Of a DNA stretch of 64,000 nt, positions 1 through 64,000 are shown piece by piece. How positions within the stretch are numbered: the stretch's first letter is position 1; every line of letters starts with the position of its first letter. A model generated the notes under the pieces. That model saw only the letters and a program-made list of their open reading frames with translations. It searched no databases and was not told the origin of the DNA. This DNA comes from Lentisphaeria bacterium. GTDB taxonomy: Bacteria; Verrucomicrobiota; Lentisphaeria; Victivallales; Victivallaceae. Position numbers and translations under genes: made by a program. The stretch covers positions 1 through 64,000 of the forward strand of contig JAFTUS010000065.1 of assembly GCA_017466125.1 (NCBI GenBank), read 5' to 3'.

Positions 1-25
1 CGCGCGGTTTTTTTATTTTATTTTT
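1..25 (-). repeat. Edge of a dispersed structured repeat (start only)
   Basis: Read on the minus strand this is an A-rich run followed by CCGCGCG, the same beginning as the repeat copies at 4167, 19076 and 61994. It starts directly at the stop codon of the hydrolase gene and runs off the window edge, so only the first bases are visible. Confidence 0.55.
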
Positions 26-820
26 TTATTTTATGTTGGCCTGTTCGCGGAACCAGCGGGCAGCAGGAACAACCCAGTCCGCAACAGCATGCCCCGTACG
101 CAAAATACCATACCCGTGACCACCCTCACTGAAAAGATGCATCTCCGCACCAACTCCGGCACGCTTCAAAGCCAGATACCACCCCAACGCATTTTCCACC
201 CGGATCGGATCATCTTCCGATTGCAGCAGAAATGCGGGAGGCGTGTTCGCAGTAACGTTGAACTCCGGAGCAAGGTTCAAATCATCATCCGCCAGATACG
301 CCGGATAGATCAGCGCAACAAAATCAGGACGGTAAGAAAGTTTGTCCGTGTCATCATGCGGCGGATAAGGAACCTCCTCCGCCGGAGCCGCCAGCGTCGC
401 AGTCAGATGCGCCCCCGCCGAAAACCCCATAGCCCCGAGACGGGCGGGGTCGATATCGAATTTCTCCGCATTGGCGCGGATGAAACGCATGGCACGGGCG
501 GCGTCTGCATGAGCCGCCTGCCGCTGGGAGGGACAGCGGTATTTGAGCAGAAATGCCGCAAAACCGATGCTGTTGAAGTAAGCGCAGATGTCTTCCCCCT
601 CATGGTTCCACGCAAGGATATTGTAACCGCCGCCGGGACAAACCAGCACAGCGGGGTGCGGTCCGCTCCCGGAAACGGGGTAATGTGTGACCGTCGGAAC
701 AGTCACATCGGTCAGGCGGAGAATACCGTCCTCCCCCGGAGTTGCTTTTTCGGTACGTCCGCAATCTGCGGGATCGGTAAACGGTTTTTCTGTTTCCCAG
801 AGCAAATAAGTTTTTTTCAT
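26..820 (-). CDS. Alpha/beta hydrolase, acetylesterase/BD-FAE type
   Basis: A 264-residue single-domain alpha/beta hydrolase of the kind annotated as carbohydrate acetylesterase, likely removing acetyl or other acyl groups from plant polysaccharide fragments. Seen: the oxyanion-hole strand motif CPGGGY, the nucleophile elbow GFSAGAH, an acidic residue in SEDDPIRVENAL and the catalytic histidine in EGGHGYG near the C-terminus. No signal peptide is present, so it probably acts in the cytoplasm on imported oligosaccharides. The start at 820 is chosen because CAGGAGAG lies just upstream; 44 further in-frame upstream codons have no ribosome-binding site. The substrate is not determined by sequence; a peptidase-like hydrolase is less likely because of the small size. 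Confidence 0.85.
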   Translation of the reverse strand: MKKTYLLWETEKPFTDPADCGRTEKATPGEDGILRLTDVTVPTVTHYPVSGSGPHPAVLVCPGGGYNILAWNHEGEDICAYFNSIGFAAFLLKYRCPSQRQAAHADAARAMRFIRANAEKFDIDPARLGAMGFSAGAHLTATLAAPAEEVPYPPHDDTDKLSYRPDFVALIYPAYLADDDLNLAPEFNVTANTPPAFLLQSEDDPIRVENALGWYLALKRAGVGAEMHLFSEGGHGYGILRTGHAVADWVVPAARWFREQANIK

Positions 821-848
821 AAGATCTCTCCTGTTGAAATTTCTCTGT

Positions 849-877
849 AATGTATCACAATTTGCCGCATTTCGCAA
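849..877 (-). promoter_or_regulatory. Candidate promoter for the hydrolase gene
   Basis: On the minus strand TTGCGA (872-877) is followed after 17 bp by TACATT (849-854), placing transcription start about 20 bp before the ATG at 820. Confidence 0.4.
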
Positions 878-934
878 GATGTGTAACGGACTGAAACGGA
901 AAAAACAGTGATTTTTAGGCAATACATAAAAAAA

Positions 935-1275
935 TTCGCGCGCAGCGCGCACTTCGCACCGGGTCGTACCCGGACGTGGTCCAGCGGCGGAACGCTGGTC
1001 GCCGCCTTAAAATGGCGGCGAAAGTATAAGCGAAGCGTCAAAATTGCCGCAACGCGGCAATACCTCTCGCCGGGAGCGATGCTCCGAAAAAAAGAGCGTA
1101 GCATATTTTTTTCGGGGCGTTGAGCGTACGGCGGCCGAACGTCGGCCTCGGTAGTGGTCGGCTGTCGCCCCTCCGGGGCTCTCGAGCCTCCGGAGCTTTA
1201 AGTAAAAATCCGCGCGCAGCATATTTTATCGGGGCGTTGAGCGGACGGCGCATCCCAAAGCCCCAGTAAAATCAG
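935..1275 (+). repeat. Dispersed multi-hairpin repeat, copy A (full length)
   Basis: About 340 bp of consecutive inverted repeats filling most of the 821-1381 intergenic region. In order: CGCGC-GCA-GCGCG; CCGGGT-CGT-ACCCGG; CCAGCG/CGCTGG; CGCCGCC/GGCGGCG; ATTGCCGC/GCGGCAAT; CCGAAAAAAA/TTTTTTTCGG; GGCCGA-ACG-TCGGCC; GCCCC-TCC-GGGGC; then a second TATTTTATCGGGGCG segment and a terminal AAGCCCCAGTAAAATCAG. The same elements in the same order occur at 19076 and, shorter, at 61994. It lies between divergent promoters. Open frames inside it are not conserved at stem changes, so I do not call a protein. Confidence 0.9.
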
Positions 1276-1332
1276 TCAACGTTCAGTATAGAGCCGATTT
1301 TTATAATTTACAGCCTTTTTCTGCCGAATGAT

Positions 1333-1361
1333 TTGAAAACCGTATTTTCCTGAGATATATT
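1333..1361 (+). promoter_or_regulatory. Candidate promoter for the DNA methyltransferase
   Basis: TTGAAA (1333-1338), 17 bp spacer, TATATT (1356-1361). Transcription would start near 1368, downstream of repeat A, so the repeat is not part of this mRNA. Confidence 0.55.
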
Positions 1362-1381
1362 ACGGGAACGGGAATTTGAAA

Positions 1382-2338
1382 ATGAAGAATAAAAGAAATA
1401 AAACCATCGACTTTACCGCAGAAGAAGGAGCGGAATATGCCGCCAGAGCGATCGTTGCCGACCACAGAATGAGTTTGCAGGAAGTGTGCGGCAGAACGAT
1501 TTGCGGAGATACATTTCAGGTTTTGCCGCTGCTGCCGGAAAATTCAGTCGATCTGCTGATCGCCGACCCGCCGTACAATATGGCAAAAGACTTTCACGGT
1601 AGTAAATTCAAAAAACTCTCCGGTGAAGCCTATGAGGAATATACAGAAAAGTGGGTGCGTGCCGTTCTGCCCCTGCTGAAAAAAACAGCCTCCGTCTACG
1701 TCTGCTGCGACTGGCAGACCAGTCCAGCCGTCTACAACGTGCTGAAAAAGTATTTTATCATCCGCAACCGCATCACCTGGCAGCGGGAAAAAGGACGCGG
1801 AGCATTGAACAACTGGAAAAACAGCCACGAAGATATCTGGTTTGCCACCTGTTCCGGAGAGTATACGTTCAATGCCGATGCGGTCAAGCTCCGCCGCCGG
1901 GTGATCGCCCCCTATAAAACGGAGGGCAAACCGAAAGATTGGGAGGAAACACAGGATGGAAATTTCAGAAACACCTGTCCGTCCAATTTCTGGGACGATA
2001 TCTCCATCCCCTACTGGTCGATGCCGGAAAATACCGCACACCCCACTCAAAAACCGGAAAAACTGCTGGCAAAATTGATCTTGGCAAGTTCAAATGCAGG
2101 GGATGTGGTACTCGATCCCTTCGCCGGTTCCGGTTCCACCCCGGTCACGGCGAAAAAACTCGGACGCCTTTTCCTCAGCATAGAGCAGAATATCCAATAC
2201 TGCGCCTGGGCCGAAAAACGGCTGGAAACAGCCGAAAAAGACCATACCATTCAGGGTTACACAGACGGCATTTTCTGGGAACGGAACACCTTCGCACAGC
2301 AATCCGCCCGCAAGCGGGTAGCACCCGCGGGCAGGTAG
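1382..2338 (+). CDS. Orphan beta-class DNA methyltransferase (N6-adenine/N4-cytosine type)
   Basis: A 318-residue SAM-dependent DNA amino-methyltransferase. The catalytic motif IV DPPYNM (about residues 62-67) precedes the SAM-binding motif I DPFAGSGST, the order that defines beta-class enzymes such as the HinfI, CcrM and RsrI methylases. HPTQKP before motif I and NSHEDIWF in the middle are family landmarks. Start: ATG at 1382 with GGGAA upstream; a TTG six bases earlier is less likely. No restriction endonuclease or specificity subunit is nearby, so it looks solitary. The recognition sequence cannot be read from the protein. The last 15 or so residues are low in complexity and appear to be encoded by the beginning of the adjoining repeat tract. 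Confidence 0.9.
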   Translation: MKNKRNKTIDFTAEEGAEYAARAIVADHRMSLQEVCGRTICGDTFQVLPLLPENSVDLLIADPPYNMAKDFHGSKFKKLSGEAYEEYTEKWVRAVLPLLKKTASVYVCCDWQTSPAVYNVLKKYFIIRNRITWQREKGRGALNNWKNSHEDIWFATCSGEYTFNADAVKLRRRVIAPYKTEGKPKDWEETQDGNFRNTCPSNFWDDISIPYWSMPENTAHPTQKPEKLLAKLILASSNAGDVVLDPFAGSGSTPVTAKKLGRLFLSIEQNIQYCAWAEKRLETAEKDHTIQGYTDGIFWERNTFAQQSARKRVAPAGR

Positions 2339-2439
2339 TGACGGCGACGTTGCTGCATCCTCCTTCGCCAAAGGCTTCGGAGGACAAGCCAGAGGGGGCG
2401 GGGCGCACCTGTCGGGCGGCAAGGTGCCGCTGCAGGGTA

Positions 2440-2577
2440 GCCTGTCGGTAGTACGGGGGACTTTGGCTGCGACTGGCGGATAAGCCCTATAAGCCCTATA
2501 AGCCCTATAAGCCAAGAGCCTCTTGGTGCGGCGAGCAGAGGCTCTTGGTGTCGGCTTTTGGCGCAGATTACGGCGTG
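2440..2577. repeat. Minisatellite-bearing unit 1
   Basis: A 40-bp head (2440-2479), a 9-bp minisatellite (2480-2513) and a 55-bp tail (2522-2576). Head and tail recur in unit 2 at 2581-2730 but the minisatellite there is different. The tail contains a perfect inverted repeat AAGAGCCTCT (2514-2523) / AGAGGCTCTT (2537-2546). Noncoding as far as I can see. Confidence 0.8.
2480..2513. repeat. 9-bp tandem repeat, unit ATAAGCCCT, about 3.8 copies
   Basis: Perfect tandem copies at 2480, 2489 and 2498 plus a partial seven-base copy at 2507. Part of unit 1. Confidence 0.95.
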
Positions 2578-2580
2578 GGT

Positions 2581-2730
2581 GCCTGTCGGCAGTACGGTTG
2601 CCCTTGGCTGCGACCGGCGGAGAGGTCGGACATGTCAGACAAGTCGGACAAGTCGGACTTGTCGGACAAAATGGCCTTGGTGCGGCGAGCAGAGGCTCTT
2701 GGTGTCAGTTTTTGGCGCAGATTACGGCGT
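2581..2730. repeat. Minisatellite-bearing unit 2
   Basis: Same head (2581-2620, about 34 of 40 bases as unit 1) and tail (2676-2730, 53 of 55 bases as unit 1), but with a GTCGGACAA-type minisatellite in the middle instead of ATAAGCCCT. The stretch 2731-2918 that follows is GC-rich, has no credible gene, and runs to the end of the DUF4838 gene. Confidence 0.8.
2625..2669. repeat. 9-bp tandem repeat, unit GTCGGACAA, 5 copies
   Basis: Five adjacent 9-mers at 2625, 2634, 2643, 2652 and 2661, differing only at the fourth and last two positions (CAT, CAA, CTT endings). A frame through it would read Ser-Asp-Lys repeats; no start signal supports translation. Confidence 0.95.
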
Positions 2731-2918
2731 TGTCGCCCCCCGCAGTCGCAGCCAAACGCCCCCAAACAACCCCTCCGCAGTTCGACCACGGCGGATGTAT
2801 CGTGAGGTAATGTCGAAGGGCAATCAAGGAGCGGCAAGGGAGCTGGACTTGCGTCCGCGACCGCAGTCGCAACGCAGATTGCCCGAGAGATTACCCACGA
2901 GACGCCGCCGCACGTATC

Positions 2919-3875
2919 TTACCCGAGATACTTATTTACGACCTCAGCGTAATCCTGAAATTCCCGGTCGGAGTATTTTTCCAGATAGGCTCCGTCCATG
3001 CGGACGATGAATGTGGTGATATTTTTAATGCCCAATGAGGTGTAGAACCGGATATCTTCTTCGGCGATTTTTTTGTTGAACGGCGATTTGTGCAAATCGC
3101 CCGGTTTTCCGTAGAGAGAGCCGTCCAGCCAATATTCCAGAATGTGCATTTTTTCTGCACCGAAAAGTTCCAGCAGTTCAATCAGATACTTGAGGTGCTG
3201 ACGGTTTGCTCCGCTGCGGGAGTCGCAAATGGCGTATTCGTAACTGCGGCGGTAGGGGGCGTATTCGCAGATCACGTTGGGACGGGGGCGGACGAGACGC
3301 GGCGTTTCCAATGTATCCAGATAAGCGAGATAGCAGACTTTTGCCTGCGGATCGACCGTAACGGCGGCATCGGCAATGGTGTTGGCGGAGATGAGTGCCT
3401 GTTCCGAAAAGGTGTAGGGGGTACATCCCCGGCAGTGACACCATTGACCGGGAGCATCACACGCCCACAGAAAATAATCGTGGGTGGAGGAGGGCAGACG
3501 GCGGATGATGTCCGCAGCGGAATTTCCGATGATCTTCAATGTATCGGGATTGGAGACGCACCAGTTGAAATCCTTGACCCGTTCCATGGAACGCTGGGTC
3601 TGCTGAAAATATTCCGGATGCGTATCGAACCACTTTTCCGGCATCAGGTTTTTGGAGGCGTGGAGTTCATACTCCAGTTCCAGCCCTGAAGCGGCAACGC
3701 GCTGTTGAAATTCCGTTGAAGCATATTCGCCGAGGTTGACAAAAATATCGTGCGCCGCCCCGCCGCCGGAGTGGATGCCGAGCGTATTCAGCCCGGCGGA
3801 TTTGGCTTTGCCGATCCAATCGACCCCTTTGAAATCATCGGGTACTGCAACGATACCTTTTTTGAAATTGCCCAT
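2919..3875 (-). CDS. DUF4838-type protein
   Basis: A 318-residue protein resembling the DUF4838 domain, a family of unknown activity common in polysaccharide-degrading Bacteroidota and Lentisphaerota and often linked to alpha-glucuronidase-like proteins. Seen: WFDTHPEYF followed by NWCVSNPDTLKII and a cysteine-rich DAPGQWCHCRGCTPY, the typical DUF4838 landmarks. Family members are usually part of larger exported proteins; this one has no signal peptide and consists of the domain alone, suggesting a cytoplasmic role or a split protein. A strong GAGGA site precedes the ATG. A TIM-barrel hydrolase fold is possible, but I cannot assign catalytic residues. It lies between a repeat tract and repeat copy B. 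Confidence 0.7.
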   Translation of the reverse strand: MGNFKKGIVAVPDDFKGVDWIGKAKSAGLNTLGIHSGGGAAHDIFVNLGEYASTEFQQRVAASGLELEYELHASKNLMPEKWFDTHPEYFQQTQRSMERVKDFNWCVSNPDTLKIIGNSAADIIRRLPSSTHDYFLWACDAPGQWCHCRGCTPYTFSEQALISANTIADAAVTVDPQAKVCYLAYLDTLETPRLVRPRPNVICEYAPYRRSYEYAICDSRSGANRQHLKYLIELLELFGAEKMHILEYWLDGSLYGKPGDLHKSPFNKKIAEEDIRFYTSLGIKNITTFIVRMDGAYLEKYSDREFQDYAEVVNKYLG

Positions 3876-3943
3876 TTCTTATTTCCTCTTATATATTATT
3901 TTTGCCTTTTTACAAAACATTGACTGCTTTTACCGGAACTTCG

Positions 3944-4167
3944 GGATGCGTTCCCCGGAGGCTCGAGAGCCGACCACTACCGAGGCCGACGTTCGGCCGA
4001 CAGCCGACCACTACCGGGGCCGACGTTCGGCCGCCGTCCGCTCAACGCCCCGATAAAATACGCTGCGCGCGGAATTTTACTTAAAGCCCGGAGGCTCGAG
4101 AGCCCCGCAGGGGCGACAGCCGACCACTACCGAGGCCGACGTTCGGCCGCTGCGCGCGGAATTTTTT
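3944..4167 (-). repeat. Dispersed multi-hairpin repeat, copy B (rearranged, reverse orientation)
   Basis: On the minus strand it begins immediately after the stop of the sialate O-acetylesterase gene with an A-run and TTCCGCGCGCAGCG. It lacks the first half of copies A and C and instead carries the GGCCGAACGTCGGCC-type module three times, the GCCCC-TGC-GGGGC hairpin, the TATTTTATCGGGGCG segment and the terminal GCATCCCGAAG. It fills the 292-bp gap 3876-4167 almost completely, so modules have been duplicated and shuffled. Confidence 0.85.
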
Positions 4168-6192
4168 TTATTTCTTCATTCGGTCAGTGCGGAAGCCTGC
4201 CGCCGGAAGTCCCTCTTTGTTGTAAAGATTGGCGTCAATGGGGTTGTTGTCCCACGCATAACGGGCATGGACCGGTGACGGCACAGCCGGGGATGAGAGC
4301 AAAACCGTACTGCCCTCAATGACCGCATCCGCCCAGTGATACACCTTATCCGCTCCGGCAATGGCGAAACGGCGCAGTTTTCCGCCTTTGGCAGTCAGAC
4401 CGTTTTCGGCGTTTTTGAAGCGGATACGGATTTTATTTCCCTCAATGATCATTTTCTCAAATTGCGGACTGGCGGAACACTTCTTACCGTAGACGATCCG
4501 CATCGCCTCATTGACCATCCGTTTTGCAACGGTCTGCTTGTCGGTCGGGTGGATGTCCACCGGATTTCCAACATCGGTGGTGACTGCCATACCGGTTTTT
4601 GGGAATTTCAGCGCATCGGACTGGATCTCACGCACTCTTGCCCAGTTGCTTTCACGGGGCTGGAGTTTTTCGTAAAAATCAGCGGGCAGTTTCAGTTTCG
4701 GAGCATGTTTTTCCAGACTGGAAAGTTGAGCGAAAATAAAGGGCATTTCCGGGTCGTTCCACTCTGCGCGCCACGATTTTATCAGTCCGGGGAACAACTT
4801 GGCGTACCGTTCCGCTCTGGAGGTGTTTCCTTCGCCCTGATACCAGATGACGCCCCGGATGGGGAAACGCTGCAAACCGTGGATCATACCGTTGTAGAGA
4901 GCCGACGGATAGTGCGGCGTCGTATCGTAGGGGGAGCGCGGCCGGGGGGTGAATTTCTGCGACAGCTGGAATTCGACTTTCATCTTCCACCCTTTCCCGG
5001 AGAGGGGCAGACGGTGGGGGCCGCGCCCCAGATAGAGGTGGTTCGGCCAGCCGTGAAATCCGCCCTTGTCGGCGAAGTTGATAACGCGTACAGCAATGGT
5101 GTTCAACCCCGGTTTGATTTCGTAGCCGGGGATCTTGTAGGCGCGGGGAACCCACCACGGGCGGGCATAACCGTACCCTGTCGCCCCGACCGGACGGCCG
5201 TTGAAATAGGTTTCATCCCAATCGTCGATCGTACCGAGGTGCAGGATCATATCTTTTCCGGCAAGTTCCTCCGGAACGTCGATCTGTCTGCGGAACCAGA
5301 CGATTGCAGGGCGGTAGATGCGCAACTCGTCGAAACGGACGGGCATTTTGGTATCTTTCCAGAGGTTTTCTCCGGAGATTTTTTCCTTGTGGAAATCCTT
5401 TGCCGCCTCAAACTCTTTTGTGTGATTTCTGAAAAAAGCGTGTTCCCACGCCACTTGTTTCGGGGCGCGGATCTGCTGCAGTTTTGCGTAATGAAGTGAC
5501 GGATAGCGGAGGGAAACAGCGGCGATATCCTTTGTGCCTGCCAGCAGCAGAGCCTTGTGGCTCATCCACGTTTCAATGGGCGTTCCCCCCATAGAGGCGT
5601 TGATGATGCCTACCGGAATTTGGAGTTCCTGCTGCAAATCACGGGCAAACAGATAGCCGATCGCTGAAAACCACTTGGCGGCGACCGGAGCGGCGACCAT
5701 CCAGCCGTTGGTCTGGATATCCGGTTTGGTTTTGACAAAGGAGTGTATGCGGCTGATATCCAGCATACGCAGCTGCGGCCGGTTCCGTGCGGTCTGCTGT
5801 TCTGCATCGCTGTTGGCGGCATCTTTCAGGATGAACGCCATATTCGACTGTCCGGAGCAGAGCCAGACTTCGCCGATGAGGACATCCTTTACCGTCAGGG
5901 CGTGACCGTCTTTCCCGCTGACGGTCAGCGTGTGGGGGCCGCCCGCTTTCATCGGCGGCAGGACTGCGCGCCAGATGCCGTTTTCTCCGGCGGCGGCGGT
6001 GGTGCTTTTTCCGGCGAGCGTGACCCGGACGGAGCGTCCGGGCTCTGCGGTTCCGGTTATAACGATATCCCGCTCCCGCTGCAGAACCATGTGGTCGGAG
6101 TACACATTGTGCAGCGTGAAAACTTCAGCGAGTTCCGCCGCCTGAATGGAGACGGCGAGAAGAAATCCGGCGAAAATGAGGATTTTTTTCAT
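4168..6192 (-). CDS. Sialate O-acetylesterase family protein (exported)
   Basis: A 674-residue SASA/DUF303-family esterase that would remove O-acetyl groups from sialic acids or other acetylated glycans. Seen: an N-terminal signal peptide (MKKILIFAGFLLAVSIQAA), the nucleophile block GQSNM around residue 118, an internal beta-sandwich (about residues 310-390, 'FRRQIDVPEELAGKD...') as in long members, GVIWYQGEGN, and the His/Asp region DVGNPVDIHPTDK. Length is typical for the long form. It is the last gene of a minus-strand operon with the GH2 and GH-A enzymes (14-bp gap upstream), so periplasmic or surface deacetylation of a complex glycan fits. No good Shine-Dalgarno is visible; translation may be coupled. 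Confidence 0.88.
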   Translation of the reverse strand: MKKILIFAGFLLAVSIQAAELAEVFTLHNVYSDHMVLQRERDIVITGTAEPGRSVRVTLAGKSTTAAAGENGIWRAVLPPMKAGGPHTLTVSGKDGHALTVKDVLIGEVWLCSGQSNMAFILKDAANSDAEQQTARNRPQLRMLDISRIHSFVKTKPDIQTNGWMVAAPVAAKWFSAIGYLFARDLQQELQIPVGIINASMGGTPIETWMSHKALLLAGTKDIAAVSLRYPSLHYAKLQQIRAPKQVAWEHAFFRNHTKEFEAAKDFHKEKISGENLWKDTKMPVRFDELRIYRPAIVWFRRQIDVPEELAGKDMILHLGTIDDWDETYFNGRPVGATGYGYARPWWVPRAYKIPGYEIKPGLNTIAVRVINFADKGGFHGWPNHLYLGRGPHRLPLSGKGWKMKVEFQLSQKFTPRPRSPYDTTPHYPSALYNGMIHGLQRFPIRGVIWYQGEGNTSRAERYAKLFPGLIKSWRAEWNDPEMPFIFAQLSSLEKHAPKLKLPADFYEKLQPRESNWARVREIQSDALKFPKTGMAVTTDVGNPVDIHPTDKQTVAKRMVNEAMRIVYGKKCSASPQFEKMIIEGNKIRIRFKNAENGLTAKGGKLRRFAIAGADKVYHWADAVIEGSTVLLSSPAVPSPVHARYAWDNNPIDANLYNKEGLPAAGFRTDRMKK

Positions 6193-6206
6193 AGCTCGAA
6201 ACCGCT

Positions 6207-9023
6207 TTAACGGATGCCGTAGATTTTTGCCATATCGGCTTTTCTCAACTCATTGATGCGCTTTTGTGCATCAATGTTTTTTCCGCCGAAGTAGATGGCA
6301 TAGAAGGGATTGGGTTCCTTGTAACTTTCACCGGGGTTCAGCGGATAGCGGACATGGCCGGTACCGTTGGAACGCAGTTCTCCTTTTTTCGGGCGGAAGA
6401 AGTGGAACTGCCAGCGGCTCAAAGTCGCAACTGCTCCGTAGACCATGCCATCGTTGTTTTCCCAGAGGAAATCCTTGCAGTAGAGCAGCCATCTGTCCGG
6501 ATAGTTGTGTTTGATGACCGGTTCAAAAGCCGGGGGCGTTTCAAAGATGTAGTTCCAGATGGAGAAGAATTTCTTTCCGGTGTTTTTCGCCCCGGTGATC
6601 TCTGCGATGTAGTAATCACCTTTGGAGGGGATCAGGATACGGTTGGTCATTTCCATTGCGCCGATGCGGGGATCTCTGTGGATGGAGGTGAAACGGATCT
6701 CAAGTCCGCCGGTACGTTTGACCGCCTTGAAGTCCTTGAAATCGCGGCTGTGCGGCCATGCGCGTTTTTCGCCGTCATAAAGACTCATCGTGCGCACGAT
6801 GAATTTACCGATCTTCACGCCGTCAACTGCGAAATCCAGCGCACCGCCCTTACCGCTGTAAGAGAGGGTCACTTTGCCGTTGGAGGCACGCATTTTTCTG
6901 CCTTTCTGTTCCCAGACCAGATTGGTTTTTGCATTTTCGGGCAGAACGGGGGAGTTGAAAGCGTTGTAAAGTTCACCGTAAGCCGTTGTCGGCAGGGGGG
7001 GCTTCACGCCTTCACTGCGGGTGGCATCAAGATCTTTCTGCAAACGGGCGAACATGGAGGTCAACTCCTGATAGGGTTTATCCTCTTCTGAAACCAGACC
7101 GAAGTTGCAGTTTTCCGGATGAGACTTGCGGACGCCCAGTTTCGGGTCATCGCTGTACTGATACCAACTGATACCGACCATGAAGGGCAGACTGAGCATG
7201 GTGCGCAGAAAGTGTTCTGCGACCCAGGTGCGTTCCGTCTGGGTACGGACCCGCTGACCCGCCCCCACCTGACAGGGCAAACCGCTGTCAAGCCCGAGGA
7301 CGGACCACTCCGTGATCAGCATGGGGCGTTTGCAGAGGGCGGCGACCCGCTTGAAGTCAGAGACCAGTTCTTTATGACCGTTGTACAATTTATTCTGTTC
7401 CCGGTCGCCGGTGGGATATTCGTTGAATGAAACGACATCGCAGTATTTGCCGGTGATCTCCCAGACCGGGTCCGGCACAGAACCGATACCGGCGTAGCGG
7501 TTGCCGAGGAAAAGGTGATTCGGGTCAGCCTCTTTCAGAGCCCGCCGCAGACGGGAGAAGTAAGTTTCTGCCACGAGCCGCAGGTAATCGAGTTTCATTT
7601 CCAACTGTTCTTTGTTGGTATGGGGCAGTTTTCTGCACTTGTCGAAATCGTCAAAACTCTTGAAGGAGGTTTTCCAGAAAGCATTGAATTTGGCAATATC
7701 GTTTCCGAACCGTTCCTTGAGCATCTTTTTCAGAGCGACACGGGCGAGGTGTGAGGGTTTCTTGTATTCGACGACCGTATCGAAAACACCGGAACCGTCT
7801 TCGCTGAAGTTCATACCGCGCCAGCGCAGTTCGTTGTCGCAGAAGTAACCGAGGAAGTAGGGGTTTTCCACATCGGGAGCCGCCCAGTCATCGTAACATC
7901 TCTTTGCCCACTCTTCAAAACGGGGGTGGAAGGGGTTGGGCAGCGCAGAGCCGACAGCACCTTTGTAGGGGCAGATGTCGTACTCTTCACCGAAAGAGGA
8001 GAACGTACTGCCGACCTGAAGATTGGTGGAGTAGGGCAGCATCAGGTAAAAGCCGCCGGTCGTGGTGGAGGCGTAGTTGAAGCCCCACGACTGCAAACGT
8101 TTCATGGTGTGCTGTTCCCAGTTGTAACGGGTCTTGAACGTTCTCTGCATATTGCGCAGATAGGGGGAGTACCCCAGTGCTTCGCAGAAACGGCCGCCCA
8201 TGTAGAGGCGATCCACGCCGCAGGCGAAAAAGGCTTTGCCGAGCGGGTCGATGAAGTGCCAGCGTCCGGTTTTATCCTGTTCCACGCGGAAATATCCGGT
8301 CGCGTGGGAACTGTAACTTTTCAGCACGTTGGCGGGGGATTTGTAGACCGGTTTGCGCATGACGGTTTTCCGGGGAGCGGGGACGGGAGCCGTTTCTCCC
8401 CACGCCGCTTTGGGTGCGCTGAATTCACTGCTCAATGCAGTGGTGTAAAAAGCGTACGTCATGGCGGGGAGTTTGAGAGCAGAAGTATCGGCTTTCAGTT
8501 CACAGACAAGTTTTTTCCCGAGAAAGATCTTGCCGGTGACACTGCCGGGACGGGTCTGGAGAAGCATCCGGTAGGTTTTGTTATACTCCCACTGGAAATT
8601 TTTTCCGGCAACGGCCTCGGTTTTGAACTGTTTTGCGTTGGCTTCCTTATTTCCGAAAAAGAGTTTCAAATCGGCGAAACGTTTTTTATCTTTTTCGACG
8701 AGGGCGAAACGGAATGCCGCTTTGTTTTCGCGGGCGACCAGAGCCAGAGCCGCTTCGGAACGGGCAATACTGCGGTTTTCCCGCGGGGTGATACAGACTT
8801 CCGCATCGAAAGTCACAGAATAAGGCGTTGTCATATTGACCGCATAATCCGTACCGGAAAAGTTGCTCATGGTGTTATTGACCCACCGCCAGTAGATCAG
8901 TTTCGACTGGTGGATCTTCCAGTCCATCGCCTCAAGCGAGACGGGTTTGAGTTCCGCAGAAGCGGCAAAGGTGCTTGAGCCGAAAAGCAATGCACCAAGC
9001 AGACTGAAGGCTGTTTTTTTCAT
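6207..9023 (-). CDS. Exported clan GH-A glycoside hydrolase, agarase/GH50- or GH42-like
   Basis: A 938-residue protein with signal peptide (MKKTAFSLLGALLFGSSTFA). Residues about 30-210 form a beta-sandwich-like region; from about 245 ('WHFIDPLGKAFFACGVD') a TIM-barrel begins that resembles GH50 agarases and GH42-type beta-galactosidases. Putative acid/base Glu lies in GYFCDNELRW and the nucleophile in MLITEWSVLGL, the order expected for clan GH-A. A C-terminal beta-sandwich completes the protein. Strong AAGGAGG site before the ATG; 9 bp downstream of the GH2 gene. The exact family and linkage are uncertain; agarose itself is not implied. Confidence 0.7.
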   Translation of the reverse strand: MKKTAFSLLGALLFGSSTFAASAELKPVSLEAMDWKIHQSKLIYWRWVNNTMSNFSGTDYAVNMTTPYSVTFDAEVCITPRENRSIARSEAALALVARENKAAFRFALVEKDKKRFADLKLFFGNKEANAKQFKTEAVAGKNFQWEYNKTYRMLLQTRPGSVTGKIFLGKKLVCELKADTSALKLPAMTYAFYTTALSSEFSAPKAAWGETAPVPAPRKTVMRKPVYKSPANVLKSYSSHATGYFRVEQDKTGRWHFIDPLGKAFFACGVDRLYMGGRFCEALGYSPYLRNMQRTFKTRYNWEQHTMKRLQSWGFNYASTTTGGFYLMLPYSTNLQVGSTFSSFGEEYDICPYKGAVGSALPNPFHPRFEEWAKRCYDDWAAPDVENPYFLGYFCDNELRWRGMNFSEDGSGVFDTVVEYKKPSHLARVALKKMLKERFGNDIAKFNAFWKTSFKSFDDFDKCRKLPHTNKEQLEMKLDYLRLVAETYFSRLRRALKEADPNHLFLGNRYAGIGSVPDPVWEITGKYCDVVSFNEYPTGDREQNKLYNGHKELVSDFKRVAALCKRPMLITEWSVLGLDSGLPCQVGAGQRVRTQTERTWVAEHFLRTMLSLPFMVGISWYQYSDDPKLGVRKSHPENCNFGLVSEEDKPYQELTSMFARLQKDLDATRSEGVKPPLPTTAYGELYNAFNSPVLPENAKTNLVWEQKGRKMRASNGKVTLSYSGKGGALDFAVDGVKIGKFIVRTMSLYDGEKRAWPHSRDFKDFKAVKRTGGLEIRFTSIHRDPRIGAMEMTNRILIPSKGDYYIAEITGAKNTGKKFFSIWNYIFETPPAFEPVIKHNYPDRWLLYCKDFLWENNDGMVYGAVATLSRWQFHFFRPKKGELRSNGTGHVRYPLNPGESYKEPNPFYAIYFGGKNIDAQKRINELRKADMAKIYGIR

Positions 9024-9032
9024 TTTTCCTCC

Positions 9033-11390
9033 TTAAAATTTATAATAATTTTTGAGTTGCTCACATACTTTGCTGATAAACGTCAGTGTCCGGGGGCGCG
9101 CCTGACGGATAAAGTGGTTGCAGCGGTATTCGCCGTTCTCTTCCCACTCCATCAGGAAAAGGCCGTTATGGGTGCTTTGCAGATTTTCTGCGACCGTGAC
9201 CGCAGAGTTCGCCGGAACATCGGCACGCAGATCCCAGAGCAGTTCCTTTGCGCCCGTTTCCAGATCGCAGCGGTAAACCCGGCAGGAAAGTGCGCGGAAC
9301 TCCTGCAATGAGTCATTGGCACATTTGAGTTTCAAACCGTTCTCATCGGCATCCATCATAAAACACAATGTCTGCTGCGACCGGGTGATCCAGTAAAACG
9401 GCAGTTTTTTGCGCATAGCGTAATCGACCACGGAATAGTTGAACATCATCGGGAACATATCCAGAAGTGACCACCAGAGTACCCCGGTGCGGACGGGTTT
9501 GCACATCCGGTAATATTCAATGGCATCTTTGAAAATTTCAGCGCAGATGAAATTGACCGCCGGAACAAACTCTTCAAAATCATCGGGCGTGAAATCGCGC
9601 CCCAGTTCATATTGGAGAGCCTGACGCATTCTTGCGAGGCATCCGGCGAAATAGCAGTCCGCCTGATGCCCCATTCCCGGCGGATTGGGTCCGGAGGGCG
9701 CGGCATCCCACAAGCGGCGCATCCGTTCCTGTTCCAGATCGGTGATCGCTTTGGTTTCACTGAAAGCACTGAAACCGATAGGACCGGTTTCAGCGATAAA
9801 GCGGGCGGGATAACGGCGCAGACTGTCGTGGAACACCGTATAATCCATGTAGAGATGAAGCACCGGCGCAAAAAGTTGATAATCCTGTTTGCGGTTGCGT
9901 GCAAGTTCATCGCTGACATAAGGCGTACTGGGCAGATAGAAGCGGAAAGGGTCGAACCGCTTGACGGTCTGCGGCAGAGTTACTCTGGTAATGATATTGT
10001 CGGAGGGCACAACCGCATCGGGGAAACGCACCGGGCGGAAGACGCCTTTATCCACTTCGTTGTCACCGCACCAGAGGAAAATACAGGGGTGATTGCGCAA
10101 CTCTTTGATGACGGCTTTGGCTTCTTCTGCCATGATCTTCTGATTTTCTTCAGACTGCAGCGGAAATTCACAAGCCATCATAAAGTCCTGCCAGACCATG
10201 AGGCCGTTTTCATCGCAGTAATCGAAGAAAGCCTTCTCTTCGTAGATGCCGCCGCCCCAGACGCGCACCATGTTGCAGTTACATTCAACGGCAAGGTCAA
10301 GAGCCTGACGGATGCGTAGAGAAGTTATGTCGCTGAAGATGCCGTCGATGGGTTTCCAGTTGGTGCCGCGGCAGTAGATGCGCTGGTGATTGCAGTAAAA
10401 AGCGAACTCTCCCGTACCGTCCGGGCGGATGGTTTCGGTGAACTCAAACAGCACAAAGCGGATGCCGAAACGTTCTGTTTTACGGCACAGCAGCGTTTCG
10501 CCGTCATACATTTCAAAGGCGATGTCGTAAAGAGCGGCTTTGCCGTATCCGCGCGGCCACCAGAGTTCGGGGGAGTTGATCGTGATATTGTGCAGCGTGT
10601 AGTAGTGACGGTTCAGCGGAACGACCTCTTCGTGGACGGTTTTTCCCTGAAAGGAGAAGATCACTTTTCCCGTAAGGCGGCAGCGCAGTTCTTCCGGAAA
10701 TTCGGCAAAAAAGTGAACGCCGATACTGGCAGAGGAAAGATCTTCGCTCAAATTGCGGGTGTAGATATAGCAATCTTCAAACCGGCAGTTCTCTTTCTCG
10801 CAGAGGGCGACATTGCGCCACAATCCGCCGGTCAGAAGCCGGGGAGCATTGTCCCAACTCATCAGACAGCGGGCGCGGCGGATGTAGGAGGTGAAGGAGT
10901 CCAGACTTGTCCAGTAGGCAAGTGCATCGAGTTCCATGGTTTCGGCATGGCGCACCGGGTCGATGATCCGGACTTCGAGCAGATTGCCGGAGGGGAGAAG
11001 TTTATCGGTCACATCAAATTCGTAACGGATGAACATATTGCGGCATTCGCCGATAAGTTCCCCGTTGAGCCGGACATCGGCGATGGTGTCAACGCCGTGG
11101 AACACCAGAAACTGACGGGCAGTCTTGGAGAGTTCGGGACGATCGAAAACGGTCGTACAGACCCACTCCGGAACTTTTTCAAACTCACGGATCGCCGCAG
11201 ATGTGGCGGGGTGCATGATCTCCTCTTCCTTCAACAGTCCGGCACGGGCAAGGTCTTTGGCAAAATTGCCGGGAACAGTGGTCGCAATGGTATGTTTTGC
11301 TCCGGAAACAGGATGACAGAACGTCACTTGCCACCCCTCCGAAATAAGGCACAGCTCGCGCCAGCCTGAAGAAATTTCAGACATATTCAT
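9033..11390 (-). CDS. Glycoside hydrolase family 2, beta-mannosidase-like
   Basis: A 785-residue GH2 protein with the beta-mannosidase order of domains: jelly-roll sugar-binding domain (about 15-190, 'VPGNFAKDLARAGLL'), immunoglobulin-like domain, then a TIM-barrel with the signature NMVRVWGGGIYE and WQDFMMACE. The acid/base Glu is in LWCGDNEVD and the nucleophile Glu in FIAETGPIG, as in beta-mannosidases. No signal peptide, so probably cytoplasmic. Start at 11390; a second ATG two codons later is equally possible because the ribosome-binding site is weak. It sits 26 bp after the prepilin-like gene and 9 bp before the GH-A gene. beta-Mannosidase is the best guess; other GH2 activities are possible. 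Confidence 0.85.
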   Translation of the reverse strand: MNMSEISSGWRELCLISEGWQVTFCHPVSGAKHTIATTVPGNFAKDLARAGLLKEEEIMHPATSAAIREFEKVPEWVCTTVFDRPELSKTARQFLVFHGVDTIADVRLNGELIGECRNMFIRYEFDVTDKLLPSGNLLEVRIIDPVRHAETMELDALAYWTSLDSFTSYIRRARCLMSWDNAPRLLTGGLWRNVALCEKENCRFEDCYIYTRNLSEDLSSASIGVHFFAEFPEELRCRLTGKVIFSFQGKTVHEEVVPLNRHYYTLHNITINSPELWWPRGYGKAALYDIAFEMYDGETLLCRKTERFGIRFVLFEFTETIRPDGTGEFAFYCNHQRIYCRGTNWKPIDGIFSDITSLRIRQALDLAVECNCNMVRVWGGGIYEEKAFFDYCDENGLMVWQDFMMACEFPLQSEENQKIMAEEAKAVIKELRNHPCIFLWCGDNEVDKGVFRPVRFPDAVVPSDNIITRVTLPQTVKRFDPFRFYLPSTPYVSDELARNRKQDYQLFAPVLHLYMDYTVFHDSLRRYPARFIAETGPIGFSAFSETKAITDLEQERMRRLWDAAPSGPNPPGMGHQADCYFAGCLARMRQALQYELGRDFTPDDFEEFVPAVNFICAEIFKDAIEYYRMCKPVRTGVLWWSLLDMFPMMFNYSVVDYAMRKKLPFYWITRSQQTLCFMMDADENGLKLKCANDSLQEFRALSCRVYRCDLETGAKELLWDLRADVPANSAVTVAENLQSTHNGLFLMEWEENGEYRCNHFIRQARPRTLTFISKVCEQLKNYYKF

Positions 11391-11416
11391 AGGGAAAAAC
11401 CTGTATTGCGGGAATT

Positions 11417-12229
11417 TTATTTGAATTCGACGAAAGTGCCGCTTTCATTGATACCGATTTTGACCGGCATCGCACCGCCGCGGAGTTCACCGGCAGTACG
11501 GGATTCCACATGACCGTCAGCAAAACCGATGTTGGCCCGGCCGCTGTGGTGAGTGGAAATACCGTAACTGGATCCGCTCCAGTCAGCATGCAGGTGGAAA
11601 CGATTGACGGCTGCTCCCGGATAAGGGCCGAAACCGTCTCTGGCCGTTGACGCCGTTGCCCAGGCGGAATCAGCAAAAAGGATAAATTCAGAAGCATTTT
11701 TGATTTTTTCCAACTGGAGAAACTGCATAGTGTTTGTAGTACCCATGACCCAGGGATCACCGAAAGCCTTTTTATAGTCGAAAAATCCATTGCCGTCCCA
11801 GCGGCGGGTTCCTGCACCCTGACCGTAGGCGATATAAGAGATCATACCGTAAGTATGAGAAGCCATCTGGGCATCGCGGGTGGGACCGAGCAGAGAGGGA
11901 CAGTGAACCCCTTGACTCCAATACTGATTTGTACCGCCGGCATCATATTTATCCAGTGCGAAGTACTGACCGGGGAATTTCCCGCCGTAAAAGTTTGCCC
12001 AGTGCAGATAGCCGGAACCGCCGGAAACAGTTATATAATTGGTATCATTGGCATAAAGAATTGCACCCTGGGTACAGGATTTCAGATTGTTGACGCAGGA
12101 AACTGCCCGTGCTTTTGCACGTGCTTTATTCAGTGCGGGCAAAAGCATAGCGGCAAGAATTGCAATAATTGCAATTACTACCAACAGTTCGATAAGGGTG
12201 AAAAACCGGTTGTACTTATGTTCTTTCAT
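11417..12229 (-). CDS. Prepilin-type N-terminal cleavage/methylation protein (type II pseudopilin-like)
   Basis: A 270-residue protein with a class III/type IV prepilin N-terminus (FTLIELL followed by 20 hydrophobic residues ending [13 protein letters not shown]), a globular domain with a cysteine pair, and FADGHVESR near the end, the H-x9-DG-type ending of the large PVC families of such proteins. The residue before the mature FTLIE is Phe, not the usual Gly, so processing by a standard prepilin peptidase is uncertain. The ATG at 12229 is preferred over an upstream alternative 20 codons earlier because AGGGA precedes it. First gene of the GH operon; such proteins often head glycan-degradation loci in these bacteria, possibly as surface or secretion components. 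Confidence 0.85.
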
Positions 12230-12324
12230 TACTGTTCCCTTTTTGTAAAAAATTGATTTTTTATTTTCCGGTATCTGAACCGTCTGCAAACCCGACAGAC
12301 CGCCATAACCTTTACATAGTGTAT

Positions 12325-12353
12325 ATTATACTGGAAAAACACCAAAAAAGCAA
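12325..12353 (-). promoter_or_regulatory. Promoter of the prepilin-GH operon
   Basis: Minus strand TTGCTT (12348-12353), 17 bp, TATAAT (12325-12330). It leaves a 5' leader of roughly 90 nt before the ATG at 12229. Confidence 0.55.
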
Positions 12354-12435
12354 TAGTTCACCATTTGAAAAAATAACGTTATATTATGAAAAAATGATGA
12401 TTGAGGAGAAAATAACAGAACGATGGAAATGCCGC

Positions 12436-12463
12436 TTGAATTTTTTAAAATTCCATATATATT
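12436..12463 (+). promoter_or_regulatory. Promoter of nnr, placing the transcript start at the start codon
   Basis: TTGAAT (12436-12441), 16 bp, TATATT (12458-12463). The expected transcription start, 6-8 bases later, coincides with the ATG at 12470, and no Shine-Dalgarno sequence lies between; the mRNA may be leaderless. Confidence 0.55.
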
Positions 12464-12469
12464 AACCGT

Positions 12470-13921
12470 ATGAAGAGTTATACTGTACAAGCAATGCGGG
12501 AACTTGACCGCCGTACCGTTGCAGAAGGATTTGCCTCCGGTATCGAATTGATGGAACAGGCCGGATACGGTCTGTTCCGCGCCGTCATGCGTTTTTCCAA
12601 AAACTTTTTCATGCCCGATTTTCTGCTGCTGGCGGGCAAAGGCAACAACGGCGGCGATGTTTTTGTACTCGCCCGCCACATGGCGGAAACAGGGGTGCGT
12701 TTCCGCCTCTGTATGCTCTGCGGCCCCGATGAACTTTCAGGAGATGCCGCCGAAGCCTTCCGCCGGATGCCGCCTTTGGAAATCAAAAGAGAACTGCGCA
12801 GCGGGGACTTCCACCCCGGCACGGTCGTTGTGGACGGTCTTCTCGGAACCGGTGCATCGGGTCTGCCCCGTTCCCCGATCGACCGCTGGATCAGACTGGT
12901 CAACCGTTCCGGATGTCCGGTCGTTGCGGTGGATATTCCCTCCGGCATGAACGGCACGAACGGCTCTGCGGAACTCTGCATAAGAGCGGATCTTACCGTG
13001 ACTATGGCGGGCGTCAAACAGGGAATGATCCTCAATCCCGCCCCCTGCGGCAGGCTGGAAGTTGTCAAAATCGGTATTCCCGACGCCTATCTGGAAGAGG
13101 CGGGCGGCCCGCTGGAACTTTTCGGCGCAGAAGATGCCGCAGCATTTTTCAGGCGTGAAGCGTTCGACACCTACAAAAACCGCCGCGGACACCTGCTGGT
13201 CGCAGGCGGTTCGCCCCTCTATGCTTCCGCACCGTTTCTGAGCGCAGAAGCGGCTCTTTACTGCGGGGCGGGGCTGGTGACGGTCAATATCCCGGAAGAT
13301 ACGGAAATATTCTGCTCCGTTCCGAAAGCCCTGATCGTCCGTAAAGGAGAGGCGGCGGAACTGCTCGCAGGAAAACAGGCGATCGCCGCCGGACCGGGCA
13401 TGGGTACGGCGCAAAGTGCCGTAAAAAAACTCAAAGAACTGCTTTCCGCCGGACTGCCCACAGTGCTGGATGCCGATGCACTCAACATCATTGCACAACA
13501 CCCCGAAATACTCGAACATGCCCCGGAAGAGACCATTTTAACTCCCCATGCAGGAGAACTCGCCCGTCTCTGCAAGGGCTTCCATATCGCAGACAACGAT
13601 GCCCGTAAACTCGCCATGCTGACCGGATGCACCGTACTTGCAAAATCGCCCCGGACACTGGTCATCTCACCGGATGGGGATTGTTCCATCAATTTAAGCG
13701 GATGCCCCGCCCTTGCCACAGCCGGGAGCGGAGATGTTCTCACCGGTATCTGCGGCGCACTGCTGGCGAACGGTATGAACGCTTTCAACGCCGCCCGCTG
13801 CGGAGCATTTCTGCACGGAGCGACCGGAGAAATGCTCGTTCCCTGCGGAAGTTTCGGTATCACCGCCGATGATCTCGCTGAAAACGTCGGCAAAGCCCGT
13901 CAGAATTTCTACGGATTGTGA
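12470..13921 (+). CDS. nnr: Bifunctional NAD(P)H-hydrate epimerase / ADP-dependent dehydratase
   Basis: A 483-residue repair enzyme that epimerises and dehydrates the damaged cofactor NAD(P)HX. The N-terminal YjeF/NnrE domain (about 1-205) shows LLAGKGNNGGDVFVLAR and VVDGLLGTGASG; the C-terminal ribokinase-like NnrD domain (about 225-480) shows AAGPGMG, LDADALN, LTPHAGELARL and the ATP/ADP site TAGSGDVLTG. The length is that of the usual fusion. The start codon has no ribosome-binding site and sits where transcription should begin. Its 3' end overlaps the convergent rlmH gene by 13 bp. Confidence 0.95.
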   Translation: MKSYTVQAMRELDRRTVAEGFASGIELMEQAGYGLFRAVMRFSKNFFMPDFLLLAGKGNNGGDVFVLARHMAETGVRFRLCMLCGPDELSGDAAEAFRRMPPLEIKRELRSGDFHPGTVVVDGLLGTGASGLPRSPIDRWIRLVNRSGCPVVAVDIPSGMNGTNGSAELCIRADLTVTMAGVKQGMILNPAPCGRLEVVKIGIPDAYLEEAGGPLELFGAEDAAAFFRREAFDTYKNRRGHLLVAGGSPLYASAPFLSAEAALYCGAGLVTVNIPEDTEIFCSVPKALIVRKGEAAELLAGKQAIAAGPGMGTAQSAVKKLKELLSAGLPTVLDADALNIIAQHPEILEHAPEETILTPHAGELARLCKGFHIADNDARKLAMLTGCTVLAKSPRTLVISPDGDCSINLSGCPALATAGSGDVLTGICGALLANGMNAFNAARCGAFLHGATGEMLVPCGSFGITADDLAENVGKARQNFYGL

Positions 13922-14346
13922 TAACTGCCGCCGTGAAGGATATTGACGGCGCGGAAGAGTTGTTCAAAGAGCAGAAGCCGGGCAAGTTCGTGGGTGAAGG
14001 TCAGTTTTGACAGCGACCAGAGCAGTGTCGCCTTTGCTTTGACTTCGGGGGCAAGCCCGTAAGGGCCGCCGATGATGAACAGCACTTTGCGGTCGAACTT
14101 TCCCAGCACGTCGGCAAATCCGGTGCTGGTGAACTCCTTTCCCTCCTCCGAAAGCACCACAACGGCGGCGTTTTTCTCTTTTTCGATCGCTTTCAAAAGA
14201 GCCTGTCCCTCCTTTTCCACGGTGGAATCCGGCAGTTCCAGCACTTCGATTTTGGCGTAAGGCCCCAGCCATTTGACAAATTCATCACAGCGTGCCTGAA
14301 TGGATTTATCCTTCAATTTTCCGATCAGAACGGCTTTAATCAACAT
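13909..14346 (-). CDS. rlmH: 23S rRNA pseudouridine-1915 N3-methyltransferase RlmH
   Basis: A 145-residue SPOUT-class methyltransferase that methylates pseudouridine 1915 in helix 69 of 23S rRNA. Seen: VVVLSEEGKEFTSTGFA, the SAM-binding knot FIIGGPYGL, and the C-terminal LTFTHELARLLLFEQLFRAVNILHGGSYHNP, nearly the canonical RlmH ending. The start has GGAGGAG upstream, inside the end of mnmA, whose stop it overlaps by 11 bp, so the two are translationally coupled. Its 3' end overlaps nnr on the other strand. Confidence 0.97.
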   Translation of the reverse strand: MLIKAVLIGKLKDKSIQARCDEFVKWLGPYAKIEVLELPDSTVEKEGQALLKAIEKEKNAAVVVLSEEGKEFTSTGFADVLGKFDRKVLFIIGGPYGLAPEVKAKATLLWSLSKLTFTHELARLLLFEQLFRAVNILHGGSYHNP

Positions 14347-15412
14347 TTTCGATCACTCCTCCGCCCAGAAGACGGTTTCCGTTGTAAAAGACTGCCGCCT
14401 GTCCCGGCGTGACCGCCCGCAGGGGAACAGCGGGGAACACCCGAATACTGCCGTCTTCCTCCGCTATGCGGCAGCGGACAGCGCGGCTGCGGTAGCGCAC
14501 CTGCACATCCATTTCATCGCTTTCGGGTCTGCTGCCGCTCTGCCATGAAACATTTTTCACCAGAAACGAGGAACACTCCAATTTTTTTTCATCCGTGACC
14601 AGTTCGATCACGCCGCCGTCGGGGTCGATACGGCTGATGTATGCCGGAACGCCCAGTGCCACATTCAGCCCCTTGCGCTGCCCGAGCGTGTAATTGTGGA
14701 TGCCTTTGTGTCTGCCGACTGTTTTGCCGTTGTAAATGAAAACACCTCTGGTATAGCGCAGTCCGGCAAGGCGGCGGAGCGTCTCCCCGAAACTCTCCCC
14801 GGGAACCTGAAAACAGGCGTCCTGACTGTCCGGCTTATCCGATGTGACGAACCCGTATCCGGCGGCGATGCGGCGGACTTCGCTCTTTTCCAGATTTCCG
14901 ACAGGAAAACGCACTTTGCTTAAAATCCGCTGATCCAGCCGGTAGAGAAAGTAACTCTGATCCTTGCGGAGATCATCGCCGCGGTAGAGTACAGTTCCCT
15001 CCGGAGTACGTTCCAGTTTTGCGTAGTGTCCGGTCAGAACTTCATCTGCGTTGATTTGTTCGGCAAATTCCGCAAGCATACCGAACTTCACCAGCAAATT
15101 GCAGTCGCAGCAGGGGTTCGGCGTTCTGCCGCAGATATATTCCAATGCGGCGGGGCGCAGAACTTTTTCCTCAAACCGGGCAAAGCCCTCGATAAAATGG
15201 TGTTCGATGCCCAGTTTGGCACAGGTTTGCAGAACGGCATCCTCATCGTTTTTGGATGCGCACAGCTGCGAAGCGGAAAATTCCGGGTCGGGATGTTTCA
15301 GACGAAGAGTGACTCCGACGACTTCACAACCGTCGGCTTTTGCCAGAGCAGCGGCAACCGATGAATCGACGCCGCCGGAGAGGGCAACGACCACTTTTTT
15401 TGCATTTTTCAT
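14336..15412 (-). CDS. mnmA: tRNA-specific 2-thiouridylase MnmA
   Basis: A 358-residue enzyme that adds sulfur to the wobble uridine-34 of Lys, Glu and Gln tRNAs. Seen: PP-loop ATP site SGGVDSS (12-18), the first active-site cysteine in RTPNPCCDCN (about 101) and the second in SQDACF (about 198), plus GQRKGL and a C-terminal beta-barrel. The ATG at 15412 is preferred to a position 12 codons upstream because GGAGG lies 9 bases before it. First gene of an mnmA-rlmH pair, divergent from clpC. Confidence 0.97.
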   Translation of the reverse strand: MKNAKKVVVALSGGVDSSVAAALAKADGCEVVGVTLRLKHPDPEFSASQLCASKNDEDAVLQTCAKLGIEHHFIEGFARFEEKVLRPAALEYICGRTPNPCCDCNLLVKFGMLAEFAEQINADEVLTGHYAKLERTPEGTVLYRGDDLRKDQSYFLYRLDQRILSKVRFPVGNLEKSEVRRIAAGYGFVTSDKPDSQDACFQVPGESFGETLRRLAGLRYTRGVFIYNGKTVGRHKGIHNYTLGQRKGLNVALGVPAYISRIDPDGGVIELVTDEKKLECSSFLVKNVSWQSGSRPESDEMDVQVRYRSRAVRCRIAEEDGSIRVFPAVPLRAVTPGQAAVFYNGNRLLGGGVIENVD

Positions 15413-15464
15413 AAAAAAAACCTCCAAATATATAAAATGCCCCGTCATAAACGATTTTTCAAGG

Positions 15465-15492
15465 TTGATTTCAGCAAAAAATGTATTATATT
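15465..15492 (+). promoter_or_regulatory. Promoter of clpC
   Basis: TTGATT (15465-15470), 16 bp, TATATT (15487-15492), followed by a short leader with AGAGGAG before the ATG at 15523. No CtsR or CIRCE-like operator is evident. Confidence 0.6.
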
Positions 15493-15522
15493 ATTCCATT
15501 ATAATACAAGAGGAGAAAATTT

Positions 15523-18027
15523 ATGGCAAAATCAGACGACAATGTTTTCGGCAATCTCACTCCGCGCGGACGGCAGATCTTACTGCTTGCCAACCGCGAA
15601 GCGGAGCGGCTGAACCACGACCATATCGGCACAGAACACCTGCTGCTGGGAATTCTGGCTCTCAATGAGGGCGTCGCCGTGGAAGTATTGAAGACGCTCG
15701 GACTCAATCTTCCTCAACTCCGTATGGAGGTGGAAAAGAGTTTCGGCGTCGGCGGAGCGACCCAGATCGACGGCCCGCGCCCGCTGACCACCCGCTTGAA
15801 ACGGGTTCTGCTCATGGCGGCGAAAGAGGCACAGGCGATGAACTACAACTTTATCGGCACGGAACATCTGCTGCTGGCGATCCTCCGCGAGGGGGAGAGT
15901 TCGGCGGCGCGCATCCTTGCCAATTTGAATATCGATCCCGATATGGTGCTGGATGCCGTTTCACGGGCACTTGACCCGGATTTTCTGCCGGAGAGCGACG
16001 AGGAGATGCCCGGAGCCCCCAACTTCGGCAGCCCCAACTTCGGCAACGCCATACCCAATCCGCCGCCGATGGGGAACGGAGATTTGCCCGCCCTCAGCAC
16101 CTTCGGGCGCAATCTGACCGAACTGGCGGCAAAAGGCGAACTCGATCCGGTCATCGGCCGCAGTGAAGAGATCGAACGGGTGATCCAGATCCTCTGCCGC
16201 CGCACCAAAAACAATCCGGTTCTGATCGGCGAAGCGGGGGTGGGCAAAACCGCCATTCTGGAAGGTCTGGCACAGGCGATCACAGAACAGCGGGTACCGG
16301 AGATCCTCGCAGACAAATCCATTTACGCCATCGACCTGCCCCTGATGGTCGCAGGGACGAAGTACCGCGGACAGTTTGAGGAACGCATCAAAGCGGTCAT
16401 TGACGAAGTCCGCAACTCCGGCAAAGTCATCCTCTTTATCGACGAACTGCACACCATTGTCGGAGCGGGCGGTGCCGAAGGTGCCATGGATGCCGCAAAT
16501 ATCATCAAACCCGCTCTTTCGCGCGGAGAACTCCAATGCGTAGGTGCGACCACCCTCGATGAATACCGCAAGGGCATCGAAAAAGATGCCGCTCTGGAAC
16601 GCCGTTTCCAGCCGGTCATCGTCAATCCGCCCAACATTGAGGACTCCATCCGTATTCTGAACGGACTGAAAAAAACCTACGAAGCACACCACCATGTGAT
16701 TTATGAAAAAGGTTCGCTGGAGGCGGCAGTAAGGCTTTCCGACCGTTATATTTCCGGGCGTTTCCTGCCCGATAAGGCGATCGACATCATGGATGAAGCC
16801 GGGGCGCATGCCCGTATCACGAGCATCGAACCGCCGCCGGATACTTCCATTCTGGAAACTGAACTCGAAGAGGTGCGCCGCAACAAGGAAAATGCCATTT
16901 CCGACCAGAAATTTGAAGATGCCGCCCGCTGGCGCGACCGGGAACGGGAACTGAAAAAAATGATCCGGGATGAACAGGAAAAGTACCGCCGTTCCAACAA
17001 AGAAAAACGCACCTCCATTACCAGAGACGATATTGCCGCTGTCGTGGCAAAACTTACCGGTGTCCCTCTCCGGCAGATGCAGGAGGGCGAAAATGCAAAA
17101 CTTCTCCGTATGGAAGAGGAACTCAAAAAGAGTGTCATCGGTCAGGACAATGCCGTTTCCGTCATCTCCAAAGCGTTGCGCCGCTCCCGTGCGGATTTGA
17201 AAAACCCCGCCCGGCCCATCGGTTCTTTCATCTTCCTCGGGCCGACCGGCGTGGGGAAAACCCTGCTGGCAAAGGCTCTGGCGGAGTTTATGTTCGGCGA
17301 TGCCGATGCGCTGATCCAGGTGGATATGTCCGAATATATGGAAAAATTCAACGTCTCCCGTCTGGTGGGTTCACCTCCGGGTTATGTCGGTCACGGCGAC
17401 GGGGGCGAATTGACCGAAAAAGTGCGCCGCCGCCCCTATTCAGTGGTGCTTTTTGACGAAATCGAAAAGGCGCATCCGGACGTTCTGCACATGCTGCTGC
17501 AAATTCTTGAAGAGGGGCGCATCACGGACTCGCTGGGGCGCAAGATCGACTTCTGCAACACCATTATCATCATGACCAGCAATGTCGGCGCAGAGAAGAT
17601 CGCCGGAGGCCTTGCTCCGCTCGGTTTCGGCAGTGACAGCGAAAGCGCAAATCAGGCGGAAAGCGAAAAGATACTCGCCATCGCCAAAAAGCATTTCAAA
17701 CCGGAATTTCTCAACCGCGTGGACGATCTTATCATCTTCCGCAAACTGGAAAAATCCGATCTGGTTCGCATCATCGACATTGAACTGCAAAGGCTCAAGG
17801 AACGGCTCCGCAGCCGCAAACTTTCTCTGAAAGTCAGCAAAGAGGTCAAAGAGTACCTTATCACCCAGGGCTATCAGCCCGAATTCGGTGCAAGACCTCT
17901 GCGCCGTGCGGTGGAGCGTTACATCGAAGACCCGCTGGCAGAAGAACTGCTCAAAGGCAATTTTGACGAAGCCAAAGGGGTCAAAGTGGAATTCGATCAG
18001 CAGAAACTGCTCTTTTTCCCCTGCTGA
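15523..18027 (+). CDS. clpC: AAA+ protease ATPase ClpC
   Basis: An 834-residue Clp/Hsp100 unfoldase that would feed substrates to ClpP. Domains: two N-terminal Clp repeats (about 10-150, '[14 protein letters not shown]' and '[16 protein letters not shown]'), first AAA+ module with Walker A GEAGVGKT and Walker B LFIDELH, the UVR-containing middle domain (about 435-480), second AAA+ module with GPTGVGKT and [14 protein letters not shown], then the C-terminal D2-small domain ending '[24 protein letters not shown]'. The UVR motif and length separate it from ClpB and ClpA. A linker rich in Pro, Gly and Asn (about 165-190) contains a short '[10 protein letters not shown]' duplication. It is followed after 20 bp by dus. 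Confidence 0.96.
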
Positions 18028-18047
18028 CGGACAACGGTATATCAACT

Positions 18048-19073
18048 ATGGAAAAGACCTCCTTTCTCTACGATGAAAATGCGCTGCTGATGGCTCCGCT
18101 TTCGGGCTATACCGATCTGCCGTACCGCCGCGCCGCAAGGCGTTGCGGATGCCGTTACGCCTTTACCGAAATGGTGGATGCCGCATCACTGACCTATGCC
18201 AGAAAGCGTTCCGAAGGGATGCTGCTCCGTGGGGAAGAGGAGAGTTTTCTCGGACTTCAGATCGTGGGTGCGAACCACGATTTTCTCCGCTGTGCCGCCG
18301 AAGTCGCCAACGAATATGAGTTTTCTCTGCTGGACTTCAATCTGGGCTGTCCGGTGCCGAAAGTGGCAAAAAAGGGGGCGGGCGCAGAACTGGGGCGCAG
18401 GATCGACGAAGCCCTCCGCTGTTTTGAGATCCTCAAACAGTACAGCCGTTTTCCGCTCACAGCCAAAATCCGCATCCTCTCTGCGGACGATCCCGAACCG
18501 ACCTTGCGTCTGTGCCGCGGACTGGCGGAACTGGGCGCAAGAGCCATCACCATTCACGGCAGGATCAAAGAGGTTTTCTATTCCGGGCCGGTGAATTTCA
18601 ATTTTATCCGCATGGTGCGGGAGGCACTGCCGCAGGTGCAGATCATCGCCAACGGCGGCGTGACCGGGCTTGCAAGTTACAGTGAAATGCGGCGGGAGAC
18701 CGGCTGCGGAGCCGTCATGCTGGCACGGGGAGCGATGGGCAACCCGTGGCTTTTCCGAGAACTTCAGGAGGGTGAAGCATTTGTGCCGCCTGATTTGGAT
18801 GAACTTTTCGACGTGATGCAGGAGCATGTTCACGGCATGGTTTCGCTCTACGGCGAAGAGGGAGCCATGCGCATTGCCCGCAAAGTGGTATACGATTACA
18901 TTCGCGGGCGCGGTTTTCACTCCAACGTCAAAGCGGCGATTTCCGCTCTTTCAACGCTTACGGATTTCAGCGATTTTCTGCAGCTTGCGCGGAACTCCCA
19001 TGCTGAAAGTTACTTCCGTCAGCAGGAACAGTTTCCTGAAATGGATCGCCGCCTGCGGCCGAACATCGGATAA
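18048..19073 (+). CDS. dus: tRNA-dihydrouridine synthase
   Basis: A 341-residue FMN-dependent TIM-barrel enzyme that reduces uridine to dihydrouridine in tRNA. Seen: the N-terminal MAPLSGYTDLPYRR, LDFNLGCPVPKVAKKGAGAEL with the catalytic Cys, ITIHGRIKEVFYSGPVN, IANGGV and VMLARGAMGNPWLFRE, all standard Dus motifs. DusB is the closest broad type, but the subtype is not secure. Cotranscription with clpC is likely (20-bp gap); no good ribosome-binding site is visible. Repeat copy C starts three bases after its stop codon. Confidence 0.93.
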   Translation: MEKTSFLYDENALLMAPLSGYTDLPYRRAARRCGCRYAFTEMVDAASLTYARKRSEGMLLRGEEESFLGLQIVGANHDFLRCAAEVANEYEFSLLDFNLGCPVPKVAKKGAGAELGRRIDEALRCFEILKQYSRFPLTAKIRILSADDPEPTLRLCRGLAELGARAITIHGRIKEVFYSGPVNFNFIRMVREALPQVQIIANGGVTGLASYSEMRRETGCGAVMLARGAMGNPWLFRELQEGEAFVPPDLDELFDVMQEHVHGMVSLYGEEGAMRIARKVVYDYIRGRGFHSNVKAAISALSTLTDFSDFLQLARNSHAESYFRQQEQFPEMDRRLRPNIG

Positions 19074-19075
19074 AA

Positions 19076-19396
19076 AAAATAAAAAAATAAAAAATTCCGC
19101 GCGCAGCGCGCACCCCGCACCGGGTCGTACCCGGACGTGGTCCAGCGGCGGAACGCTGGTCGCCGCCTTAAAATGGCGGCGAAAATATAAGCGAAGCGTC
19201 AAAATTGCCGCAACGCGGCAATACCTCTCGCCGGGAGCGATGCCCCGATAAATGAGCGCAGCGTATTTTATCGGGGCGTTGAGCGAACGGCGGCCGAACG
19301 TCGGCCTCGGTAGTGGTCGGCTGTCGCCCCTCTGGGGCTCTCGAGCCTCCGGGGCGTTGAGCAAACGGCGCATCCCGAAGCCCCAATAAAAATCAG
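19076..19396 (+). repeat. Dispersed multi-hairpin repeat, copy C (full length)
   Basis: Begins with an A-rich run directly after the dus stop and repeats copy A nearly base for base up to the ATTGCCGC/GCGGCAAT hairpin and the GCCCCGATAAA/TTTATCGGGGC hairpin, then one GGCCGAACGTCGGCC module, GCCCC-TCT-GGGGC, and the terminal GCATCCCGAAGCCCC. Its last bases (AAAATCAG) contain the stop codon of the convergent aldolase gene. It would be transcribed as the dus 3' untranslated region. Confidence 0.92.
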
Positions 19397-20169
19397 CCCT
19401 TCTGGATGCGGCGGATGTTTTCCAGATTTTTTACGGCGGCGGTGCGCATATAGGCGTAATCGACTCCGGTGGAGATCATGTTCACCCCGAGATCATGCCA
19501 GAACTGCAGTTCCTCCGGGTCAACCGAACCGGTGGAAACGCCGATCGTTTTGCCGTTGTCCTGCAAAATCCGGACGCCCTCTTTCATCAAAGCGGTATTG
19601 CGTTCACAGAAACGGTCTCCGAGGCGGCCGATCGAGCCGGAGAGATCCATCGGTCCGAAAATATAACCGTCGATCCACGGATTTTTGACGATTTCAGGAA
19701 GATTTCTAATCGCCGTTTCGCTTTCGAGCTGAATAAAACGGCAGAGTTCATGATTGACGTTTTCGATGTAGTCCGTCAAATTCCGCTTGCCGTAACCGAC
19801 CGCCATCTGCGGACCGAAACCGCGGTTGCCTTCCGGCGGATAGAGGGTGCTTTTCATGACAAAATCAGCCTGTTCGACCGTCTCCACCTGCGGGAAAATA
19901 ATGCCGTCCGGACCCATTTCAAGAACCTTTTTGGTAAAGTTGAAGTCCAGCATCGGCACCCGGACAAATGCGGGCGAACCGCCTGCCTTGCAACTGACCA
20001 GGTGAAGGCGGAGGTCTTCCCACGCCAGCGGAGCGTGTTCCGAATCGATCCATACGAAGTCAAAACCGACTCCGGCAAGGATCTCCGTGATCGCACAAAA
20101 ATTGAGTGCCATGTGCGTACCGCAAATGTGTTCACAGTTGCGTACCTTCTGTTTCAGTTCACGACTCAT
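19393..20169 (-). CDS. HpcH/HpaI-type class II aldolase
   Basis: A 258-residue metal-dependent pyruvate aldolase of the HpcH/HpaI/RhmA group, which splits 2-keto-3-deoxy acids such as those from rhamnose or aromatic acid breakdown. Seen: GTHMALNFCAITEILAGVGFDFVWIDSEHAPL with the active-site region, FVRVPMLD, MGPDGIIFPQVETVEQA, RGFGP and the metal-site segment CRFIQLESETAI, plus GPMDLSGSIG. The substrate is unknown. Strong GGAG before the ATG. Last gene of the arg-mntP operon, 21 bp after mntP. Its stop codon lies within the end of repeat C. Confidence 0.88.
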   Translation of the reverse strand: MSRELKQKVRNCEHICGTHMALNFCAITEILAGVGFDFVWIDSEHAPLAWEDLRLHLVSCKAGGSPAFVRVPMLDFNFTKKVLEMGPDGIIFPQVETVEQADFVMKSTLYPPEGNRGFGPQMAVGYGKRNLTDYIENVNHELCRFIQLESETAIRNLPEIVKNPWIDGYIFGPMDLSGSIGRLGDRFCERNTALMKEGVRILQDNGKTIGVSTGSVDPEELQFWHDLGVNMISTGVDYAYMRTAAVKNLENIRRIQKG

Positions 20170-20190
20170 AAAAAAACTCCTTTGGTTATG

Positions 20191-20775
20191 TTACAGAAAG
20201 CCGATGTCTTCCAGAAATATCTTTATTCCGATCAGAATGATCGTACAGCCTCCGGCGATGGTCATTGCTTTTTCTCCGGCGGCTTTGCCCAGACGCTCCC
20301 CGATGCAGACCCCGGTGCCGCTGATGACGCCGGTAACAACGCCCATGGCAAGTGCCGGAAACAGTATCATTTCACCGGAAAAACGCAAACTTGCCCCGAC
20401 CGCCAGCGCATCCAGACTGGTGGCAACAGCGGGCAGAAAAAGCCGTTTCGGGGTGAAAAAACGCTCCAGACCACAGCAGACATCGGGCGTTTCCTCCTTC
20501 TTGCGGCACGCCTCAAAAATCATGTTTCCGCCGACGTAAAGCAAAAGGAAAAGCGCAAGATAGTGGTCGATCGCCTTGACAAAACCGGCGCAGAGCGTCG
20601 CCGCCCCGTAACCGGCAAGCGGCATGAGAAACTGAAATCCGCCGAAAAAAAGAGCCGCAAGCAAAATCTTTTGCCAACGGTTCTTTGAGCGGTCGCAGAG
20701 GGCCCCGGCAACAGATACGGCAAACGCATCCACCGAAACCCCGAGCGACAGGAGCAATATGGAAAAAATACCCAT
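20191..20775 (-). CDS. mntP: Manganese efflux pump MntP
   Basis: A 194-residue six-helix inner-membrane protein of the MntP (DUF204) family that exports Mn2+. The two repeated halves each carry the Asp-containing motif of the family: LLLSLGVSVDAFAVSVAGAL near the N-terminus and PAVATSLDALAVGASL in the middle, followed by a Gly-rich ISGTGVCIGERLG helix. No ribosome-binding site is seen; only 4 bp separate it from the argF stop, so translation is probably coupled. Its position inside an arginine operon is odd. No yybP-ykoY-type riboswitch is expected there and none was seen. Confidence 0.92.
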   Translation of the reverse strand: MGIFSILLLSLGVSVDAFAVSVAGALCDRSKNRWQKILLAALFFGGFQFLMPLAGYGAATLCAGFVKAIDHYLALFLLLYVGGNMIFEACRKKEETPDVCCGLERFFTPKRLFLPAVATSLDALAVGASLRFSGEMILFPALAMGVVTGVISGTGVCIGERLGKAAGEKAMTIAGGCTIILIGIKIFLEDIGFL

Positions 20776-20779
20776 GGTA

Positions 20780-21685
20780 TTATTTCATCAGCAGCGACAT
20801 GACGGCTTTCTGGACATGCAGACGGTTTTCCGCTTCATCGAAGACGATGGAGCGTTTGGGGTCATCCATAACTCCGGCAGAGACCTCTTCGCCGCGATGG
20901 GCGGGCAGGCAGTGCAGGAATTTGGCATCTTTCTTTGCAACGTCGAAAAGTTTTTCGTTGATCTGATAAGGACGGAAAATCTGCATACGGCGTTCCCGTT
21001 CCTCTTCAAATCCCATGCTGACCCAGACGTCGGTGTAGAAATAATCGACATCTTTGGCGGCCTTGACCGGATCGGCTTCCCACCGGATGTTGGAGCATCC
21101 GGCGAAGAGGTGTTCGTGCGGACGTTCCTGTTCGGGGGCGGCGATGACCAACTGCATACCGGTCAGTTTGGCGGCGAGGATGAGGGAGTTGCAGATGTTG
21201 CTGCGGCCGTCACCGTAGAACGCCATTTTGATCGAACTGTCGGCATAACGGCCGGAGTGTTCCTTGATGGTGAGCAGATCCGCCAGGATCTGGCAGGGGT
21301 GGTAATCATCGGTCAGCGCATTGATGACCGGAATGGTGGCGACCCGTGCCAGTTCCTCCACGTCAGCGTGGGCAAAGGTGCGGATGACGATGCCGTGGAG
21401 ATAACGGCTCAGCACATTGGCGGTATCGGCGACGGTTTCGCCTCTGCCGACCTGCATTTTACCGGCATCCAGATAGAGGGGGTTGCCGCCGAGTTCGTGA
21501 ACACCGACTTCAAAGGAAACGCGGGTACGGGTGGAGGACTTGGCGAAAATAAGACCGATGCTTTTTCCGGCGAGCGGAGAATAAGGGACACTGCCCCGGT
21601 CACGTTTCAGTTTTTCGGCGAGGTCGTAGATCACATGGAGATCTTCCAATGTGATATCATTAAGGGTCACGAGATCCTTTTTCAT
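20780..21685 (-). CDS. argF: Ornithine carbamoyltransferase
   Basis: A 301-residue enzyme making citrulline from ornithine and carbamoyl phosphate. Seen: carbamoyl-phosphate loop SSTRTR (about 50-55), HPCQ (about 128-131) and the ornithine-binding HCLPAHRGEEV near the C-terminus, as well as FYTDVWVSMG. Length is normal for an anabolic OTC. 15 bp after argD, with GGAG upstream of its ATG. Confidence 0.96.
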   Translation of the reverse strand: MKKDLVTLNDITLEDLHVIYDLAEKLKRDRGSVPYSPLAGKSIGLIFAKSSTRTRVSFEVGVHELGGNPLYLDAGKMQVGRGETVADTANVLSRYLHGIVIRTFAHADVEELARVATIPVINALTDDYHPCQILADLLTIKEHSGRYADSSIKMAFYGDGRSNICNSLILAAKLTGMQLVIAAPEQERPHEHLFAGCSNIRWEADPVKAAKDVDYFYTDVWVSMGFEEERERRMQIFRPYQINEKLFDVAKKDAKFLHCLPAHRGEEVSAGVMDDPKRSIVFDEAENRLHVQKAVMSLLMK

Positions 21686-21700
21686 AACAATAACTCCGTT

Positions 21701-22894
21701 TTAGAGGGTTTTATTCAGTTCAGCCATAGCCTTTGCGATTTTTTCAACGGCTTCATCGGCTTCGGCTCTGGTGATATTCAGCGGGGGGAGCAAGCGCAGT
21801 ACGCACTCTCCTGCGGTCAGGGTGACGAGGTTCTGCTTCAGGCAGAGTCCGGAGAGCGTTGCGGCTTCGCGGTCGAGGACAACGCCGATCATCAGCCCCA
21901 TGCCGCGAACTCCTTTGACGAAACTGTAAGGTTTGGAGATCTCCGTCAGTTTTTCGCGCAGATATGCGCCCATTTCGCGGCAGTTTTCAAGGACGTTTTC
22001 TTTATCGAAAGCCTCCTGTACGGCAAGAGCGGCGGCACTGACCAGCGCGGTTCCGCCGAAAGTGCTTGCGTGCATTCCGACCGTGAGGACATTGGCGAAT
22101 TTCCGTTTGGCGATGACCGCCCCCATGGGGAGGCCGTTGGCGAGGGCTTTTGCCATGCCGAAGGCATCGGGTTCGACGCCGAAACTCTGCCATGCGAAAC
22201 GTGTCCCGATACGGCCGCAGCCGCACTGGACTTCATCGAAGAGGAGCAGAATATCTTTTTCATCGCAGAGAGCGCGGACTTTTTTGAGGTATTCCACATC
22301 GGCGGGGATGATGCCGCCTTCCCCCTGAACGGGTTCGAGAAGCACGGCGCAGGTTTTGTCGGTGACGGCGTTTTTGAGAGCCTCAAAATCGTTGAACGGC
22401 ACCTGGGAAAATCCGGGGGTGTCGGGTTCAAAACCTTTGCGGTACTTGGCGCGGCCGGTCTCTGCGAGCGTAGCGAGGGTGCGGCCGTGGAAAGAGTCGT
22501 TCATGGAGATGATCTCATTGCGTCCGGTGGCATTGCCGTATTTGCGTGCGAGTTTGGTGAGACACTCGTTGGCTTCTGCGCCGGAGTTGCAGAAAAAGAC
22601 CACGCCGTCGAAACAGTTGGTGACAAGTTTTTCTGCCAGTTTGGGCATGACTTCATTCATATAGAGGTTGGAGACATGAACCAGTTTTTCCGCCTGTTCC
22701 TGAACGGCTCTGGTCACGCCGGGGTGACAGTGGCCGAGGTTGCATACAGCGATGCCGGTGGCGAAATCCAGATATTCATTGCCGTCAGCATCCCAGAGAC
22801 GGCTGCCCTGTCCGCGGGTAAAGAGCATCTTCGGCGCATAAGTGGGCATAACATACTTGCTGTAACGGTCTTGCGTATCTTTGAAGTTTTCCAT
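21701..22894 (-). CDS. argD: Acetylornithine aminotransferase
   Basis: A 397-residue class III PLP aminotransferase that converts N-acetylglutamate semialdehyde to N-acetylornithine. Seen: FATGIAVCNLGHCHP, the PLP-phosphate loop FCNSGAEANE, SFHGRTLATL, LLLFDEVQCGCGR with the cofactor Asp and the Schiff-base Lys in MAKALANGLPMG. FGGTALVSAAAL completes the signature. The context with argF supports the arginine assignment over other acyl-ornithine or GABA transaminases. First gene of the argD-argF-mntP-aldolase operon. Confidence 0.95.
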   Translation of the reverse strand: MENFKDTQDRYSKYVMPTYAPKMLFTRGQGSRLWDADGNEYLDFATGIAVCNLGHCHPGVTRAVQEQAEKLVHVSNLYMNEVMPKLAEKLVTNCFDGVVFFCNSGAEANECLTKLARKYGNATGRNEIISMNDSFHGRTLATLAETGRAKYRKGFEPDTPGFSQVPFNDFEALKNAVTDKTCAVLLEPVQGEGGIIPADVEYLKKVRALCDEKDILLLFDEVQCGCGRIGTRFAWQSFGVEPDAFGMAKALANGLPMGAVIAKRKFANVLTVGMHASTFGGTALVSAAALAVQEAFDKENVLENCREMGAYLREKLTEISKPYSFVKGVRGMGLMIGVVLDREAATLSGLCLKQNLVTLTAGECVLRLLPPLNITRAEADEAVEKIAKAMAELNKTL

Positions 22895-22928
22895 AGCAAA
22901 AAATCTCCTGAATTATTGAAAAGTAGAT

Positions 22929-22956
22929 AATATACCACACTTTTCAGAAAATGCAA
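22929..22956 (-). promoter_or_regulatory. Promoter of the argD operon
   Basis: Minus strand TTGCAT (22951-22956), 16 bp, TATATT (22929-22934); an AAAAGTGTGG tract separates them. It is divergent from coaX. Confidence 0.6.
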
Positions 22957-23038
22957 TTATTTTCTGCACCGGCAGCAGTTCTTCTGTTGGATTTTTTTAA
23001 AATAGATGCTATCTTATACATTAAAAAAGGTTGGTTTT

Positions 23039-23731
23039 ATGACTTTGCTTGATATTGGAAACACATTTACCCGCATCGTCTGCGGCAAAGAGAGCCGGAT
23101 CGTTCCCACTGCGGAACTTTGTCCTGCCGATATTCCGCCGGGAAAGGCCGCCGCCTGCTGTGTCGTTCCCGCTGTGAAGGAGCGGCTCAAAGAGTGCGAT
23201 ATTTTCTGGCTTTCTGCCGCCAACGCCGGAAGTTTTGTCGATTTTACTCAAGTCGATACCTCCACCACCGGGGCGGATCGGGTCGCCAATGCCGTTGCAC
23301 TTGCCGCACTCTATCCGCTGCCCGCCGTCTGCGTTGACTGCGGCACCGCCGTAACGCTGGAGATCGTTGATGAAAACCGTGTGTTCCGCGGCGGAGCCAT
23401 CGCCCCCGGACGGAAACTGATGCGGCAGGCACTTTCAAAAGGAACGGCACAACTGCCGGATATCCCGTTACTTTCGCAGATCCCCTCCGCCGCCGGGGTG
23501 GATACCGCCTCTTCCATCGCCTTCGGCATCGATCGCGGCGTGATCGGTCTTGTGCGGGAACTGCTCCTTTGCGCAGCGGCTCAATTCGGAAATAACGGAA
23601 AAATAACGGTTGTTTTCACCGGCGGGGATGCGGCGTGGTTTTCGCCTCATTTTCCCGAAAGTTTCCCCGCTGCGGCAGACTTTACGCTGCAAGGACTTAA
23701 AAAAGTAACGGATGAAATAACGGAAAAATAA
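23039..23731 (+). CDS. coaX: Type III pantothenate kinase
   Basis: A 230-residue ASKHA-fold kinase for the first step of coenzyme A synthesis. Seen: LLDIGNTFTR (phosphate-1 loop), TTGADRVANAVAL, VDCGTAVTLEIVDEN (phosphate-2), FRGGAIAPG and VFTGGDA (adenosine motif). The start at 23039 is preferred to one 11 codons upstream because the protein then begins at the family's usual position and AAGG lies upstream. Two copies of the genome-repeated oligomer GGAAAAATAACGG sit inside the gene, one of them spanning its stop codon. The next gene begins three bases later. Confidence 0.94.
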   Translation: MTLLDIGNTFTRIVCGKESRIVPTAELCPADIPPGKAAACCVVPAVKERLKECDIFWLSAANAGSFVDFTQVDTSTTGADRVANAVALAALYPLPAVCVDCGTAVTLEIVDENRVFRGGAIAPGRKLMRQALSKGTAQLPDIPLLSQIPSAAGVDTASSIAFGIDRGVIGLVRELLLCAAAQFGNNGKITVVFTGGDAAWFSPHFPESFPAAADFTLQGLKKVTDEITEK

Positions 23732-23734
23732 CGG

Positions 23735-24478
23735 ATGGATGTTTTCAGAGAACTTGTCAAGGCGGCAGGCGAAACGATCGGCCGTTATGAGTTGATTTCA
23801 GAGGGCGACCGTATCCTTGCCGGATTGTCCGGCGGCAAAGACAGTTTTGCCATGCTCCATGTGCTTCATCACCTCCGGAAAAAAGCCCCGGTCCGTTTTG
23901 ACGTCATCGCCGTTACTTTCGACCCCGGTTTCCCCGAATTCAACATCGGCGGCATCAGCCGCTACTGCCGGGAACAGAACTGGGAACACGCCGTTGTCAA
24001 ACTGGATATTCCCGCGATCCTGACCGAAAAGAACTATACCGGCACTCCCTGTGTCCTCTGCTCCCGTCTGCGCCGTGGGAAATTATACGGAACGGCAAGA
24101 GAACTCCGCTGCAATAAACTTGCCCTCGGACAGCACTTCGACGATATCGCCTCCTCCTTTCTGATGAGCCTTTTCCGGGGGCAGGGGTTGACCACCATGG
24201 GGCCGAATGTGCCGAACCAAGAGGGCGATTTGAGGATCATCCGTCCGCTCGCCCTCGCCGATGAGGAGCTGATCCGCCGCTATGCCGCAACGCTCGATTT
24301 GCCGCAGGCGGGCAAGTGCCACTACGATGAGCGGCTCAAAGAGGGCGACCGCCTCTTCTTTCAGGAACTGCTGGAAAATCTTTCTGTGCGGATCCCCGAT
24401 TTGCGCTCCCAGATGAAACGTTCGCTCAGCAATGTTCAGCTGGAATACCTTCTTGACCCCCGTTACATCAAAAAATAA
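23735..24478 (+). CDS. TtcA-like PP-loop tRNA thiolation protein
   Basis: A 247-residue N-type ATP pyrophosphatase of the TtcA/TilS superfamily; TtcA adds sulfur to cytidine-32 of tRNA. Seen: ATP loop LSGGKDSFAML (about 31-41), a CxxC pair GTPCVLCSRLRRG, and GQHFDDIASSFLMSLFRGQGL, equivalent to the TtcA 'HHxDD' block. A CxxC pair for an iron-sulfur cluster or sulfur transfer fits TtcA. Shorter than E. coli TtcA, so a related subfamily is possible. Translation is probably coupled to coaX (three-base gap). Confidence 0.85.
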   Translation: MDVFRELVKAAGETIGRYELISEGDRILAGLSGGKDSFAMLHVLHHLRKKAPVRFDVIAVTFDPGFPEFNIGGISRYCREQNWEHAVVKLDIPAILTEKNYTGTPCVLCSRLRRGKLYGTARELRCNKLALGQHFDDIASSFLMSLFRGQGLTTMGPNVPNQEGDLRIIRPLALADEELIRRYAATLDLPQAGKCHYDERLKEGDRLFFQELLENLSVRIPDLRSQMKRSLSNVQLEYLLDPRYIKK

Positions 24479-24494
24479 TGAAAAGGATAAGATG

Positions 24495-25277
24495 ATGCAA
24501 TACGAACCGACAGCAGAAGGACTGCTGAAAATCCTCGAAAAACTCCGCGCTCCGGACGGGTGTCCGTGGGATCGGGAACAGACCCGGCAAACACTTTCAC
24601 GCCACCTCGCAGGAGAGGTCGCCGAACTGTTGGAGGCGATCGACCGCAACGAACCGGCGGCGATTTGTGACGAACTCGGCGATGTGATGATGAACGTACT
24701 GTTTCAGGCGGTCGTCGCCGCCGAACAGCAGGAGTTCACAGCCGAAGATGTCTTCCGCAATATCAACGATAAAATGGTGCGCCGCCATGCGCATATTTTC
24801 GGAGATGCCAAAGCCGAAACCGCCGAAGATGTTGCAAAAATCTGGCAGGAAGTAAAGAAAAAAGAACGGGGCTCCGCAGAGGAAAACCCCTCCATTCTGG
24901 GCAAACTGCCGCAGACCCTTTCCGCTCTGACCCGTGCGGAGGACATCCAGAAAAAAGTGGCAAAAGCCGGTTTTGACTGGCAGGATCAATACGGCATCAT
25001 CGACAAGATCCGGGAAGAACTCGATGAGGTGAGTTCCGCCCTCGCCGAAGGGGACGAAACTCACGTTGACGAAGAGATCGGCGATCTGCTTTTCGCCGTT
25101 TCCAATCTGACCCGTTTCCGCAAACGCGCCACGGCAGAAGAGCTGCTCCGGGCGGCAAACAGGAAGTTCATCAGCCGTTTTCAGAAGGTGGAGAAGATGC
25201 TTGCCGAACGCGGCATCCCCGTCGAACAGGCGGGCATCACGCTCCTGGAAGAGTTGTGGCAGCAGGCAAAACAGTAA
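24495..25277 (+). CDS. mazG: Nucleoside triphosphate pyrophosphohydrolase MazG
   Basis: A 260-residue house-cleaning enzyme that hydrolyses NTPs to NMPs. Two MazG domains are visible: the first with LRAPDGCPWDREQT, EVAELLEAI and DELGDVMMNVLFQ (metal-binding Glu/Asp set), the second with REELDEVSSAL and EEIGDLLFAVSNLTR. The C-terminal 'FISRFQKVEKML' is standard. Start: ATG at 24495, seven bases after AGGA; the ATG at 24492 is also possible. It closes the coaX operon and ends 7 bp from the convergent permease gene with no obvious terminator between them. Confidence 0.95.
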   Translation: MQYEPTAEGLLKILEKLRAPDGCPWDREQTRQTLSRHLAGEVAELLEAIDRNEPAAICDELGDVMMNVLFQAVVAAEQQEFTAEDVFRNINDKMVRRHAHIFGDAKAETAEDVAKIWQEVKKKERGSAEENPSILGKLPQTLSALTRAEDIQKKVAKAGFDWQDQYGIIDKIREELDEVSSALAEGDETHVDEEIGDLLFAVSNLTRFRKRATAEELLRAANRKFISRFQKVEKMLAERGIPVEQAGITLLEELWQQAKQ

Positions 25278-25284
25278 CGCCCGA

Positions 25285-26445
25285 TCACCGGTTTTTCGTC
25301 AGGCGGATCCGCGGGTCCGCCCAGGCGTAGGCGATGTCGGTCAGAAAATTCATCACCACAAAGAGCAGTGCGCTGACAACGACCAGTGCTTTGAGCAGCT
25401 GCAAATCGGAGTTGTAGAGCGCATCCACCCCCGCAAAGCCGAGACCGGGGATGCCGAAAAAAGACTCCAGCAGCAGACTTCCGGTAAAGAGGAACGGCAG
25501 CGATGCTCCGGCGCGGGTGATGACCTGCAATGCGGCATTGCGCAGCAGATGTTTGCCGTAAACCGCAGCGGGCGGAACGCCCTTGGCGGCGGCAGTCCGC
25601 AGGTACTCCTTGCGCAGTTCATTGACGAAAACCGAACGGTAAAAACGCACGTTTCCGCCGATGCCGCAGAGGATCCCGACGAGGATCGGCAGCCCCAGCG
25701 AGGGGACCCCTTCGTACCCCCAGACCGGAAAGAGAGCGCAGTGAAAACCCAGATACCACTGCGCCGCAATGATCACCACCAGATAACTGACACTCATTCC
25801 CGCCACCGCCAGAAAGACGATCGTGCGGTCGATAACGGTGTCTTTGCATGCGGCGGCGATCAGTGAAAACAGAATACCGAAGAAGAGTTCCCCGAGAAAG
25901 ACCGGGATCATCAGAGCCAGCGACGGCCCGACACCCTGCCGGAGGATATCGCTGATTTTTTCGCCGGTCGTAAGCGTTCTGCCGAAATCCAGTACCCGCA
26001 CATACGGAAATTCTTTTTCAAACGAAATCAGTTCCCGAACCGCCCGCAGGAATTGAGAGTTCCACGGTTTTTCCTGCAAGCGGAAAAAGCGCACGTTTTC
26101 CGCATCTTCCGGCAGGGAAACGGCATCTGTTTCAGGCGGAATGGAAATTTCTGTATATTTTCCGGTGCTTTTGTAAGTGCAGACCACTGTTTCATTGTCC
26201 GTCTGAAACTGCCGTCTGCCGTCTCTGCCGAAGGCTTCAGTCGTGCATCTGCGCCCCCAGAAAAGCGGCAGATCCGCCCCCAGTTTCCGGCGCAGAGCCT
26301 CCACTTCGGCGGGGCGGGCGTTTTTGCCCAGCACAGCCCCGGCGGGGTCCCCGGCACTGACGTTGAAAAGCAGAAATGTCAACAGTACGACCCCGAGCAG
26401 GATCAATACGGAATAGAACGTTCTGCGAATGATAAAATCCCACAT
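25285..26445 (-). CDS. OppB/DppB-type ABC transporter permease
   Basis: A 386-residue inner-membrane permease of the peptide/nickel (OppB, YejB) group. Seen: an N-terminal helix with IIRRTFYSVLILLGVVLLTFLLF, the conserved GDPA, the LRRKLGADLPL segment, later helices and the cytoplasmic EAA loop 'ELRKEYLRTAAAKGVPPAAVYGKHLLRNA'. Between LPLFW and FPYVRVLDFG there is an extra, probably periplasmic, block of about 85 residues with Cys and many charged residues, making it longer than usual. ATG at 26445 is preferred over a TTG 13 codons upstream. No second permease, ATPase or binding protein is nearby, so it is orphaned within the window. Confidence 0.88.
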   Translation of the reverse strand: MWDFIIRRTFYSVLILLGVVLLTFLLFNVSAGDPAGAVLGKNARPAEVEALRRKLGADLPLFWGRRCTTEAFGRDGRRQFQTDNETVVCTYKSTGKYTEISIPPETDAVSLPEDAENVRFFRLQEKPWNSQFLRAVRELISFEKEFPYVRVLDFGRTLTTGEKISDILRQGVGPSLALMIPVFLGELFFGILFSLIAAACKDTVIDRTIVFLAVAGMSVSYLVVIIAAQWYLGFHCALFPVWGYEGVPSLGLPILVGILCGIGGNVRFYRSVFVNELRKEYLRTAAAKGVPPAAVYGKHLLRNAALQVITRAGASLPFLFTGSLLLESFFGIPGLGFAGVDALYNSDLQLLKALVVVSALLFVVMNFLTDIAYAWADPRIRLTKNR

Positions 26446-26571
26446 GATTTTCTGAAACTTCCTCTGTTGTTTTGCCGTATACAATATATCGGTTTGAGGG
26501 AAATTACAAATTTTATTTCACAACTGACCTGTATTTTTTCAAAACACTCCCCCGCGCGGAGAGAAAACAAC

Positions 26572-26599
26572 TTGATTTTGGTTCAGATAATGCTATATT
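26572..26599 (+). promoter_or_regulatory. Promoter of the Gfo/Idh-GH78-like operon
   Basis: TTGATT (26572-26577), 16 bp, TATATT (26594-26599), about 32 bp before the ATG at 26632. Confidence 0.6.
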
Positions 26600-26631
26600 A
26601 GACCTCTGTAAACTTAAATCAGGGGTTTTCT

Positions 26632-27657
26632 ATGGAAAAACTTAAAATCGTTCAGATCGGCTGTTCTCACGAACATGCGGACGGCAAGATGCAGACCATC
26701 CGGCGGATGGAAGATACCTTTGAACTGGTCGGGGTCGTCGATGATTCCAATATCTGCCACACCCCCCGTCTGAGTGATAACTGCATTGAAAAAGAGATTT
26801 TCAACGGCATCCCCCGCCTTTCGCTGGAAGAGGCGTTGAATTATCCCGGACTTGACCTGGCGGCAGTGGAAGTGCCGAACAACGACCTCGTCCCCATCGC
26901 CGAAATGTGCCTCGAACGGCGTATCCCGATGCACATGGATAAACCCGGCGGCCCCGATCTTGACCGTTATCAGAAACTGGTGGAAGGGTGCAAGGCCGCA
27001 GACGTGCCGTTCCAGATGGGCTACATGTTCCGGGGCAATCCCGCTTTAAATCAGGCTCTTGAACTGGCGCGCAAAGGGGCTTTCGGCGACATCTTTGAAA
27101 TCAAAGCAAGCATGAACCACTGCTACGGCGGCGAACCCTATCAGGAGTACATCGGCAAACTTGACGGCGGCATCATGTATAATCTCGGCTGTCACCTTTT
27201 CGATCTTTTCGTCTCTTTTCTGGGTGCGCCCGATGAGGTGGTCACTTTCCTGAAATCCGCTCCCGGTTATCCCGACCGCATCAAAAACAACTGCGTGGCA
27301 ATTCTGAGTTATCCCCATGCGACCGCAACGGCGCACATCTGCAGTATGGACCCGGAAAACACTCCCCGCCGCCGCTTCCGTCTGGTCGGCACCAAAGGAA
27401 CTTTTGAGGCAATGCCCATCGAACGGTTCGACGGCAAGGATTTTGAGGCACGGTTCTTCTTCAAAGAGGATAACGAATTTTTCTCCGCCGGGGAACATAT
27501 CATCAACTACGGAGTAACGCCCGACCGCTACTGCGCTCAACTTGCCGAACTTGCCGGTATCGTCCGCGGAACTGCTTCTGACTCCTATACCCGTGAACAC
27601 GATTACACCGTCCACAAAGTGACGCTGGCGGCAAGCGGCGTTCTGCCGTGGAAATAG
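26632..27657 (+). CDS. Gfo/Idh/MocA-family oxidoreductase
   Basis: A 341-residue NAD(P)-dependent sugar oxidoreductase. Seen: a Rossmann fold starting KIVQIGCSHEH (an atypical glycine loop), the family motif MHMDKPGGPD (normally EKP; here DKP), then FQMGYMFRGNPAL and a C-terminal substrate domain with GGIMYNLGCHLFDLF containing the usual Gly-His pair. The substrate is unknown; these enzymes often act on oxidised or inositol-like sugars. First gene of an operon with a GH78-like protein and a small membrane protein, so a role in processing one sugar is likely. Confidence 0.88.
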   Translation: MEKLKIVQIGCSHEHADGKMQTIRRMEDTFELVGVVDDSNICHTPRLSDNCIEKEIFNGIPRLSLEEALNYPGLDLAAVEVPNNDLVPIAEMCLERRIPMHMDKPGGPDLDRYQKLVEGCKAADVPFQMGYMFRGNPALNQALELARKGAFGDIFEIKASMNHCYGGEPYQEYIGKLDGGIMYNLGCHLFDLFVSFLGAPDEVVTFLKSAPGYPDRIKNNCVAILSYPHATATAHICSMDPENTPRRRFRLVGTKGTFEAMPIERFDGKDFEARFFFKEDNEFFSAGEHIINYGVTPDRYCAQLAELAGIVRGTASDSYTREHDYTVHKVTLAASGVLPWK

Positions 27658-27667
27658 GGAGTTGACT

Positions 27668-29560
27668 ATGACGGCAGTATGGATCACCCACCCGGCAGGA
27701 AGCGATGTTCCGGCACTTTTCCGGAAAGAGTTTCTTCTGAACGGAACTTTGCAGAGAGGAGCCGTCCGTATTACTGCCGGAAGATATTTCCGCCTCAAAA
27801 TAAACGGCGTCTGGCTCTGTGACGGCCCGGGGCGTTCTGTGCCCGGCAGTGCCTCCGTTGACACGCTGGAAGTACACTCTCTGCTCCACGGCGGCAGAAA
27901 CGTGATCGAAGTGACTGCGGTCGGGGCATTGTGGGCGGAACTGCTGCTGGAATATGCCGACGGCAGTACGGCGGAAGTCTCTTCCTCCGGAGAGTGGCAG
28001 ACCGCCGCGCTCCCGCTGAAACTTTCCGATGATACGGAATTTTTCGACAACCGCAGTTCGCAGTTCCCGGAGTTTCAGAACGCCTGCGTCCCGGAGAACG
28101 GACAAATTGTTCTGCCGGAGCGGGATTGCAGAATGATGACCCGCAGAGAGTTTCTGCTTTCCGGATTTCAGGGGAATTACCGGCTGGACAGCGCAAATAA
28201 CACCGTCCTGCCGGGAGAAAAAGAGGATGTTTCCGATGCGGAGGCTCTGATCTATCCGGATTTCGACAATACCGCCGTTTCCCCTGCCGGAAACAGCGAT
28301 ATGCTTCTTGTATACACCCTGCCCGCCGAAAGCATCGGCTACTGGAGTCTGGTTCTGTCGGCGGCAGAAGGGACGGAAGTGGTGATCTCTTCCGGCGGAA
28401 CCGCCAAAGCGCATCTCATCTGCCGGGAGGGGGTGAACCGCTACACGACCTTTACCCGTTTCCGGGGCGGCAGACTTGAACTGGTGCTGAAAAACATGAA
28501 ACGCGAAGTGCGCATCCAGTCCGTCCGTCTGGCGGAATCCACCTATCCCGCAGTCAAAGGGATGTTTCTGTGCAGTGACTACAAACTGACCCGCGCGTGG
28601 GAGACTGCGGAACGGACACTGAAACTTGCGATGGAAGACACCTTCTGTGATGCCGTTCCGTGGGGGCCGGATTGCAGAAACGAAATACTGTTCGCCCTCT
28701 CAAGCTGCGGAGCATACGACCTCGTGCGGCGCACCCTGAAACTGGGGGCGGAAAGTTCCTGTCCGGCGGCATGGGTGACGGCTCTGGAAGATTATTACAA
28801 TTACACCGGCGACAAATCCTTTGTGCGGGAGATGTGGCATCCGCTCCGGAAAATTCTGGACGGACAACTTGCGAACCTTTCCCCGTCGGGACTTGCCGGA
28901 GATGTTATTGCCGACAGTTTCCGCCTTGCCGGGGCATTGGGAGCCGCCGACAGACTTACCCCCGTGGCCGGGGATATGGAGGTCTCCTACGGTCAGGCGC
29001 GGCAGAAACTTCTCGCCGCCCTCGCCGCCGTCTGGGATGCCCGTTTTCTGGCGTGGCCCGACACACCGTTTGAGGGCAGTTCCTACTCTGTGGCGACCAA
29101 CGTTCTGGCGGTGCTTGCCGATGCTGTTCCGGAAGAACTGCTGCCCATGACCCGCTCCAACGTGCTTTCTCCCCGCCCGGAACTGCGTCTGCCCGGAACT
29201 GCGGAAGAGAAGATGAACCGCTTTCTGGCGTTGGAAAAACTCGGTTCCGCAGAGTGCATCATCCCGGAACTGCTGGAGGAGTTCTCCGACCGGCTCGACA
29301 GCGGATGTACCACCTTCGGCAGCGGCAATGCCAGTGAAGCGATGCTGCTTTACTTCATCGCCCGGCTGGTTTTCGGCGTACAGCCGCAGGCGGACGGCAC
29401 GATTTCCCTGTCGGTGGTTCCGTCGGGACTGACCTGGGCAAGGGGAAATTTCATGACCCCCGCCGGGGCTGTGGATGTCCGGTGGCATCTCGAAGAGAAA
29501 AAAGTAAAAGTTTCCTGTCACGCCCCCGCCGGGCTGACAGTTCATATCAAAGAAGAGTAA
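27668..29560 (+). CDS. GH78 alpha-L-rhamnosidase-like protein with reduced catalytic motif
   Basis: A 630-residue protein built like a short alpha-L-rhamnosidase: N-terminal beta-sandwich (about 10-120, 'YFRLKINGVWLCDGPGR'), a second beta domain, an (alpha/alpha)6 barrel from about 300 and a C-terminal beta domain ending with 'ARGNFMTPAGAVDVRWHLEEKKV', a typical GH78 tail. The catalytic block, usually a Cys-Pro-x-Arg-x-Glu-x-x-Gly-Trp-x-Gly-Asp pattern, reads VPWGPDCRNEILFALSS here, so the Glu is retained but the following Gly-Asp is not. It may be inactive or act on another sugar. ATG at 27668 with GGGAG upstream, 10 bp after the preceding gene. No signal peptide. Confidence 0.72.
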   Translation: MTAVWITHPAGSDVPALFRKEFLLNGTLQRGAVRITAGRYFRLKINGVWLCDGPGRSVPGSASVDTLEVHSLLHGGRNVIEVTAVGALWAELLLEYADGSTAEVSSSGEWQTAALPLKLSDDTEFFDNRSSQFPEFQNACVPENGQIVLPERDCRMMTRREFLLSGFQGNYRLDSANNTVLPGEKEDVSDAEALIYPDFDNTAVSPAGNSDMLLVYTLPAESIGYWSLVLSAAEGTEVVISSGGTAKAHLICREGVNRYTTFTRFRGGRLELVLKNMKREVRIQSVRLAESTYPAVKGMFLCSDYKLTRAWETAERTLKLAMEDTFCDAVPWGPDCRNEILFALSSCGAYDLVRRTLKLGAESSCPAAWVTALEDYYNYTGDKSFVREMWHPLRKILDGQLANLSPSGLAGDVIADSFRLAGALGAADRLTPVAGDMEVSYGQARQKLLAALAAVWDARFLAWPDTPFEGSSYSVATNVLAVLADAVPEELLPMTRSNVLSPRPELRLPGTAEEKMNRFLALEKLGSAECIIPELLEEFSDRLDSGCTTFGSGNASEAMLLYFIARLVFGVQPQADGTISLSVVPSGLTWARGNFMTPAGAVDVRWHLEEKKVKVSCHAPAGLTVHIKEE

Positions 29561-29572
29561 CAGGAGTTGAAC

Positions 29573-29854
29573 ATGACCATTTCCATTTCCACCCTTTTTG
29601 AAGCAGTGATGCTGATTTGTTTCGGTTTCAGTTGGCCGTTTGCCATTATCAAGACGGTAAAGGTCAAAAATCCGACCGGAAAGAGTTATATTTTTCTTGC
29701 GTTGGTCATCATCGGCTACGCTGCCGGATGCCTCTACAAGCTGACGGGAAAATTTGATTTTGTCTTTTATCTCTATCTGCTCAACGGACTTCTGGTGGCG
29801 ACCGATACCGTGCTGTGCCTCTATTACCGGAAAAAACAACAGAAAATTCAATAA
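29573..29854 (+). CDS. Small SemiSWEET/PQ-loop-like membrane protein
   Basis: A 93-residue protein with three predicted membrane helices (about 9-27, 39-57 and 64-84) separated by a basic loop IIKTVKVKNPTGKS. The first helix and loop (FSWPFAIIKTVKVKNPTGKSY) resemble the first helix and PQ-loop region of SemiSWEET sugar transporters, with Trp-Pro where many have Pro-Gln. Known family behaviour: half-size transporters working as dimers for uniporting small sugars. Context with a sugar dehydrogenase and rhamnosidase-like protein makes a sugar role plausible, but this is inference. ATG at 29573 with AGGAG seven bases upstream. Confidence 0.6.
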   Translation: MTISISTLFEAVMLICFGFSWPFAIIKTVKVKNPTGKSYIFLALVIIGYAAGCLYKLTGKFDFVFYLYLLNGLLVATDTVLCLYYRKKQQKIQ

Positions 29855-29875
29855 GAATTATTTACGGTTTTCGCC

Positions 29876-29903
29876 TTGCATTTTTCAAATCAGGCGTTAT
29901 ATT
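29876..29903 (+). promoter_or_regulatory. Promoter of the MDR dehydrogenase
   Basis: TTGCAT (29876-29881), 16 bp, TATATT (29898-29903), about 38 bp before the ATG at 29941. Confidence 0.6.
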
Positions 29904-29940
29904 ACTCTATAACGAACTTTAATAAACAATGGAGAAAAAA

Positions 29941-31053
29941 ATGAATATTCCAGAAAAAGCCCGTGTTGCCATGCTCGTTGCTCCCGGAAAAGTGGAACTT
30001 CAGGAGTATGCCATTCCCGCCGTCGGTGACGACGAAATGCTCATCAAAGTCGAAGGCTGCGGTATCTGCGGTACGGACGGTCACGAATACAAACGCGACC
30101 CCTTCGGCATCTGCCCGACCGTTCTCGGTCATGAAGGCAGCGGCACCATCGTCAAGATGGGCAAAAACATCAAGGCCGACTTCACCGGCAAACCGCTTGC
30201 CGTCGGCGACCAGATCGTGACTTGCATCATCCCCTGCGGAGAGTGCAACGCCTGCCGCAACACCCCCGCCCGTACCAATATGTGCGAAAAATCCGGCATC
30301 TACGGTCTCAACCCCGATGACGACATCCACTTCAACGGTTATTTCGCCGAATACATGCTGGTCAAAAAAGGTTCCACCGTCTTCAAGGTCAACGGAATGA
30401 CCATCGACCAGCGCATGCTCGTTGAACCCGCCGCCGTTGCTGTTCACGCCGTGGAACGCGCAAAACTGACCGGCCTTCTCCGTTTCGACACCAAAGTTCT
30501 CGTTCAGGGCTGCGGACCGATCGGTCTGATGGTCATGGCGGTTCTCCGCACGCTCGGCATTGAGAACATCATCGCCGTTGACGGCAACGATGCCCGCCTT
30601 GAATTTGCCAAGCGTCTCGGTGCGACCCACACCTTCAACTTCACCAAATACGCCTCTTTTGAAGAGATGCTCGGAGAGATCAAAAAAGCCTCTGACGGTC
30701 TCGGTGCTGAATTCGTCATTCAGTGTACCGGTGTGGCGGCTGCCGCCCACAACGCCTGGAAGATGGTCCGCCGCGGCGGTGGTCTCTGCGAAGTCGGTTT
30801 CTTCATGGATGGCGGCGACTGCACCATCAATCCGCACTATGACCTCTGCAACAAAGAGATCGCCGTGGTCGGTTCCTGGGTCTACTCTCCGCAGGATTAC
30901 CCCACCACGTTTGCTTTCCTCCAGCGTGCCAAAGGCATCGGTCTTCCCGTGGAAGAGCTGGTCACTCACCACTTCAAACTCGATGAGATCGACGAAGCCT
31001 TCAAGACCAACCTTGCCATGACCGGGATCAAAGTCGCTGTCATCTGCGACTGA
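29941..31053 (+). CDS. Zinc-dependent MDR alcohol/polyol dehydrogenase
   Basis: A 370-residue medium-chain dehydrogenase like sorbitol or threonine dehydrogenase. Seen: catalytic-zinc ligands in GCGICGTDGHEY and VLGHEGSG, a structural-zinc set of four Cys in IPCGECNACRNTPARTNMC, and the NAD-binding VQGCGPIGLMVMAVLRTLG. ATG at 29941 is preferred because the GGAG formed by the codons after an in-frame upstream ATG (29929) is well placed for it. Its own promoter separates it from the preceding operon. Strong codon regularity suggests good expression. Substrate unknown. A rho-independent terminator follows 18 bp after the stop. Confidence 0.92.
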   Translation: MNIPEKARVAMLVAPGKVELQEYAIPAVGDDEMLIKVEGCGICGTDGHEYKRDPFGICPTVLGHEGSGTIVKMGKNIKADFTGKPLAVGDQIVTCIIPCGECNACRNTPARTNMCEKSGIYGLNPDDDIHFNGYFAEYMLVKKGSTVFKVNGMTIDQRMLVEPAAVAVHAVERAKLTGLLRFDTKVLVQGCGPIGLMVMAVLRTLGIENIIAVDGNDARLEFAKRLGATHTFNFTKYASFEEMLGEIKKASDGLGAEFVIQCTGVAAAAHNAWKMVRRGGGLCEVGFFMDGGDCTINPHYDLCNKEIAVVGSWVYSPQDYPTTFAFLQRAKGIGLPVEELVTHHFKLDEIDEAFKTNLAMTGIKVAVICD

Positions 31054-31070
31054 TAACTCCATATAACGGC

Positions 31071-31110
31071 AAAAGGCTGTTGCTCACCTCTGGTTTGCAA
31101 CAGCCTTTTT
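31071..31110. terminator. Rho-independent terminator 1 (bidirectional)
   Basis: AAAAGGCTGTTGC (31071-31083), 13-base loop, GCAACAGCCTTTTT (31097-31110): a 13-bp perfect stem with A and T runs on its flanks, working for the plus-strand dehydrogenase gene and able to work on the minus strand. Confidence 0.85.
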
Positions 31111-31147
31111 GTATCTGCCGGATAATCCGTTATTTTTCCGTTATTTT

Positions 31148-31205
31148 TCCGTCACTTTTTCAGTTCAAACACTTTCCCCTTACGGATGGAAGAACGGGTG
31201 ACATG
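31148..31205 (-). pseudogene. Duplicated C-terminal fragment of the downstream esterase gene
   Basis: A near-identical copy of the last 19 codons plus stop of the esterase gene (compare 31383-31439): only one base differs over this stretch. It is cut off at 31205, where a piece of the dispersed repeat begins. It has no start and cannot encode a product. Confidence 0.85.
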
Positions 31206-31209
31206 ACCG

Positions 31210-31293
31210 GCAGCCGAACGTCGGCCTCGGTAGTGGTCGGCTGTCGCCCCTCCGGGGCTCTCGAGCCTCCGAAAAGCCCCGGCGAAAATCAGT
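31210..31293 (+). repeat. Dispersed multi-hairpin repeat, copy D (partial)
   Basis: Contains only the late modules: GCCGAACGTCGGCC, CTCGGTAGTGGTCGGCTG, GCCCC-TCC-GGGGC, CTCGAGCCTCCG and the terminal AAGCCCC..AAAATCAGTC. It lies exactly between two copies of a terminator-plus-gene-end duplication. Together with these it fills the 332-bp gap 31054-31385. Confidence 0.85.
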
Positions 31294-31317
31294 CTCGGTT
31301 CGTACAGTACTTAACAG

Positions 31318-31355
31318 AAAAGGCCGTTGCTTACCTCAAGTGCAACAGCCTTTTT
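31318..31355. terminator. Rho-independent terminator 2 (copy of terminator 1)
   Basis: AAAAGGCCGTTGC (31318-31330), 11-base loop, GCAACAGCCTTTTT (31342-31355). One stem position is mismatched (C against A) relative to terminator 1 and the loop has diverged. It serves the esterase gene on the minus strand. Confidence 0.8.
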
Positions 31356-31385
31356 GTATCTGCCGGATAATCCGTTATTTTTCCG

Positions 31386-32714
31386 TCACTTTTTCAGTTC
31401 AAACACTTTTCCCTTACGGATGGAAGAACGGGTGACATGCCCAGCGTTCTGCAAGTAACGGAGCAACGCTTTTCCACGGACGTTTTTGTAGAAAAGTGCC
31501 AAACCGGAGGGAGGACTGATATAGTCGCCCAGCCCGGCGGTGATGATGTTGACGTAACAGCTTTCCGGAATACGTTTGGCATGGTTCACCGCATCGAAAT
31601 AACCGAGTTCGGGAACGTATGCCATGCGCCACGGAACTGTCTGCGAAGGCCCTTTGGATACCGGCGCACAAAGTCTGCCGTAAACCGTCGCCCCGCCCAG
31701 ATCGCAGCACCAGATGATCGAAACATTGATGCGGGAAACTCCCGGTACGAGTGATGCCGCCCAGACCGATTGCAGTCCGCCCTGACTGCCGCCGTTGGCT
31801 TCGAGTGTTTTTCCGTCCCATTCCGGCAGTGTTTTGAGGTACTCCATGGCGCGCATGACCCGCAGAGACATGAAAGAGAGGAACGATTTTCCCGGTTTGC
31901 GGTTGTCCTCCGGGTCAAGTCCCTGGGTATGACCGTTGGATTTGAGGTCGTTGAAGAACTTGTCGTAATAGGCTTTGTTCTGTCCGAGTTCGACGCCGTG
32001 GGCACTGACGTAAAACGTGATGCGGTCAGCAGACGTCTTTTTCGGTACGGGGATCTTCCGCCAGCTGTAACCGTAAAATTCAGCACGGACAGGCATGGAT
32101 TTTGCCTTCGCCCCCTTCGGAACCGTCAGATAACCGGTAACGGGACGGGGCCCGGCACAGGCGATTTTCATTGCATAAATATCGCAAATACCGTTATCCT
32201 GAATTTGTTTTTTCTCGATCACGCGGAGCGGCACGGAGGCGAGTTCTTTCTTCATCCCTTTCCAGAATTCATCGAAATCTCCGGGTTCGGGAACCGCTTT
32301 GATCTGATCGATCGCAGCACCGGCACCGCCGGTGTATTCCACCGGGATCTTCCGCTTGCCTTTGGGCGTGAGGACGGGTTTGCCGTTTTTGTCATAAAGT
32401 TGCGCCGTTACCCAGATAAAACCGGGTTTGTCAAGGGTCGTTTCGATCGTATGCGGCATTTTGGCAACGGGGAGAGTTCCTTTGAGTTCCGCCTTGCCGT
32501 CATCGCCGCGGCAGGACCATTTTACGACCCAGTCCGGCGAGACAGTCCCTTCGCCCTTGTGCAGAAGTTCCAGAGTAAAACGGATCTTTTCGCCTGTTTT
32601 GTAATAGATGGACGGTTTGTCGGTATTGCCCCAGAATTCCAGTTGCAGCGGTTCAGCCGCAACTCCGCTCAGGATAAGTGCAGTTGTGAAAAACAGCAGA
32701 AGAAATTTTTTCAT
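31386..32714 (-). CDS. Exported acetyl xylan esterase / cephalosporin-C deacetylase family (AXE1-like)
   Basis: A 442-residue protein with a signal peptide (MKKFLLLFFTTALILSGVAA), an N-terminal beta-sandwich (about 20-125) and an AXE1-type alpha/beta hydrolase domain: 'PEPGDFDEFWKGMKKEL' typical of the family start, the nucleophile elbow ANGGSQGG, and the acid/base in AGLGDYISPPSG and NAGHVTRSS. Likely deacetylates xylan or other acetylated sugars in the periplasm or outside. ATG at 32714 is preferred (GAGG seven bases upstream) over an ATG four codons earlier. It follows tyrS by only 16 bp. Its last codons are duplicated downstream. Confidence 0.88.
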   Translation of the reverse strand: MKKFLLLFFTTALILSGVAAEPLQLEFWGNTDKPSIYYKTGEKIRFTLELLHKGEGTVSPDWVVKWSCRGDDGKAELKGTLPVAKMPHTIETTLDKPGFIWVTAQLYDKNGKPVLTPKGKRKIPVEYTGGAGAAIDQIKAVPEPGDFDEFWKGMKKELASVPLRVIEKKQIQDNGICDIYAMKIACAGPRPVTGYLTVPKGAKAKSMPVRAEFYGYSWRKIPVPKKTSADRITFYVSAHGVELGQNKAYYDKFFNDLKSNGHTQGLDPEDNRKPGKSFLSFMSLRVMRAMEYLKTLPEWDGKTLEANGGSQGGLQSVWAASLVPGVSRINVSIIWCCDLGGATVYGRLCAPVSKGPSQTVPWRMAYVPELGYFDAVNHAKRIPESCYVNIITAGLGDYISPPSGLALFYKNVRGKALLRYLQNAGHVTRSSIRKGKVFELKK

Positions 32715-32730
32715 GATGCGCCTCATATTG

Positions 32731-34017
32731 TTACTTGAGAACGATTTTACGGAAGTTCTTTTTACCTGCCTTGAGGGTCAGAGAACCGTTGGCAAAATCC
32801 TCCTTCGTCAACTGTTGTGCCGGATCGGTGACTTTTTCACCGTCGATGGAAACTGCACCGCCCTGGATCAGACGGCGGCCGTCGCTGTTGGTCTTGGCAA
32901 GTCCCGCAAGCACGATGAGTTTCGGAATGGTCAAGCCGGTGGGTTCATCGAAAACAGCGGGGTCGATCTCTGCGACCGGGAAATCCGCCGAAACGCTCTG
33001 TGCATCCACCTGCATAATGGTACTGGTGGTCTTCACTTTCTTTTCCGGATCGGCGAAGCCGAAACGGGTCCCGGCGGCGACGAACGCCTCCTGTGCCGCT
33101 TTTTCGCCGTGTGCCAGTTTGGTGGCTTCAAAGGCGAGGATCTCTTTGGCGCGGTTGATATTTTCGCACTTTCCGAGGGCGCGGCACTCTTCCAGCGGCA
33201 GTTCAACGGCGAACTTCATCATCAGTTCCGGCAGAATGGAGTCGTCGCAGTTGCGCCAGAACTGGTAGTAGTCAAAGACGGTGGTGCGTTCGGGGTCGAG
33301 CCATACGGAAGCACCGCCCACGGACTTGCCGAACTTCTGCCCGGTGGCGGGATTCATCAGAAGCGGAATGGTCATGCACTGGACTTCATTGCCGCTCTTG
33401 CGGCGGACGAGTTCCGTACCGGCGACCATGTTGCCCCACTGATCCTGACCGCCCATTTCCAGTTTGCAGCCGTAATCGCGGTTCAGGATATAGAAGTCAT
33501 AGCCCTGCAGAATGGAGTAGTTGAATTCCAGAAAGGAGAGGCCGTTTTCCAGACGGGATTTGACGGAGTCCTGCCCCAGCATACGGTTGACGCTGAAAAT
33601 ATGCCCCACTTCACGGAGCATTTCAATATAGCCGATCTTGCAGAGCCAGTCGGCATTGTTGACGAAAATCGCCTTGCCGTCGCTGTCGTCAATGAACCGT
33701 TTGAGCTGATTGCGGAGGCAGTTCACATTCTCCTGAATGGTTTCGAGGGTCATGATGGGGCGGGCGGTACTGCGGCCGGAGGGGTCGCCGATCTGGGCTG
33801 TCGCACCGCCGACAAGCACGATCGGCGTGTGACCGGCTTTCTGCATCAGGCGCATCGCCATTACAGGGAGCAGATGCCCCACATGGAGACTGTTGCCCGT
33901 GGGGTCGAACCCCACATAAAAACGGACGTTTTCGGTGGTGAGAAGTTTTTCCACTGCGGCTTCATCGGTCTGCTGGTAGCAGAACCCGCGTTCTTTCAAT
34001 TCCTGATAGATATTCAT
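32731..34017 (-). CDS. tyrS: Tyrosyl-tRNA synthetase
   Basis: A 428-residue class I synthetase. Seen: GFDPTGNSLHVGHLLPVMAM with the HIGH-type signature (HVGH), the tyrosine pocket GYDFYILNRDYGCKLEMGGQDQWGN, the KMSKS-type loop as QKFGKS, and a C-terminal S4 RNA-binding domain ('GRRLIQGGAVSIDGEKV'). Length and motifs fit the bacterial TyrS with Lys-Phe-Gly-Lys-Ser signature. AGGAA upstream of the ATG. Middle gene of fhs-tyrS-esterase (15-bp and 16-bp gaps). No T-box leader is seen. Confidence 0.97.
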   Translation of the reverse strand: MNIYQELKERGFCYQQTDEAAVEKLLTTENVRFYVGFDPTGNSLHVGHLLPVMAMRLMQKAGHTPIVLVGGATAQIGDPSGRSTARPIMTLETIQENVNCLRNQLKRFIDDSDGKAIFVNNADWLCKIGYIEMLREVGHIFSVNRMLGQDSVKSRLENGLSFLEFNYSILQGYDFYILNRDYGCKLEMGGQDQWGNMVAGTELVRRKSGNEVQCMTIPLLMNPATGQKFGKSVGGASVWLDPERTTVFDYYQFWRNCDDSILPELMMKFAVELPLEECRALGKCENINRAKEILAFEATKLAHGEKAAQEAFVAAGTRFGFADPEKKVKTTSTIMQVDAQSVSADFPVAEIDPAVFDEPTGLTIPKLIVLAGLAKTNSDGRRLIQGGAVSIDGEKVTDPAQQLTKEDFANGSLTLKAGKKNFRKIVLK

Positions 34018-34032
34018 ACTGTTTCCTGTTGA

Positions 34033-35667
34033 TTATGAAAGGTTGACGATTTTTCCGTCAACGAGGTCGATACGTTCAGCGTTGGGTACTTTGGGCAGTC
34101 CGGGCATGGTCATGACGTTGTTGAGATAGACCACGATGAACTTCGCTCCGGAGCGGACTGCCATATCGGTAATTTTGATCGTAAATCCTTCCGGCGCACC
34201 GATGAGTTTGGCATCTGCGCTGAAAGAATACTGTGTCTTGGCAATGCAGATGGGGTAATCGGGATATTTTTCCGTATACTCCAACGCTTTGGCGCGGACT
34301 TCATCGGAACACCCGATCTCTTCTGCTCCGTAGATATTGACGCAGACCTTGCGGATCTTTTCCAGCACGGGGTCGTTGTCTGCGTATGTGAAATGAAGCG
34401 TTTCCGCCTTGCATTTCTGCATGACCATTTCCGCCAGTTCCACGCATCCGGCTCCGCCGTTTACGAACCCGTTGGAGAGGGCGTAGGGGATACCGTATTT
34501 TTTGCACTCCGCATCGAAAGCGGCAAGTTCGGCATCGGTATCGAAATGGAATTTATTGAGGGCAACGACCACATTGCAGCCGAATTTCTCCGTCAGATTG
34601 CGGTAGTGGCGGAGCAAATTGCAGAACCCTCTGGTCACAGCACCGGCATCTTCGGCTTTGGGGTCGGCGGCGACGCCGTGGACTTTCAGCGCACGGATGG
34701 TGCCGACAAGGACGATACAGCCGGGTTTCAGCCCGGTGCGGCGGCACTTGATGTCAAGGAACTTTTCTGCGCCGAGGTCAGAGCCGAACCCGGCTTCCGT
34801 AACGACATAATCCCCCAGTTTGAGGGCGGTACGGGTGGCGGCAATGGAGTTGCAGCCGTGAGCGATATTGGCGAAAGGTCCGCCGTGGACAAAGGCGGGA
34901 TTGCCTTCGAGCGTCTGCACCAGATTGGGAGCGAAGGCATCTTTGAGCAGAACGGTCATCGCTCCGTCCGCATGGAGATCACGGGCGGTAACGGGTTTGC
35001 CTTCAACGTTTTTTGCCACAGTGATATCGCCCAGATTTTTCTTGAGGTCATCCAAATCGGTGGAGAGGCAGAAGACCGCCATGATTTCAGAAGCGGCGGT
35101 GATCTCAAAGTGATCGGTGCGGGTATTGGGTGCGGCAACTTCGGCGTCACGCAACGCCCGGTCGTTCATATCCAGACAACGTTTAAATGTGATCGTCGCC
35201 GGGTCGATCTGCAGAGCGTTCCCCTGAAAGATATGGTTGTCGATCATGGCGCACAGAAGATTGTTGGCGGAAGTAATGGCGTGAAAGTCCCCCGTGAAAT
35301 GCAAGTTGATGTCTTCCATGGGAACCACCTGACTGTACCCGCCGCCGGCGGCACCGCCCTTGATGCCGAAAACCGGCCCGAGGGAGGGTTCACGCAGAGC
35401 CAGCACTGCATTTTTCCCCAGTCTGTTCAGCGCATCGGCAAGTCCGATGGAAACGGTGGTTTTGCCTTCGCCGTACTTGGTGGGGTTGATGGCGGTCACG
35501 AGGATCAGTTCGCCCTGCTTATTGCTCCGGACGGTTTCGGGATCGACTTTTGCTTTATATTTGCCGTACAGTTCAAGATCTTCCTCTTTCAGTCCCAGAC
35601 GGGTGACGGCGATATCCCGGATGTTTACGGGTTTGTATTCATTGGCGATTTCAATATCAGTTTTCAT
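34033..35667 (-). CDS. fhs: Formate-tetrahydrofolate ligase
   Basis: A 544-residue ATP-dependent enzyme that makes 10-formyl-tetrahydrofolate for one-carbon metabolism, here potentially for purine synthesis, serine/glycine metabolism or formate use. Seen: the N-terminal ATP-loop region TAINPTKYGEGKTTVSIGL, REPSLGPVFGIKGGAAGGGYSQV, FTGDFHAITSANNLL and the C-terminal DLVDGKIVNLS. The length is normal. ATG at 35667 is preferred, with GAGG eight bases before it, over an upstream alternative. First gene of its operon with a clear promoter. Presence of fhs does not by itself show acetogenesis. Confidence 0.96.
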   Translation of the reverse strand: MKTDIEIANEYKPVNIRDIAVTRLGLKEEDLELYGKYKAKVDPETVRSNKQGELILVTAINPTKYGEGKTTVSIGLADALNRLGKNAVLALREPSLGPVFGIKGGAAGGGYSQVVPMEDINLHFTGDFHAITSANNLLCAMIDNHIFQGNALQIDPATITFKRCLDMNDRALRDAEVAAPNTRTDHFEITAASEIMAVFCLSTDLDDLKKNLGDITVAKNVEGKPVTARDLHADGAMTVLLKDAFAPNLVQTLEGNPAFVHGGPFANIAHGCNSIAATRTALKLGDYVVTEAGFGSDLGAEKFLDIKCRRTGLKPGCIVLVGTIRALKVHGVAADPKAEDAGAVTRGFCNLLRHYRNLTEKFGCNVVVALNKFHFDTDAELAAFDAECKKYGIPYALSNGFVNGGAGCVELAEMVMQKCKAETLHFTYADNDPVLEKIRKVCVNIYGAEEIGCSDEVRAKALEYTEKYPDYPICIAKTQYSFSADAKLIGAPEGFTIKITDMAVRSGAKFIVVYLNNVMTMPGLPKVPNAERIDLVDGKIVNLS

Positions 35668-35694
35668 TGCAGCACCTCTTTTCGTTATCTTATT

Positions 35695-35722
35695 AATATA
35701 ACACAAAAAAGAGTTTATACAA
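35695..35722 (-). promoter_or_regulatory. Promoter of the fhs-tyrS-esterase operon
   Basis: Minus strand TTGTAT (35717-35722), 16 bp, TATATT (35695-35700), about 28 bp before the ATG at 35667. Confidence 0.6.
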
Positions 35723-35757
35723 GTTTTTTTACACGATTTCGGAGGGCGTATCCGGGT

Positions 35758-36948
35758 TTAACGGCAGAAGAACGACACCAGTTCAAAGTGTTCGGTACGG
35801 GGAAACATGTTTACCAACTGCAATTCACTCAACTTGAAGCCGCCCTTTTGCAGACGCACAGCATCCCGCGCCCACGTTGCCGGATTGCAGGAGATGTAAA
35901 TGAAGTTCTCAAGCGCACTGCCCGTAATGCACATCGCCGCACGCAAAGTCAGACCGCCGCGGGGCGGATCGACCAGAAGCAGCGTGTCAGGGGCCTCGGT
36001 GCTTTTGAGTTCTTTGAGAGCCAGCCCCGCATCTCCGGCGATGACCTGCGGTTCAGAGATGCCGAACTTTTTCAGATTGAACTTCGCCGCTTCAGCCGCC
36101 GCCGCATCGGATTCCACGACCAGCACGTCTTTTACTCCTCTGGAGGCGGCATAAGAACCGAAAAATCCCACGCCGCCGTACAGGTCGATGAAACGGTTCG
36201 GCTCAAGGCGGTCGATGATCCGCCCCACCGCAGAGAGCAGGGCATCTGCCCCCTCCTTATTGACCTGAAAGAAACTGCCGCAGGGTACGGATAACTCCCC
36301 GAAAGAGAGTTGTTCCCGCAGCCACGTCGCATTTTTTGCCGGAGCATTGCGCCAACTCTGCACCCCCCTTGCGGTGTTGCGGATGGTCACATCCATCCCC
36401 TCACGCAATGAAGCCATATAAGAACGGTCTCCACGAAGGCGTTTCAACTCCTCGTTGATCGCCGGATGCGCCAGCAGACAGTGGTCGATGTCGCACACCG
36501 TCTGATTGTCCTGCATCACATAACCGAACTTCACCGCCGCCCCGATCGTGTGAACGTGCAAAACCACCTTGTTACGGTAGCCCTCCGACGGCTGCGGCGA
36601 AACCGGTTCAAGCATCTTTTCCGGTTCGACCCCGGAACTTGCCAGCAGGTCTTTCAACTGGGCGAGTTTCAGTTCCGTTTCGTATGCGTAGTCCGTATGG
36701 AGATACTGACAGCCGGGACAGCGGCCGAAATAGGGACAGACCGGCTCCTGACGGTGCGGACTGGTCACGCCGAAACGCACCACCTCCGCCCGGGAGAAGT
36801 TTTTCTTCGGGGCGGTGATTTTGGCGATGAGTTTCTCCCCCGGCAGAGTACCGGGGATGAAGACCACTTCGCCGTCGATACGGGTCAATCCGTCACTGCC
36901 GAAAACGCACTTTTCGATTTCGCACTGAAATTCCTGTCCGGCTTCCAT
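35758..36948 (-). CDS. rlmD: 23S rRNA/tRNA (uracil-C5) methyltransferase, RlmD/TrmA family
   Basis: A 396-residue SAM-dependent m5U methyltransferase. Seen: an N-terminal TRAM RNA-binding domain (about 5-60), a four-cysteine iron-sulfur site in CPYFGRCPGCQYLH plus a later Cys, the SAM motif FIDLYGGVGFFG, VDPPRGGL and the catalytic Cys in FIYISCNPATWARD. These fit RlmD (uracil-1939 of 23S rRNA) or the related RlmCD; the exact target is uncertain. The ATG at 36948 has GAGGAG five bases upstream, located in the end of the GH38 gene. An rRNA modification gene at the tail of a mannosidase operon is unusual. Confidence 0.9.
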   Translation of the reverse strand: MEAGQEFQCEIEKCVFGSDGLTRIDGEVVFIPGTLPGEKLIAKITAPKKNFSRAEVVRFGVTSPHRQEPVCPYFGRCPGCQYLHTDYAYETELKLAQLKDLLASSGVEPEKMLEPVSPQPSEGYRNKVVLHVHTIGAAVKFGYVMQDNQTVCDIDHCLLAHPAINEELKRLRGDRSYMASLREGMDVTIRNTARGVQSWRNAPAKNATWLREQLSFGELSVPCGSFFQVNKEGADALLSAVGRIIDRLEPNRFIDLYGGVGFFGSYAASRGVKDVLVVESDAAAAEAAKFNLKKFGISEPQVIAGDAGLALKELKSTEAPDTLLLVDPPRGGLTLRAAMCITGSALENFIYISCNPATWARDAVRLQKGGFKLSELQLVNMFPRTEHFELVSFFCR

Positions 36949-36956
36949 ATCGCTCC

Positions 36957-39674
36957 TCAAAACTCCAGTTTGTAAGAGACGACCTGCCAGGGGGATGCCT
37001 CTGCGGTGAATTCTGTTCCGGAGACGGTTTCGCCGCAGACCTCTTCGGCGAGGTTGACCGGCGTGATTTTGGCGGAAGCCGCCAGTTTGACCGGCGATTT
37101 GCCCGGTTTGCCGCTCAAGTTGACCAGACGCAGAATGACCGTCTTTCTGCTCAAATCGTGAGCGGGTTTCAGCGCACTGTAAGAGAGGTCGCCGTCAACA
37201 GTGACGAAACCGGCATCACCGCCGGTGTTTTTCACCAGAGCGGCGGGCAGCATGTAGGTAAAGAGATCCGTCCGGTAGCCCTGGGCGAATTTGGTCAGAG
37301 CCGGATAATCCGGGTCGCTGCCGGTCAGTTTGAGGGCATATTCAAACACCAGATGTTTCTGCAGTTGTCCATCCGGTTCGCCGTTGGTTGCGACCGTATG
37401 GCTGAAACAGCGGTAGAGCGTGACAAAGAGTGTGCCGTCCGCTCCTTCGGAGGCGGCAACTTCATGAAGTCCGTATCTGCCGATGAAGGCGATACCGCCT
37501 TTGTCGTCCCGTTTGCCCGCCATATTTGCCATATTCTTTTCGAGCGGTTCGGATTCGGTCCATGCGGCAGTCTCATCGCCGGAGGCGCGTCCCGGTTCAC
37601 GTTCGATAAAGGTGAATGCCTGTGCGGCGTAATAGTTTCCGGCGATGCCGGTGGGGATGCGCACTTTCACACGGCAGTCGCGGACGTTGTTATCAACTTC
37701 GGTACGGATCTTTACCGCATCGCTGCCGGCATCGACGGTGACGAAACTGCGGAGTTTGAGGGTCACATATTCATCGCTTTCGCGGATGCCGGAGTAGACT
37801 TCATTGACCGTTGCGGTATGAAGCATCTCCCGGGCGACCTGATAGGCGAAATCCACGGCGAAAACGGTTCGTTCCCTGCCGTCTTCCACGACGGAAACGC
37901 CGGTGCAGACACCTTTCTGATAGATGCGGTTTTCCACGGGGTGGACCATGTTCCAGCCGTCGCCGATGTCACGATCGACTTCAAAGAGGTTCAGTTTAGA
38001 GTAACTTCTGTTGCGCACTTTGTCGAAAATGGTGAGTGAGCCGTCATCTTCCACGGTCAGTTTGAGCAGAGCGTTTTCCGCTCCGTTGTTGTTGACCAGC
38101 TGACTGCCGAAATACCGCACCGCACTGTCGGAGGGCTTCACCTGAAGGACGGTCCAGCCGGAGGCCGCCAGTTTGCAGCGGCAGGTGACGGAGTAGACAT
38201 CATACTTACGGGAGTCCTGATAGTAGAACCGCTTGAGTTGATTGCGTTTTACGGAGGTCAGTTTGAAAGGAACTTCATTGCCTTCGCTGTCGTAAATGCG
38301 GAAAGCGTTGAGCAACTGATAACCGAAAGGCTCCTGCCACTGTTTGGGATAGGGTTTGATCGCAGGGAACGGGAGTTCCAGTGAAACGATTTTTTCCTCT
38401 TCAAAGGGCAGAGCGTTGAAAATACGGAAGGTGTAGCAGCCGTCTTCCGCATAGTTGCTCTCTTTTGCGCCGGGCTGCTCACGGTCGTAGAGATTGTTGG
38501 TGAAATAACGGATATTTCTGCCGGTCACATTCTCCCAGTCGGCATCGTACATGCCGTCACAGATGGAGTCGCCCACCTGATGGATCTCTTCGTAACGGGC
38601 GAGCATCTGCCGGTGGACGGCATCCACGGAGCAGCCGCAAATGGAGTCGTGGGGATGATTTTTGATGAATTGTTTCCACGCATATTTCCAGAAAGGCGCG
38701 CTGAAATCCCGTCCGGCGGCAAATTCCCGTGCCATGAGCGGATCAAGCATCAGTTCGTAGCGATTCTGGATCTTGTCGTTTCCGGACTTGATGTCGTAGC
38801 GGCTGGAAAGGGTGTGGGGGATCATCGGAGTTCCCTCGGGCTTCTCGGTGATGATGAATTCACCGGAACGGGTGGGCAGATCGGCTTTCTGCTTGAAGAA
38901 GTCGTAAAATTCGGTATAGTCGGAGTGGATGAATTCACTGCCGGGGTACATCTCTTCGAGCCACTTGCGGATCGACGCCACATCGGGGTGCGGTTCACTG
39001 TGGTCGATGGCATCGGTCATGATGATCTCATCGCCGTAGTGTTTGGTGAGCCGCTGCATGAATTTTTCGGTACGGGCTTTGAAGTCGGCTTCATTGAGGG
39101 GCAGATCGTAACTGCCGGTGACGTGCAGAGAGAAACTGCCGTAACCGGTGAAGGGAAGAAGTTTCACCACGCCGGTGCGGGAGCCGTCCGGAGCCTGCCA
39201 GAAGAAGTAGGGTTCCCAATCCTTATCCATGCCGCGCCACAGGACGGCGACGTCGATGTTGAAGCCTTTGAAAATCTGGGGCATCTGGGCGATATGACCG
39301 AAGATATCGCAGATATAACCGACGGGCCACGGCTTGCCGCCGAACTCTGCCGAAACCTCTTTGCCGATGAGCAAGTTGCGGATGAGGGATTCGCCGGAAA
39401 CGAGAAATTCATCCGGCATCACATACCACGGCCCGATGTTGAGTTTGCCCGCTTTCACGGCGTTGGAGATACGCAGAGCATCTTCCGGCTTGATTTCGCA
39501 GACGTCTTCCAGCACGATGGTCTGACCGTCGAAGGTGTATTTATTGAACCCTTTTTCATCTTCCAGTCCGTCTAAAATACGCTCCATGGTTGCGACCAGA
39601 CGGTAACGGAAGTTCTGCATGGGCAGATACCATTCACGATCCCAGTGTGTCGAGTTGAAATAGTGCAGTTTCAT
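36957..39674 (-). CDS. Glycoside hydrolase family 38 alpha-mannosidase
   Basis: A 905-residue zinc-dependent alpha-mannosidase. Seen: zinc-binding THWDREW at residues 9-15, the nucleophile Asp in GYICDIFGHIAQMPQ, FHLVHGS-type region 'LLPFTGYGSFSL', and NHPHDSICGCSVDAVHRQM, then the large beta-sandwich C-terminal half. No signal peptide, so it should act on imported manno-oligosaccharides. AGGAG precedes the ATG. It begins three bases after a lipoprotein gene and ends 8 bp before rlmD. Confidence 0.95.
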   Translation of the reverse strand: MKLHYFNSTHWDREWYLPMQNFRYRLVATMERILDGLEDEKGFNKYTFDGQTIVLEDVCEIKPEDALRISNAVKAGKLNIGPWYVMPDEFLVSGESLIRNLLIGKEVSAEFGGKPWPVGYICDIFGHIAQMPQIFKGFNIDVAVLWRGMDKDWEPYFFWQAPDGSRTGVVKLLPFTGYGSFSLHVTGSYDLPLNEADFKARTEKFMQRLTKHYGDEIIMTDAIDHSEPHPDVASIRKWLEEMYPGSEFIHSDYTEFYDFFKQKADLPTRSGEFIITEKPEGTPMIPHTLSSRYDIKSGNDKIQNRYELMLDPLMAREFAAGRDFSAPFWKYAWKQFIKNHPHDSICGCSVDAVHRQMLARYEEIHQVGDSICDGMYDADWENVTGRNIRYFTNNLYDREQPGAKESNYAEDGCYTFRIFNALPFEEEKIVSLELPFPAIKPYPKQWQEPFGYQLLNAFRIYDSEGNEVPFKLTSVKRNQLKRFYYQDSRKYDVYSVTCRCKLAASGWTVLQVKPSDSAVRYFGSQLVNNNGAENALLKLTVEDDGSLTIFDKVRNRSYSKLNLFEVDRDIGDGWNMVHPVENRIYQKGVCTGVSVVEDGRERTVFAVDFAYQVAREMLHTATVNEVYSGIRESDEYVTLKLRSFVTVDAGSDAVKIRTEVDNNVRDCRVKVRIPTGIAGNYYAAQAFTFIEREPGRASGDETAAWTESEPLEKNMANMAGKRDDKGGIAFIGRYGLHEVAASEGADGTLFVTLYRCFSHTVATNGEPDGQLQKHLVFEYALKLTGSDPDYPALTKFAQGYRTDLFTYMLPAALVKNTGGDAGFVTVDGDLSYSALKPAHDLSRKTVILRLVNLSGKPGKSPVKLAASAKITPVNLAEEVCGETVSGTEFTAEASPWQVVSYKLEF

Positions 39675-39677
39675 GAT

Positions 39678-40610
39678 TTATTCTCCTGTGTTTGCCGGGA
39701 TGAACCCGTATACGTTATGTGCATTGTAAATCAAAGGACAAACCGCCGAACTCCAGTTTTTTCCGGAGAAATCGCGGTGCGTGCGCAGCAGCATGAAAGT
39801 AAAGTTGTTCAAGTCGAGTTCCGGCAGCAGGGTGAACGGCACGCGCATTTCAATTTGATAACCGTCTGCCGTGCGGGAACTTACTGCGGAAACTCCGTGA
39901 TTTCTGATTTTGGAATCGACCACCTGCCAGCCATCGACCGGGGCGAGTTTATGGCGGAGCGGCCAGATCAGAGCGTCCGCATTGACCTGAATTTCGATAT
40001 AGTAAGGTTTCTGCCGGTCGGGACGGATGAAAAATTCCAGTGCATCGCCCTCATAAACGGGATTTTTTTCCTTTCCGGAAAAAATTTCGTTGGTCATGGT
40101 AAAGGGGATGATATCTGTATCTTTGCAGCAGAAAGCGATGTAGAACGCCTCTTTGCCGACCCCGAGATACCAGCGTGTGTTTGTATTGTTTTTGTCGGGA
40201 GTCTGCTCATCAAGGATGTATTCCCCCTGAAAGACTTTGGCCAAATTCCATTCATCCCGGGTGATTTTTCCGTCGATGACCGGGATTTTTTTCAACTGCG
40301 GGACGGTCACTTTTCCGGGCAGAGACCAGCCGTCCGCCTTATGGAGTTCATCGTAGAAAGAAGCGAGTGCCGGAACAGCGGTCTGATAGCGTTGCGGCCA
40401 GACTTCCGGCTCCCGTACACTCCAGCACAAATCTTTCAGTTTGTAGAAACGTTTGGAAATATATTCCGCCGGAGTACCTCTGTACCGTTCATAGAGGTCG
40501 GGGAAAGTATCCCGGGCGATCTCCCGGGCCTTTGCCAGCTCCTCCGGCGTGAAAGAGCGGCAGCCGCACAGGACCGCAAGCAGCAATAAAACTGGAATAT
40601 ACTTCCGCAT
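39678..40610 (-). CDS. Lipoprotein with CBM9-like sugar-binding domain
   Basis: A 310-residue predicted lipoprotein: hydrophobic leader followed by the lipobox LCGC with Cys at about residue 17. From about residue 105 ('VIDGKITRDEWNLAKVF') a carbohydrate-family-9-like beta-sandwich begins, with FYIAFCCKDTDI, GDALEFFIRPD and YQIEMRVPFTLL as typical landmarks. The N-terminal 100 residues are helical and unassigned. Probably attached to a membrane and binding a glycan or sugar. First gene of the lipoprotein-GH38-rlmD operon, with GAGGGAAG before the ATG. Confidence 0.82.
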   Translation of the reverse strand: MRKYIPVLLLLAVLCGCRSFTPEELAKAREIARDTFPDLYERYRGTPAEYISKRFYKLKDLCWSVREPEVWPQRYQTAVPALASFYDELHKADGWSLPGKVTVPQLKKIPVIDGKITRDEWNLAKVFQGEYILDEQTPDKNNTNTRWYLGVGKEAFYIAFCCKDTDIIPFTMTNEIFSGKEKNPVYEGDALEFFIRPDRQKPYYIEIQVNADALIWPLRHKLAPVDGWQVVDSKIRNHGVSAVSSRTADGYQIEMRVPFTLLPELDLNNFTFMLLRTHRDFSGKNWSSAVCPLIYNAHNVYGFIPANTGE

Positions 40611-40662
40611 GACTTCCCTCTGGTAACTTCTGTTGTTTGAAAGACATCTCCATTCGTTCTAT

Positions 40663-40690
40663 AAATTACCACAGGAAGGAGATTTTTCAA
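40663..40690 (-). promoter_or_regulatory. Promoter of the lipoprotein-GH38-rlmD operon
   Basis: Minus strand TTGAAA (40685-40690), 16 bp, TAATTT (40663-40668). The -35 element lies inside the palindrome at 40681-40698. Confidence 0.5.
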
Positions 40691-40698
40691 GAAAAATC
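40681..40698. promoter_or_regulatory. Candidate operator palindrome
   Basis: GATTTTTC-AA-GAAAAATC, an 8-bp inverted repeat around two bases, with two more pairing bases beyond one mismatch. It covers the -35 box of the lipoprotein operon, a place where a repressor would act. The sequence has no T-run typical of a terminator. Confidence 0.4.
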
Positions 40699-40781
40699 CC
40701 ATTAAAAAACGCAGATATTCAGTAATTTCTCCGGAAAGATGCGACCGGCAAAAATATGATGCCGGATTTGGGACAGCGGCG

Positions 40782-42752
40782 TTACAAACTCTGGTTGATC
40801 TTTTCGATCTCTTTGAGGATATTTTCCAATGTTTCAGCGGCAGTTTCCCAGGCGGTTTCCACAGCGGCGATCTCTTTCTGCACCTGCGAAAGTTCTTTGC
40901 CCGCTTCGGCAAAATCCACTTTCAGCGAGGGAACGGCGACCATTTCCAGCAGTTCCGCCTGCCGTTTTTCCAGTGCGGCAAGACGGCTTTCCAGTTCATC
41001 CACGCTCTTTTGCGCTTTTTTCTTATCATCGGCAAGGGCGGCGCGCGCCTGCGCTCTGGCACGGCGGCGGTTTTTGGCAAGGTCGGCACTCTCCTCCGGC
41101 CCCTGTTCCGGGGTGGTCGTAACTTTTTCACTGCGGAGTTGAGCCGATTTTTCCAGATAGTAGTCGTAGTTGCCGAAATATTTGCGGATATGCGGAGACT
41201 CCATGGCGATAATGGTCGTTGCCACATTACGGACAAATTCAATATCGTGACTGACGATGCAAACCGTTCCCTTGTACTGACGCAACGCCTCCTGAAGCAG
41301 TTCCCGCGCCGCCACGTCCAAGTGGGTGGTCGGTTCGTCCAGAATGAGGAAGTTGGGCGGATTTACGAAAATGCGGGCAAAGAGCAGACGGATCTTTTCG
41401 CCGCCGGAAAGCACCTTGCAGCACTTCTCCGACGCCTCCCCCGAAAAACCGAAACTCCCCAGCACGTTCATCAGTCCTGCCGTGGATGCCCCCGCAGGGA
41501 GATTTCCACGGACGACATCGTATACCGTCTGTTCCGGCACCAGCAGTTCCGAAAACTCCTGCGCCTGATAACCGATCACGCTGTGATGCCCCGGCACGAC
41601 CCTGCCGGACTGCGGTTTCAGCCGTCCGGCGAGCAGTTTCAGCAGCGTGGTCTTGCCCATGCCGTTGTAACCGATAAAGGCGATCTTATCGCCCGCATCG
41701 ATGGTCAGGTCAATATCTTTCAAAATGGGTTTTGCCGGGTCGTAGCCGAAGGTCATTTTTTCAATGCGTGCCGCTTCAATTCCGCCGGGGGGCGGTTCGG
41801 GAAAACGGATCGCCCCGCTGTAACTCAAATCATCGGGCAGTTCGATCTCCTCCATTTTATCCAGTGCCTTCTGCCAACTTTTCGCCTGTGCCGCCTTGGT
41901 CGCTTTGGCACGGAAACGGTCGATCACCTTTTCGATATGTTCCCGTTTGCGGTCGGAGTTGCGTTTTGCCGCCTCAAGATTTTTGAAACGGCTCTCCCGT
42001 TCGCGGCGGTAGTAGTCATAATCACCGGGATAACGGGTCACTTTGCCGTTGTTGACTTCCAGCGTGATATTGGTCAGTTTCCGCAGCAGAAAACGGTCGT
42101 GGGAGATGAGCAGCAGCGTTCCGGGAAAGGATTTCAGAAACTTGCACAGCCACTCCACAGCGGGAATATCCAGATAGTTGGAGGGTTCGTCCAGCATGAG
42201 GATATCCGGCTGCGAAATAAGCACCCGCGCCATGGCGGCACGCATCTGCCAGCCGCCGGAAAAGGATTTCAGCGGGCGGTGAAAATCCGCCGGGTTGAAA
42301 CCGAGGTTGGTCAACGCCTGTTCCGCTTCGGTTTTCAGGCGGTATGCGCCGAGGTGTTCAATGGTCGATTGCAGATGACCGTGGCGGTTCAATGCGCTTT
42401 GCAGACGGTCGTTGTCGTCAAACCCTTCGTGGAGCTGCTGTTCCAGCGCGTGAAGTTCGGCGGTCATCTCCGCCAGTTCGGGAATGGCATCGCAGGTAAA
42501 CTCCAGCAGTTCCCGCTCCGATGCCCCCGTCGGGAGCATCTGGCGCAGAATACCGATACGGTGGTCTTTGGGCAGTGCCACTGTGCCGTGATCCGCCGGA
42601 ACATCGCCGGTCACAATGCCGAAAAGCGTGGATTTGCCCGCCCCGTTCGGCCCGACAACGCCGACCCGGTCACCGGGATTGATACGGAAACTTACACGGT
42701 CGAGGATCGGCTCCCCGCCGTAACACTTTGTCACATCTTTGAAATCGATCAT
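40782..42752 (-). CDS. ABC-F family ATPase
   Basis: A 656-residue protein with two ABC ATPase domains and no membrane segments, so a ribosome-acting ABC-F protein (Uup/YheS/EttA relatives) and not a transporter. Seen: Walker A GPNGAGKST and GYNGMGKTT, signatures FSGGWQMR and LSGGEKIR, Walker B ILMLDEPSNYLD and FLILDEPTTHLD, a long P-site-tRNA-interaction linker (about 255-305) and a C-terminal coiled coil (about 560-650) as in Uup or YheS. The subtype is not certain. It follows the kinase gene by 13 bp without a clear ribosome-binding site, so it is probably in the kinase operon. Confidence 0.93.
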   Translation of the reverse strand: MIDFKDVTKCYGGEPILDRVSFRINPGDRVGVVGPNGAGKSTLFGIVTGDVPADHGTVALPKDHRIGILRQMLPTGASERELLEFTCDAIPELAEMTAELHALEQQLHEGFDDNDRLQSALNRHGHLQSTIEHLGAYRLKTEAEQALTNLGFNPADFHRPLKSFSGGWQMRAAMARVLISQPDILMLDEPSNYLDIPAVEWLCKFLKSFPGTLLLISHDRFLLRKLTNITLEVNNGKVTRYPGDYDYYRRERESRFKNLEAAKRNSDRKREHIEKVIDRFRAKATKAAQAKSWQKALDKMEEIELPDDLSYSGAIRFPEPPPGGIEAARIEKMTFGYDPAKPILKDIDLTIDAGDKIAFIGYNGMGKTTLLKLLAGRLKPQSGRVVPGHHSVIGYQAQEFSELLVPEQTVYDVVRGNLPAGASTAGLMNVLGSFGFSGEASEKCCKVLSGGEKIRLLFARIFVNPPNFLILDEPTTHLDVAARELLQEALRQYKGTVCIVSHDIEFVRNVATTIIAMESPHIRKYFGNYDYYLEKSAQLRSEKVTTTPEQGPEESADLAKNRRRARAQARAALADDKKKAQKSVDELESRLAALEKRQAELLEMVAVPSLKVDFAEAGKELSQVQKEIAAVETAWETAAETLENILKEIEKINQSL

Positions 42753-42765
42753 GGGAAGTTAAATC

Positions 42766-45348
42766 TTATTTCGCCGCATCCTGCGGCAGTTCAAGGAGAC
42801 AGCGGAAACCCGCATCACGGGTCTGGCATACTCCGTAGTTCATACACTCATCTCCGAGGGCGAAAAGCGGCGTCCGGAACGAACTGCCCGCCAGAACAGG
42901 GAGCGGCCCCTGCGGCCCGTCGGTCATAACGATCTCACGGACATTGCCGGAGAGATTGCGTACACCGTAAACAGACTCATCTTTCGGAAAAAGATTGCGG
43001 GGCGCACCGAAGGGATATTTGGCGGCATCGGGGTGATGGGCCGTCAGCGAAGCGGTATGATCGGTCTCATTTCCCCAGACATAGTTGCGTTCGTAAAAAC
43101 CGGCGGCGGCATGCAGCCACTCATCCCGGGTCGGCAGACGTCCTTTCAGCCCCAGTTTTTTGCCCTGATATTCACAGAAAGCCTGCGCTGCGGCGGGCGA
43201 TATGCCGACAACGGGCAGCTCGCCCCAGCGTTTGGCATCAAGACCTTTTTTGGCATCCCAGAGGCTCTTTCCGCCGACTTTCGGCGTAAACTTCTGCCGC
43301 TCTGCGGGGGGGAGGGATTTCAAAAACGGGATGTAATCTTTGAAACGGACTTCATATCTGCCGATGAAGAACGAGGGCAGTTGTTTGGAGGAAATGCGCC
43401 GGAACGAACCGGTATCTTTGGCAGAGAAACGCTGTCCGTCAAGCACCAGTGCATATCCGGCGGGGATCGCTGCCGGAGGTTCGGGCGTCAGCAGAAGTTC
43501 CTGTGCCAGTTCGATCGCAAAGGGGATGAAGACCGGGGACTGATTTTTCCCGGTGATGCGGAGACGGTAATCCCCCACCGGCAGAATAAAACCGTATCTG
43601 CCGCCGGAGTACGAGAGATTTTTGCAGAGAACCGGCTCCTGCGTCAGACTTTCGGCATACTCTCCTCTGGCATTGAAAATGGAGATGTTCCACTCTTTCC
43701 CGTCGGGAATACGGAGGGCGAGCATCCCGGTTTCGTTGCGGATGAGTTCCACCCAGGTTTTCAGTTGCGGCTCTTTTTCCGCCGCCAGAGCAAAAAGTTC
43801 CTTCCAGCGGGCGGTGATGTTGTTTAAAATACTGTCGGAGGTGGAAGGTACGTTGAATTTCACCGTCAATGCCAGCATATCGTGAAAGATTTTCGCCGTC
43901 ATTGCGACCACTTCGGCGGAAGCCGCCTTGTCTTCGGGCAGACGGGAGAGAAAGTCCAGAGCCGCCGAGTAATCGTTTATCATTTCATACATCTGACGGC
44001 GCATCTGATAGAGGGTGTGCTTCTTCTGCGTACGGTCAGTGGAATTCTGAAGCAGAGCGAGTTGTTTTTTCAACTGGTTCGCCTTGAGATTTCCCTGCAC
44101 ACTGCAATCCTGCGCCAGTGTCCAGAGGGAGTTGAGCCGTGAGCGTTCCAGCGACGAGGAGTATCCCCAGTAGATGCACCAGGTGAACACCGCCGCCAGC
44201 AGCGTTACCGGGATCAGCGGGTGACGGCGGATCAATTTCAAAAATTTGTAGACCGGCGTCGGGGAGTACGCTTTGACCGGGTAGTTATCCAGATAGTTCT
44301 TCACATCGTTCAGCAGTTCTTCCACCGAAGTATACCGTTCCTGCGGTTCAAAATTCATGGCTTTCAGACAGACCGCTTCCAGTTCGCGCGGAACGACCGT
44401 ATTGCGCCATGCGGCTTTGCGGGGAGACGGTACTTTTCCGGCACAGATAAAAGCGGGGTGTTTATCCACGGATACCCCTTCCGGCACCGGGGAGGAACGC
44501 CATGATAAAATACAGTACAAAATCGCGCCGAGCGCGTAAATATCGGTACTTACGGAGGGGATCTCCTGTTTTCCGGAGAGCAGTTCCGGGGCCATAAACG
44601 CCCATGTGCCGCCCAGTTTCTTGTCATCCCGCGGCTCCTGCTGAAGCTGACACTCCAGATCGAGAGCCATTTTGCTTTCATCGCCCTCTTCATCCAGTTC
44701 CGGAATATAGCGTGCCATGCCCCAGTCCATGACGAACGTTTCACCGTAGTTACCGATCATCAGATTGCCGGGTTTCAGATCGCAGTGCAAAATGCCGTGA
44801 TGGTGGGCGAAAGATACGCCGTGACAGCACCCCAAAAAGATATTGAGCAGTTGCCGCAGAGTGTAGCGGCGGCGGTAATCGGCGGTGTTTTCACGGAGAT
44901 TTTTCAGGATGACCTGTAACGTTTCACCGGCGACCTTTTTCATGGTGAAATAGACTCCCACGTCCTCAAACACCCCCAGCCGGTGGACCGGCACGATGTT
45001 GGGGTGGTCGATTTGTGCGGTGGTGCGCGCCTCACGGATGAAGTCTTCGATACGGTCGGCGTGGTTGCGGTACTGCGGACGCAGAAGTTTCAGGGCGACC
45101 TGCCGGTTCAGCCCCGGTTCGTAGCCGCCGAAAACAGTCCCCATGCCGCCGACACCGATGGCGTAAAGGGACTTGTAATCGCTGATGTTCTCCCCGGAAG
45201 AGAGCCCCAGCCCGGCACGCAGTTCTTCCGTCGTCAGACTGCTGGGCTTTTCGGAACTGCCGTACAGCAGCGTTTGCGATACATCCGTATGTTCCGCATG
45301 GGTGCGGGAGCGGGTTTGAAAATGATCCGTAATGAATTGATCGCTCAA
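42766..45348 (-). CDS. Transmembrane Ser/Thr protein kinase fused to a formylglycine-generating-enzyme-like (SUMF1) domain
   Basis: An 860-residue Hanks-type kinase and sensor. Kinase (about 58-355): glycine loop IGVGGMGTV (64-72), VALK Lys 87, catalytic loop HCDLKPGN (188-195; Cys replaces Arg of HRD), DWG (208-210) in place of DFG, MAPE (252-255). One membrane helix at about 379-397 would put the rest in the periplasm: a helical region (to about 550), a beta-sandwich ('LPVGDYRLRITGK') and a SUMF1/FGE-sulfatase-like domain (about 640-855; RLPTRDEWLHAA, NLSGNVREIV, DAGFRC). The FGE catalytic cysteine pair is not conserved, so the domain is more likely a binding or sensing module. The start is TTG, chosen because AGGAG precedes it and no ATG exists before the glycine loop. 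It follows the coiled-coil gene by 15 bp. Confidence 0.9.
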   Translation of the reverse strand: MSDQFITDHFQTRSRTHAEHTDVSQTLLYGSSEKPSSLTTEELRAGLGLSSGENISDYKSLYAIGVGGMGTVFGGYEPGLNRQVALKLLRPQYRNHADRIEDFIREARTTAQIDHPNIVPVHRLGVFEDVGVYFTMKKVAGETLQVILKNLRENTADYRRRYTLRQLLNIFLGCCHGVSFAHHHGILHCDLKPGNLMIGNYGETFVMDWGMARYIPELDEEGDESKMALDLECQLQQEPRDDKKLGGTWAFMAPELLSGKQEIPSVSTDIYALGAILYCILSWRSSPVPEGVSVDKHPAFICAGKVPSPRKAAWRNTVVPRELEAVCLKAMNFEPQERYTSVEELLNDVKNYLDNYPVKAYSPTPVYKFLKLIRRHPLIPVTLLAAVFTWCIYWGYSSSLERSRLNSLWTLAQDCSVQGNLKANQLKKQLALLQNSTDRTQKKHTLYQMRRQMYEMINDYSAALDFLSRLPEDKAASAEVVAMTAKIFHDMLALTVKFNVPSTSDSILNNITARWKELFALAAEKEPQLKTWVELIRNETGMLALRIPDGKEWNISIFNARGEYAESLTQEPVLCKNLSYSGGRYGFILPVGDYRLRITGKNQSPVFIPFAIELAQELLLTPEPPAAIPAGYALVLDGQRFSAKDTGSFRRISSKQLPSFFIGRYEVRFKDYIPFLKSLPPAERQKFTPKVGGKSLWDAKKGLDAKRWGELPVVGISPAAAQAFCEYQGKKLGLKGRLPTRDEWLHAAAGFYERNYVWGNETDHTASLTAHHPDAAKYPFGAPRNLFPKDESVYGVRNLSGNVREIVMTDGPQGPLPVLAGSSFRTPLFALGDECMNYGVCQTRDAGFRCLLELPQDAAK

Positions 45349-45363
45349 TGTCTGTTTCTCCTG

Positions 45364-47214
45364 TCAACGGCCTTTGAGATCAAGTTCCTGGACTTTCTGA
45401 TACAGTTTACCCATTTCGCGGGCAAATACGGAATAATATTTTTCATTGGCTTTTTTGACCACGGGGATCGCAGTCATTGCTTTATCCCAGGAGAAATCTT
45501 TGGTAAAAAGCATGCAGCGGGCATTTTCGCGGCTGCTGAAAACAGGGGATTCCGCAGCGATGACCACCCCGGCAAATTCGCCCTCGCGGGTCAGAACAAG
45601 ATCTCCGGGAGAAGCCTTCAGCTCCGTGGAAGAGCGGCCGTTGCGGATGTAAAGCACATCGCCGCCGGAGGCAAAATCCAGCGAACAGCGGTCGCCCAGC
45701 GGCGCAGACTCCTTGCCGCTGGAATTGGTTTTGAAGAGGTAGAGATTTTCCACGCCCCGCTTGCGGATGGCATCGGCGTAGATCGTTTTAAGCGGTTTGC
45801 GTCCGGCAAGTTTGACTTCGAGAGCCGCCACACGGGGGTCGGCCTTGCCGACGTAGAGCGGAGTTGTGATCGTAACGGGTTCCTTCCCGCCGGGGAGGGC
45901 CGCACGGTAAGAAAGTTTTTTGATCTCACGGAAATTAAGCGGAGATTGAACAGTACCACTCATATTGCCGAAACTGGTCAGCATGACCGTCTTTCCGCCG
46001 AGTTCCACCAGAGGAATACAGTAAAGTGCATCGGACTGCTGATCGACCACGAGGCGGTTTTCCAGAATGGAGAGCCGCAGGAGTGCGGCGGCATCGGCGT
46101 AACAGGAAAGCACATCGGCTTTGGTACGGACATTGACGCCGACATTTTCCAGCATTTTGGTCGTGACGGCATACTGTTTTTCGACCGACGCGGCCTTCAC
46201 ACGGGCTTCAATCTCTTTGCGTTCCAAATCCCGGACGGTCTTCTGGGCGGCGGCGAGTTCCTGACGGCTTTCGGAGCGGTCATGCACCGCTTTTTTGAGG
46301 ACGGAACGGGTTGCGGCAAGCTGCTGGGTAAGACGCTGGATCTCCAGTTCCCGCCGGGCGGCAAGCTGGCGGTTTTTGCTATTGTCATCCCGTTCAGCGG
46401 CGAACGCCTGTTCGGTGGTGCTGAGTCTGCCGCGGACAAAGGAGAGGTTGCTTTCCAGTTGTCTGTTTTCATTGACTGCCTGATCGCCCCGTTTCATCGC
46501 GGCGGCGAGGGCATTCTGCAAATTGGTGATGGCTTGCCTCTGCACAGCGGCATCGGCACGGCTTTTCTGCAGTTCTTCCGAAACGGACTTCAACCGTTTA
46601 TCGCGGTCGCGGAGTTCCTCTTCATTGATGGCGAGGGTCTCTTTGGTGCGGCGCACCTCTTCGGCGGCGCGGTTCAGCCGTTCCCGGATGACAGAACCCT
46701 TCTGGCGGGCGTAACTGACGGCGTCAATATTCTCTTTGAGTTCTTTACGCAGATCGGCGGTCAACTCCTTGGAGTCTTTGAGCCGCATTTCGGCAAGCTG
46801 AAGTTGGATCTGTGCTTCGGTAAGTTGTTTTTTCAGTTCAGCCGGAGTCATTTTGGCGGTCGTTCTGCGGCTGTTTTTGGCAAGAAGTTCCATCTGTTCC
46901 GCCTTGACTTTTGCGGCGGCGAGTTCTTTGGCGAGACGTTCAATCTCCTTTTCCCGTTCTGCGCTGAAACCCTGTTTTCGCTGGGTTTCGCGCAGACGGC
47001 GGCGGAGTTCTTCCAACTGGGCCTCACGGATGCGTAATTCATTGAGGATCAGTGCAGTAGTGGGGGCATCCAAACCGATGCCGGGTGCGCCGATGGTTCC
47101 GCCGCCGCCCTGCCCGTCGGCTCCGTTGAAGCCGGCGGGGACCATGCCCGTAAGCATGGAGAGCATGGAGGAGACCAGAAAGTCGCAGATGACGATAAGT
47201 ACGGCTCTGTTCAC
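45364..47214 (-). CDS. Membrane-anchored coiled-coil protein with MotB/ExbD-like N-terminal helix
   Basis: A 616-residue protein I cannot name. One N-terminal membrane helix (about 3-24) with a buried Asp at position 11 followed by Phe-Leu and small residues (ICDFLVSSMLSML), resembling the proton-binding helix of MotB and ExbD. Then a Gly-rich linker (28-48), about 300 residues of coiled coil (about 55-365) and a C-terminal domain of about 250 residues with beta-strand patterns ('ALYCIPLVELGGKTVMLTSFG', 'LVLTREGEFAGVVIAAE') that faintly recalls trypsin-like barrels but without an identifiable triad. No peptidoglycan-binding OmpA motif is present. GTG start overlapping the preceding stop (GTGA), with GAGG upstream. 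It sits between the MotA/TolQ-like gene and the kinase gene. Confidence 0.75.
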   Translation of the reverse strand: MNRAVLIVICDFLVSSMLSMLTGMVPAGFNGADGQGGGGTIGAPGIGLDAPTTALILNELRIREAQLEELRRRLRETQRKQGFSAEREKEIERLAKELAAAKVKAEQMELLAKNSRRTTAKMTPAELKKQLTEAQIQLQLAEMRLKDSKELTADLRKELKENIDAVSYARQKGSVIRERLNRAAEEVRRTKETLAINEEELRDRDKRLKSVSEELQKSRADAAVQRQAITNLQNALAAAMKRGDQAVNENRQLESNLSFVRGRLSTTEQAFAAERDDNSKNRQLAARRELEIQRLTQQLAATRSVLKKAVHDRSESRQELAAAQKTVRDLERKEIEARVKAASVEKQYAVTTKMLENVGVNVRTKADVLSCYADAAALLRLSILENRLVVDQQSDALYCIPLVELGGKTVMLTSFGNMSGTVQSPLNFREIKKLSYRAALPGGKEPVTITTPLYVGKADPRVAALEVKLAGRKPLKTIYADAIRKRGVENLYLFKTNSSGKESAPLGDRCSLDFASGGDVLYIRNGRSSTELKASPGDLVLTREGEFAGVVIAAESPVFSSRENARCMLFTKDFSWDKAMTAIPVVKKANEKYYSVFAREMGKLYQKVQELDLKGR

Positions 47215-47759
47215 TTGGCAGCCTCACTGTTTTCATTTCCGGCAAGCAGTTCCCGGCGCAGGGGATAGAGCAAAATCAACCGCAGGATCAGACTGAAAAT
47301 AATACCGATCAGGGTCGAAGAATAGGCGATCAAACGGCTGTTCTGGGGAGAGAAGGTCATCACCAGAAAGGCGGATACCGTACCGAAAAGTCCGACGTAG
47401 AGCGGCACGTCAAAGAAAATATCGGCATTTTCCAGTTTCTGAAGACGGAGTTTGAAACTTTCCGCACTGTTTTTGATATTTGCCGTAACCATCCACGCCA
47501 GCGCAAAAGCGAAGAACTGCGCGCAGGTGATGATGCTGAAAAGCAGCATGGAGATACGCCCGAAAAACTCATCTCTGGAAGCGAGACTTTCCGGAGAATT
47601 TGCCGCAACTTTGCCCAGAGCCTCTGTTCCGCTCGAACCGACAAAGAGATTTTTAACAGCACCGCCCGCAGAGAACTGGTGGTTCATCAGCAAAACAAAG
47701 GCAACGCCGAGGATCGCAAGGATAAGAAAGATCAACGTATTTTTTCCGGATTGTTTCAT
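47211..47759 (-). CDS. Four-helix membrane protein resembling MotA/TolQ/ExbB proton-channel subunits
   Basis: A 182-residue inner-membrane protein with helices at about 8-25, 71-92, 118-136 and 143-165. Helix 3 contains VPLYVGLFGTVSAF, close to the P-x-x-G-L-L-G-T-V signature of the MotA/TolQ/ExbB family, and helix 4 contains YSSTLIGIIF with a Thr where TolQ and ExbB have their channel Thr ('ATAIGL'). The cytoplasmic loop between helices 2 and 3 is short (about 25 residues). The family assignment is inference from these motifs. ATG at 47759 is used because AAAGGA precedes it; an upstream TTG has no ribosome-binding site. It overlaps the coiled-coil gene by 4 bp and has a strong promoter, heading the operon. 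Confidence 0.65.
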   Translation of the reverse strand: MKQSGKNTLIFLILAILGVAFVLLMNHQFSAGGAVKNLFVGSSGTEALGKVAANSPESLASRDEFFGRISMLLFSIITCAQFFAFALAWMVTANIKNSAESFKLRLQKLENADIFFDVPLYVGLFGTVSAFLVMTFSPQNSRLIAYSSTLIGIIFSLILRLILLYPLRRELLAGNENSEAAK

Positions 47760-47807
47760 TTTTTCAAAAATTCCTTTCAAAGTTGCTTAAAGAGATACCA
47801 TTATTAT

Positions 47808-47835
47808 ATAATACTCCACTTGGCGAAATAGTCAA
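47808..47835 (-). promoter_or_regulatory. Promoter of the stator-like/kinase operon
   Basis: Minus strand TTGACT (47830-47835), 16 bp, TATTAT (47808-47813), about 50 bp before the ATG at 47759; one of the best matches to the sigma-70 consensus in the window. Confidence 0.65.
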
Positions 47836-47915
47836 GAATATTCAAAAAAAATTTCATGGTTTTTCGGAAAAAACTATCCCTTTCAAAAGATTTCAAAAGG
47901 AGAATGTTTGAAATT

Positions 47916-48629
47916 TCAGCTGTTACGTCTGTAACTTTCGTATGTCTTGCGGAGCAATACGGCGAATTCATCCCAAACGATCTCTGCGCTCTCTTTCTGA
48001 AAAGCGGTGAGCAGTCCGGCGATTTGACGGACCGGTACGGCAAAGCGGTGTTCCAGCACCACCCGTCTGCCGGGATATGCACCAGCGGCAATACCGATGA
48101 GTTGAGCCGCAAGCGTCTGCACGTCGATCAGCAGCACCTCTCCGGCATCGGGAGATACGCTCATCGTCTCCCCGTGCGCCGCCTGATAACAGAAGGTGGA
48201 GACAACGGAATTATAAAAAGGCTTCCCGCCCGGCCCGAATGTATTCGGCATCAAGACGGTTACTGTTTCGTTCGGAATTGCCGCAAGCAGTGCGGCTCCG
48301 TCACGCTTGGAGGCGTGGTACGGACTCTCTTTGGCTTCGTGGGTCGTGGAACCGAAGACAACCCTGCAAGCACTTCCCTCAACGGCATTGGCCAGTTTCC
48401 GGACCAGTTCCATATTGACCCGGTACAGTTTTTCACCGTCATCGGAACGGCTCAGCCCCGCAAGCATAATAACGGCATCGCACTCTTTCAGAAATCCGGC
48501 AAGGGCGGTTTTATCCTGCCACAATTCGCGGGGAACGGCTCTCATATCGTTTGTTCTGCCGCCCGCTTTCATCACATGCGAACCGATAAACCCTTCCGCC
48601 CCGGCAACGGCGATCGTTTTTCTACTCAT
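47916..48629 (-). CDS. NAD(P)-dependent epimerase/dehydratase (extended SDR)
   Basis: A 237-residue short extended-SDR protein of the nucleotide-sugar epimerase group. Seen: the dinucleotide loop VAGAEGFIGSH, VIMLAGLS, VVFGSTTHEAKESPYHASK with the Tyr-x3-Lys pair, and MPNTFGPGGKP. It is shorter than most family members (normally about 300 residues). Probably acts on a sugar nucleotide for surface polysaccharide, but the substrate is unknown. It overlaps the preceding DUF3047 gene by 8 bp and is last in the aspS operon. Confidence 0.82.
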   Translation of the reverse strand: MSRKTIAVAGAEGFIGSHVMKAGGRTNDMRAVPRELWQDKTALAGFLKECDAVIMLAGLSRSDDGEKLYRVNMELVRKLANAVEGSACRVVFGSTTHEAKESPYHASKRDGAALLAAIPNETVTVLMPNTFGPGGKPFYNSVVSTFCYQAAHGETMSVSPDAGEVLLIDVQTLAAQLIGIAAGAYPGRRVVLEHRFAVPVRQIAGLLTAFQKESAEIVWDEFAVLLRKTYESYRRNS

Positions 48630-49329
48630 TTTTCGCCCCGCTCCGACGGGGAATAAACTCGATAAAGTCGATTTCCAGACGGGTTTCGGAGCGGCTGTAC
48701 TGACTGTTTCCGCCGAGGCAAAGCATAAAACGCTGTTTCGGGGGAGTTCCGAATGCTTTGATAAAGTCGTTCACCACGTCAAACTCTTCGACCCGCCATT
48801 CGTTGAGCGGAACGGTATCATTGGCGGCGCAGACGGCATAGGTTTTGATGCGTCCGGCGGCGTACTTGCACCATTTGGCTTCACCGATGCGGCGTGTTTT
48901 CTCCCAACGGTAAGCGATACAGCGCGAAGAGGCAAGCGTACCGTCCCCGACATAGATGACTCCCGGCTGGTCGTCGGGTTCTTTCTGACCTTTTTTGAGT
49001 TTCACGGGGCGGACCAGCCGCCACCGCCAGCGCAGAACCGGGGTCTTTTCCCAGTCGATGTGTTGAGGGGCGATCACCCTTGCTCCGGCGGAACGGGCGG
49101 CTTCGATGACCAGAGCCTTGCCGTTTCCGGCAGAGGGGATCTCCGCCACATAGAATTTTGTATGCGGAACAAAAACGTGCATTCCCTCCGGCTGCCAGTC
49201 GATGTTGAACTGCCTGTCATCGTTGAAAATCTCTTTCCAGGCGCAATCTGCCGACGGGCCGTCTGCGGCGGAAACCGCAACCGCCAGAGAGGTCAAAAAG
49301 ATAAAAAGGATGTTCCGGAAACACATCAT
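48622..49329 (-). CDS. Exported DUF3047-like protein
   Basis: A 235-residue protein with a signal peptide (FRNILFIFLTSLAVAVSAA) and the DUF3047 pattern: VLRWRWRLVRPV, then a DDQPGVIYV strand, CIAYRWEKT, and a C-terminal GGNSQYSRSETRLEIDFIEFIPR. The family fold is a lectin-like beta-sandwich of unknown role, found in the periplasm. Two adjacent ATGs (49329 and 49326) are possible; the first overlaps the transglycosylase stop as ATGA, giving translational coupling. Confidence 0.75.
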   Translation of the reverse strand: MMCFRNILFIFLTSLAVAVSAADGPSADCAWKEIFNDDRQFNIDWQPEGMHVFVPHTKFYVAEIPSAGNGKALVIEAARSAGARVIAPQHIDWEKTPVLRWRWRLVRPVKLKKGQKEPDDQPGVIYVGDGTLASSRCIAYRWEKTRRIGEAKWCKYAAGRIKTYAVCAANDTVPLNEWRVEEFDVVNDFIKAFGTPPKQRFMLCLGGNSQYSRSETRLEIDFIEFIPRRSGAKNE

Positions 49330-49913
49330 TGTTTCAGACTTTCTTTCATATATTTTTCATAACGTTTCATGATCCGGCTGACATAGATGCGGGTACTGCG
49401 GATGGGGTATTGCGCAGGAGTTCGTTTGGCGGCCGCCCATTTTGCCGCCCGGCTTTCTCCGGCATTGTACTGGCTCAACGCCAGCGGCAGTTGGTCGGGA
49501 TGCCCCTCCCAGCGGTCGAGGGCGCACCGCAGATACCAGCAGCCGATTTCCAGATTGAGTTTCGGATTTGCCAACGCTCTGCGGGAGTATGGGGGCAATT
49601 TGTGACGTATCACATAATCGGCGGCGGCTCCTTTGGGGAGGATCTGCATCAGACCGACTTCGCCCTTGCTGCCTTTGCAGTCCGGATCAAAGCGGCTCTC
49701 CTGAAAGATCACAGCCCGCACCAGCCGCGGGTCGATGCCGTGTCTTCCGGCAAAAAAGGTAATCTCTCTGCTGAATTTGGTATCATCGACGACCCAATCC
49801 CGCACCCGGTTGCGTTCCAGATATGCCGCAAGCCCCAAAAGCAGCAAAACCGCTGCTGCAATGCACCATGGCACAGCAGAGCGGCGGGAACGTTTTTGCA
49901 GATACAAGGTCAA
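49326..49913 (-). CDS. Membrane-anchored lytic transglycosylase (SLT family)
   Basis: A 195-residue peptidoglycan-cleaving enzyme: one N-terminal membrane helix (about 15-31), then an SLT lysozyme-like domain with the catalytic Glu in AVIFQESRFDPDC, SKGEVGLMQILPKGAA and LALSQYNAGES. Resembles MltE/Slt catalytic domains. The start is TTG at 49913, supported by AAAGGAAG just upstream (itself inside the end of the preceding gene) and by the lack of any ATG before the active site. Overlaps the DUF3047 gene by 4 bp. Confidence 0.9.
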   Translation of the reverse strand: MTLYLQKRSRRSAVPWCIAAAVLLLLGLAAYLERNRVRDWVVDDTKFSREITFFAGRHGIDPRLVRAVIFQESRFDPDCKGSKGEVGLMQILPKGAAADYVIRHKLPPYSRRALANPKLNLEIGCWYLRCALDRWEGHPDQLPLALSQYNAGESRAAKWAAAKRTPAQYPIRSTRIYVSRIMKRYEKYMKESLKQ

Positions 49914-49916
49914 ATG

Positions 49917-50831
49917 TCACTTCCTTTGAACAGCGGAGTTTGCGAGTTGTTCCTGCGCCGTTTTGCGCATTGCTTCTGCAAAGCGGCGGGATAATTCAGG
50001 AGTAAGTTTCAAACGGGCATAAGCGGTGTTTCCGGAAACTTCCGGTTCCACCATGCCTGCCAATTGGTTGCAGAGTTCCGCATCGGCAGAGCAGAGATAA
50101 TTCAGAGCCATCACCATTCCGGCGGGCAGCATGAAAGCGGAAAAATTGGCGGCGTCGGCATTTTTGCATACCGCCCCCAATTCCGCAAAAACGCTGTCCT
50201 GATTTTCCCCGGTCAAGTCGAGTTTCAGCGTAAGGAAACGGCAGTTGCGGAACATTTTCATAACTTCCCGCAACGGAGGGATCTTCCGGGCTGAAACACG
50301 GCGCGGAACGGCACTGCACCACAAAATCTCCTTGCCCGGACGGATCGTCTGTGTTTGTTTCAGGGCGTCAAAAACTCCGGCGGCACGTTTCTGTTCCATC
50401 ACGGCGACCGTATTGGGTGCAATGAAAGAAAAGAGCGGTTTTTCCATTGCCGGAATGTTGCCCAGCTGCCAGTGATCGGCTCTGTAACAGTTTTTTCCGG
50501 CAACGGTGACTTTTTCTGTTTTTACGCCGTTGGCGGCGAGCAGAGCGAGAAGTGCCTCCTGCGAACAGGTGAAATCTGCAAGCACGACAGCCCACGTTTC
50601 CCCGCCCGCAAGCGTTATGCGGGAACAACCGGCGGCTTTGAGGGCATCGGTAACGTCATTCTTATCTGCGCCGAAACTCTGTTTTACGGCGGGCAGAGCG
50701 GCGATGCGCTCCAAATCGAACGACATCTGATAGACCGCAGAAGCCGGAACGAGTTCCAATGCTGCGCCGAAAACCGTTCCCGTCAAAAGGAACAGCATTG
50801 CGGCAAACAGCATGAAAATTTTTCTACTCAT
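49917..50831 (-). CDS. Exported protein of unknown function
   Basis: I do not recognise this 304-residue protein. It has a signal peptide (MSRKIFMLFAAMLFLLTGTVFGAA). The mature part starts 'LELVPASAVYQMSFDLERIAALPAVKQ', a layout seen in DUF3352-type proteins where an exported alpha/beta domain repeats; 'FMLPAGMVMALNYLCSADAELC' is a second hydrophobic segment. Few cysteines, no catalytic motif seen. It lies between aspS (15 bp) and the lytic transglycosylase (3 bp), so an envelope role is plausible. ATG with GGAG upstream. Confidence 0.75.
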   Translation of the reverse strand: MSRKIFMLFAAMLFLLTGTVFGAALELVPASAVYQMSFDLERIAALPAVKQSFGADKNDVTDALKAAGCSRITLAGGETWAVVLADFTCSQEALLALLAANGVKTEKVTVAGKNCYRADHWQLGNIPAMEKPLFSFIAPNTVAVMEQKRAAGVFDALKQTQTIRPGKEILWCSAVPRRVSARKIPPLREVMKMFRNCRFLTLKLDLTGENQDSVFAELGAVCKNADAANFSAFMLPAGMVMALNYLCSADAELCNQLAGMVEPEVSGNTAYARLKLTPELSRRFAEAMRKTAQEQLANSAVQRK

Positions 50832-50846
50832 TCCGGCTCCACAGGA

Positions 50847-52646
50847 TCATTTTTCTTCAGCGGCTTTTTCCTGCTGCTTTTTGGGCAGTTTGACTTCGAT
50901 ATGAAGTTCGCGGAGCTGCTTGATGGTGGCTTCAGCCGGGGCATTCATCATAAGATCCTGCGCCTGCTGGTTGAAGGGGAAGGCGATGACTTCGCGGATG
51001 TTGGGTTCATCGGCGAGCATCATCACGGTACGGTCAACGCCGGGGGCGATACCGCCGTGCGGGGGCGCACCGAGTTTGAAAGCGTTGATCATGCCGCCGA
51101 ACTTCTCATCGACGGTGCTTGCCGGATGACCGGCGATCTCAAACGCCTTGTACATGATTTCAGGACGGTGGTTGCGGATGGCACCGGAGGAAAGTTCGAT
51201 GCCGTTGCAGACGATGTCGTACTGATAAGCGAGAATATCCAGCGGACTTTTATTAAGCAGAGCATCCATTCCGCCCTGGGGCATGGAGAAGGGGTTGTGC
51301 GAGAAGATCACAGCACCGGTCTCTTCGTCCTCTTCAAACATGGGGAAGTCCACGATCCAGCAGAACTTGAACACGTTTTTGTCGATCAGATCGAGTTGAC
51401 GGCCGAGTTCGGGGATCACGGCTCCGCCGATCTTCTGGGCGACCTTGAGGGAGTCGGCAAGGAAGAAGAGCGCATCGCCGTCTTCGACGCCGCCGCGGTC
51501 ATGGAGAGCCTGAACGATGGAGTCATTGAGGAACTTGACGATGGGACTCTTGACCTCATCGCCGTTCCAGATGATGTAAGCCATACCCTTTGCGCCGTTC
51601 TCCTGGGCGAACTTGATAAGATCGTCAAAGAACTTGCGGGGCTTGCCCGCTACTTTGGGGGCGCGGATGGCTTTGACCACGCCGCCGTTGGCGACGGTTC
51701 CGGCGAAAGCCTTGAAGTCGCAGTCGCGGAAGAGGTCGCTGACGTCGATCATTTCCAGCGGGTTGCGCAGATCGGGTTTATCGGAGCCGAAACGTTCCAT
51801 GGCTTCACGGAAGGGGATGCGGGGGAACGGGGGCTTGGTGTATTCTTTGGAGGTGAATTTGCCGAAAACGTCATCGAAAAGGCCTTCGATCACGGCGAAG
51901 ATCTCATCCTGATCGGCGAAACTCATCTCCACGTCCATCTGATAGAATTCGCCGGGACTGCGGTCCGCGCGGGCATCTTCGTCACGGAAACAGGGGGCGA
52001 TCTGGAAGTAACGGTCGAACCCGGCGACCATCAGCAGTTGTTTGAACTGCTGGGGAGCCTGCGGCAGAGCGTAGAACTTGCCCGGATGCAGACGGGAGGG
52101 AACCAGATAGTCACGGGCACCTTCGGGGCTGCTGGCGGTCAGAATGGGGGTCTGGAACTCATTGAAACCGTTTTCGGTCATATAGCGGCGCATTTCAGCG
52201 ATGACCTTGCTGCGGAGCATGATATTATTGTGAAGTTTTTCGCGGCGCAGATCGAGGAAACGGTATTTGAGACGCATGGCTTCGGGGGCCTGATCGTCTT
52301 TGGCGATCTGGAAGGGGATCACATCGGCTTCGCCGAGAACTTCCATGGCGGTAGCGTAGACTTCCACTTCACCGGTGGCAAGTTTCGGATTGATGGTACC
52401 CTCTTCACGGGCGACGACTTTGCCGTCGAACTGGACGACGGTTTCGACCCGCCAGCGGTCCAGTTCCTGATAGAAGGCACATTCGGGGTCGATGACCACC
52501 TGAGTAATGCCGTAATGGTCGCGGAGGTCGATAAAGATAACGCCGCCGTGGTCGCGGACACTGTGGATCCAGCCGGAGAGGCGGACTTCTTTTCCCACAT
52601 CGGATTTGCGGAGTTCACCGCATGTGTTGGTACGATATTGGCTCAT
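50847..52646 (-). CDS. aspS: Aspartyl-tRNA synthetase
   Basis: A 599-residue class IIb synthetase of the bacterial type. Seen: N-terminal OB anticodon-binding domain ('[26 protein letters not shown]'), motif 1-2 region with the flipping-loop segment [39 protein letters not shown] (motif 2), the bacterial GAD insertion (about 300-410) and motif 3 GVDRTVMML. Length and GAD insertion distinguish it from archaeal AspRS. If no separate AsnRS exists it may be nondiscriminating; the window does not tell. AGGA eight bases before the ATG. Confidence 0.97.
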
Positions 52647-52690
52647 TTTTATATCCTGTTTTTGTGATTGATATACACATTCAACGTGTT

Positions 52691-52718
52691 AATATAGCAC
52701 AACTTTTGCAATTTGCCA
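52691..52718 (-). promoter_or_regulatory. Promoter of the aspS operon
   Basis: Minus strand TGGCAA (52713-52718), 16 bp, TATATT (52691-52696), about 45 bp before the aspS ATG. The -10 is good, the -35 weak. Confidence 0.45.
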
Positions 52719-52754
52719 TTCCGGATGGATTTTTTTTCAAACTTTGCACTGTTT

Positions 52755-53552
52755 TCACTGCCGCACAGCCGTACTGCCGTTTCCGTAGGTGCGGTTTACG
52801 GCACCGAAGAGTTCCGGGGCGTCGGCGGGCAGCAGGATCACGGGCTGTTTTGCTTTGAGAAGCCACAGTTCGCGGTTGATGAAAAGCAGTTCGCAGGGCG
52901 CGGCCTCTTCCGGCAACGCCAGAACGGTCTGTCTGCGGCAGCTGCTCAGGTAACGGAGTACCCCGCTGTACCGGCGGGTACAGCGCAGAAGTTCCTCCGC
53001 AGAGAAAAAGAGTTTTGTGTTATCGAGAACAAACGTATGACCGGCATAATCAACTTTCTGCCGTTCATCGGGTTCTGCCCCGGACTCCTCCGGAACAAGA
53101 AGCGGCAGGATGTTCCCGCCGGAAAGAGCGGTCGAACAGACGGCAAACCCCTCCTCTCTGCCCGAACAGAAAACCGAAACGGTGATCTTTTCAAGTTCCT
53201 CCTGACTTTCCGCCTGAAACAGCGGCATTTTTCCCGCCGAAAACGTCCCGAATGAAAGAGTTCCGGAGGGCGGACAGGGGTTCAGGAAGGGCAGAAGCGT
53301 CTGCATTACTGCAATGTTTCTGCTGTTCATCGGGCAGATCATGGCGCAACAGCCGTCGGGCAGCGGGAACTCTTCGCCCTCCAGATTTTCCGGGAGCAGT
53401 TGACGGTAGTCCGCCGTGACCAGCATCGTTTCCCGCTGCGGCAGAAAGACCGTCTTTCGGCGCAGAAAAAGAGCCTGCGTGCAGAATTTCTCCCGCAGTT
53501 CTTTTTCGGAAAGAGCAAGATTTTTTGAAATGGTTTCCGCCAGTTGCCGCAT
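52755..53552 (-). CDS. Protein of unknown function
   Basis: I do not recognise this 265-residue, mostly soluble protein. It starts 'MRQLAETISKNLALSEKELREKF', then alternates short beta-strands with loops, contains eight or more cysteines scattered through it, and has no signal peptide or membrane helix. A GAT-like or nucleotide-binding motif was not found. The ATG at 53552 has AGGAA upstream and lies six bases after the argA stop, so it belongs to the L,D-transpeptidase-accA-argA operon as the last gene. Confidence 0.7.
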   Translation of the reverse strand: MRQLAETISKNLALSEKELREKFCTQALFLRRKTVFLPQRETMLVTADYRQLLPENLEGEEFPLPDGCCAMICPMNSRNIAVMQTLLPFLNPCPPSGTLSFGTFSAGKMPLFQAESQEELEKITVSVFCSGREEGFAVCSTALSGGNILPLLVPEESGAEPDERQKVDYAGHTFVLDNTKLFFSAEELLRCTRRYSGVLRYLSSCRRQTVLALPEEAAPCELLFINRELWLLKAKQPVILLPADAPELFGAVNRTYGNGSTAVRQ

Positions 53553-53558
53553 GGAGAA

Positions 53559-54032
53559 CTATTCCTGTTTTCCCTTGCTTTCCAACAGCATGGCGATTTC
53601 ATCGCAGCAGGAGTGTTTCGGACATTTGGAGCAGTCGCTCCAGATTTTTTCCGGAAACATGTGGCGGTCAACTTCAGAGAAGCCCAGACGTTTGAAAAAT
53701 TTATCCTGTAACGTCAGCGTGAAAAGCCGCCACTCCGGACGGCGGAGTTTCAGCCCGGAGATCATCGCTTCCACGATGGCACGGCCGACGCCCTTCCCCT
53801 GACAGGCGGGATCGACCACCAGCGAACGGACTTCCAGAAGATTTCCGCCGAAGTCACGCATCGCGCCGCAGCCGCACACCTTGCCGTCAAATTCAGCAAC
53901 GACAAAGTTGCCGAGGAAAAAGCGGATGTCATCCTGACTGCGCCGCAGAACGATCCCCGTTCCCGCATACAGTTCCAGCAGGCGGAAGATCTCCGGCACA
54001 TCATTTTCGGCGGCGGGCCTTACAGTAACCAT
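53559..54032 (-). CDS. argA: Short GNAT-type N-acetylglutamate synthase (ArgA-like)
   Basis: A 157-residue GNAT acetyltransferase closely resembling short N-acetylglutamate synthases (the form in actinobacteria and the C-terminal part of ArgH(A) fusions), which start arginine synthesis. Seen: VRPAAENDVPEIFRLLELYA, EVRSLVVDPACQGKGVGRAIVEAM (acetyl-CoA loop), FKRLGFSEVDRHMFPEKIWSDCSKCPKHSCCDEIAM, the very typical KIW-DC-KCP cysteine-rich ending. It would complement argF and argD elsewhere in the window. ATG at 54032; a GTG at 54041 overlapping the accA stop (GTGA) is an alternative start. Confidence 0.88.
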   Translation of the reverse strand: MVTVRPAAENDVPEIFRLLELYAGTGIVLRRSQDDIRFFLGNFVVAEFDGKVCGCGAMRDFGGNLLEVRSLVVDPACQGKGVGRAIVEAMISGLKLRRPEWRLFTLTLQDKFFKRLGFSEVDRHMFPEKIWSDCSKCPKHSCCDEIAMLLESKGKQE

Positions 54033-54037
54033 ATTTT

Positions 54038-55024
54038 TCACTGGGCGGCCCCGGCTTTTGCTTCCTGCTGTTCGGAAAATTCTCCGATCGCACGGAATTT
54101 TTCATAACGCTGATCCCGCAGTTTGGAGGGGGAGAGTTTTTTGAGTTCGGCGAGTTGTTCCGCCAGTGCCGCGGCGAGATATTCCGCCGCCTTGTCATAG
54201 TCGCGCTGGGCTCCGCCGAACGGTTCTTTTACGATGCCGTCGGCAATGCCGAGTTCCATAAGCCGTTCCGCAGTAAGGTCGAGAGCCTCCGCCGCCTGAG
54301 GAGCATATTTGCGGTCTTTCCACAGAATGGCGGCGCAGCCCTCCGGCGTGATGACCGAATAATAGGCGTTTTCAAGGATGAGGATGCGGTTGCCGACACC
54401 GATGCCGATCGCCCCGCCGGAACCGCCTTCGCCGATGACGACCGCGATAACAGGCACGCTCAGACTGAACATGTCGCGCAGATTGACGGCGATCGCTTCG
54501 CCGATATGACGTTCTTCACTGGTGACACCGGGATAGGCTCCGGGAGTGTCGATCAAAGTGATGACCGGAACGCCCGCTTCATCTGCCAGTTTCATCAGCC
54601 GCATGGCTTTACGGTATCCTTCCGGATTGGGCCAGCCGAAGTTGCGGTAGACGTTGGATTTCATATCGCGCCCCTTCTGGGTGCCGATGACCATGACCGG
54701 CTTGCCCTGAAAACGGGCAAAACCGCCCACGACAGCCTTATCGTCACTGAAACGGCGGTCGCCGGAGAGTTCCATGAAGTTGCTGAAAATGCGTTCGATA
54801 TAATCCAGCGCATAGGGGCGTTCGGGGTGGCGGGCAAGCTGCACCCGCTGCCACGGGGTCAGATTTCCGTAAATGGATCTCATCGTCTCTTCGAGGCGGA
54901 CGGTCAGCGCAGCAGTCTGGGCGGAAACGTCAATGGAGTTTTCACGGGAAAACTGTTCCAGTTCATTGATTTTCTTTTTCAGCTCAACAAGCGGTTTCTC
55001 AAATTCAAGATGAAATTCAGCCAT
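54038..55024 (-). CDS. accA: Acetyl-CoA carboxylase carboxyltransferase subunit alpha
   Basis: A 328-residue subunit that, with AccD, transfers the carboxyl group from biotin to acetyl-CoA to give malonyl-CoA for fatty acid synthesis. Seen: the N-terminal helix pair ('[18 protein letters not shown]'), [62 protein letters not shown] and [17 protein letters not shown], standard for AccA. Strong GGAG eight bases before the ATG. 25 bp after the L,D-transpeptidase gene and 5 bp before argA. Confidence 0.97.
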
Positions 55025-55049
55025 ATTGCAAACTCCTTTTTTGGAATAT

Positions 55050-56156
55050 TTAATTTCGGATCGTTACCCGGCTGCGGACAGGGACGATGGAAAAGAGCAT
55101 CTCCACGTCACTGTTTTTCATGCGGATACAACCGCTGCTCAGGGATTTTGTTACACTGGAATCATCGTTGGTGCCGTGGATGCCCAGACCGTTGGCAGAG
55201 ATGGAAGGCGTCTCTTTGCGCGCCAGTTTCAGAAAGCGTGTCCCCAGCGGATTTTCCGGCTTGCCGAATGCGATGATGCTGCCGTCGGGAGCGGTCCACG
55301 GGGGATTGGCGGCACGGTGAAGAATGACAAATTCTCCGGTCGGCGTGCTGTTCTGCCGTCCGATGCCGATATCCCACACGGCAAAGAGTTCATCATTGCC
55401 CTTGCTTTGGGTATAGAGTTTCAGCAGTTTTGCCTCTTTTTCGATAACGATGTGCCACGGGCCGGGAAGGATACGCAAATTGCGTCCGACATTCAAAAAA
55501 TTGGTGTTGTGTTTTGCTGAAAAACCGCTGAGAAGTTTTATCATTTCATAGGTGGTATGATATTTGGCGGCGATTTTGCTGAAACTTTCGCCGCTTTTGA
55601 CCCGGTGACGCACGGAAAAACCGGGAACGTCGCCGCGCTTATTGATATAAGAGAGATGTTTTCCGGTCAAAGCCCGGGCGTCGCTGCGCCATGCGGCGGA
55701 GTTTTCACCGCTTTCGGGAACGGCGGGGGGAGTTTCCGGCGGGTCGCCTTTCCACGGCTTGCCCTTTTCGGGAAAATCGTTCGGGGTGAATTTTTCTCCT
55801 GCGGGCTTTTCGGCGGGCTTTTCCGCAATCCGTTCTTCTGCCGGAGTTTCAGAAACGGCGGATTTCTCCTCTGTTTCCTTTTTCTCCTCTTCTCCGGCGG
55901 CGGGAGGAACGGGAACTTCGTCCTTTTCTCCGGAAGAAACGGCGGAGCTTTCCTCTTCTGCGGAACGGATTTCGCTATCGGTCACAGGGGCGTCGGGCGT
56001 TTCCGCCGTCTTGCGGGGAACGAGCCAGAAGATGATTCCCGCAGTAATCAGGGCGGTCACAACGAAAATCAGCAGCAGACGCAACTTGCCGGAGCCATCC
56101 CGACGGGGGGGACGCATCCGGCTGCCAGCCTGATACTGATAGTTCAGTTTTGCCAT
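55050..56156 (-). CDS. LysM-domain L,D-transpeptidase (YkuD type)
   Basis: A 368-residue envelope protein. Order: short cytoplasmic tail, one membrane helix (about 28-45), a Pro/Glu/Lys-rich spacer (50-150), a LysM peptidoglycan-binding repeat (about 180-230, '[28 protein letters not shown]') and the YkuD catalytic domain with [11 protein letters not shown] and SSGCIRM (catalytic Cys). Such enzymes form 3-3 cross-links or attach proteins to peptidoglycan. ATG at 56156 with AGGTG upstream. First gene of the operon with accA. Confidence 0.93.
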
Positions 56157-56199
56157 AAACACACCTGTTTTATATGTATAAGAAAATAGAAGTTGACAT

Positions 56200-56228
56200 A
56201 ATATACCCGCATTTTGCTGTTTTTACAA
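56200..56228 (-). promoter_or_regulatory. Promoter of the L,D-transpeptidase-accA operon
   Basis: Minus strand TTGTAA (56223-56228), 17 bp, TATATT (56200-56205). Confidence 0.55.
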
Positions 56229-56282
56229 GGAAAAGCGGCAAAAAAAACAGGCGATGTCTGTTATACGGCAAAATACGGACTT

Positions 56283-57560
56283 TTACCGCTGCAATTCCGC
56301 GATGACCGATACGCCGTCGGGGATCACGGCAACTTTGGCGGCTCTTCCGGCGTACTGAAACGCCATTTCCAGTGCCTCCGTCAGGGAGGATGCCGTTTCC
56401 AGTTTCATGCGGCGGAGCATCTCATGATCGCAGTCGCGGGTGACGAGAATTACTTTGAAACGCCGCAGAATACGCGCAAGGATCTGAAACTGCCACTGGT
56501 CGGGAGTGGTTTTATTCCGGGGGACGGGCAGCAGACGCTCCCACAACTCCTGTGCGGACTTCGCTTCGGAAAGCACCCGGCAGAACGCCTCTCCGCCGTG
56601 ACCGTCACAGCAGCTTGCCGAAAGGATGATCACTCCGCCCTCTTTGCAGACCGCTTCCCCGGCGGTCATCCCCTTGACGCTCTGGTAGACATTCTGATCG
56701 AGCGGATAACCGCCGTTGCTGGTAATGACGATGTCCGCCTCCGGAACCGTAACACAGCAGTTTCCGCGCAGAAAAGCGCAACCGGCGGCGTGGGCTTTTT
56801 CCATATCTCCGGCAAAGGCGCGGACGATCCTTTTTTCGTTATTGATGACCACGTTGACGATAAAGGCGAGTTTTGCGGATTTTCCCGCAAAGAGCATATC
56901 TTCGTGGATGGGGTTGTTTTTGAGGTTGCCGGTACGGGAACAGGGGCTTTGGATGAATTCGGAACAGTGGTTGGCAAGCACCGTTTCACGGGCGGCGATG
57001 CCGGGGAGAACACTCTTGCGTCCGCCGGAAAATCCCGCAAAAAAGTGCGGTTCGATAAAGCCCTCTGCCACCAGCAGATCGGCTTCTGCCGCCAGCCGGT
57101 TGACGATCAGTTCGCCGCCGGAGGGGAGTGTGCCGAGTTTCACCATCATCGCCTTATCGGTACAGTCGTGAATGACGATTTTTTCGTTCTCAACGATCTC
57201 TTCGCCGAATTTGCCGACCAGTTCTTCCCGGGAGGTTTCGCGGTGACATCCGGTGGCGATCAGAATGGAGATCTCCGCATCGGGTGAACCCGATCGCAGA
57301 CGTTTGAGGATCTCCGGCATGATGAATTTGCTCGGAACGGGGCGGGTGTGGTCGCTGGCGATGACCGTTATACGCCTCTTTCCCCGCGCCATCTCTTCGA
57401 GTTTGGGGGAACCGATGGGGTTATCCATGGCATTGATGACTTCGCCGAAGGGATCTTCCGCCGGGGGCGGCAGAAATGCCTCATAAACACCGAGCAGATT
57501 TTCCTCTGCGATTTCAGCAGACATTTTTTCTTTGCCGTAGGGAACTTTTATCAATGCCAT
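56283..57560 (-). CDS. larA: LarA-family nickel-pincer racemase/epimerase
   Basis: A 425-residue LarA-like enzyme; the founding member interconverts D- and L-lactate with a nickel-pincer nucleotide cofactor, and relatives epimerise other 2-hydroxy acids. Seen: ASDHTRPVP, a GCHRETSREEL with catalytic His, HDCTDK with a second His, and PHFFAGFSGGRKSVLPGIA containing the Lys that binds the cofactor. No larB, larC or larE cofactor genes are in this window. The substrate may be a sugar acid, as larA follows a glycoside hydrolase gene. GAGG before the ATG; last gene of its operon. Confidence 0.88.
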   Translation of the reverse strand: MALIKVPYGKEKMSAEIAEENLLGVYEAFLPPPAEDPFGEVINAMDNPIGSPKLEEMARGKRRITVIASDHTRPVPSKFIMPEILKRLRSGSPDAEISILIATGCHRETSREELVGKFGEEIVENEKIVIHDCTDKAMMVKLGTLPSGGELIVNRLAAEADLLVAEGFIEPHFFAGFSGGRKSVLPGIAARETVLANHCSEFIQSPCSRTGNLKNNPIHEDMLFAGKSAKLAFIVNVVINNEKRIVRAFAGDMEKAHAAGCAFLRGNCCVTVPEADIVITSNGGYPLDQNVYQSVKGMTAGEAVCKEGGVIILSASCCDGHGGEAFCRVLSEAKSAQELWERLLPVPRNKTTPDQWQFQILARILRRFKVILVTRDCDHEMLRRMKLETASSLTEALEMAFQYAGRAAKVAVIPDGVSVIAELQR

Positions 57561-57575
57561 AGAACAAACCTCTTT

Positions 57576-59519
57576 TCAGCCTTTGCGGATACGGATATTT
57601 TTGCCGCCGCAGAAAACCACTTTATCTGCATGGAGATCGCAGCGGTGCGTTATCATGGTGTGTTTGCCGCCCAATTCCACATCGATCAGAGTGGTATCCA
57701 TTTTCGGAGTGCGGCAAACGATCATTTTCAGAGTGAATGTTTCTTCCAGTCCGATAAGATTTTCTCTGGCGTAATCTCTGGTGTCGGAAGGAATATCTTT
57801 GTAACAGCCGGAGCGGTTGTATTCAGGATGCTCCAGTAACTTTGTCCGATAGGTTTTCAGAAATTTTCCCGGAGTTCCGCACCATTGCGCCCGGAGAGCG
57901 GCGGGATCAAAGGAAAATTCCACCGGCGTTTCGCCTGTTTTTCCGGTGAATACGGCAGAGAATTTTTCCGGGCCGGGTTCAATTTCCGCTTCAATCATGC
58001 AGAAATCGCACTCCGGCAGAAGTTGTTCTTTATCTGCCGCTTCAGCACCGCCGAAGGCGGGAAGCGTTTCCGGTATCCAGCGTTTCCCGATGCGTCCGTT
58101 CCCAAGTGGGATAAGTTCCCGCAGCAGCAGACAACTGCCCCAGCCGTTTCCGCCCGGCCAACTGCCCTCGATCATGCGGCCGTTGAATTCCGCCGCCATC
58201 GGTACATTGCTGCCGTCGTAAGGGTCCCAGCCCTTTTCAACGAAGTCGATCCACTCTTCCGTACCTGCCGGTTTTCCGAAAAAGGCGGTGAACCCCACCA
58301 TGAAGTAATCCCAGCCCCCCAGCGAAAAGAAGGTGGGGCAGTCAAGGCAGTTCCGCGCAAAACTCTTGCTCCCGCACGGAGGGAAATCGGGATCGACCAG
58401 TCGCCAGTGTCCCAGATGATCGGACTCCCATTTGCCCTCCTGATAGAGATTGAGCGTACCGTCTTTTTGAACAAAAATGCTTGGATTTTCCAAATAGTGC
58501 ATCAGTTTGTCGGAGGCAGTGAAGTGAACCCCGTCTCCAGAATAGAGGTAACTTGCTCCGCCCGGCGTCAGGGTGCCGAGTTGACAATAATCAAACAACC
58601 CGGTGTTTCCATAATGGTGAAAATGATTTTCCAACAGGATATTGGCACGTTCGTTCCATTTTCTCGCCCGTTCTGTATGCCAGCCGAATGAGAGGTGAAG
58701 TTTTCCGTCAAAAACAAATGCATTGCCGGTTCCGGTGGATTGCCATTGCTCCGTCAATTCCAGTACCGGACCGTGGTCAACCCAATTTTTAAGGTCACAA
58801 CTGGTCATGTGCCAGAATTCATGCGCTCCTTTTCCGCGGCGGCTTCCGTGGTGGCGGCGGTCATGAAGATAAAAGATATGAAAAACCCCATTATGGGCAA
58901 AAGTCACCACGTCGCCGATCCATGTATTAAAGCCGTACGGTGTGCAGTAGGCGGCGGAAATATCCTGTTGAACTCTCTTTTTGTGCTGTTTTACACCATC
59001 GATCACATTGGTAAAACGGAAATCCCGTATCCGGTCGGAAAAGAGCGTGAAACGACCGCCGAAACGATTATAATCGTGAAAAACGATGCCTTCAGGGGCT
59101 TCGCGGTCCATAACCTCCCCGTCACAAAGAATATTGAAGAAAACTCCATTGAAAAACAGAGTGAAATCATGCTCTTTTTCCGCATCTTCAATCAACGCCA
59201 GCGGAAAACCGATGACCCACGGCTTGTTGTCATCCTCCATAAGAAGAAATGCCTCCATCACCCGGCAGGAGCCGTCTGCAGACTTTTGGGAAAAATAGTT
59301 CTGCACTCTGCGGTTGAAAACCAGATTGCTGACATCCTCCTCTGTTTTGTTTCTCACCGAAAGGTTCAACGCCGGAGATGAAAATAACGGACCATCCGTC
59401 AATTGTGACGGAACTGCCCTGAAAGTAACGGCAAAAAACGGGTCAAGAATGGCGGGTTCATCCGCGTCCCGCCAGCGGAGAGCTGAAAAATCATACTCCT
59501 TTACAATCTGTTCTATCAT
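57576..59519 (-). CDS. Beta-propeller glycoside hydrolase, GH32/GH43-like (divergent)
   Basis: A 647-residue protein with an N-terminal beta region (1-185) and a five-bladed propeller from about 200. Seen: TWIGDVVTFAHNGVFHIFYLHDRRHHG and WHMTSCDLKNWVDHGP, the GH32-type first blade; STGTGNAFVFDGKLHL, second blade; NCLDCPTFFSLGGWDYFMVGF where GH32 enzymes have the acid/base Glu-Cys-Pro. Here that Glu reads as Asp, and the NDPNG signature is not intact. A C-terminal beta-sandwich follows. Fructan or other furanoside hydrolase is possible, but activity is doubtful. GGAGG before the ATG; no signal peptide. Confidence 0.72.
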   Translation of the reverse strand: MIEQIVKEYDFSALRWRDADEPAILDPFFAVTFRAVPSQLTDGPLFSSPALNLSVRNKTEEDVSNLVFNRRVQNYFSQKSADGSCRVMEAFLLMEDDNKPWVIGFPLALIEDAEKEHDFTLFFNGVFFNILCDGEVMDREAPEGIVFHDYNRFGGRFTLFSDRIRDFRFTNVIDGVKQHKKRVQQDISAAYCTPYGFNTWIGDVVTFAHNGVFHIFYLHDRRHHGSRRGKGAHEFWHMTSCDLKNWVDHGPVLELTEQWQSTGTGNAFVFDGKLHLSFGWHTERARKWNERANILLENHFHHYGNTGLFDYCQLGTLTPGGASYLYSGDGVHFTASDKLMHYLENPSIFVQKDGTLNLYQEGKWESDHLGHWRLVDPDFPPCGSKSFARNCLDCPTFFSLGGWDYFMVGFTAFFGKPAGTEEWIDFVEKGWDPYDGSNVPMAAEFNGRMIEGSWPGGNGWGSCLLLRELIPLGNGRIGKRWIPETLPAFGGAEAADKEQLLPECDFCMIEAEIEPGPEKFSAVFTGKTGETPVEFSFDPAALRAQWCGTPGKFLKTYRTKLLEHPEYNRSGCYKDIPSDTRDYARENLIGLEETFTLKMIVCRTPKMDTTLIDVELGGKHTMITHRCDLHADKVVFCGGKNIRIRKG

Positions 59520-59522
59520 TAT

Positions 59523-60410
59523 CTACCTCCAAATTATGTTGAGCAGAAAAAAGAGAATACCGTTGTAGATGAAACTGTCCAGCACGTCGAATGCGCCGCC
59601 CATGCCGGGAATGATGTGGTTGGAATCTTTTACGCCGCAGATCCGTTTGACGGCGGATTCCGTCAAATCACCGGCAAAACTGCCCAGCCCGAGGATGATG
59701 CCGTAATAAACATATTTCCAGACCTCAGAGCCGAGTACCGGTTCATATTTCCGGAAAAGCAGAGCAACCCCCACCGAAAACAGCAGACCGCCGAGCGTGC
59801 CTTCCCAGGACTTTTTCGGGCTGAATGTCGGACAGATCTTGTGATTTCCGCCGAAGAAAACAACCGAGAGTTTTCCAAAAATATACCCGCCCGTATCCAT
59901 CGCTTTGGTGACAAGGGCAAGAAAAAGGAAGGAGTATACACCGCAAAAATAGGTTATTGCAGTGAAAAAGAGCGGAACCGTTAAAATAACGGCAACTCCG
60001 GCACTTCCGAAAACAGAGAGCAGATAATCCGTCTTTTCCGGAGAATATTCCACCAATCCTTTGTCGGCATCGACGACTTTGTTCTTCTGATTATAGGCAA
60101 ACAACAGCAGCAGCCATGCCGCAAAAATGGCAAGCACCGGCAGATAACACAAAATGCCAATTCCGATGCTGAAACGCTCCTTGAGGCAGAAAAAGGCAAG
60201 AATGGGAATTGCACCGAGAATACCGGCGATGACCGGATTGTTTTTGAACCCGATCTTTTTCGTCATTGCCCCCAATTCATAAACGGCAAGCCCGACCATC
60301 AATGCGGCGCATACCGCATACACATATTTTCCGCCTGCGGCCTCACCCCAAACCATGTAAAAAAGCAACGCCAGCAGAATAGGAAAACTGATTGCCCTGT
60401 ACTTAAACAC
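59523..60410 (-). CDS. cdsA: Phosphatidate cytidylyltransferase
   Basis: A 295-residue polytopic inner-membrane enzyme making CDP-diacylglycerol for phospholipid synthesis. Seen: about eight hydrophobic helices, TKAMDTGGYIFGKL, SPKKSWEGTLGG and the C-terminal CdsA signature 'FAGDLTESAVKRICGVKDSNHIIPGMGGAFDVLDS' with its metal-binding Asp residues. GTG start with AGGAG eight bases upstream. It follows uppS by 60 bp, a common bacterial order, and is three bases before the GH32-like gene. Confidence 0.96.
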   Translation of the reverse strand: MFKYRAISFPILLALLFYMVWGEAAGGKYVYAVCAALMVGLAVYELGAMTKKIGFKNNPVIAGILGAIPILAFFCLKERFSIGIGILCYLPVLAIFAAWLLLLFAYNQKNKVVDADKGLVEYSPEKTDYLLSVFGSAGVAVILTVPLFFTAITYFCGVYSFLFLALVTKAMDTGGYIFGKLSVVFFGGNHKICPTFSPKKSWEGTLGGLLFSVGVALLFRKYEPVLGSEVWKYVYYGIILGLGSFAGDLTESAVKRICGVKDSNHIIPGMGGAFDVLDSFIYNGILFFLLNIIWR

Positions 60411-60470
60411 TTATCTATCTCCTTTGTTTTCAAATTGTTACAAAACCGTTATTTTTCCGTTATTTTTCCG

Positions 60471-61160
60471 TTATTTTGTTCTTCCTCCGAAACGACGGTC
60501 GCGTCTGTTGAATGCTTCAACTGCTTTTTTCAGTTCCTCTTCGCCGAAATCCGGCCATAATACATCGGTAACATAAATCTCGGAGTAAGCAAGTTCCCAT
60601 AAGAGAAAGTTGCTCAAGCGCAATTCCCCGCTGGTACGGATCAGCAGATCAGGGTCGGGAATATCCGGAGCATAAAGATAATTGCGGAACGACTCCTCCG
60701 TTATTTTTCCGTCATTTTTTTCGGCAAGAATACGGTTGACCGCATCAACGATTTCCGCACGTCCGCCGTAACTTAACGCCAATGTGAGAACGTTTCCGTC
60801 ATTTTTTGAGGTCTTTTCCACCGCTTCAAGCAGTTTTTGACGGGCAAATAACGGAATATCCGTTATTCTGCCGATCACCCGTAAACGGATGTTTTTTTCC
60901 ATCATACGGGGCAGACGCTCCGTGGAAAACTGTTCCAGCAGTTTCATCAGAGCCAGCACTTCAGCGGGAGAACGTTTCCAGTTTTCGGTGCTGAATGCGT
61001 AAAGCGTAACGTATTTTATGCCAAGTTTTCCGGCGGCATCAAGCACCGTTTCCACTTGCAGGGAACCTTGACGGTGCCCCTCCGCACGCGGAACGCCGTG
61101 CGCTTCCGCCCAGCGGCCGTTGCCGTCCATGATGATCGCAACGTGGCGGAGGCTGCTCAT
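60471..61160 (-). CDS. uppS: Isoprenyl transferase (undecaprenyl diphosphate synthase)
   Basis: A 229-residue cis-prenyltransferase that makes the C55 carrier lipid for peptidoglycan and O-antigen. Seen: HVAIIMDGNGRWAEAHGVPRAEGHRQG with the catalytic Asp, LYAFSTENWKRSPAEV, LSYGGRAEIVDAV and DPDLLIRTSGELRLSNFLLWELAYSE, all standard. ATG at 61160 overlaps the gmhA stop by 4 bp and has GGAG upstream; a much longer in-frame extension upstream is ignored. The 3' region and one internal site carry the repeated oligomer CCGTTATTTTTCC. Confidence 0.96.
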   Translation of the reverse strand: MSSLRHVAIIMDGNGRWAEAHGVPRAEGHRQGSLQVETVLDAAGKLGIKYVTLYAFSTENWKRSPAEVLALMKLLEQFSTERLPRMMEKNIRLRVIGRITDIPLFARQKLLEAVEKTSKNDGNVLTLALSYGGRAEIVDAVNRILAEKNDGKITEESFRNYLYAPDIPDPDLLIRTSGELRLSNFLLWELAYSEIYVTDVLWPDFGEEELKKAVEAFNRRDRRFGGRTK

Positions 61161-61792
61161 CCGAACATCTCCGCTTCGACCGCCTGACAAATCGCATGAT
61201 AGATCGGCAGATGAAGTTCCTGGATGCGGTAGGTTTCGCGCTCCGGAGCGGCGATCACGATGTCGGCAAACTCTTCGCATCTGCCGTGTTTGTTACCGGT
61301 CAGCAGGACGGTTTTCACTCCGAGCATACGGGCGGTCATAAAGGCTTTGCGCACATTGCTTGCGCCGCCGCCGGTGGAGATGCCAAGCAGAATATCCCCC
61401 GCTTTCGCCTGTGCGAACAGTTGTTGGGCAAAAATCAAATCAGGGTCAACGTCGTTGCAGAAAGCGGTGGTATAACCCGGATGACTGGTCAGAGAAACGG
61501 CGGGCAGGCCTTTCTGCAGTTTTCCGGCAAGAATGGCTCCCTCATCACCGTAGGCGGCGGAGAATTTCTCTTTCAGTTCCGCCTCGACGGGGCGCAGAGA
61601 CATGAACCCCTTCAGAAGTTCGCCGCAGATGTGATCACAGTCCGCCGCCGAGCCGCCGTTGCCGCAGCAGAAAAACGTTCCGCCTCTGCGGTAAAGGGCG
61701 ATCATCTCTTCAATAACACGTTTCACTTCTCCGGCGCAGCACTCAAGCACCGGATAGTCCGTCAAAAGTCTTTTTATAATCTGGTCTGTCAT
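61157..61792 (-). CDS. gmhA: Phosphoheptose isomerase GmhA-like (SIS domain)
   Basis: A 211-residue SIS-fold isomerase that would convert sedoheptulose 7-phosphate to glycero-manno-heptose 7-phosphate for LPS core heptose. Seen: FFCCGNGGSAADCDHICGELLKGF, LLGISTGGGASNVRKAF, VLLTGNKHGRCEEFADI and HLPIYHAICQAVEAE, typical of GmhA. It is slightly longer than usual (extra residues 65-95). DiaA is an alternative, but the active-site pattern favours GmhA. GGAGA upstream; first gene of the gmhA-uppS-cdsA operon. Confidence 0.9.
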   Translation of the reverse strand: MTDQIIKRLLTDYPVLECCAGEVKRVIEEMIALYRRGGTFFCCGNGGSAADCDHICGELLKGFMSLRPVEAELKEKFSAAYGDEGAILAGKLQKGLPAVSLTSHPGYTTAFCNDVDPDLIFAQQLFAQAKAGDILLGISTGGGASNVRKAFMTARMLGVKTVLLTGNKHGRCEEFADIVIAAPERETYRIQELHLPIYHAICQAVEAEMFG

Positions 61793-61813
61793 AAATTATC
61801 TCCATTTTTTCAT

Positions 61814-61841
61814 AATATACCATACAAATCTCTTTTTTCAA
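61814..61841 (-). promoter_or_regulatory. Promoter of the gmhA-uppS-cdsA operon
   Basis: Minus strand TTGAAA (61836-61841), 16 bp, TATATT (61814-61819), about 22 bp before the ATG at 61792. Confidence 0.6.
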
Positions 61842-61943
61842 CTCTGCCATAAAAAAAAACTGTTCTCCGTAAAAAAATGCGCATTTCGGGACTCCCGGCT
61901 GGAGATTTTTTTACAGATTGCCGTCGATTTGCGGAAAAAGGTT

Positions 61944-61971
61944 TTGAATTTCTGCTTTCCGGCTTTATATT
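61944..61971 (+). promoter_or_regulatory. Promoter in front of repeat copy E
   Basis: TTGAAT (61944-61949), 16 bp, TATATT (61966-61971). Transcription from about 61978 would carry repeat E as a roughly 300-nt leader before the acetyltransferase ATG at 62278. Confidence 0.55.
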
Positions 61972-61993
61972 ACAATAGGCTGTGTACTAAACT

Positions 61994-62237
61994 AAAAAAA
62001 TCCGCGCGCAGCGCGTACCCCGCTCCGGCCCGAACGTCGGGTTCGCTGACACCCGGACGTGGTCCAGCGGCGGAACGCTGGTCGCCGCCTTAAAATGGCG
62101 GCGAAAGTACAAGCGTAGCGTCGATATTGCCTCGCATGAGGCAATACCACTCGCCGGGAGCGATGCCCCGATAAAAGAGCGCAGCATATTTTATCGGGGC
62201 GTTGAGCGGACGAAGCATTCCGAAGCCCCTGTAAATC
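61994..62237 (+). repeat. Dispersed multi-hairpin repeat, copy E (diverged, short tail)
   Basis: Same order as copies A and C up to the GCCCCGATAAAA/TTTTATCGGGGC hairpin, then directly to the terminal GAAGCCCCT, without the GGCCGAACGTCGGCC and GCCCC/GGGGC modules. The hairpin ATTGCCGC/GCGGCAAT of A and C is ATTGCCTC/GAGGCAAT here, both arms changed together. The second hairpin is expanded. It occupies half of the 485-bp gap 61793-62277; the rest holds the two promoters. Confidence 0.9.
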
Positions 62238-62277
62238 GTACAGACCCTTACAATAAAACGCAACAGGAGAATGTCTG

Positions 62278-62880
62278 ATGAAAAGCATCCGTGAAAAAAT
62301 GGCGGCGGGAGAACTCTACCGTGCCACAGATGCCGCTTTGGTCAACGAACAGATCGAACTGGCTGAAAAACTTTACGATTTCAACCACACCCGACCGAAA
62401 CAGCAGACCCGGCGGGCGGAACTTCTGCGGGAAATCCTCGCTGAAACAGGTGAAGATTGTTATGTGGAGCCTCCCCTGCGGGCAAATTGGGGCTGTCATA
62501 CCCATTTCGGCAAAGATGTCTATGCCAATTTCAACCTGACACTGGTGGATGACGGGGAAATCTTTGTCGGAGATCATGTGATGTTCGGCCCCAATGCGAC
62601 CGTTATCGCAGGAGGCCACCCCATCGAACCGGAACTGCGCAAACAGGCCTTTCAATATACCGCCGCCGTACACATCGGAAACAACGTCTGGATCGGTGCG
62701 GGAGCGGTCATCCTGCCCGGAGTCACCATCGGAGAAAATTCAGTGATCGGCGCGGGTTCTGTCGTGACAAAAGACGTTCCCCCCAACGTCATCGCCGTCG
62801 GCAATCCCTGTAAAGTGCTGCGCCCCATCGGAGAAAAAGATCGGGAATTTTACTTCAAAGACCGCAAAATAAAAGCGTGA
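62278..62880 (+). CDS. Sugar O-acetyltransferase (maltose/galactoside type)
   Basis: A 200-residue hexapeptide-repeat acetyltransferase of the Maa/LacA/NodL group, which acetylates free sugars with acetyl-CoA. Seen: the N-terminal Mac domain ('MAAGELYRATDAALVNEQIELAEKLYDFNHT'), the left-handed beta-helix with NFNLTLVDDGEIFVGDHVMFGPN, catalytic His in VIAGGHPIE, and NVWIGAGAVILPGVTIGENSVIGAGSVVTKDVPPNVIAVGNPCKV. AGGAG eight bases before the ATG. Probably monocistronic, with repeat E as leader. Confidence 0.95.
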   Translation: MKSIREKMAAGELYRATDAALVNEQIELAEKLYDFNHTRPKQQTRRAELLREILAETGEDCYVEPPLRANWGCHTHFGKDVYANFNLTLVDDGEIFVGDHVMFGPNATVIAGGHPIEPELRKQAFQYTAAVHIGNNVWIGAGAVILPGVTIGENSVIGAGSVVTKDVPPNVIAVGNPCKVLRPIGEKDREFYFKDRKIKA

Positions 62881-63000
62881 TGCTGATTTTGAACCGTTGC
62901 AGCCGAACGCCGGTCAAGGTAAAATCAGTCCGCATTTGGAACAGAACCGGCTTTTTTCAGGAACGTCGTATGTTTTTTCGGTTTTCTGCGGCTTATTGAT

Positions 63001-63028
63001 TTGAAAAATGGTAAACAGAGGTTATATT
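63001..63028 (+). promoter_or_regulatory. Promoter of the ECF sigma factor gene
   Basis: TTGAAA (63001-63006), 16 bp, TATATT (63023-63028), about 33 bp before the ATG at 63062. Confidence 0.6.
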
Positions 63029-63061
63029 GCAAAATCGGCTTTCAAGAATAAGGAGAACAAT

Positions 63062-63712
63062 ATGCAGTCAGGTTCTTTTTCCAAACGCCGCAAAACCTTT
63101 TCCTACACGACCCGCAGTTCTTTTCTGGAACGGGTGAAGGCAGGAAACGAGGAGGCGTGGAAGGAGTTTTACAGCAAGTATGTCGGAATGATCCATTTTA
63201 TCGGCAAAAAACGCCAACTCACCCCCGAAGAGTGCGATGATCTCATGGTCGATGTAATGATGATCTTCTGGCGGAAAATGGATTCTTTTTTCTATGACCC
63301 GAAGCGGGGAAAATTCCGCAGTTATCTGGGAAAAATCGCCAATCTGTCTGCTTTCCGCATCTTCAACCGCAATCACAAGCAGAATTCCGTCAATGTCCCC
63401 TTCCCCGAAGAGTATCCCGAAGAATATCCCGAAGATATCGATTGGAACTATATGAAAGAGTGGCAGGATTTTCTGCTTGAAAAGGCTCTGGAAGAGTTGA
63501 AAAATGAGGTCGATACAGAAATCTGGCAAACCTTTTACATGTCCACGATCCAACAGCGTCCCATCGAAGAAGTCGCCGCCGTGACCCGCAAATCACCGAA
63601 CAATATCTATGTGATCCGCTCCCGCTGTCTGAAAAAACTCCGCAGCATCATCGCCGCCTACCGCGAATTGGGTGAGAACGAACTTGCGGGAAACTCTCCC
63701 AAAAACAACTGA
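63062..63712 (+). CDS. RNA polymerase ECF-type sigma factor
   Basis: A 216-residue sigma-70-family factor with only regions 2 and 4. Region 2 (about 20-90): FLERVKAGNEEAWKEFYSKYVGMIH, DDLMVDVMMIFWRKMDSFFYDPKRGKFRSYLGKIA. Region 4 (about 150-200): FYMSTIQQRPIEEVAAVTRKSPNNIYVIRSRCLKKLRSI. Between them lies a short EEYPEEYPED duplication. No anti-sigma gene follows; in PVC bacteria such factors are often controlled by kinases or C-terminal tails, which is inference here. AAGGAG precedes the ATG at 63062. Its 3' end overlaps the lectin gene on the other strand by 55 bp. Confidence 0.9.
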   Translation: MQSGSFSKRRKTFSYTTRSSFLERVKAGNEEAWKEFYSKYVGMIHFIGKKRQLTPEECDDLMVDVMMIFWRKMDSFFYDPKRGKFRSYLGKIANLSAFRIFNRNHKQNSVNVPFPEEYPEEYPEDIDWNYMKEWQDFLLEKALEELKNEVDTEIWQTFYMSTIQQRPIEEVAAVTRKSPNNIYVIRSRCLKKLRSIIAAYRELGENELAGNSPKNN

Positions 63713-64000
63713 CCGTACTGCGTATTGTAAAAAACACCGTTGCGCAGAGAGATGAAATTGCGGTTCTGCGTGGGGATCGGATGATCCTTATCCTTTTCCG
63801 GCTCGAAATCCACTTTTTTGCCGGAAAGCCAGAACCAGTCGTTCCATTTGGCGTAACCACCCAACTGAATACTCCGGCGGTCATATTCCGACAGTTTTTT
63901 GCGGATATATTCCAGCGTTTCGGGCGTATCCGGAGATGCCAGATTTCCGCCGAGCAGTTCGCAGACCCGCTGTGCCATATACCAGACAAGCGTACAGTCG
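63658..64000 (-). CDS. C-type-lectin-domain protein, C-terminal part (5' end outside window)
   Basis: The last 114 codons of a gene entering from beyond 64000. The visible part is a C-type-lectin-like domain: VCELLGGNLASPDTPETLEYIRKKL (the typical first helix after a Cys), LGGYAKWNDWFWLSGKKVDF (Trp-rich strand), NRNFISLRNGVFYNTQYGQLFLGEF as the final strands. Such domains in bacteria bind glycans or proteins and are often fused to kinases or exported enzymes; what precedes it is unseen. The reading frame stays open to the window edge. Confidence 0.75.
   Translation of the reverse strand, partial: DCTLVWYMAQRVCELLGGNLASPDTPETLEYIRKKLSEYDRRSIQLGGYAKWNDWFWLSGKKVDFEPEKDKDHPIPTQNRNFISLRNGVFYNTQYGQLFLGEFPASSFSPNSR

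Follow-up and report, generated by a model that had tools for sequence, protein, structure and literature searches.

A gene pair widespread in Verrucomicrobiota that may form an ion-driven membrane motor with a periplasmic shaft, linked to a transmembrane kinase in one lineage

To our knowledge, the ion-driven 5:2 motors described so far are few, namely those of the flagellar, Ton, Tol, gliding/type IX, Agl and Zorya systems. The membrane helix of MotB carries the motif ADF. In TolQR, residue D23 of TolR is in contact with T145 and T178, two TolQ residues that make up a polar ring and a putative proton path (PMC12583513, PMC12215075). The 5:2 motor GldLM has no clear similarity in sequence to MotAB, and its dimer builds a long shaft in the periplasm (PMC9389320); PorK, the outer-membrane ring partner of the GldLM/PorLM motor, uses a repurposed FGE fold for docking (PMC12421860). 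Here, we analyzed a stretch of 64,000 nt from a Lentisphaeria bacterium (the window), which contains a locus of three genes, A, B and C, that the initial annotation had read as a possible stator-like complex tied to a kinase. A literature search for the A-B pair, in which subscription papers and preprints were thinly covered, found no description of it.

Gene A (47211..47759, minus strand, ATG start at 47759) encodes a putative MotA/TolQ-like ring subunit of 182 aa, gene B (45364..47214, minus strand, GTG start at 47214) a putative MotB/ExbD-like axle of 616 aa, and gene C (42766..45348, minus strand, TTG start at 45348) a Ser/Thr kinase of 860 aa. B overlaps A by 4 nt and C begins 15 nt after B, and the three genes are one tight minus-strand operon. 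The open reading frames, coordinates and motifs of three tightly packed genes had thus been given correctly. The same description had placed all three under one strong promoter; a promoter-like site, TTGACT-16-TATTAT, is indeed present upstream of A (47808..47835, minus strand) and matches the consensus at 10/12 positions, but it is suggestive at most rather than strong, since the scan gave 5 sites versus 2.4 expected.

To define the distribution of the pair, we surveyed 388 Verrucomicrobiota genomes from 198 genera and compared the lists of genomes with A and with the B tip domain by hand. A occurs in 126/388 genomes and 56/198 genera, the B tip domain in 126/388 genomes, and both together in 125/388, while two genomes have one alone. 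Specifically, G118 has A alone, on a contig that ends soon after A and on which the start of B follows A (L172), and G389 has B alone in a genome that is 76% complete. Both genes are absent from several families within the same order. Counting the genome of the window itself, 40 of 61 close relatives have a homologue of A, and in the cultured Victivallis vadensis DSM 14823 the A gene is 62% identical. Scanning genome contigs with A gave five loci, V. vadensis included, and scanning them with B alone gave nothing. B lies behind A at a spacing of -4 to +31 nt in 38/38 Victivallis-side loci with sequence past the start of B; nearly every distant locus has the same order, the genes being apart in G353 and G347. 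Because the pair is kept across 56 genera and has invariant residues at positions named beforehand, A-B is a real unit, beyond chance. The neighbors of the pair look like housekeeping genes, e.g. ABC-F and peptide deformylase, and no third gene was found to be conserved beside it outside the Victivallis side.

A had been described as a four-helix protein with the motif PLYVGLFGTV and a TolQ-like threonine in the last helix, which agrees with what we found: hydrophobic helices span residues 8-26, 69-87, 118-136 and 149-167, the motif occupies residues 119-128, and T149 begins the fourth helix. Residues 119-150 (47310..47405, minus strand) make up a pore-type hairpin, PLYxGLFGTV...IAYSSTL, which is kept in 79 homologues and which hhalign aligns with the GLFGTV...TTxxG hairpin of MotA/ExbB proteins. 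Position 127 (T127 codon, 47379-47381, minus strand) is T/S in 79/79 sequences. The invariance of position 149 (T149 codon, 47313-47315, minus strand), which had been put forward as a check, is partial, with T in 68/79 sequences and N in 11/79, the latter all from one clade or family. Residues Q81, L120, Y121, G123, A145, Y146 and G152 are without any change over the 79 sequences, and position 160 is R/K in 78/79 and H in one. In the AF2 model of A (pLDDT 84), T127 and T149 are about equidistant from the turn that joins helices 3 and 4 and hence at similar depth, and both lie on the most conserved face of their helices (moment p = 0.07 and 0.05, respectively). Additionally, position 149 of A changes together with position 16 of B: T149 accompanies S/A16 in 67/67 cases and N149 accompanies T/N16 in 10/11. 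This covariation would fit a contact between A and B; shared ancestry is an equal explanation, since N149 is confined to one clade.

In most distant families, the A hairpin makes up the C-terminal portion of a larger protein, ~520-600 aa long with six predicted helices and reaching ~820 aa in two or three. These fused forms contain a ~300-residue region between the first two helices, and their extra N-terminal region is probably periplasmic. The extra region has no Pfam match (L136, L147, L151, L155 and other distant loci). The extra domains from two distant groups align with each other at 69% in hhalign, so that one domain may be common to both, and a comparison revealed no similarity (0.1%) between the extra domain and the periplasmic part of C.

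We then compared A with the MotA/TolQ/ExbB family, the fold that the initial annotation had proposed. Neither A nor B matches Pfam MotA_ExbB or ExbD; A has no PF01618 (MotA_ExbB) match at E <= 1, and this match is absent from the 25 Pfam families listed for 38 relatives. NCBIfam profiles gave nothing relevant for A, and sequence searches of the PDB with A and with the B tip gave no useful match. Profile comparison by hhalign against pooled MotA/ExbB proteins of the host genome and relatives scored 43-57% (P 1e-4 to 2.5e-4), with an exact register of GLFGTV on GLxGTV and TLIG on TxxG, and four unrelated membrane families used as controls scored <= 0.5%. Against single MotA/ExbB subfamilies A scored 1-26%, compared with 46-99.6% for accepted subfamilies among themselves. 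When the A model was searched with Foldseek against 350,542 PDB chains, the best six matches were all TolQ, and MotA, PomA and ExbB were within the top 14, although all were non-significant (E >= 0.37, TM-scores ~0.2-0.3). TolQ/ExbB/MotA are the sole sensible profile and fold neighbors of A; given the weak hhalign scores and Foldseek E values, common descent of A with MotA/ExbB is likely but unproven, and membership of A in that family is suggested. Positions 127 and 149 of A correspond to TolQ T145 and T178, and the A family has the pore hairpin with its GLxGT and TxxG threonines (T or S at 127, T or N at 149).

The host genome encodes four other MotA/ExbB-family proteins that match PF01618 (G000 C1:13352, C59:32632, C39:7320 and C125:5007; loci L082, L088, L093 and L101), as well as canonical ExbD genes, so A-B is an additional system. 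Among the four is a ~195-aa MotA/ExbB subfamily (GPMLGLMGTLIPMGPAL...IAFATTVVG), which is also present in relatives and is the best single-subfamily match of A, still a weak one.

B contains a single membrane helix (residues 4-22) followed by a predicted coiled coil of about 300 residues, as the initial annotation had outlined. The helix carries Asp11 (codon 47182..47184, minus strand) within MNRAVLIVICDFLVSSML, a putative ion-carrying acid whose proposed invariance was borne out: it is D in 78/78 homologues, and most other helix residues vary. Similarity of B to ExbD, which had also been anticipated, was not detectable in a profile comparison of the helix, as expected because only about 20 residues were compared. 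Residues 58-360 (46135..47043, minus strand) show heptad periodicity (z = 4.7; 0/300 shuffles as high) and include 1 Pro. Since a straight coiled coil of 300 residues would extend for ~45 nm, and an ordinary periplasm is not that wide, the shaft must be broken or folded back.

The coiled coil is followed by 256 residues of folded domain, which had been left as an unknown domain and can now be assigned. AF2 confidently modelled residues 355-616 (45367..46152, minus strand; pLDDT 94, pTM 0.91, 65 sequences) with a trypsin/HtrA-like beta-barrel fold, and Foldseek matched the model to the IgA1-protease trypsin-like domain, DegP, DegQ and HtrA with E values from 5e-6 and probability 1.00. TM-scores of only 0.4-0.5 mark it as a divergent version of this fold. 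Unlike HtrA/DegP/trypsin-like proteases, the B tip has no PDZ domain and no recognized His/Asp/Ser triad: group alignments revealed no conserved triad-like set, with triad-equivalent positions placed by sequence motif rather than by superposition. Near relatives mostly have Glu at the Ser-equivalent position, and only part of the distant group has candidate His and Ser residues; some distant members may have protease activity. Matches of the B tip to Hfq (E 0.2) and of B to RNase HII, WEMBL and SMC were rejected as chance or generic coiled coil. In line with the earlier view that the locus lacks both a peptidoglycan-binding domain and TonB/TolA, Pfam matched neither an ExbD/TolR domain nor an OmpA-like peptidoglycan-binding domain in B, which has the HtrA-like fold instead, and no TonB or TolA was recognized near the pair.

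C is a transmembrane kinase with an FGE-like domain, as had been predicted. It consists of a Pkinase domain (residues 59-346, E = 2e-30), one membrane helix (residues 378-396) and a periplasmic region with an FGE-sulfatase domain (residues 652-809, E = 9e-20) that also gives a weak GldK match. The Hanks-type signature (Gly-rich loop, Lys, Glu, HxDLKPxN and DxG) is complete, and the catalytic residues K87, E106, D190, N195 and D208 are invariant, in 34/34 homologues. The intact kinase domain, single membrane helix and extracytoplasmic domain are shared with PknB/PknD-type kinases, from which C differs in its FGE-like extracytoplasmic domain and its operon with A-B. The genes of all three proteins had been expected to stay adjacent; this holds nearly always for A and B, but C adjoins B in 34 of the 38 Victivallis-side loci that have room for it and in 0/37 distant loci. 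Moreover, C is dispensable for A-B, since it is shortened in L174 (537 aa, without the FGE part) and was not found in L049, L061, L064 and L072. The host genome has 19 Pkinase matches (V. vadensis has 13), so a chance kinase neighbor in one genome would mean little; the repeated linkage of C to B across many genera does not look accidental. Thus, of the stator-like complex tied to a kinase, the pair stands and the kinase as a core component does not, since most of the phylum has the pair without it: the kinase is an add-on outside the A-B core, linked on the Victivallis side only. A second Ser/Thr kinase gene lies on this contig just past the window end (G000 C34:65692-66456), ~20 kb from gene C.

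These features can be set against the described motors. Like TolQ-TolR and ExbB-ExbD, which supply the best fold and profile matches of A, the pair comprises two neighboring genes, one for a protein of several helices that has the GLxGTV and TxxG threonines and one for a single-helix partner with an N-terminal transmembrane Asp; unlike them, A is far smaller in the cytoplasm and has no significant family match, and the pair has no recognized TonB or TolA nearby. With the MotA-MotB stator it shares the four helices of A in the order expected for MotA and an Asp-Phe motif (CDF) in the B helix, whereas A is without the torque-generating cytoplasmic domain and B without the OmpA-like domain that binds peptidoglycan. 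GldLM is the best precedent, as a motor with a long shaft and no clear sequence similarity. Its PorK/GldK partner and C share an FGE-like domain, an intriguing but unproven parallel; here the domain sits on an inner-membrane kinase, GldL-GldM/PorL-PorM have no sequence link to A or B, and no type IX secretion gene was recognized at the A-B-C locus. ZorA-ZorB is likewise a motor-like membrane pair with a long extension, which is cytoplasmic on ZorA and would here be periplasmic on B.

We consider it somewhat probable that A-B is an ion-driven motor pair on the TolQR/ExbBD/GldLM plan, with a periplasmic shaft, an HtrA-like tip and a kinase link in one lineage. This reading is built on residue placement and gene pairing, not on significant homology, and a point against it is that A does not have the large cytoplasmic helical domain of TolQ/MotA. 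In this motor, A would form a ring around a B axle in the inner membrane, probably with five A around two B by analogy with the known systems. Ions, most likely protons, would come in from the periplasmic side between A helices 3 and 4, reach the polar ring of T127 and T149, bind Asp11 of B and exit to the cytoplasm, each ion cycle turning ring and axle relative to each other; this path and the rotation are deduced from conserved residues and their placement. The coiled coil of B, of predicted length and straightness, would carry the motion through the periplasm to the tip, which, with no conserved protease triad, more likely grips or senses an outer-membrane or cell-wall partner than cuts, and may thus serve for docking. 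In Victivallis and relatives, our guess is that C probably regulates the motor or informs the cytoplasm of its state. On the broader proposal of a phylum-wide, undescribed class of rotary motor, with a coiled-coil axle, a protease-dead HtrA-like tip and kinase gating or reporting in one lineage, we are evenly divided. If true, a further motor class would be present in about a third of the sampled Verrucomicrobiota, including the gut species Victivallis vadensis, and the engine would be used more widely; A would be an unusually small ring protein for testing the minimal needs of this engine; a way would open into how the envelope works mechanically in a large phylum that has been little studied; and the kinase link would connect envelope mechanics with signalling in the cytoplasm.

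Alternatively, A-B could be a static membrane complex without ion flow, such as a sensor or docking platform across the periplasm, which we regard as unlikely while giving it real weight. Asp11 would then pair with the basic residue at A160 or with polar positions 127/149 and hold the complex together, and an envelope ligand bound by the HtrA-like tip would signal to the kinase or to the fused domain of A. The near-constant basic residue at A160 suits such a complex, as do a tip fold often used for peptide binding, an intact kinase and the statistically insecure homology of A to MotA/ExbB. However, A160 lies ~11 residues from T149 toward the cytoplasmic end, whereas the expected depth of D11 is that of 127/149; the GLxGT and TxxG pair, placed as in TolQ, exceeds the needs of a salt bridge; and most lineages are without an adjoining kinase. 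It is improbable, in our estimate, that the pair is a divergent ExbBD/TolQR that powers outer-membrane uptake, or else constriction, by way of a TonB- or TolA-like partner encoded elsewhere: the coiled coil and HtrA-like tip of B replace the ExbD/TolR periplasmic domain, no third gene was found to be conserved beyond the Victivallis side, and the same genomes have separate canonical ExbB/ExbD sets, even though the predicted topology and pore residues are the same and several ExbB/ExbD-type sets per genome are common.

We give very little credence to a phage-defence operon related to Zorya (through its motor) or Kiwa (through KwaA). Weak KwaA matches in 10/39 A homologues (best 8e-7) and the resemblance of the kinase to PD-T4-6 and MADS kinases speak for it, yet the kinase-domain matches are generic, and the housekeeping-type neighbors and phylum-wide conservation argue otherwise. 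Zorya itself was rejected, as PADLOC gave no ZorA or ZorB profile match; so was Kiwa, with no KwaB at the locus and with a KwaA-like protein of locus L205 showing 0.6% profile similarity to A and neither of its two motifs. That protein belongs to an apparent KwaA-KwaB (Kiwa) pair in a distant Verrucomicrobiota genome (G165, L205 988-2411), in which the second gene is KwaB-sized. Separately, a 364-aa MotA/ExbB-like protein at L104 (G026 C1:552199-552378) has a long coiled-coil-like tail after its last helix and is somewhat ZorA-like.
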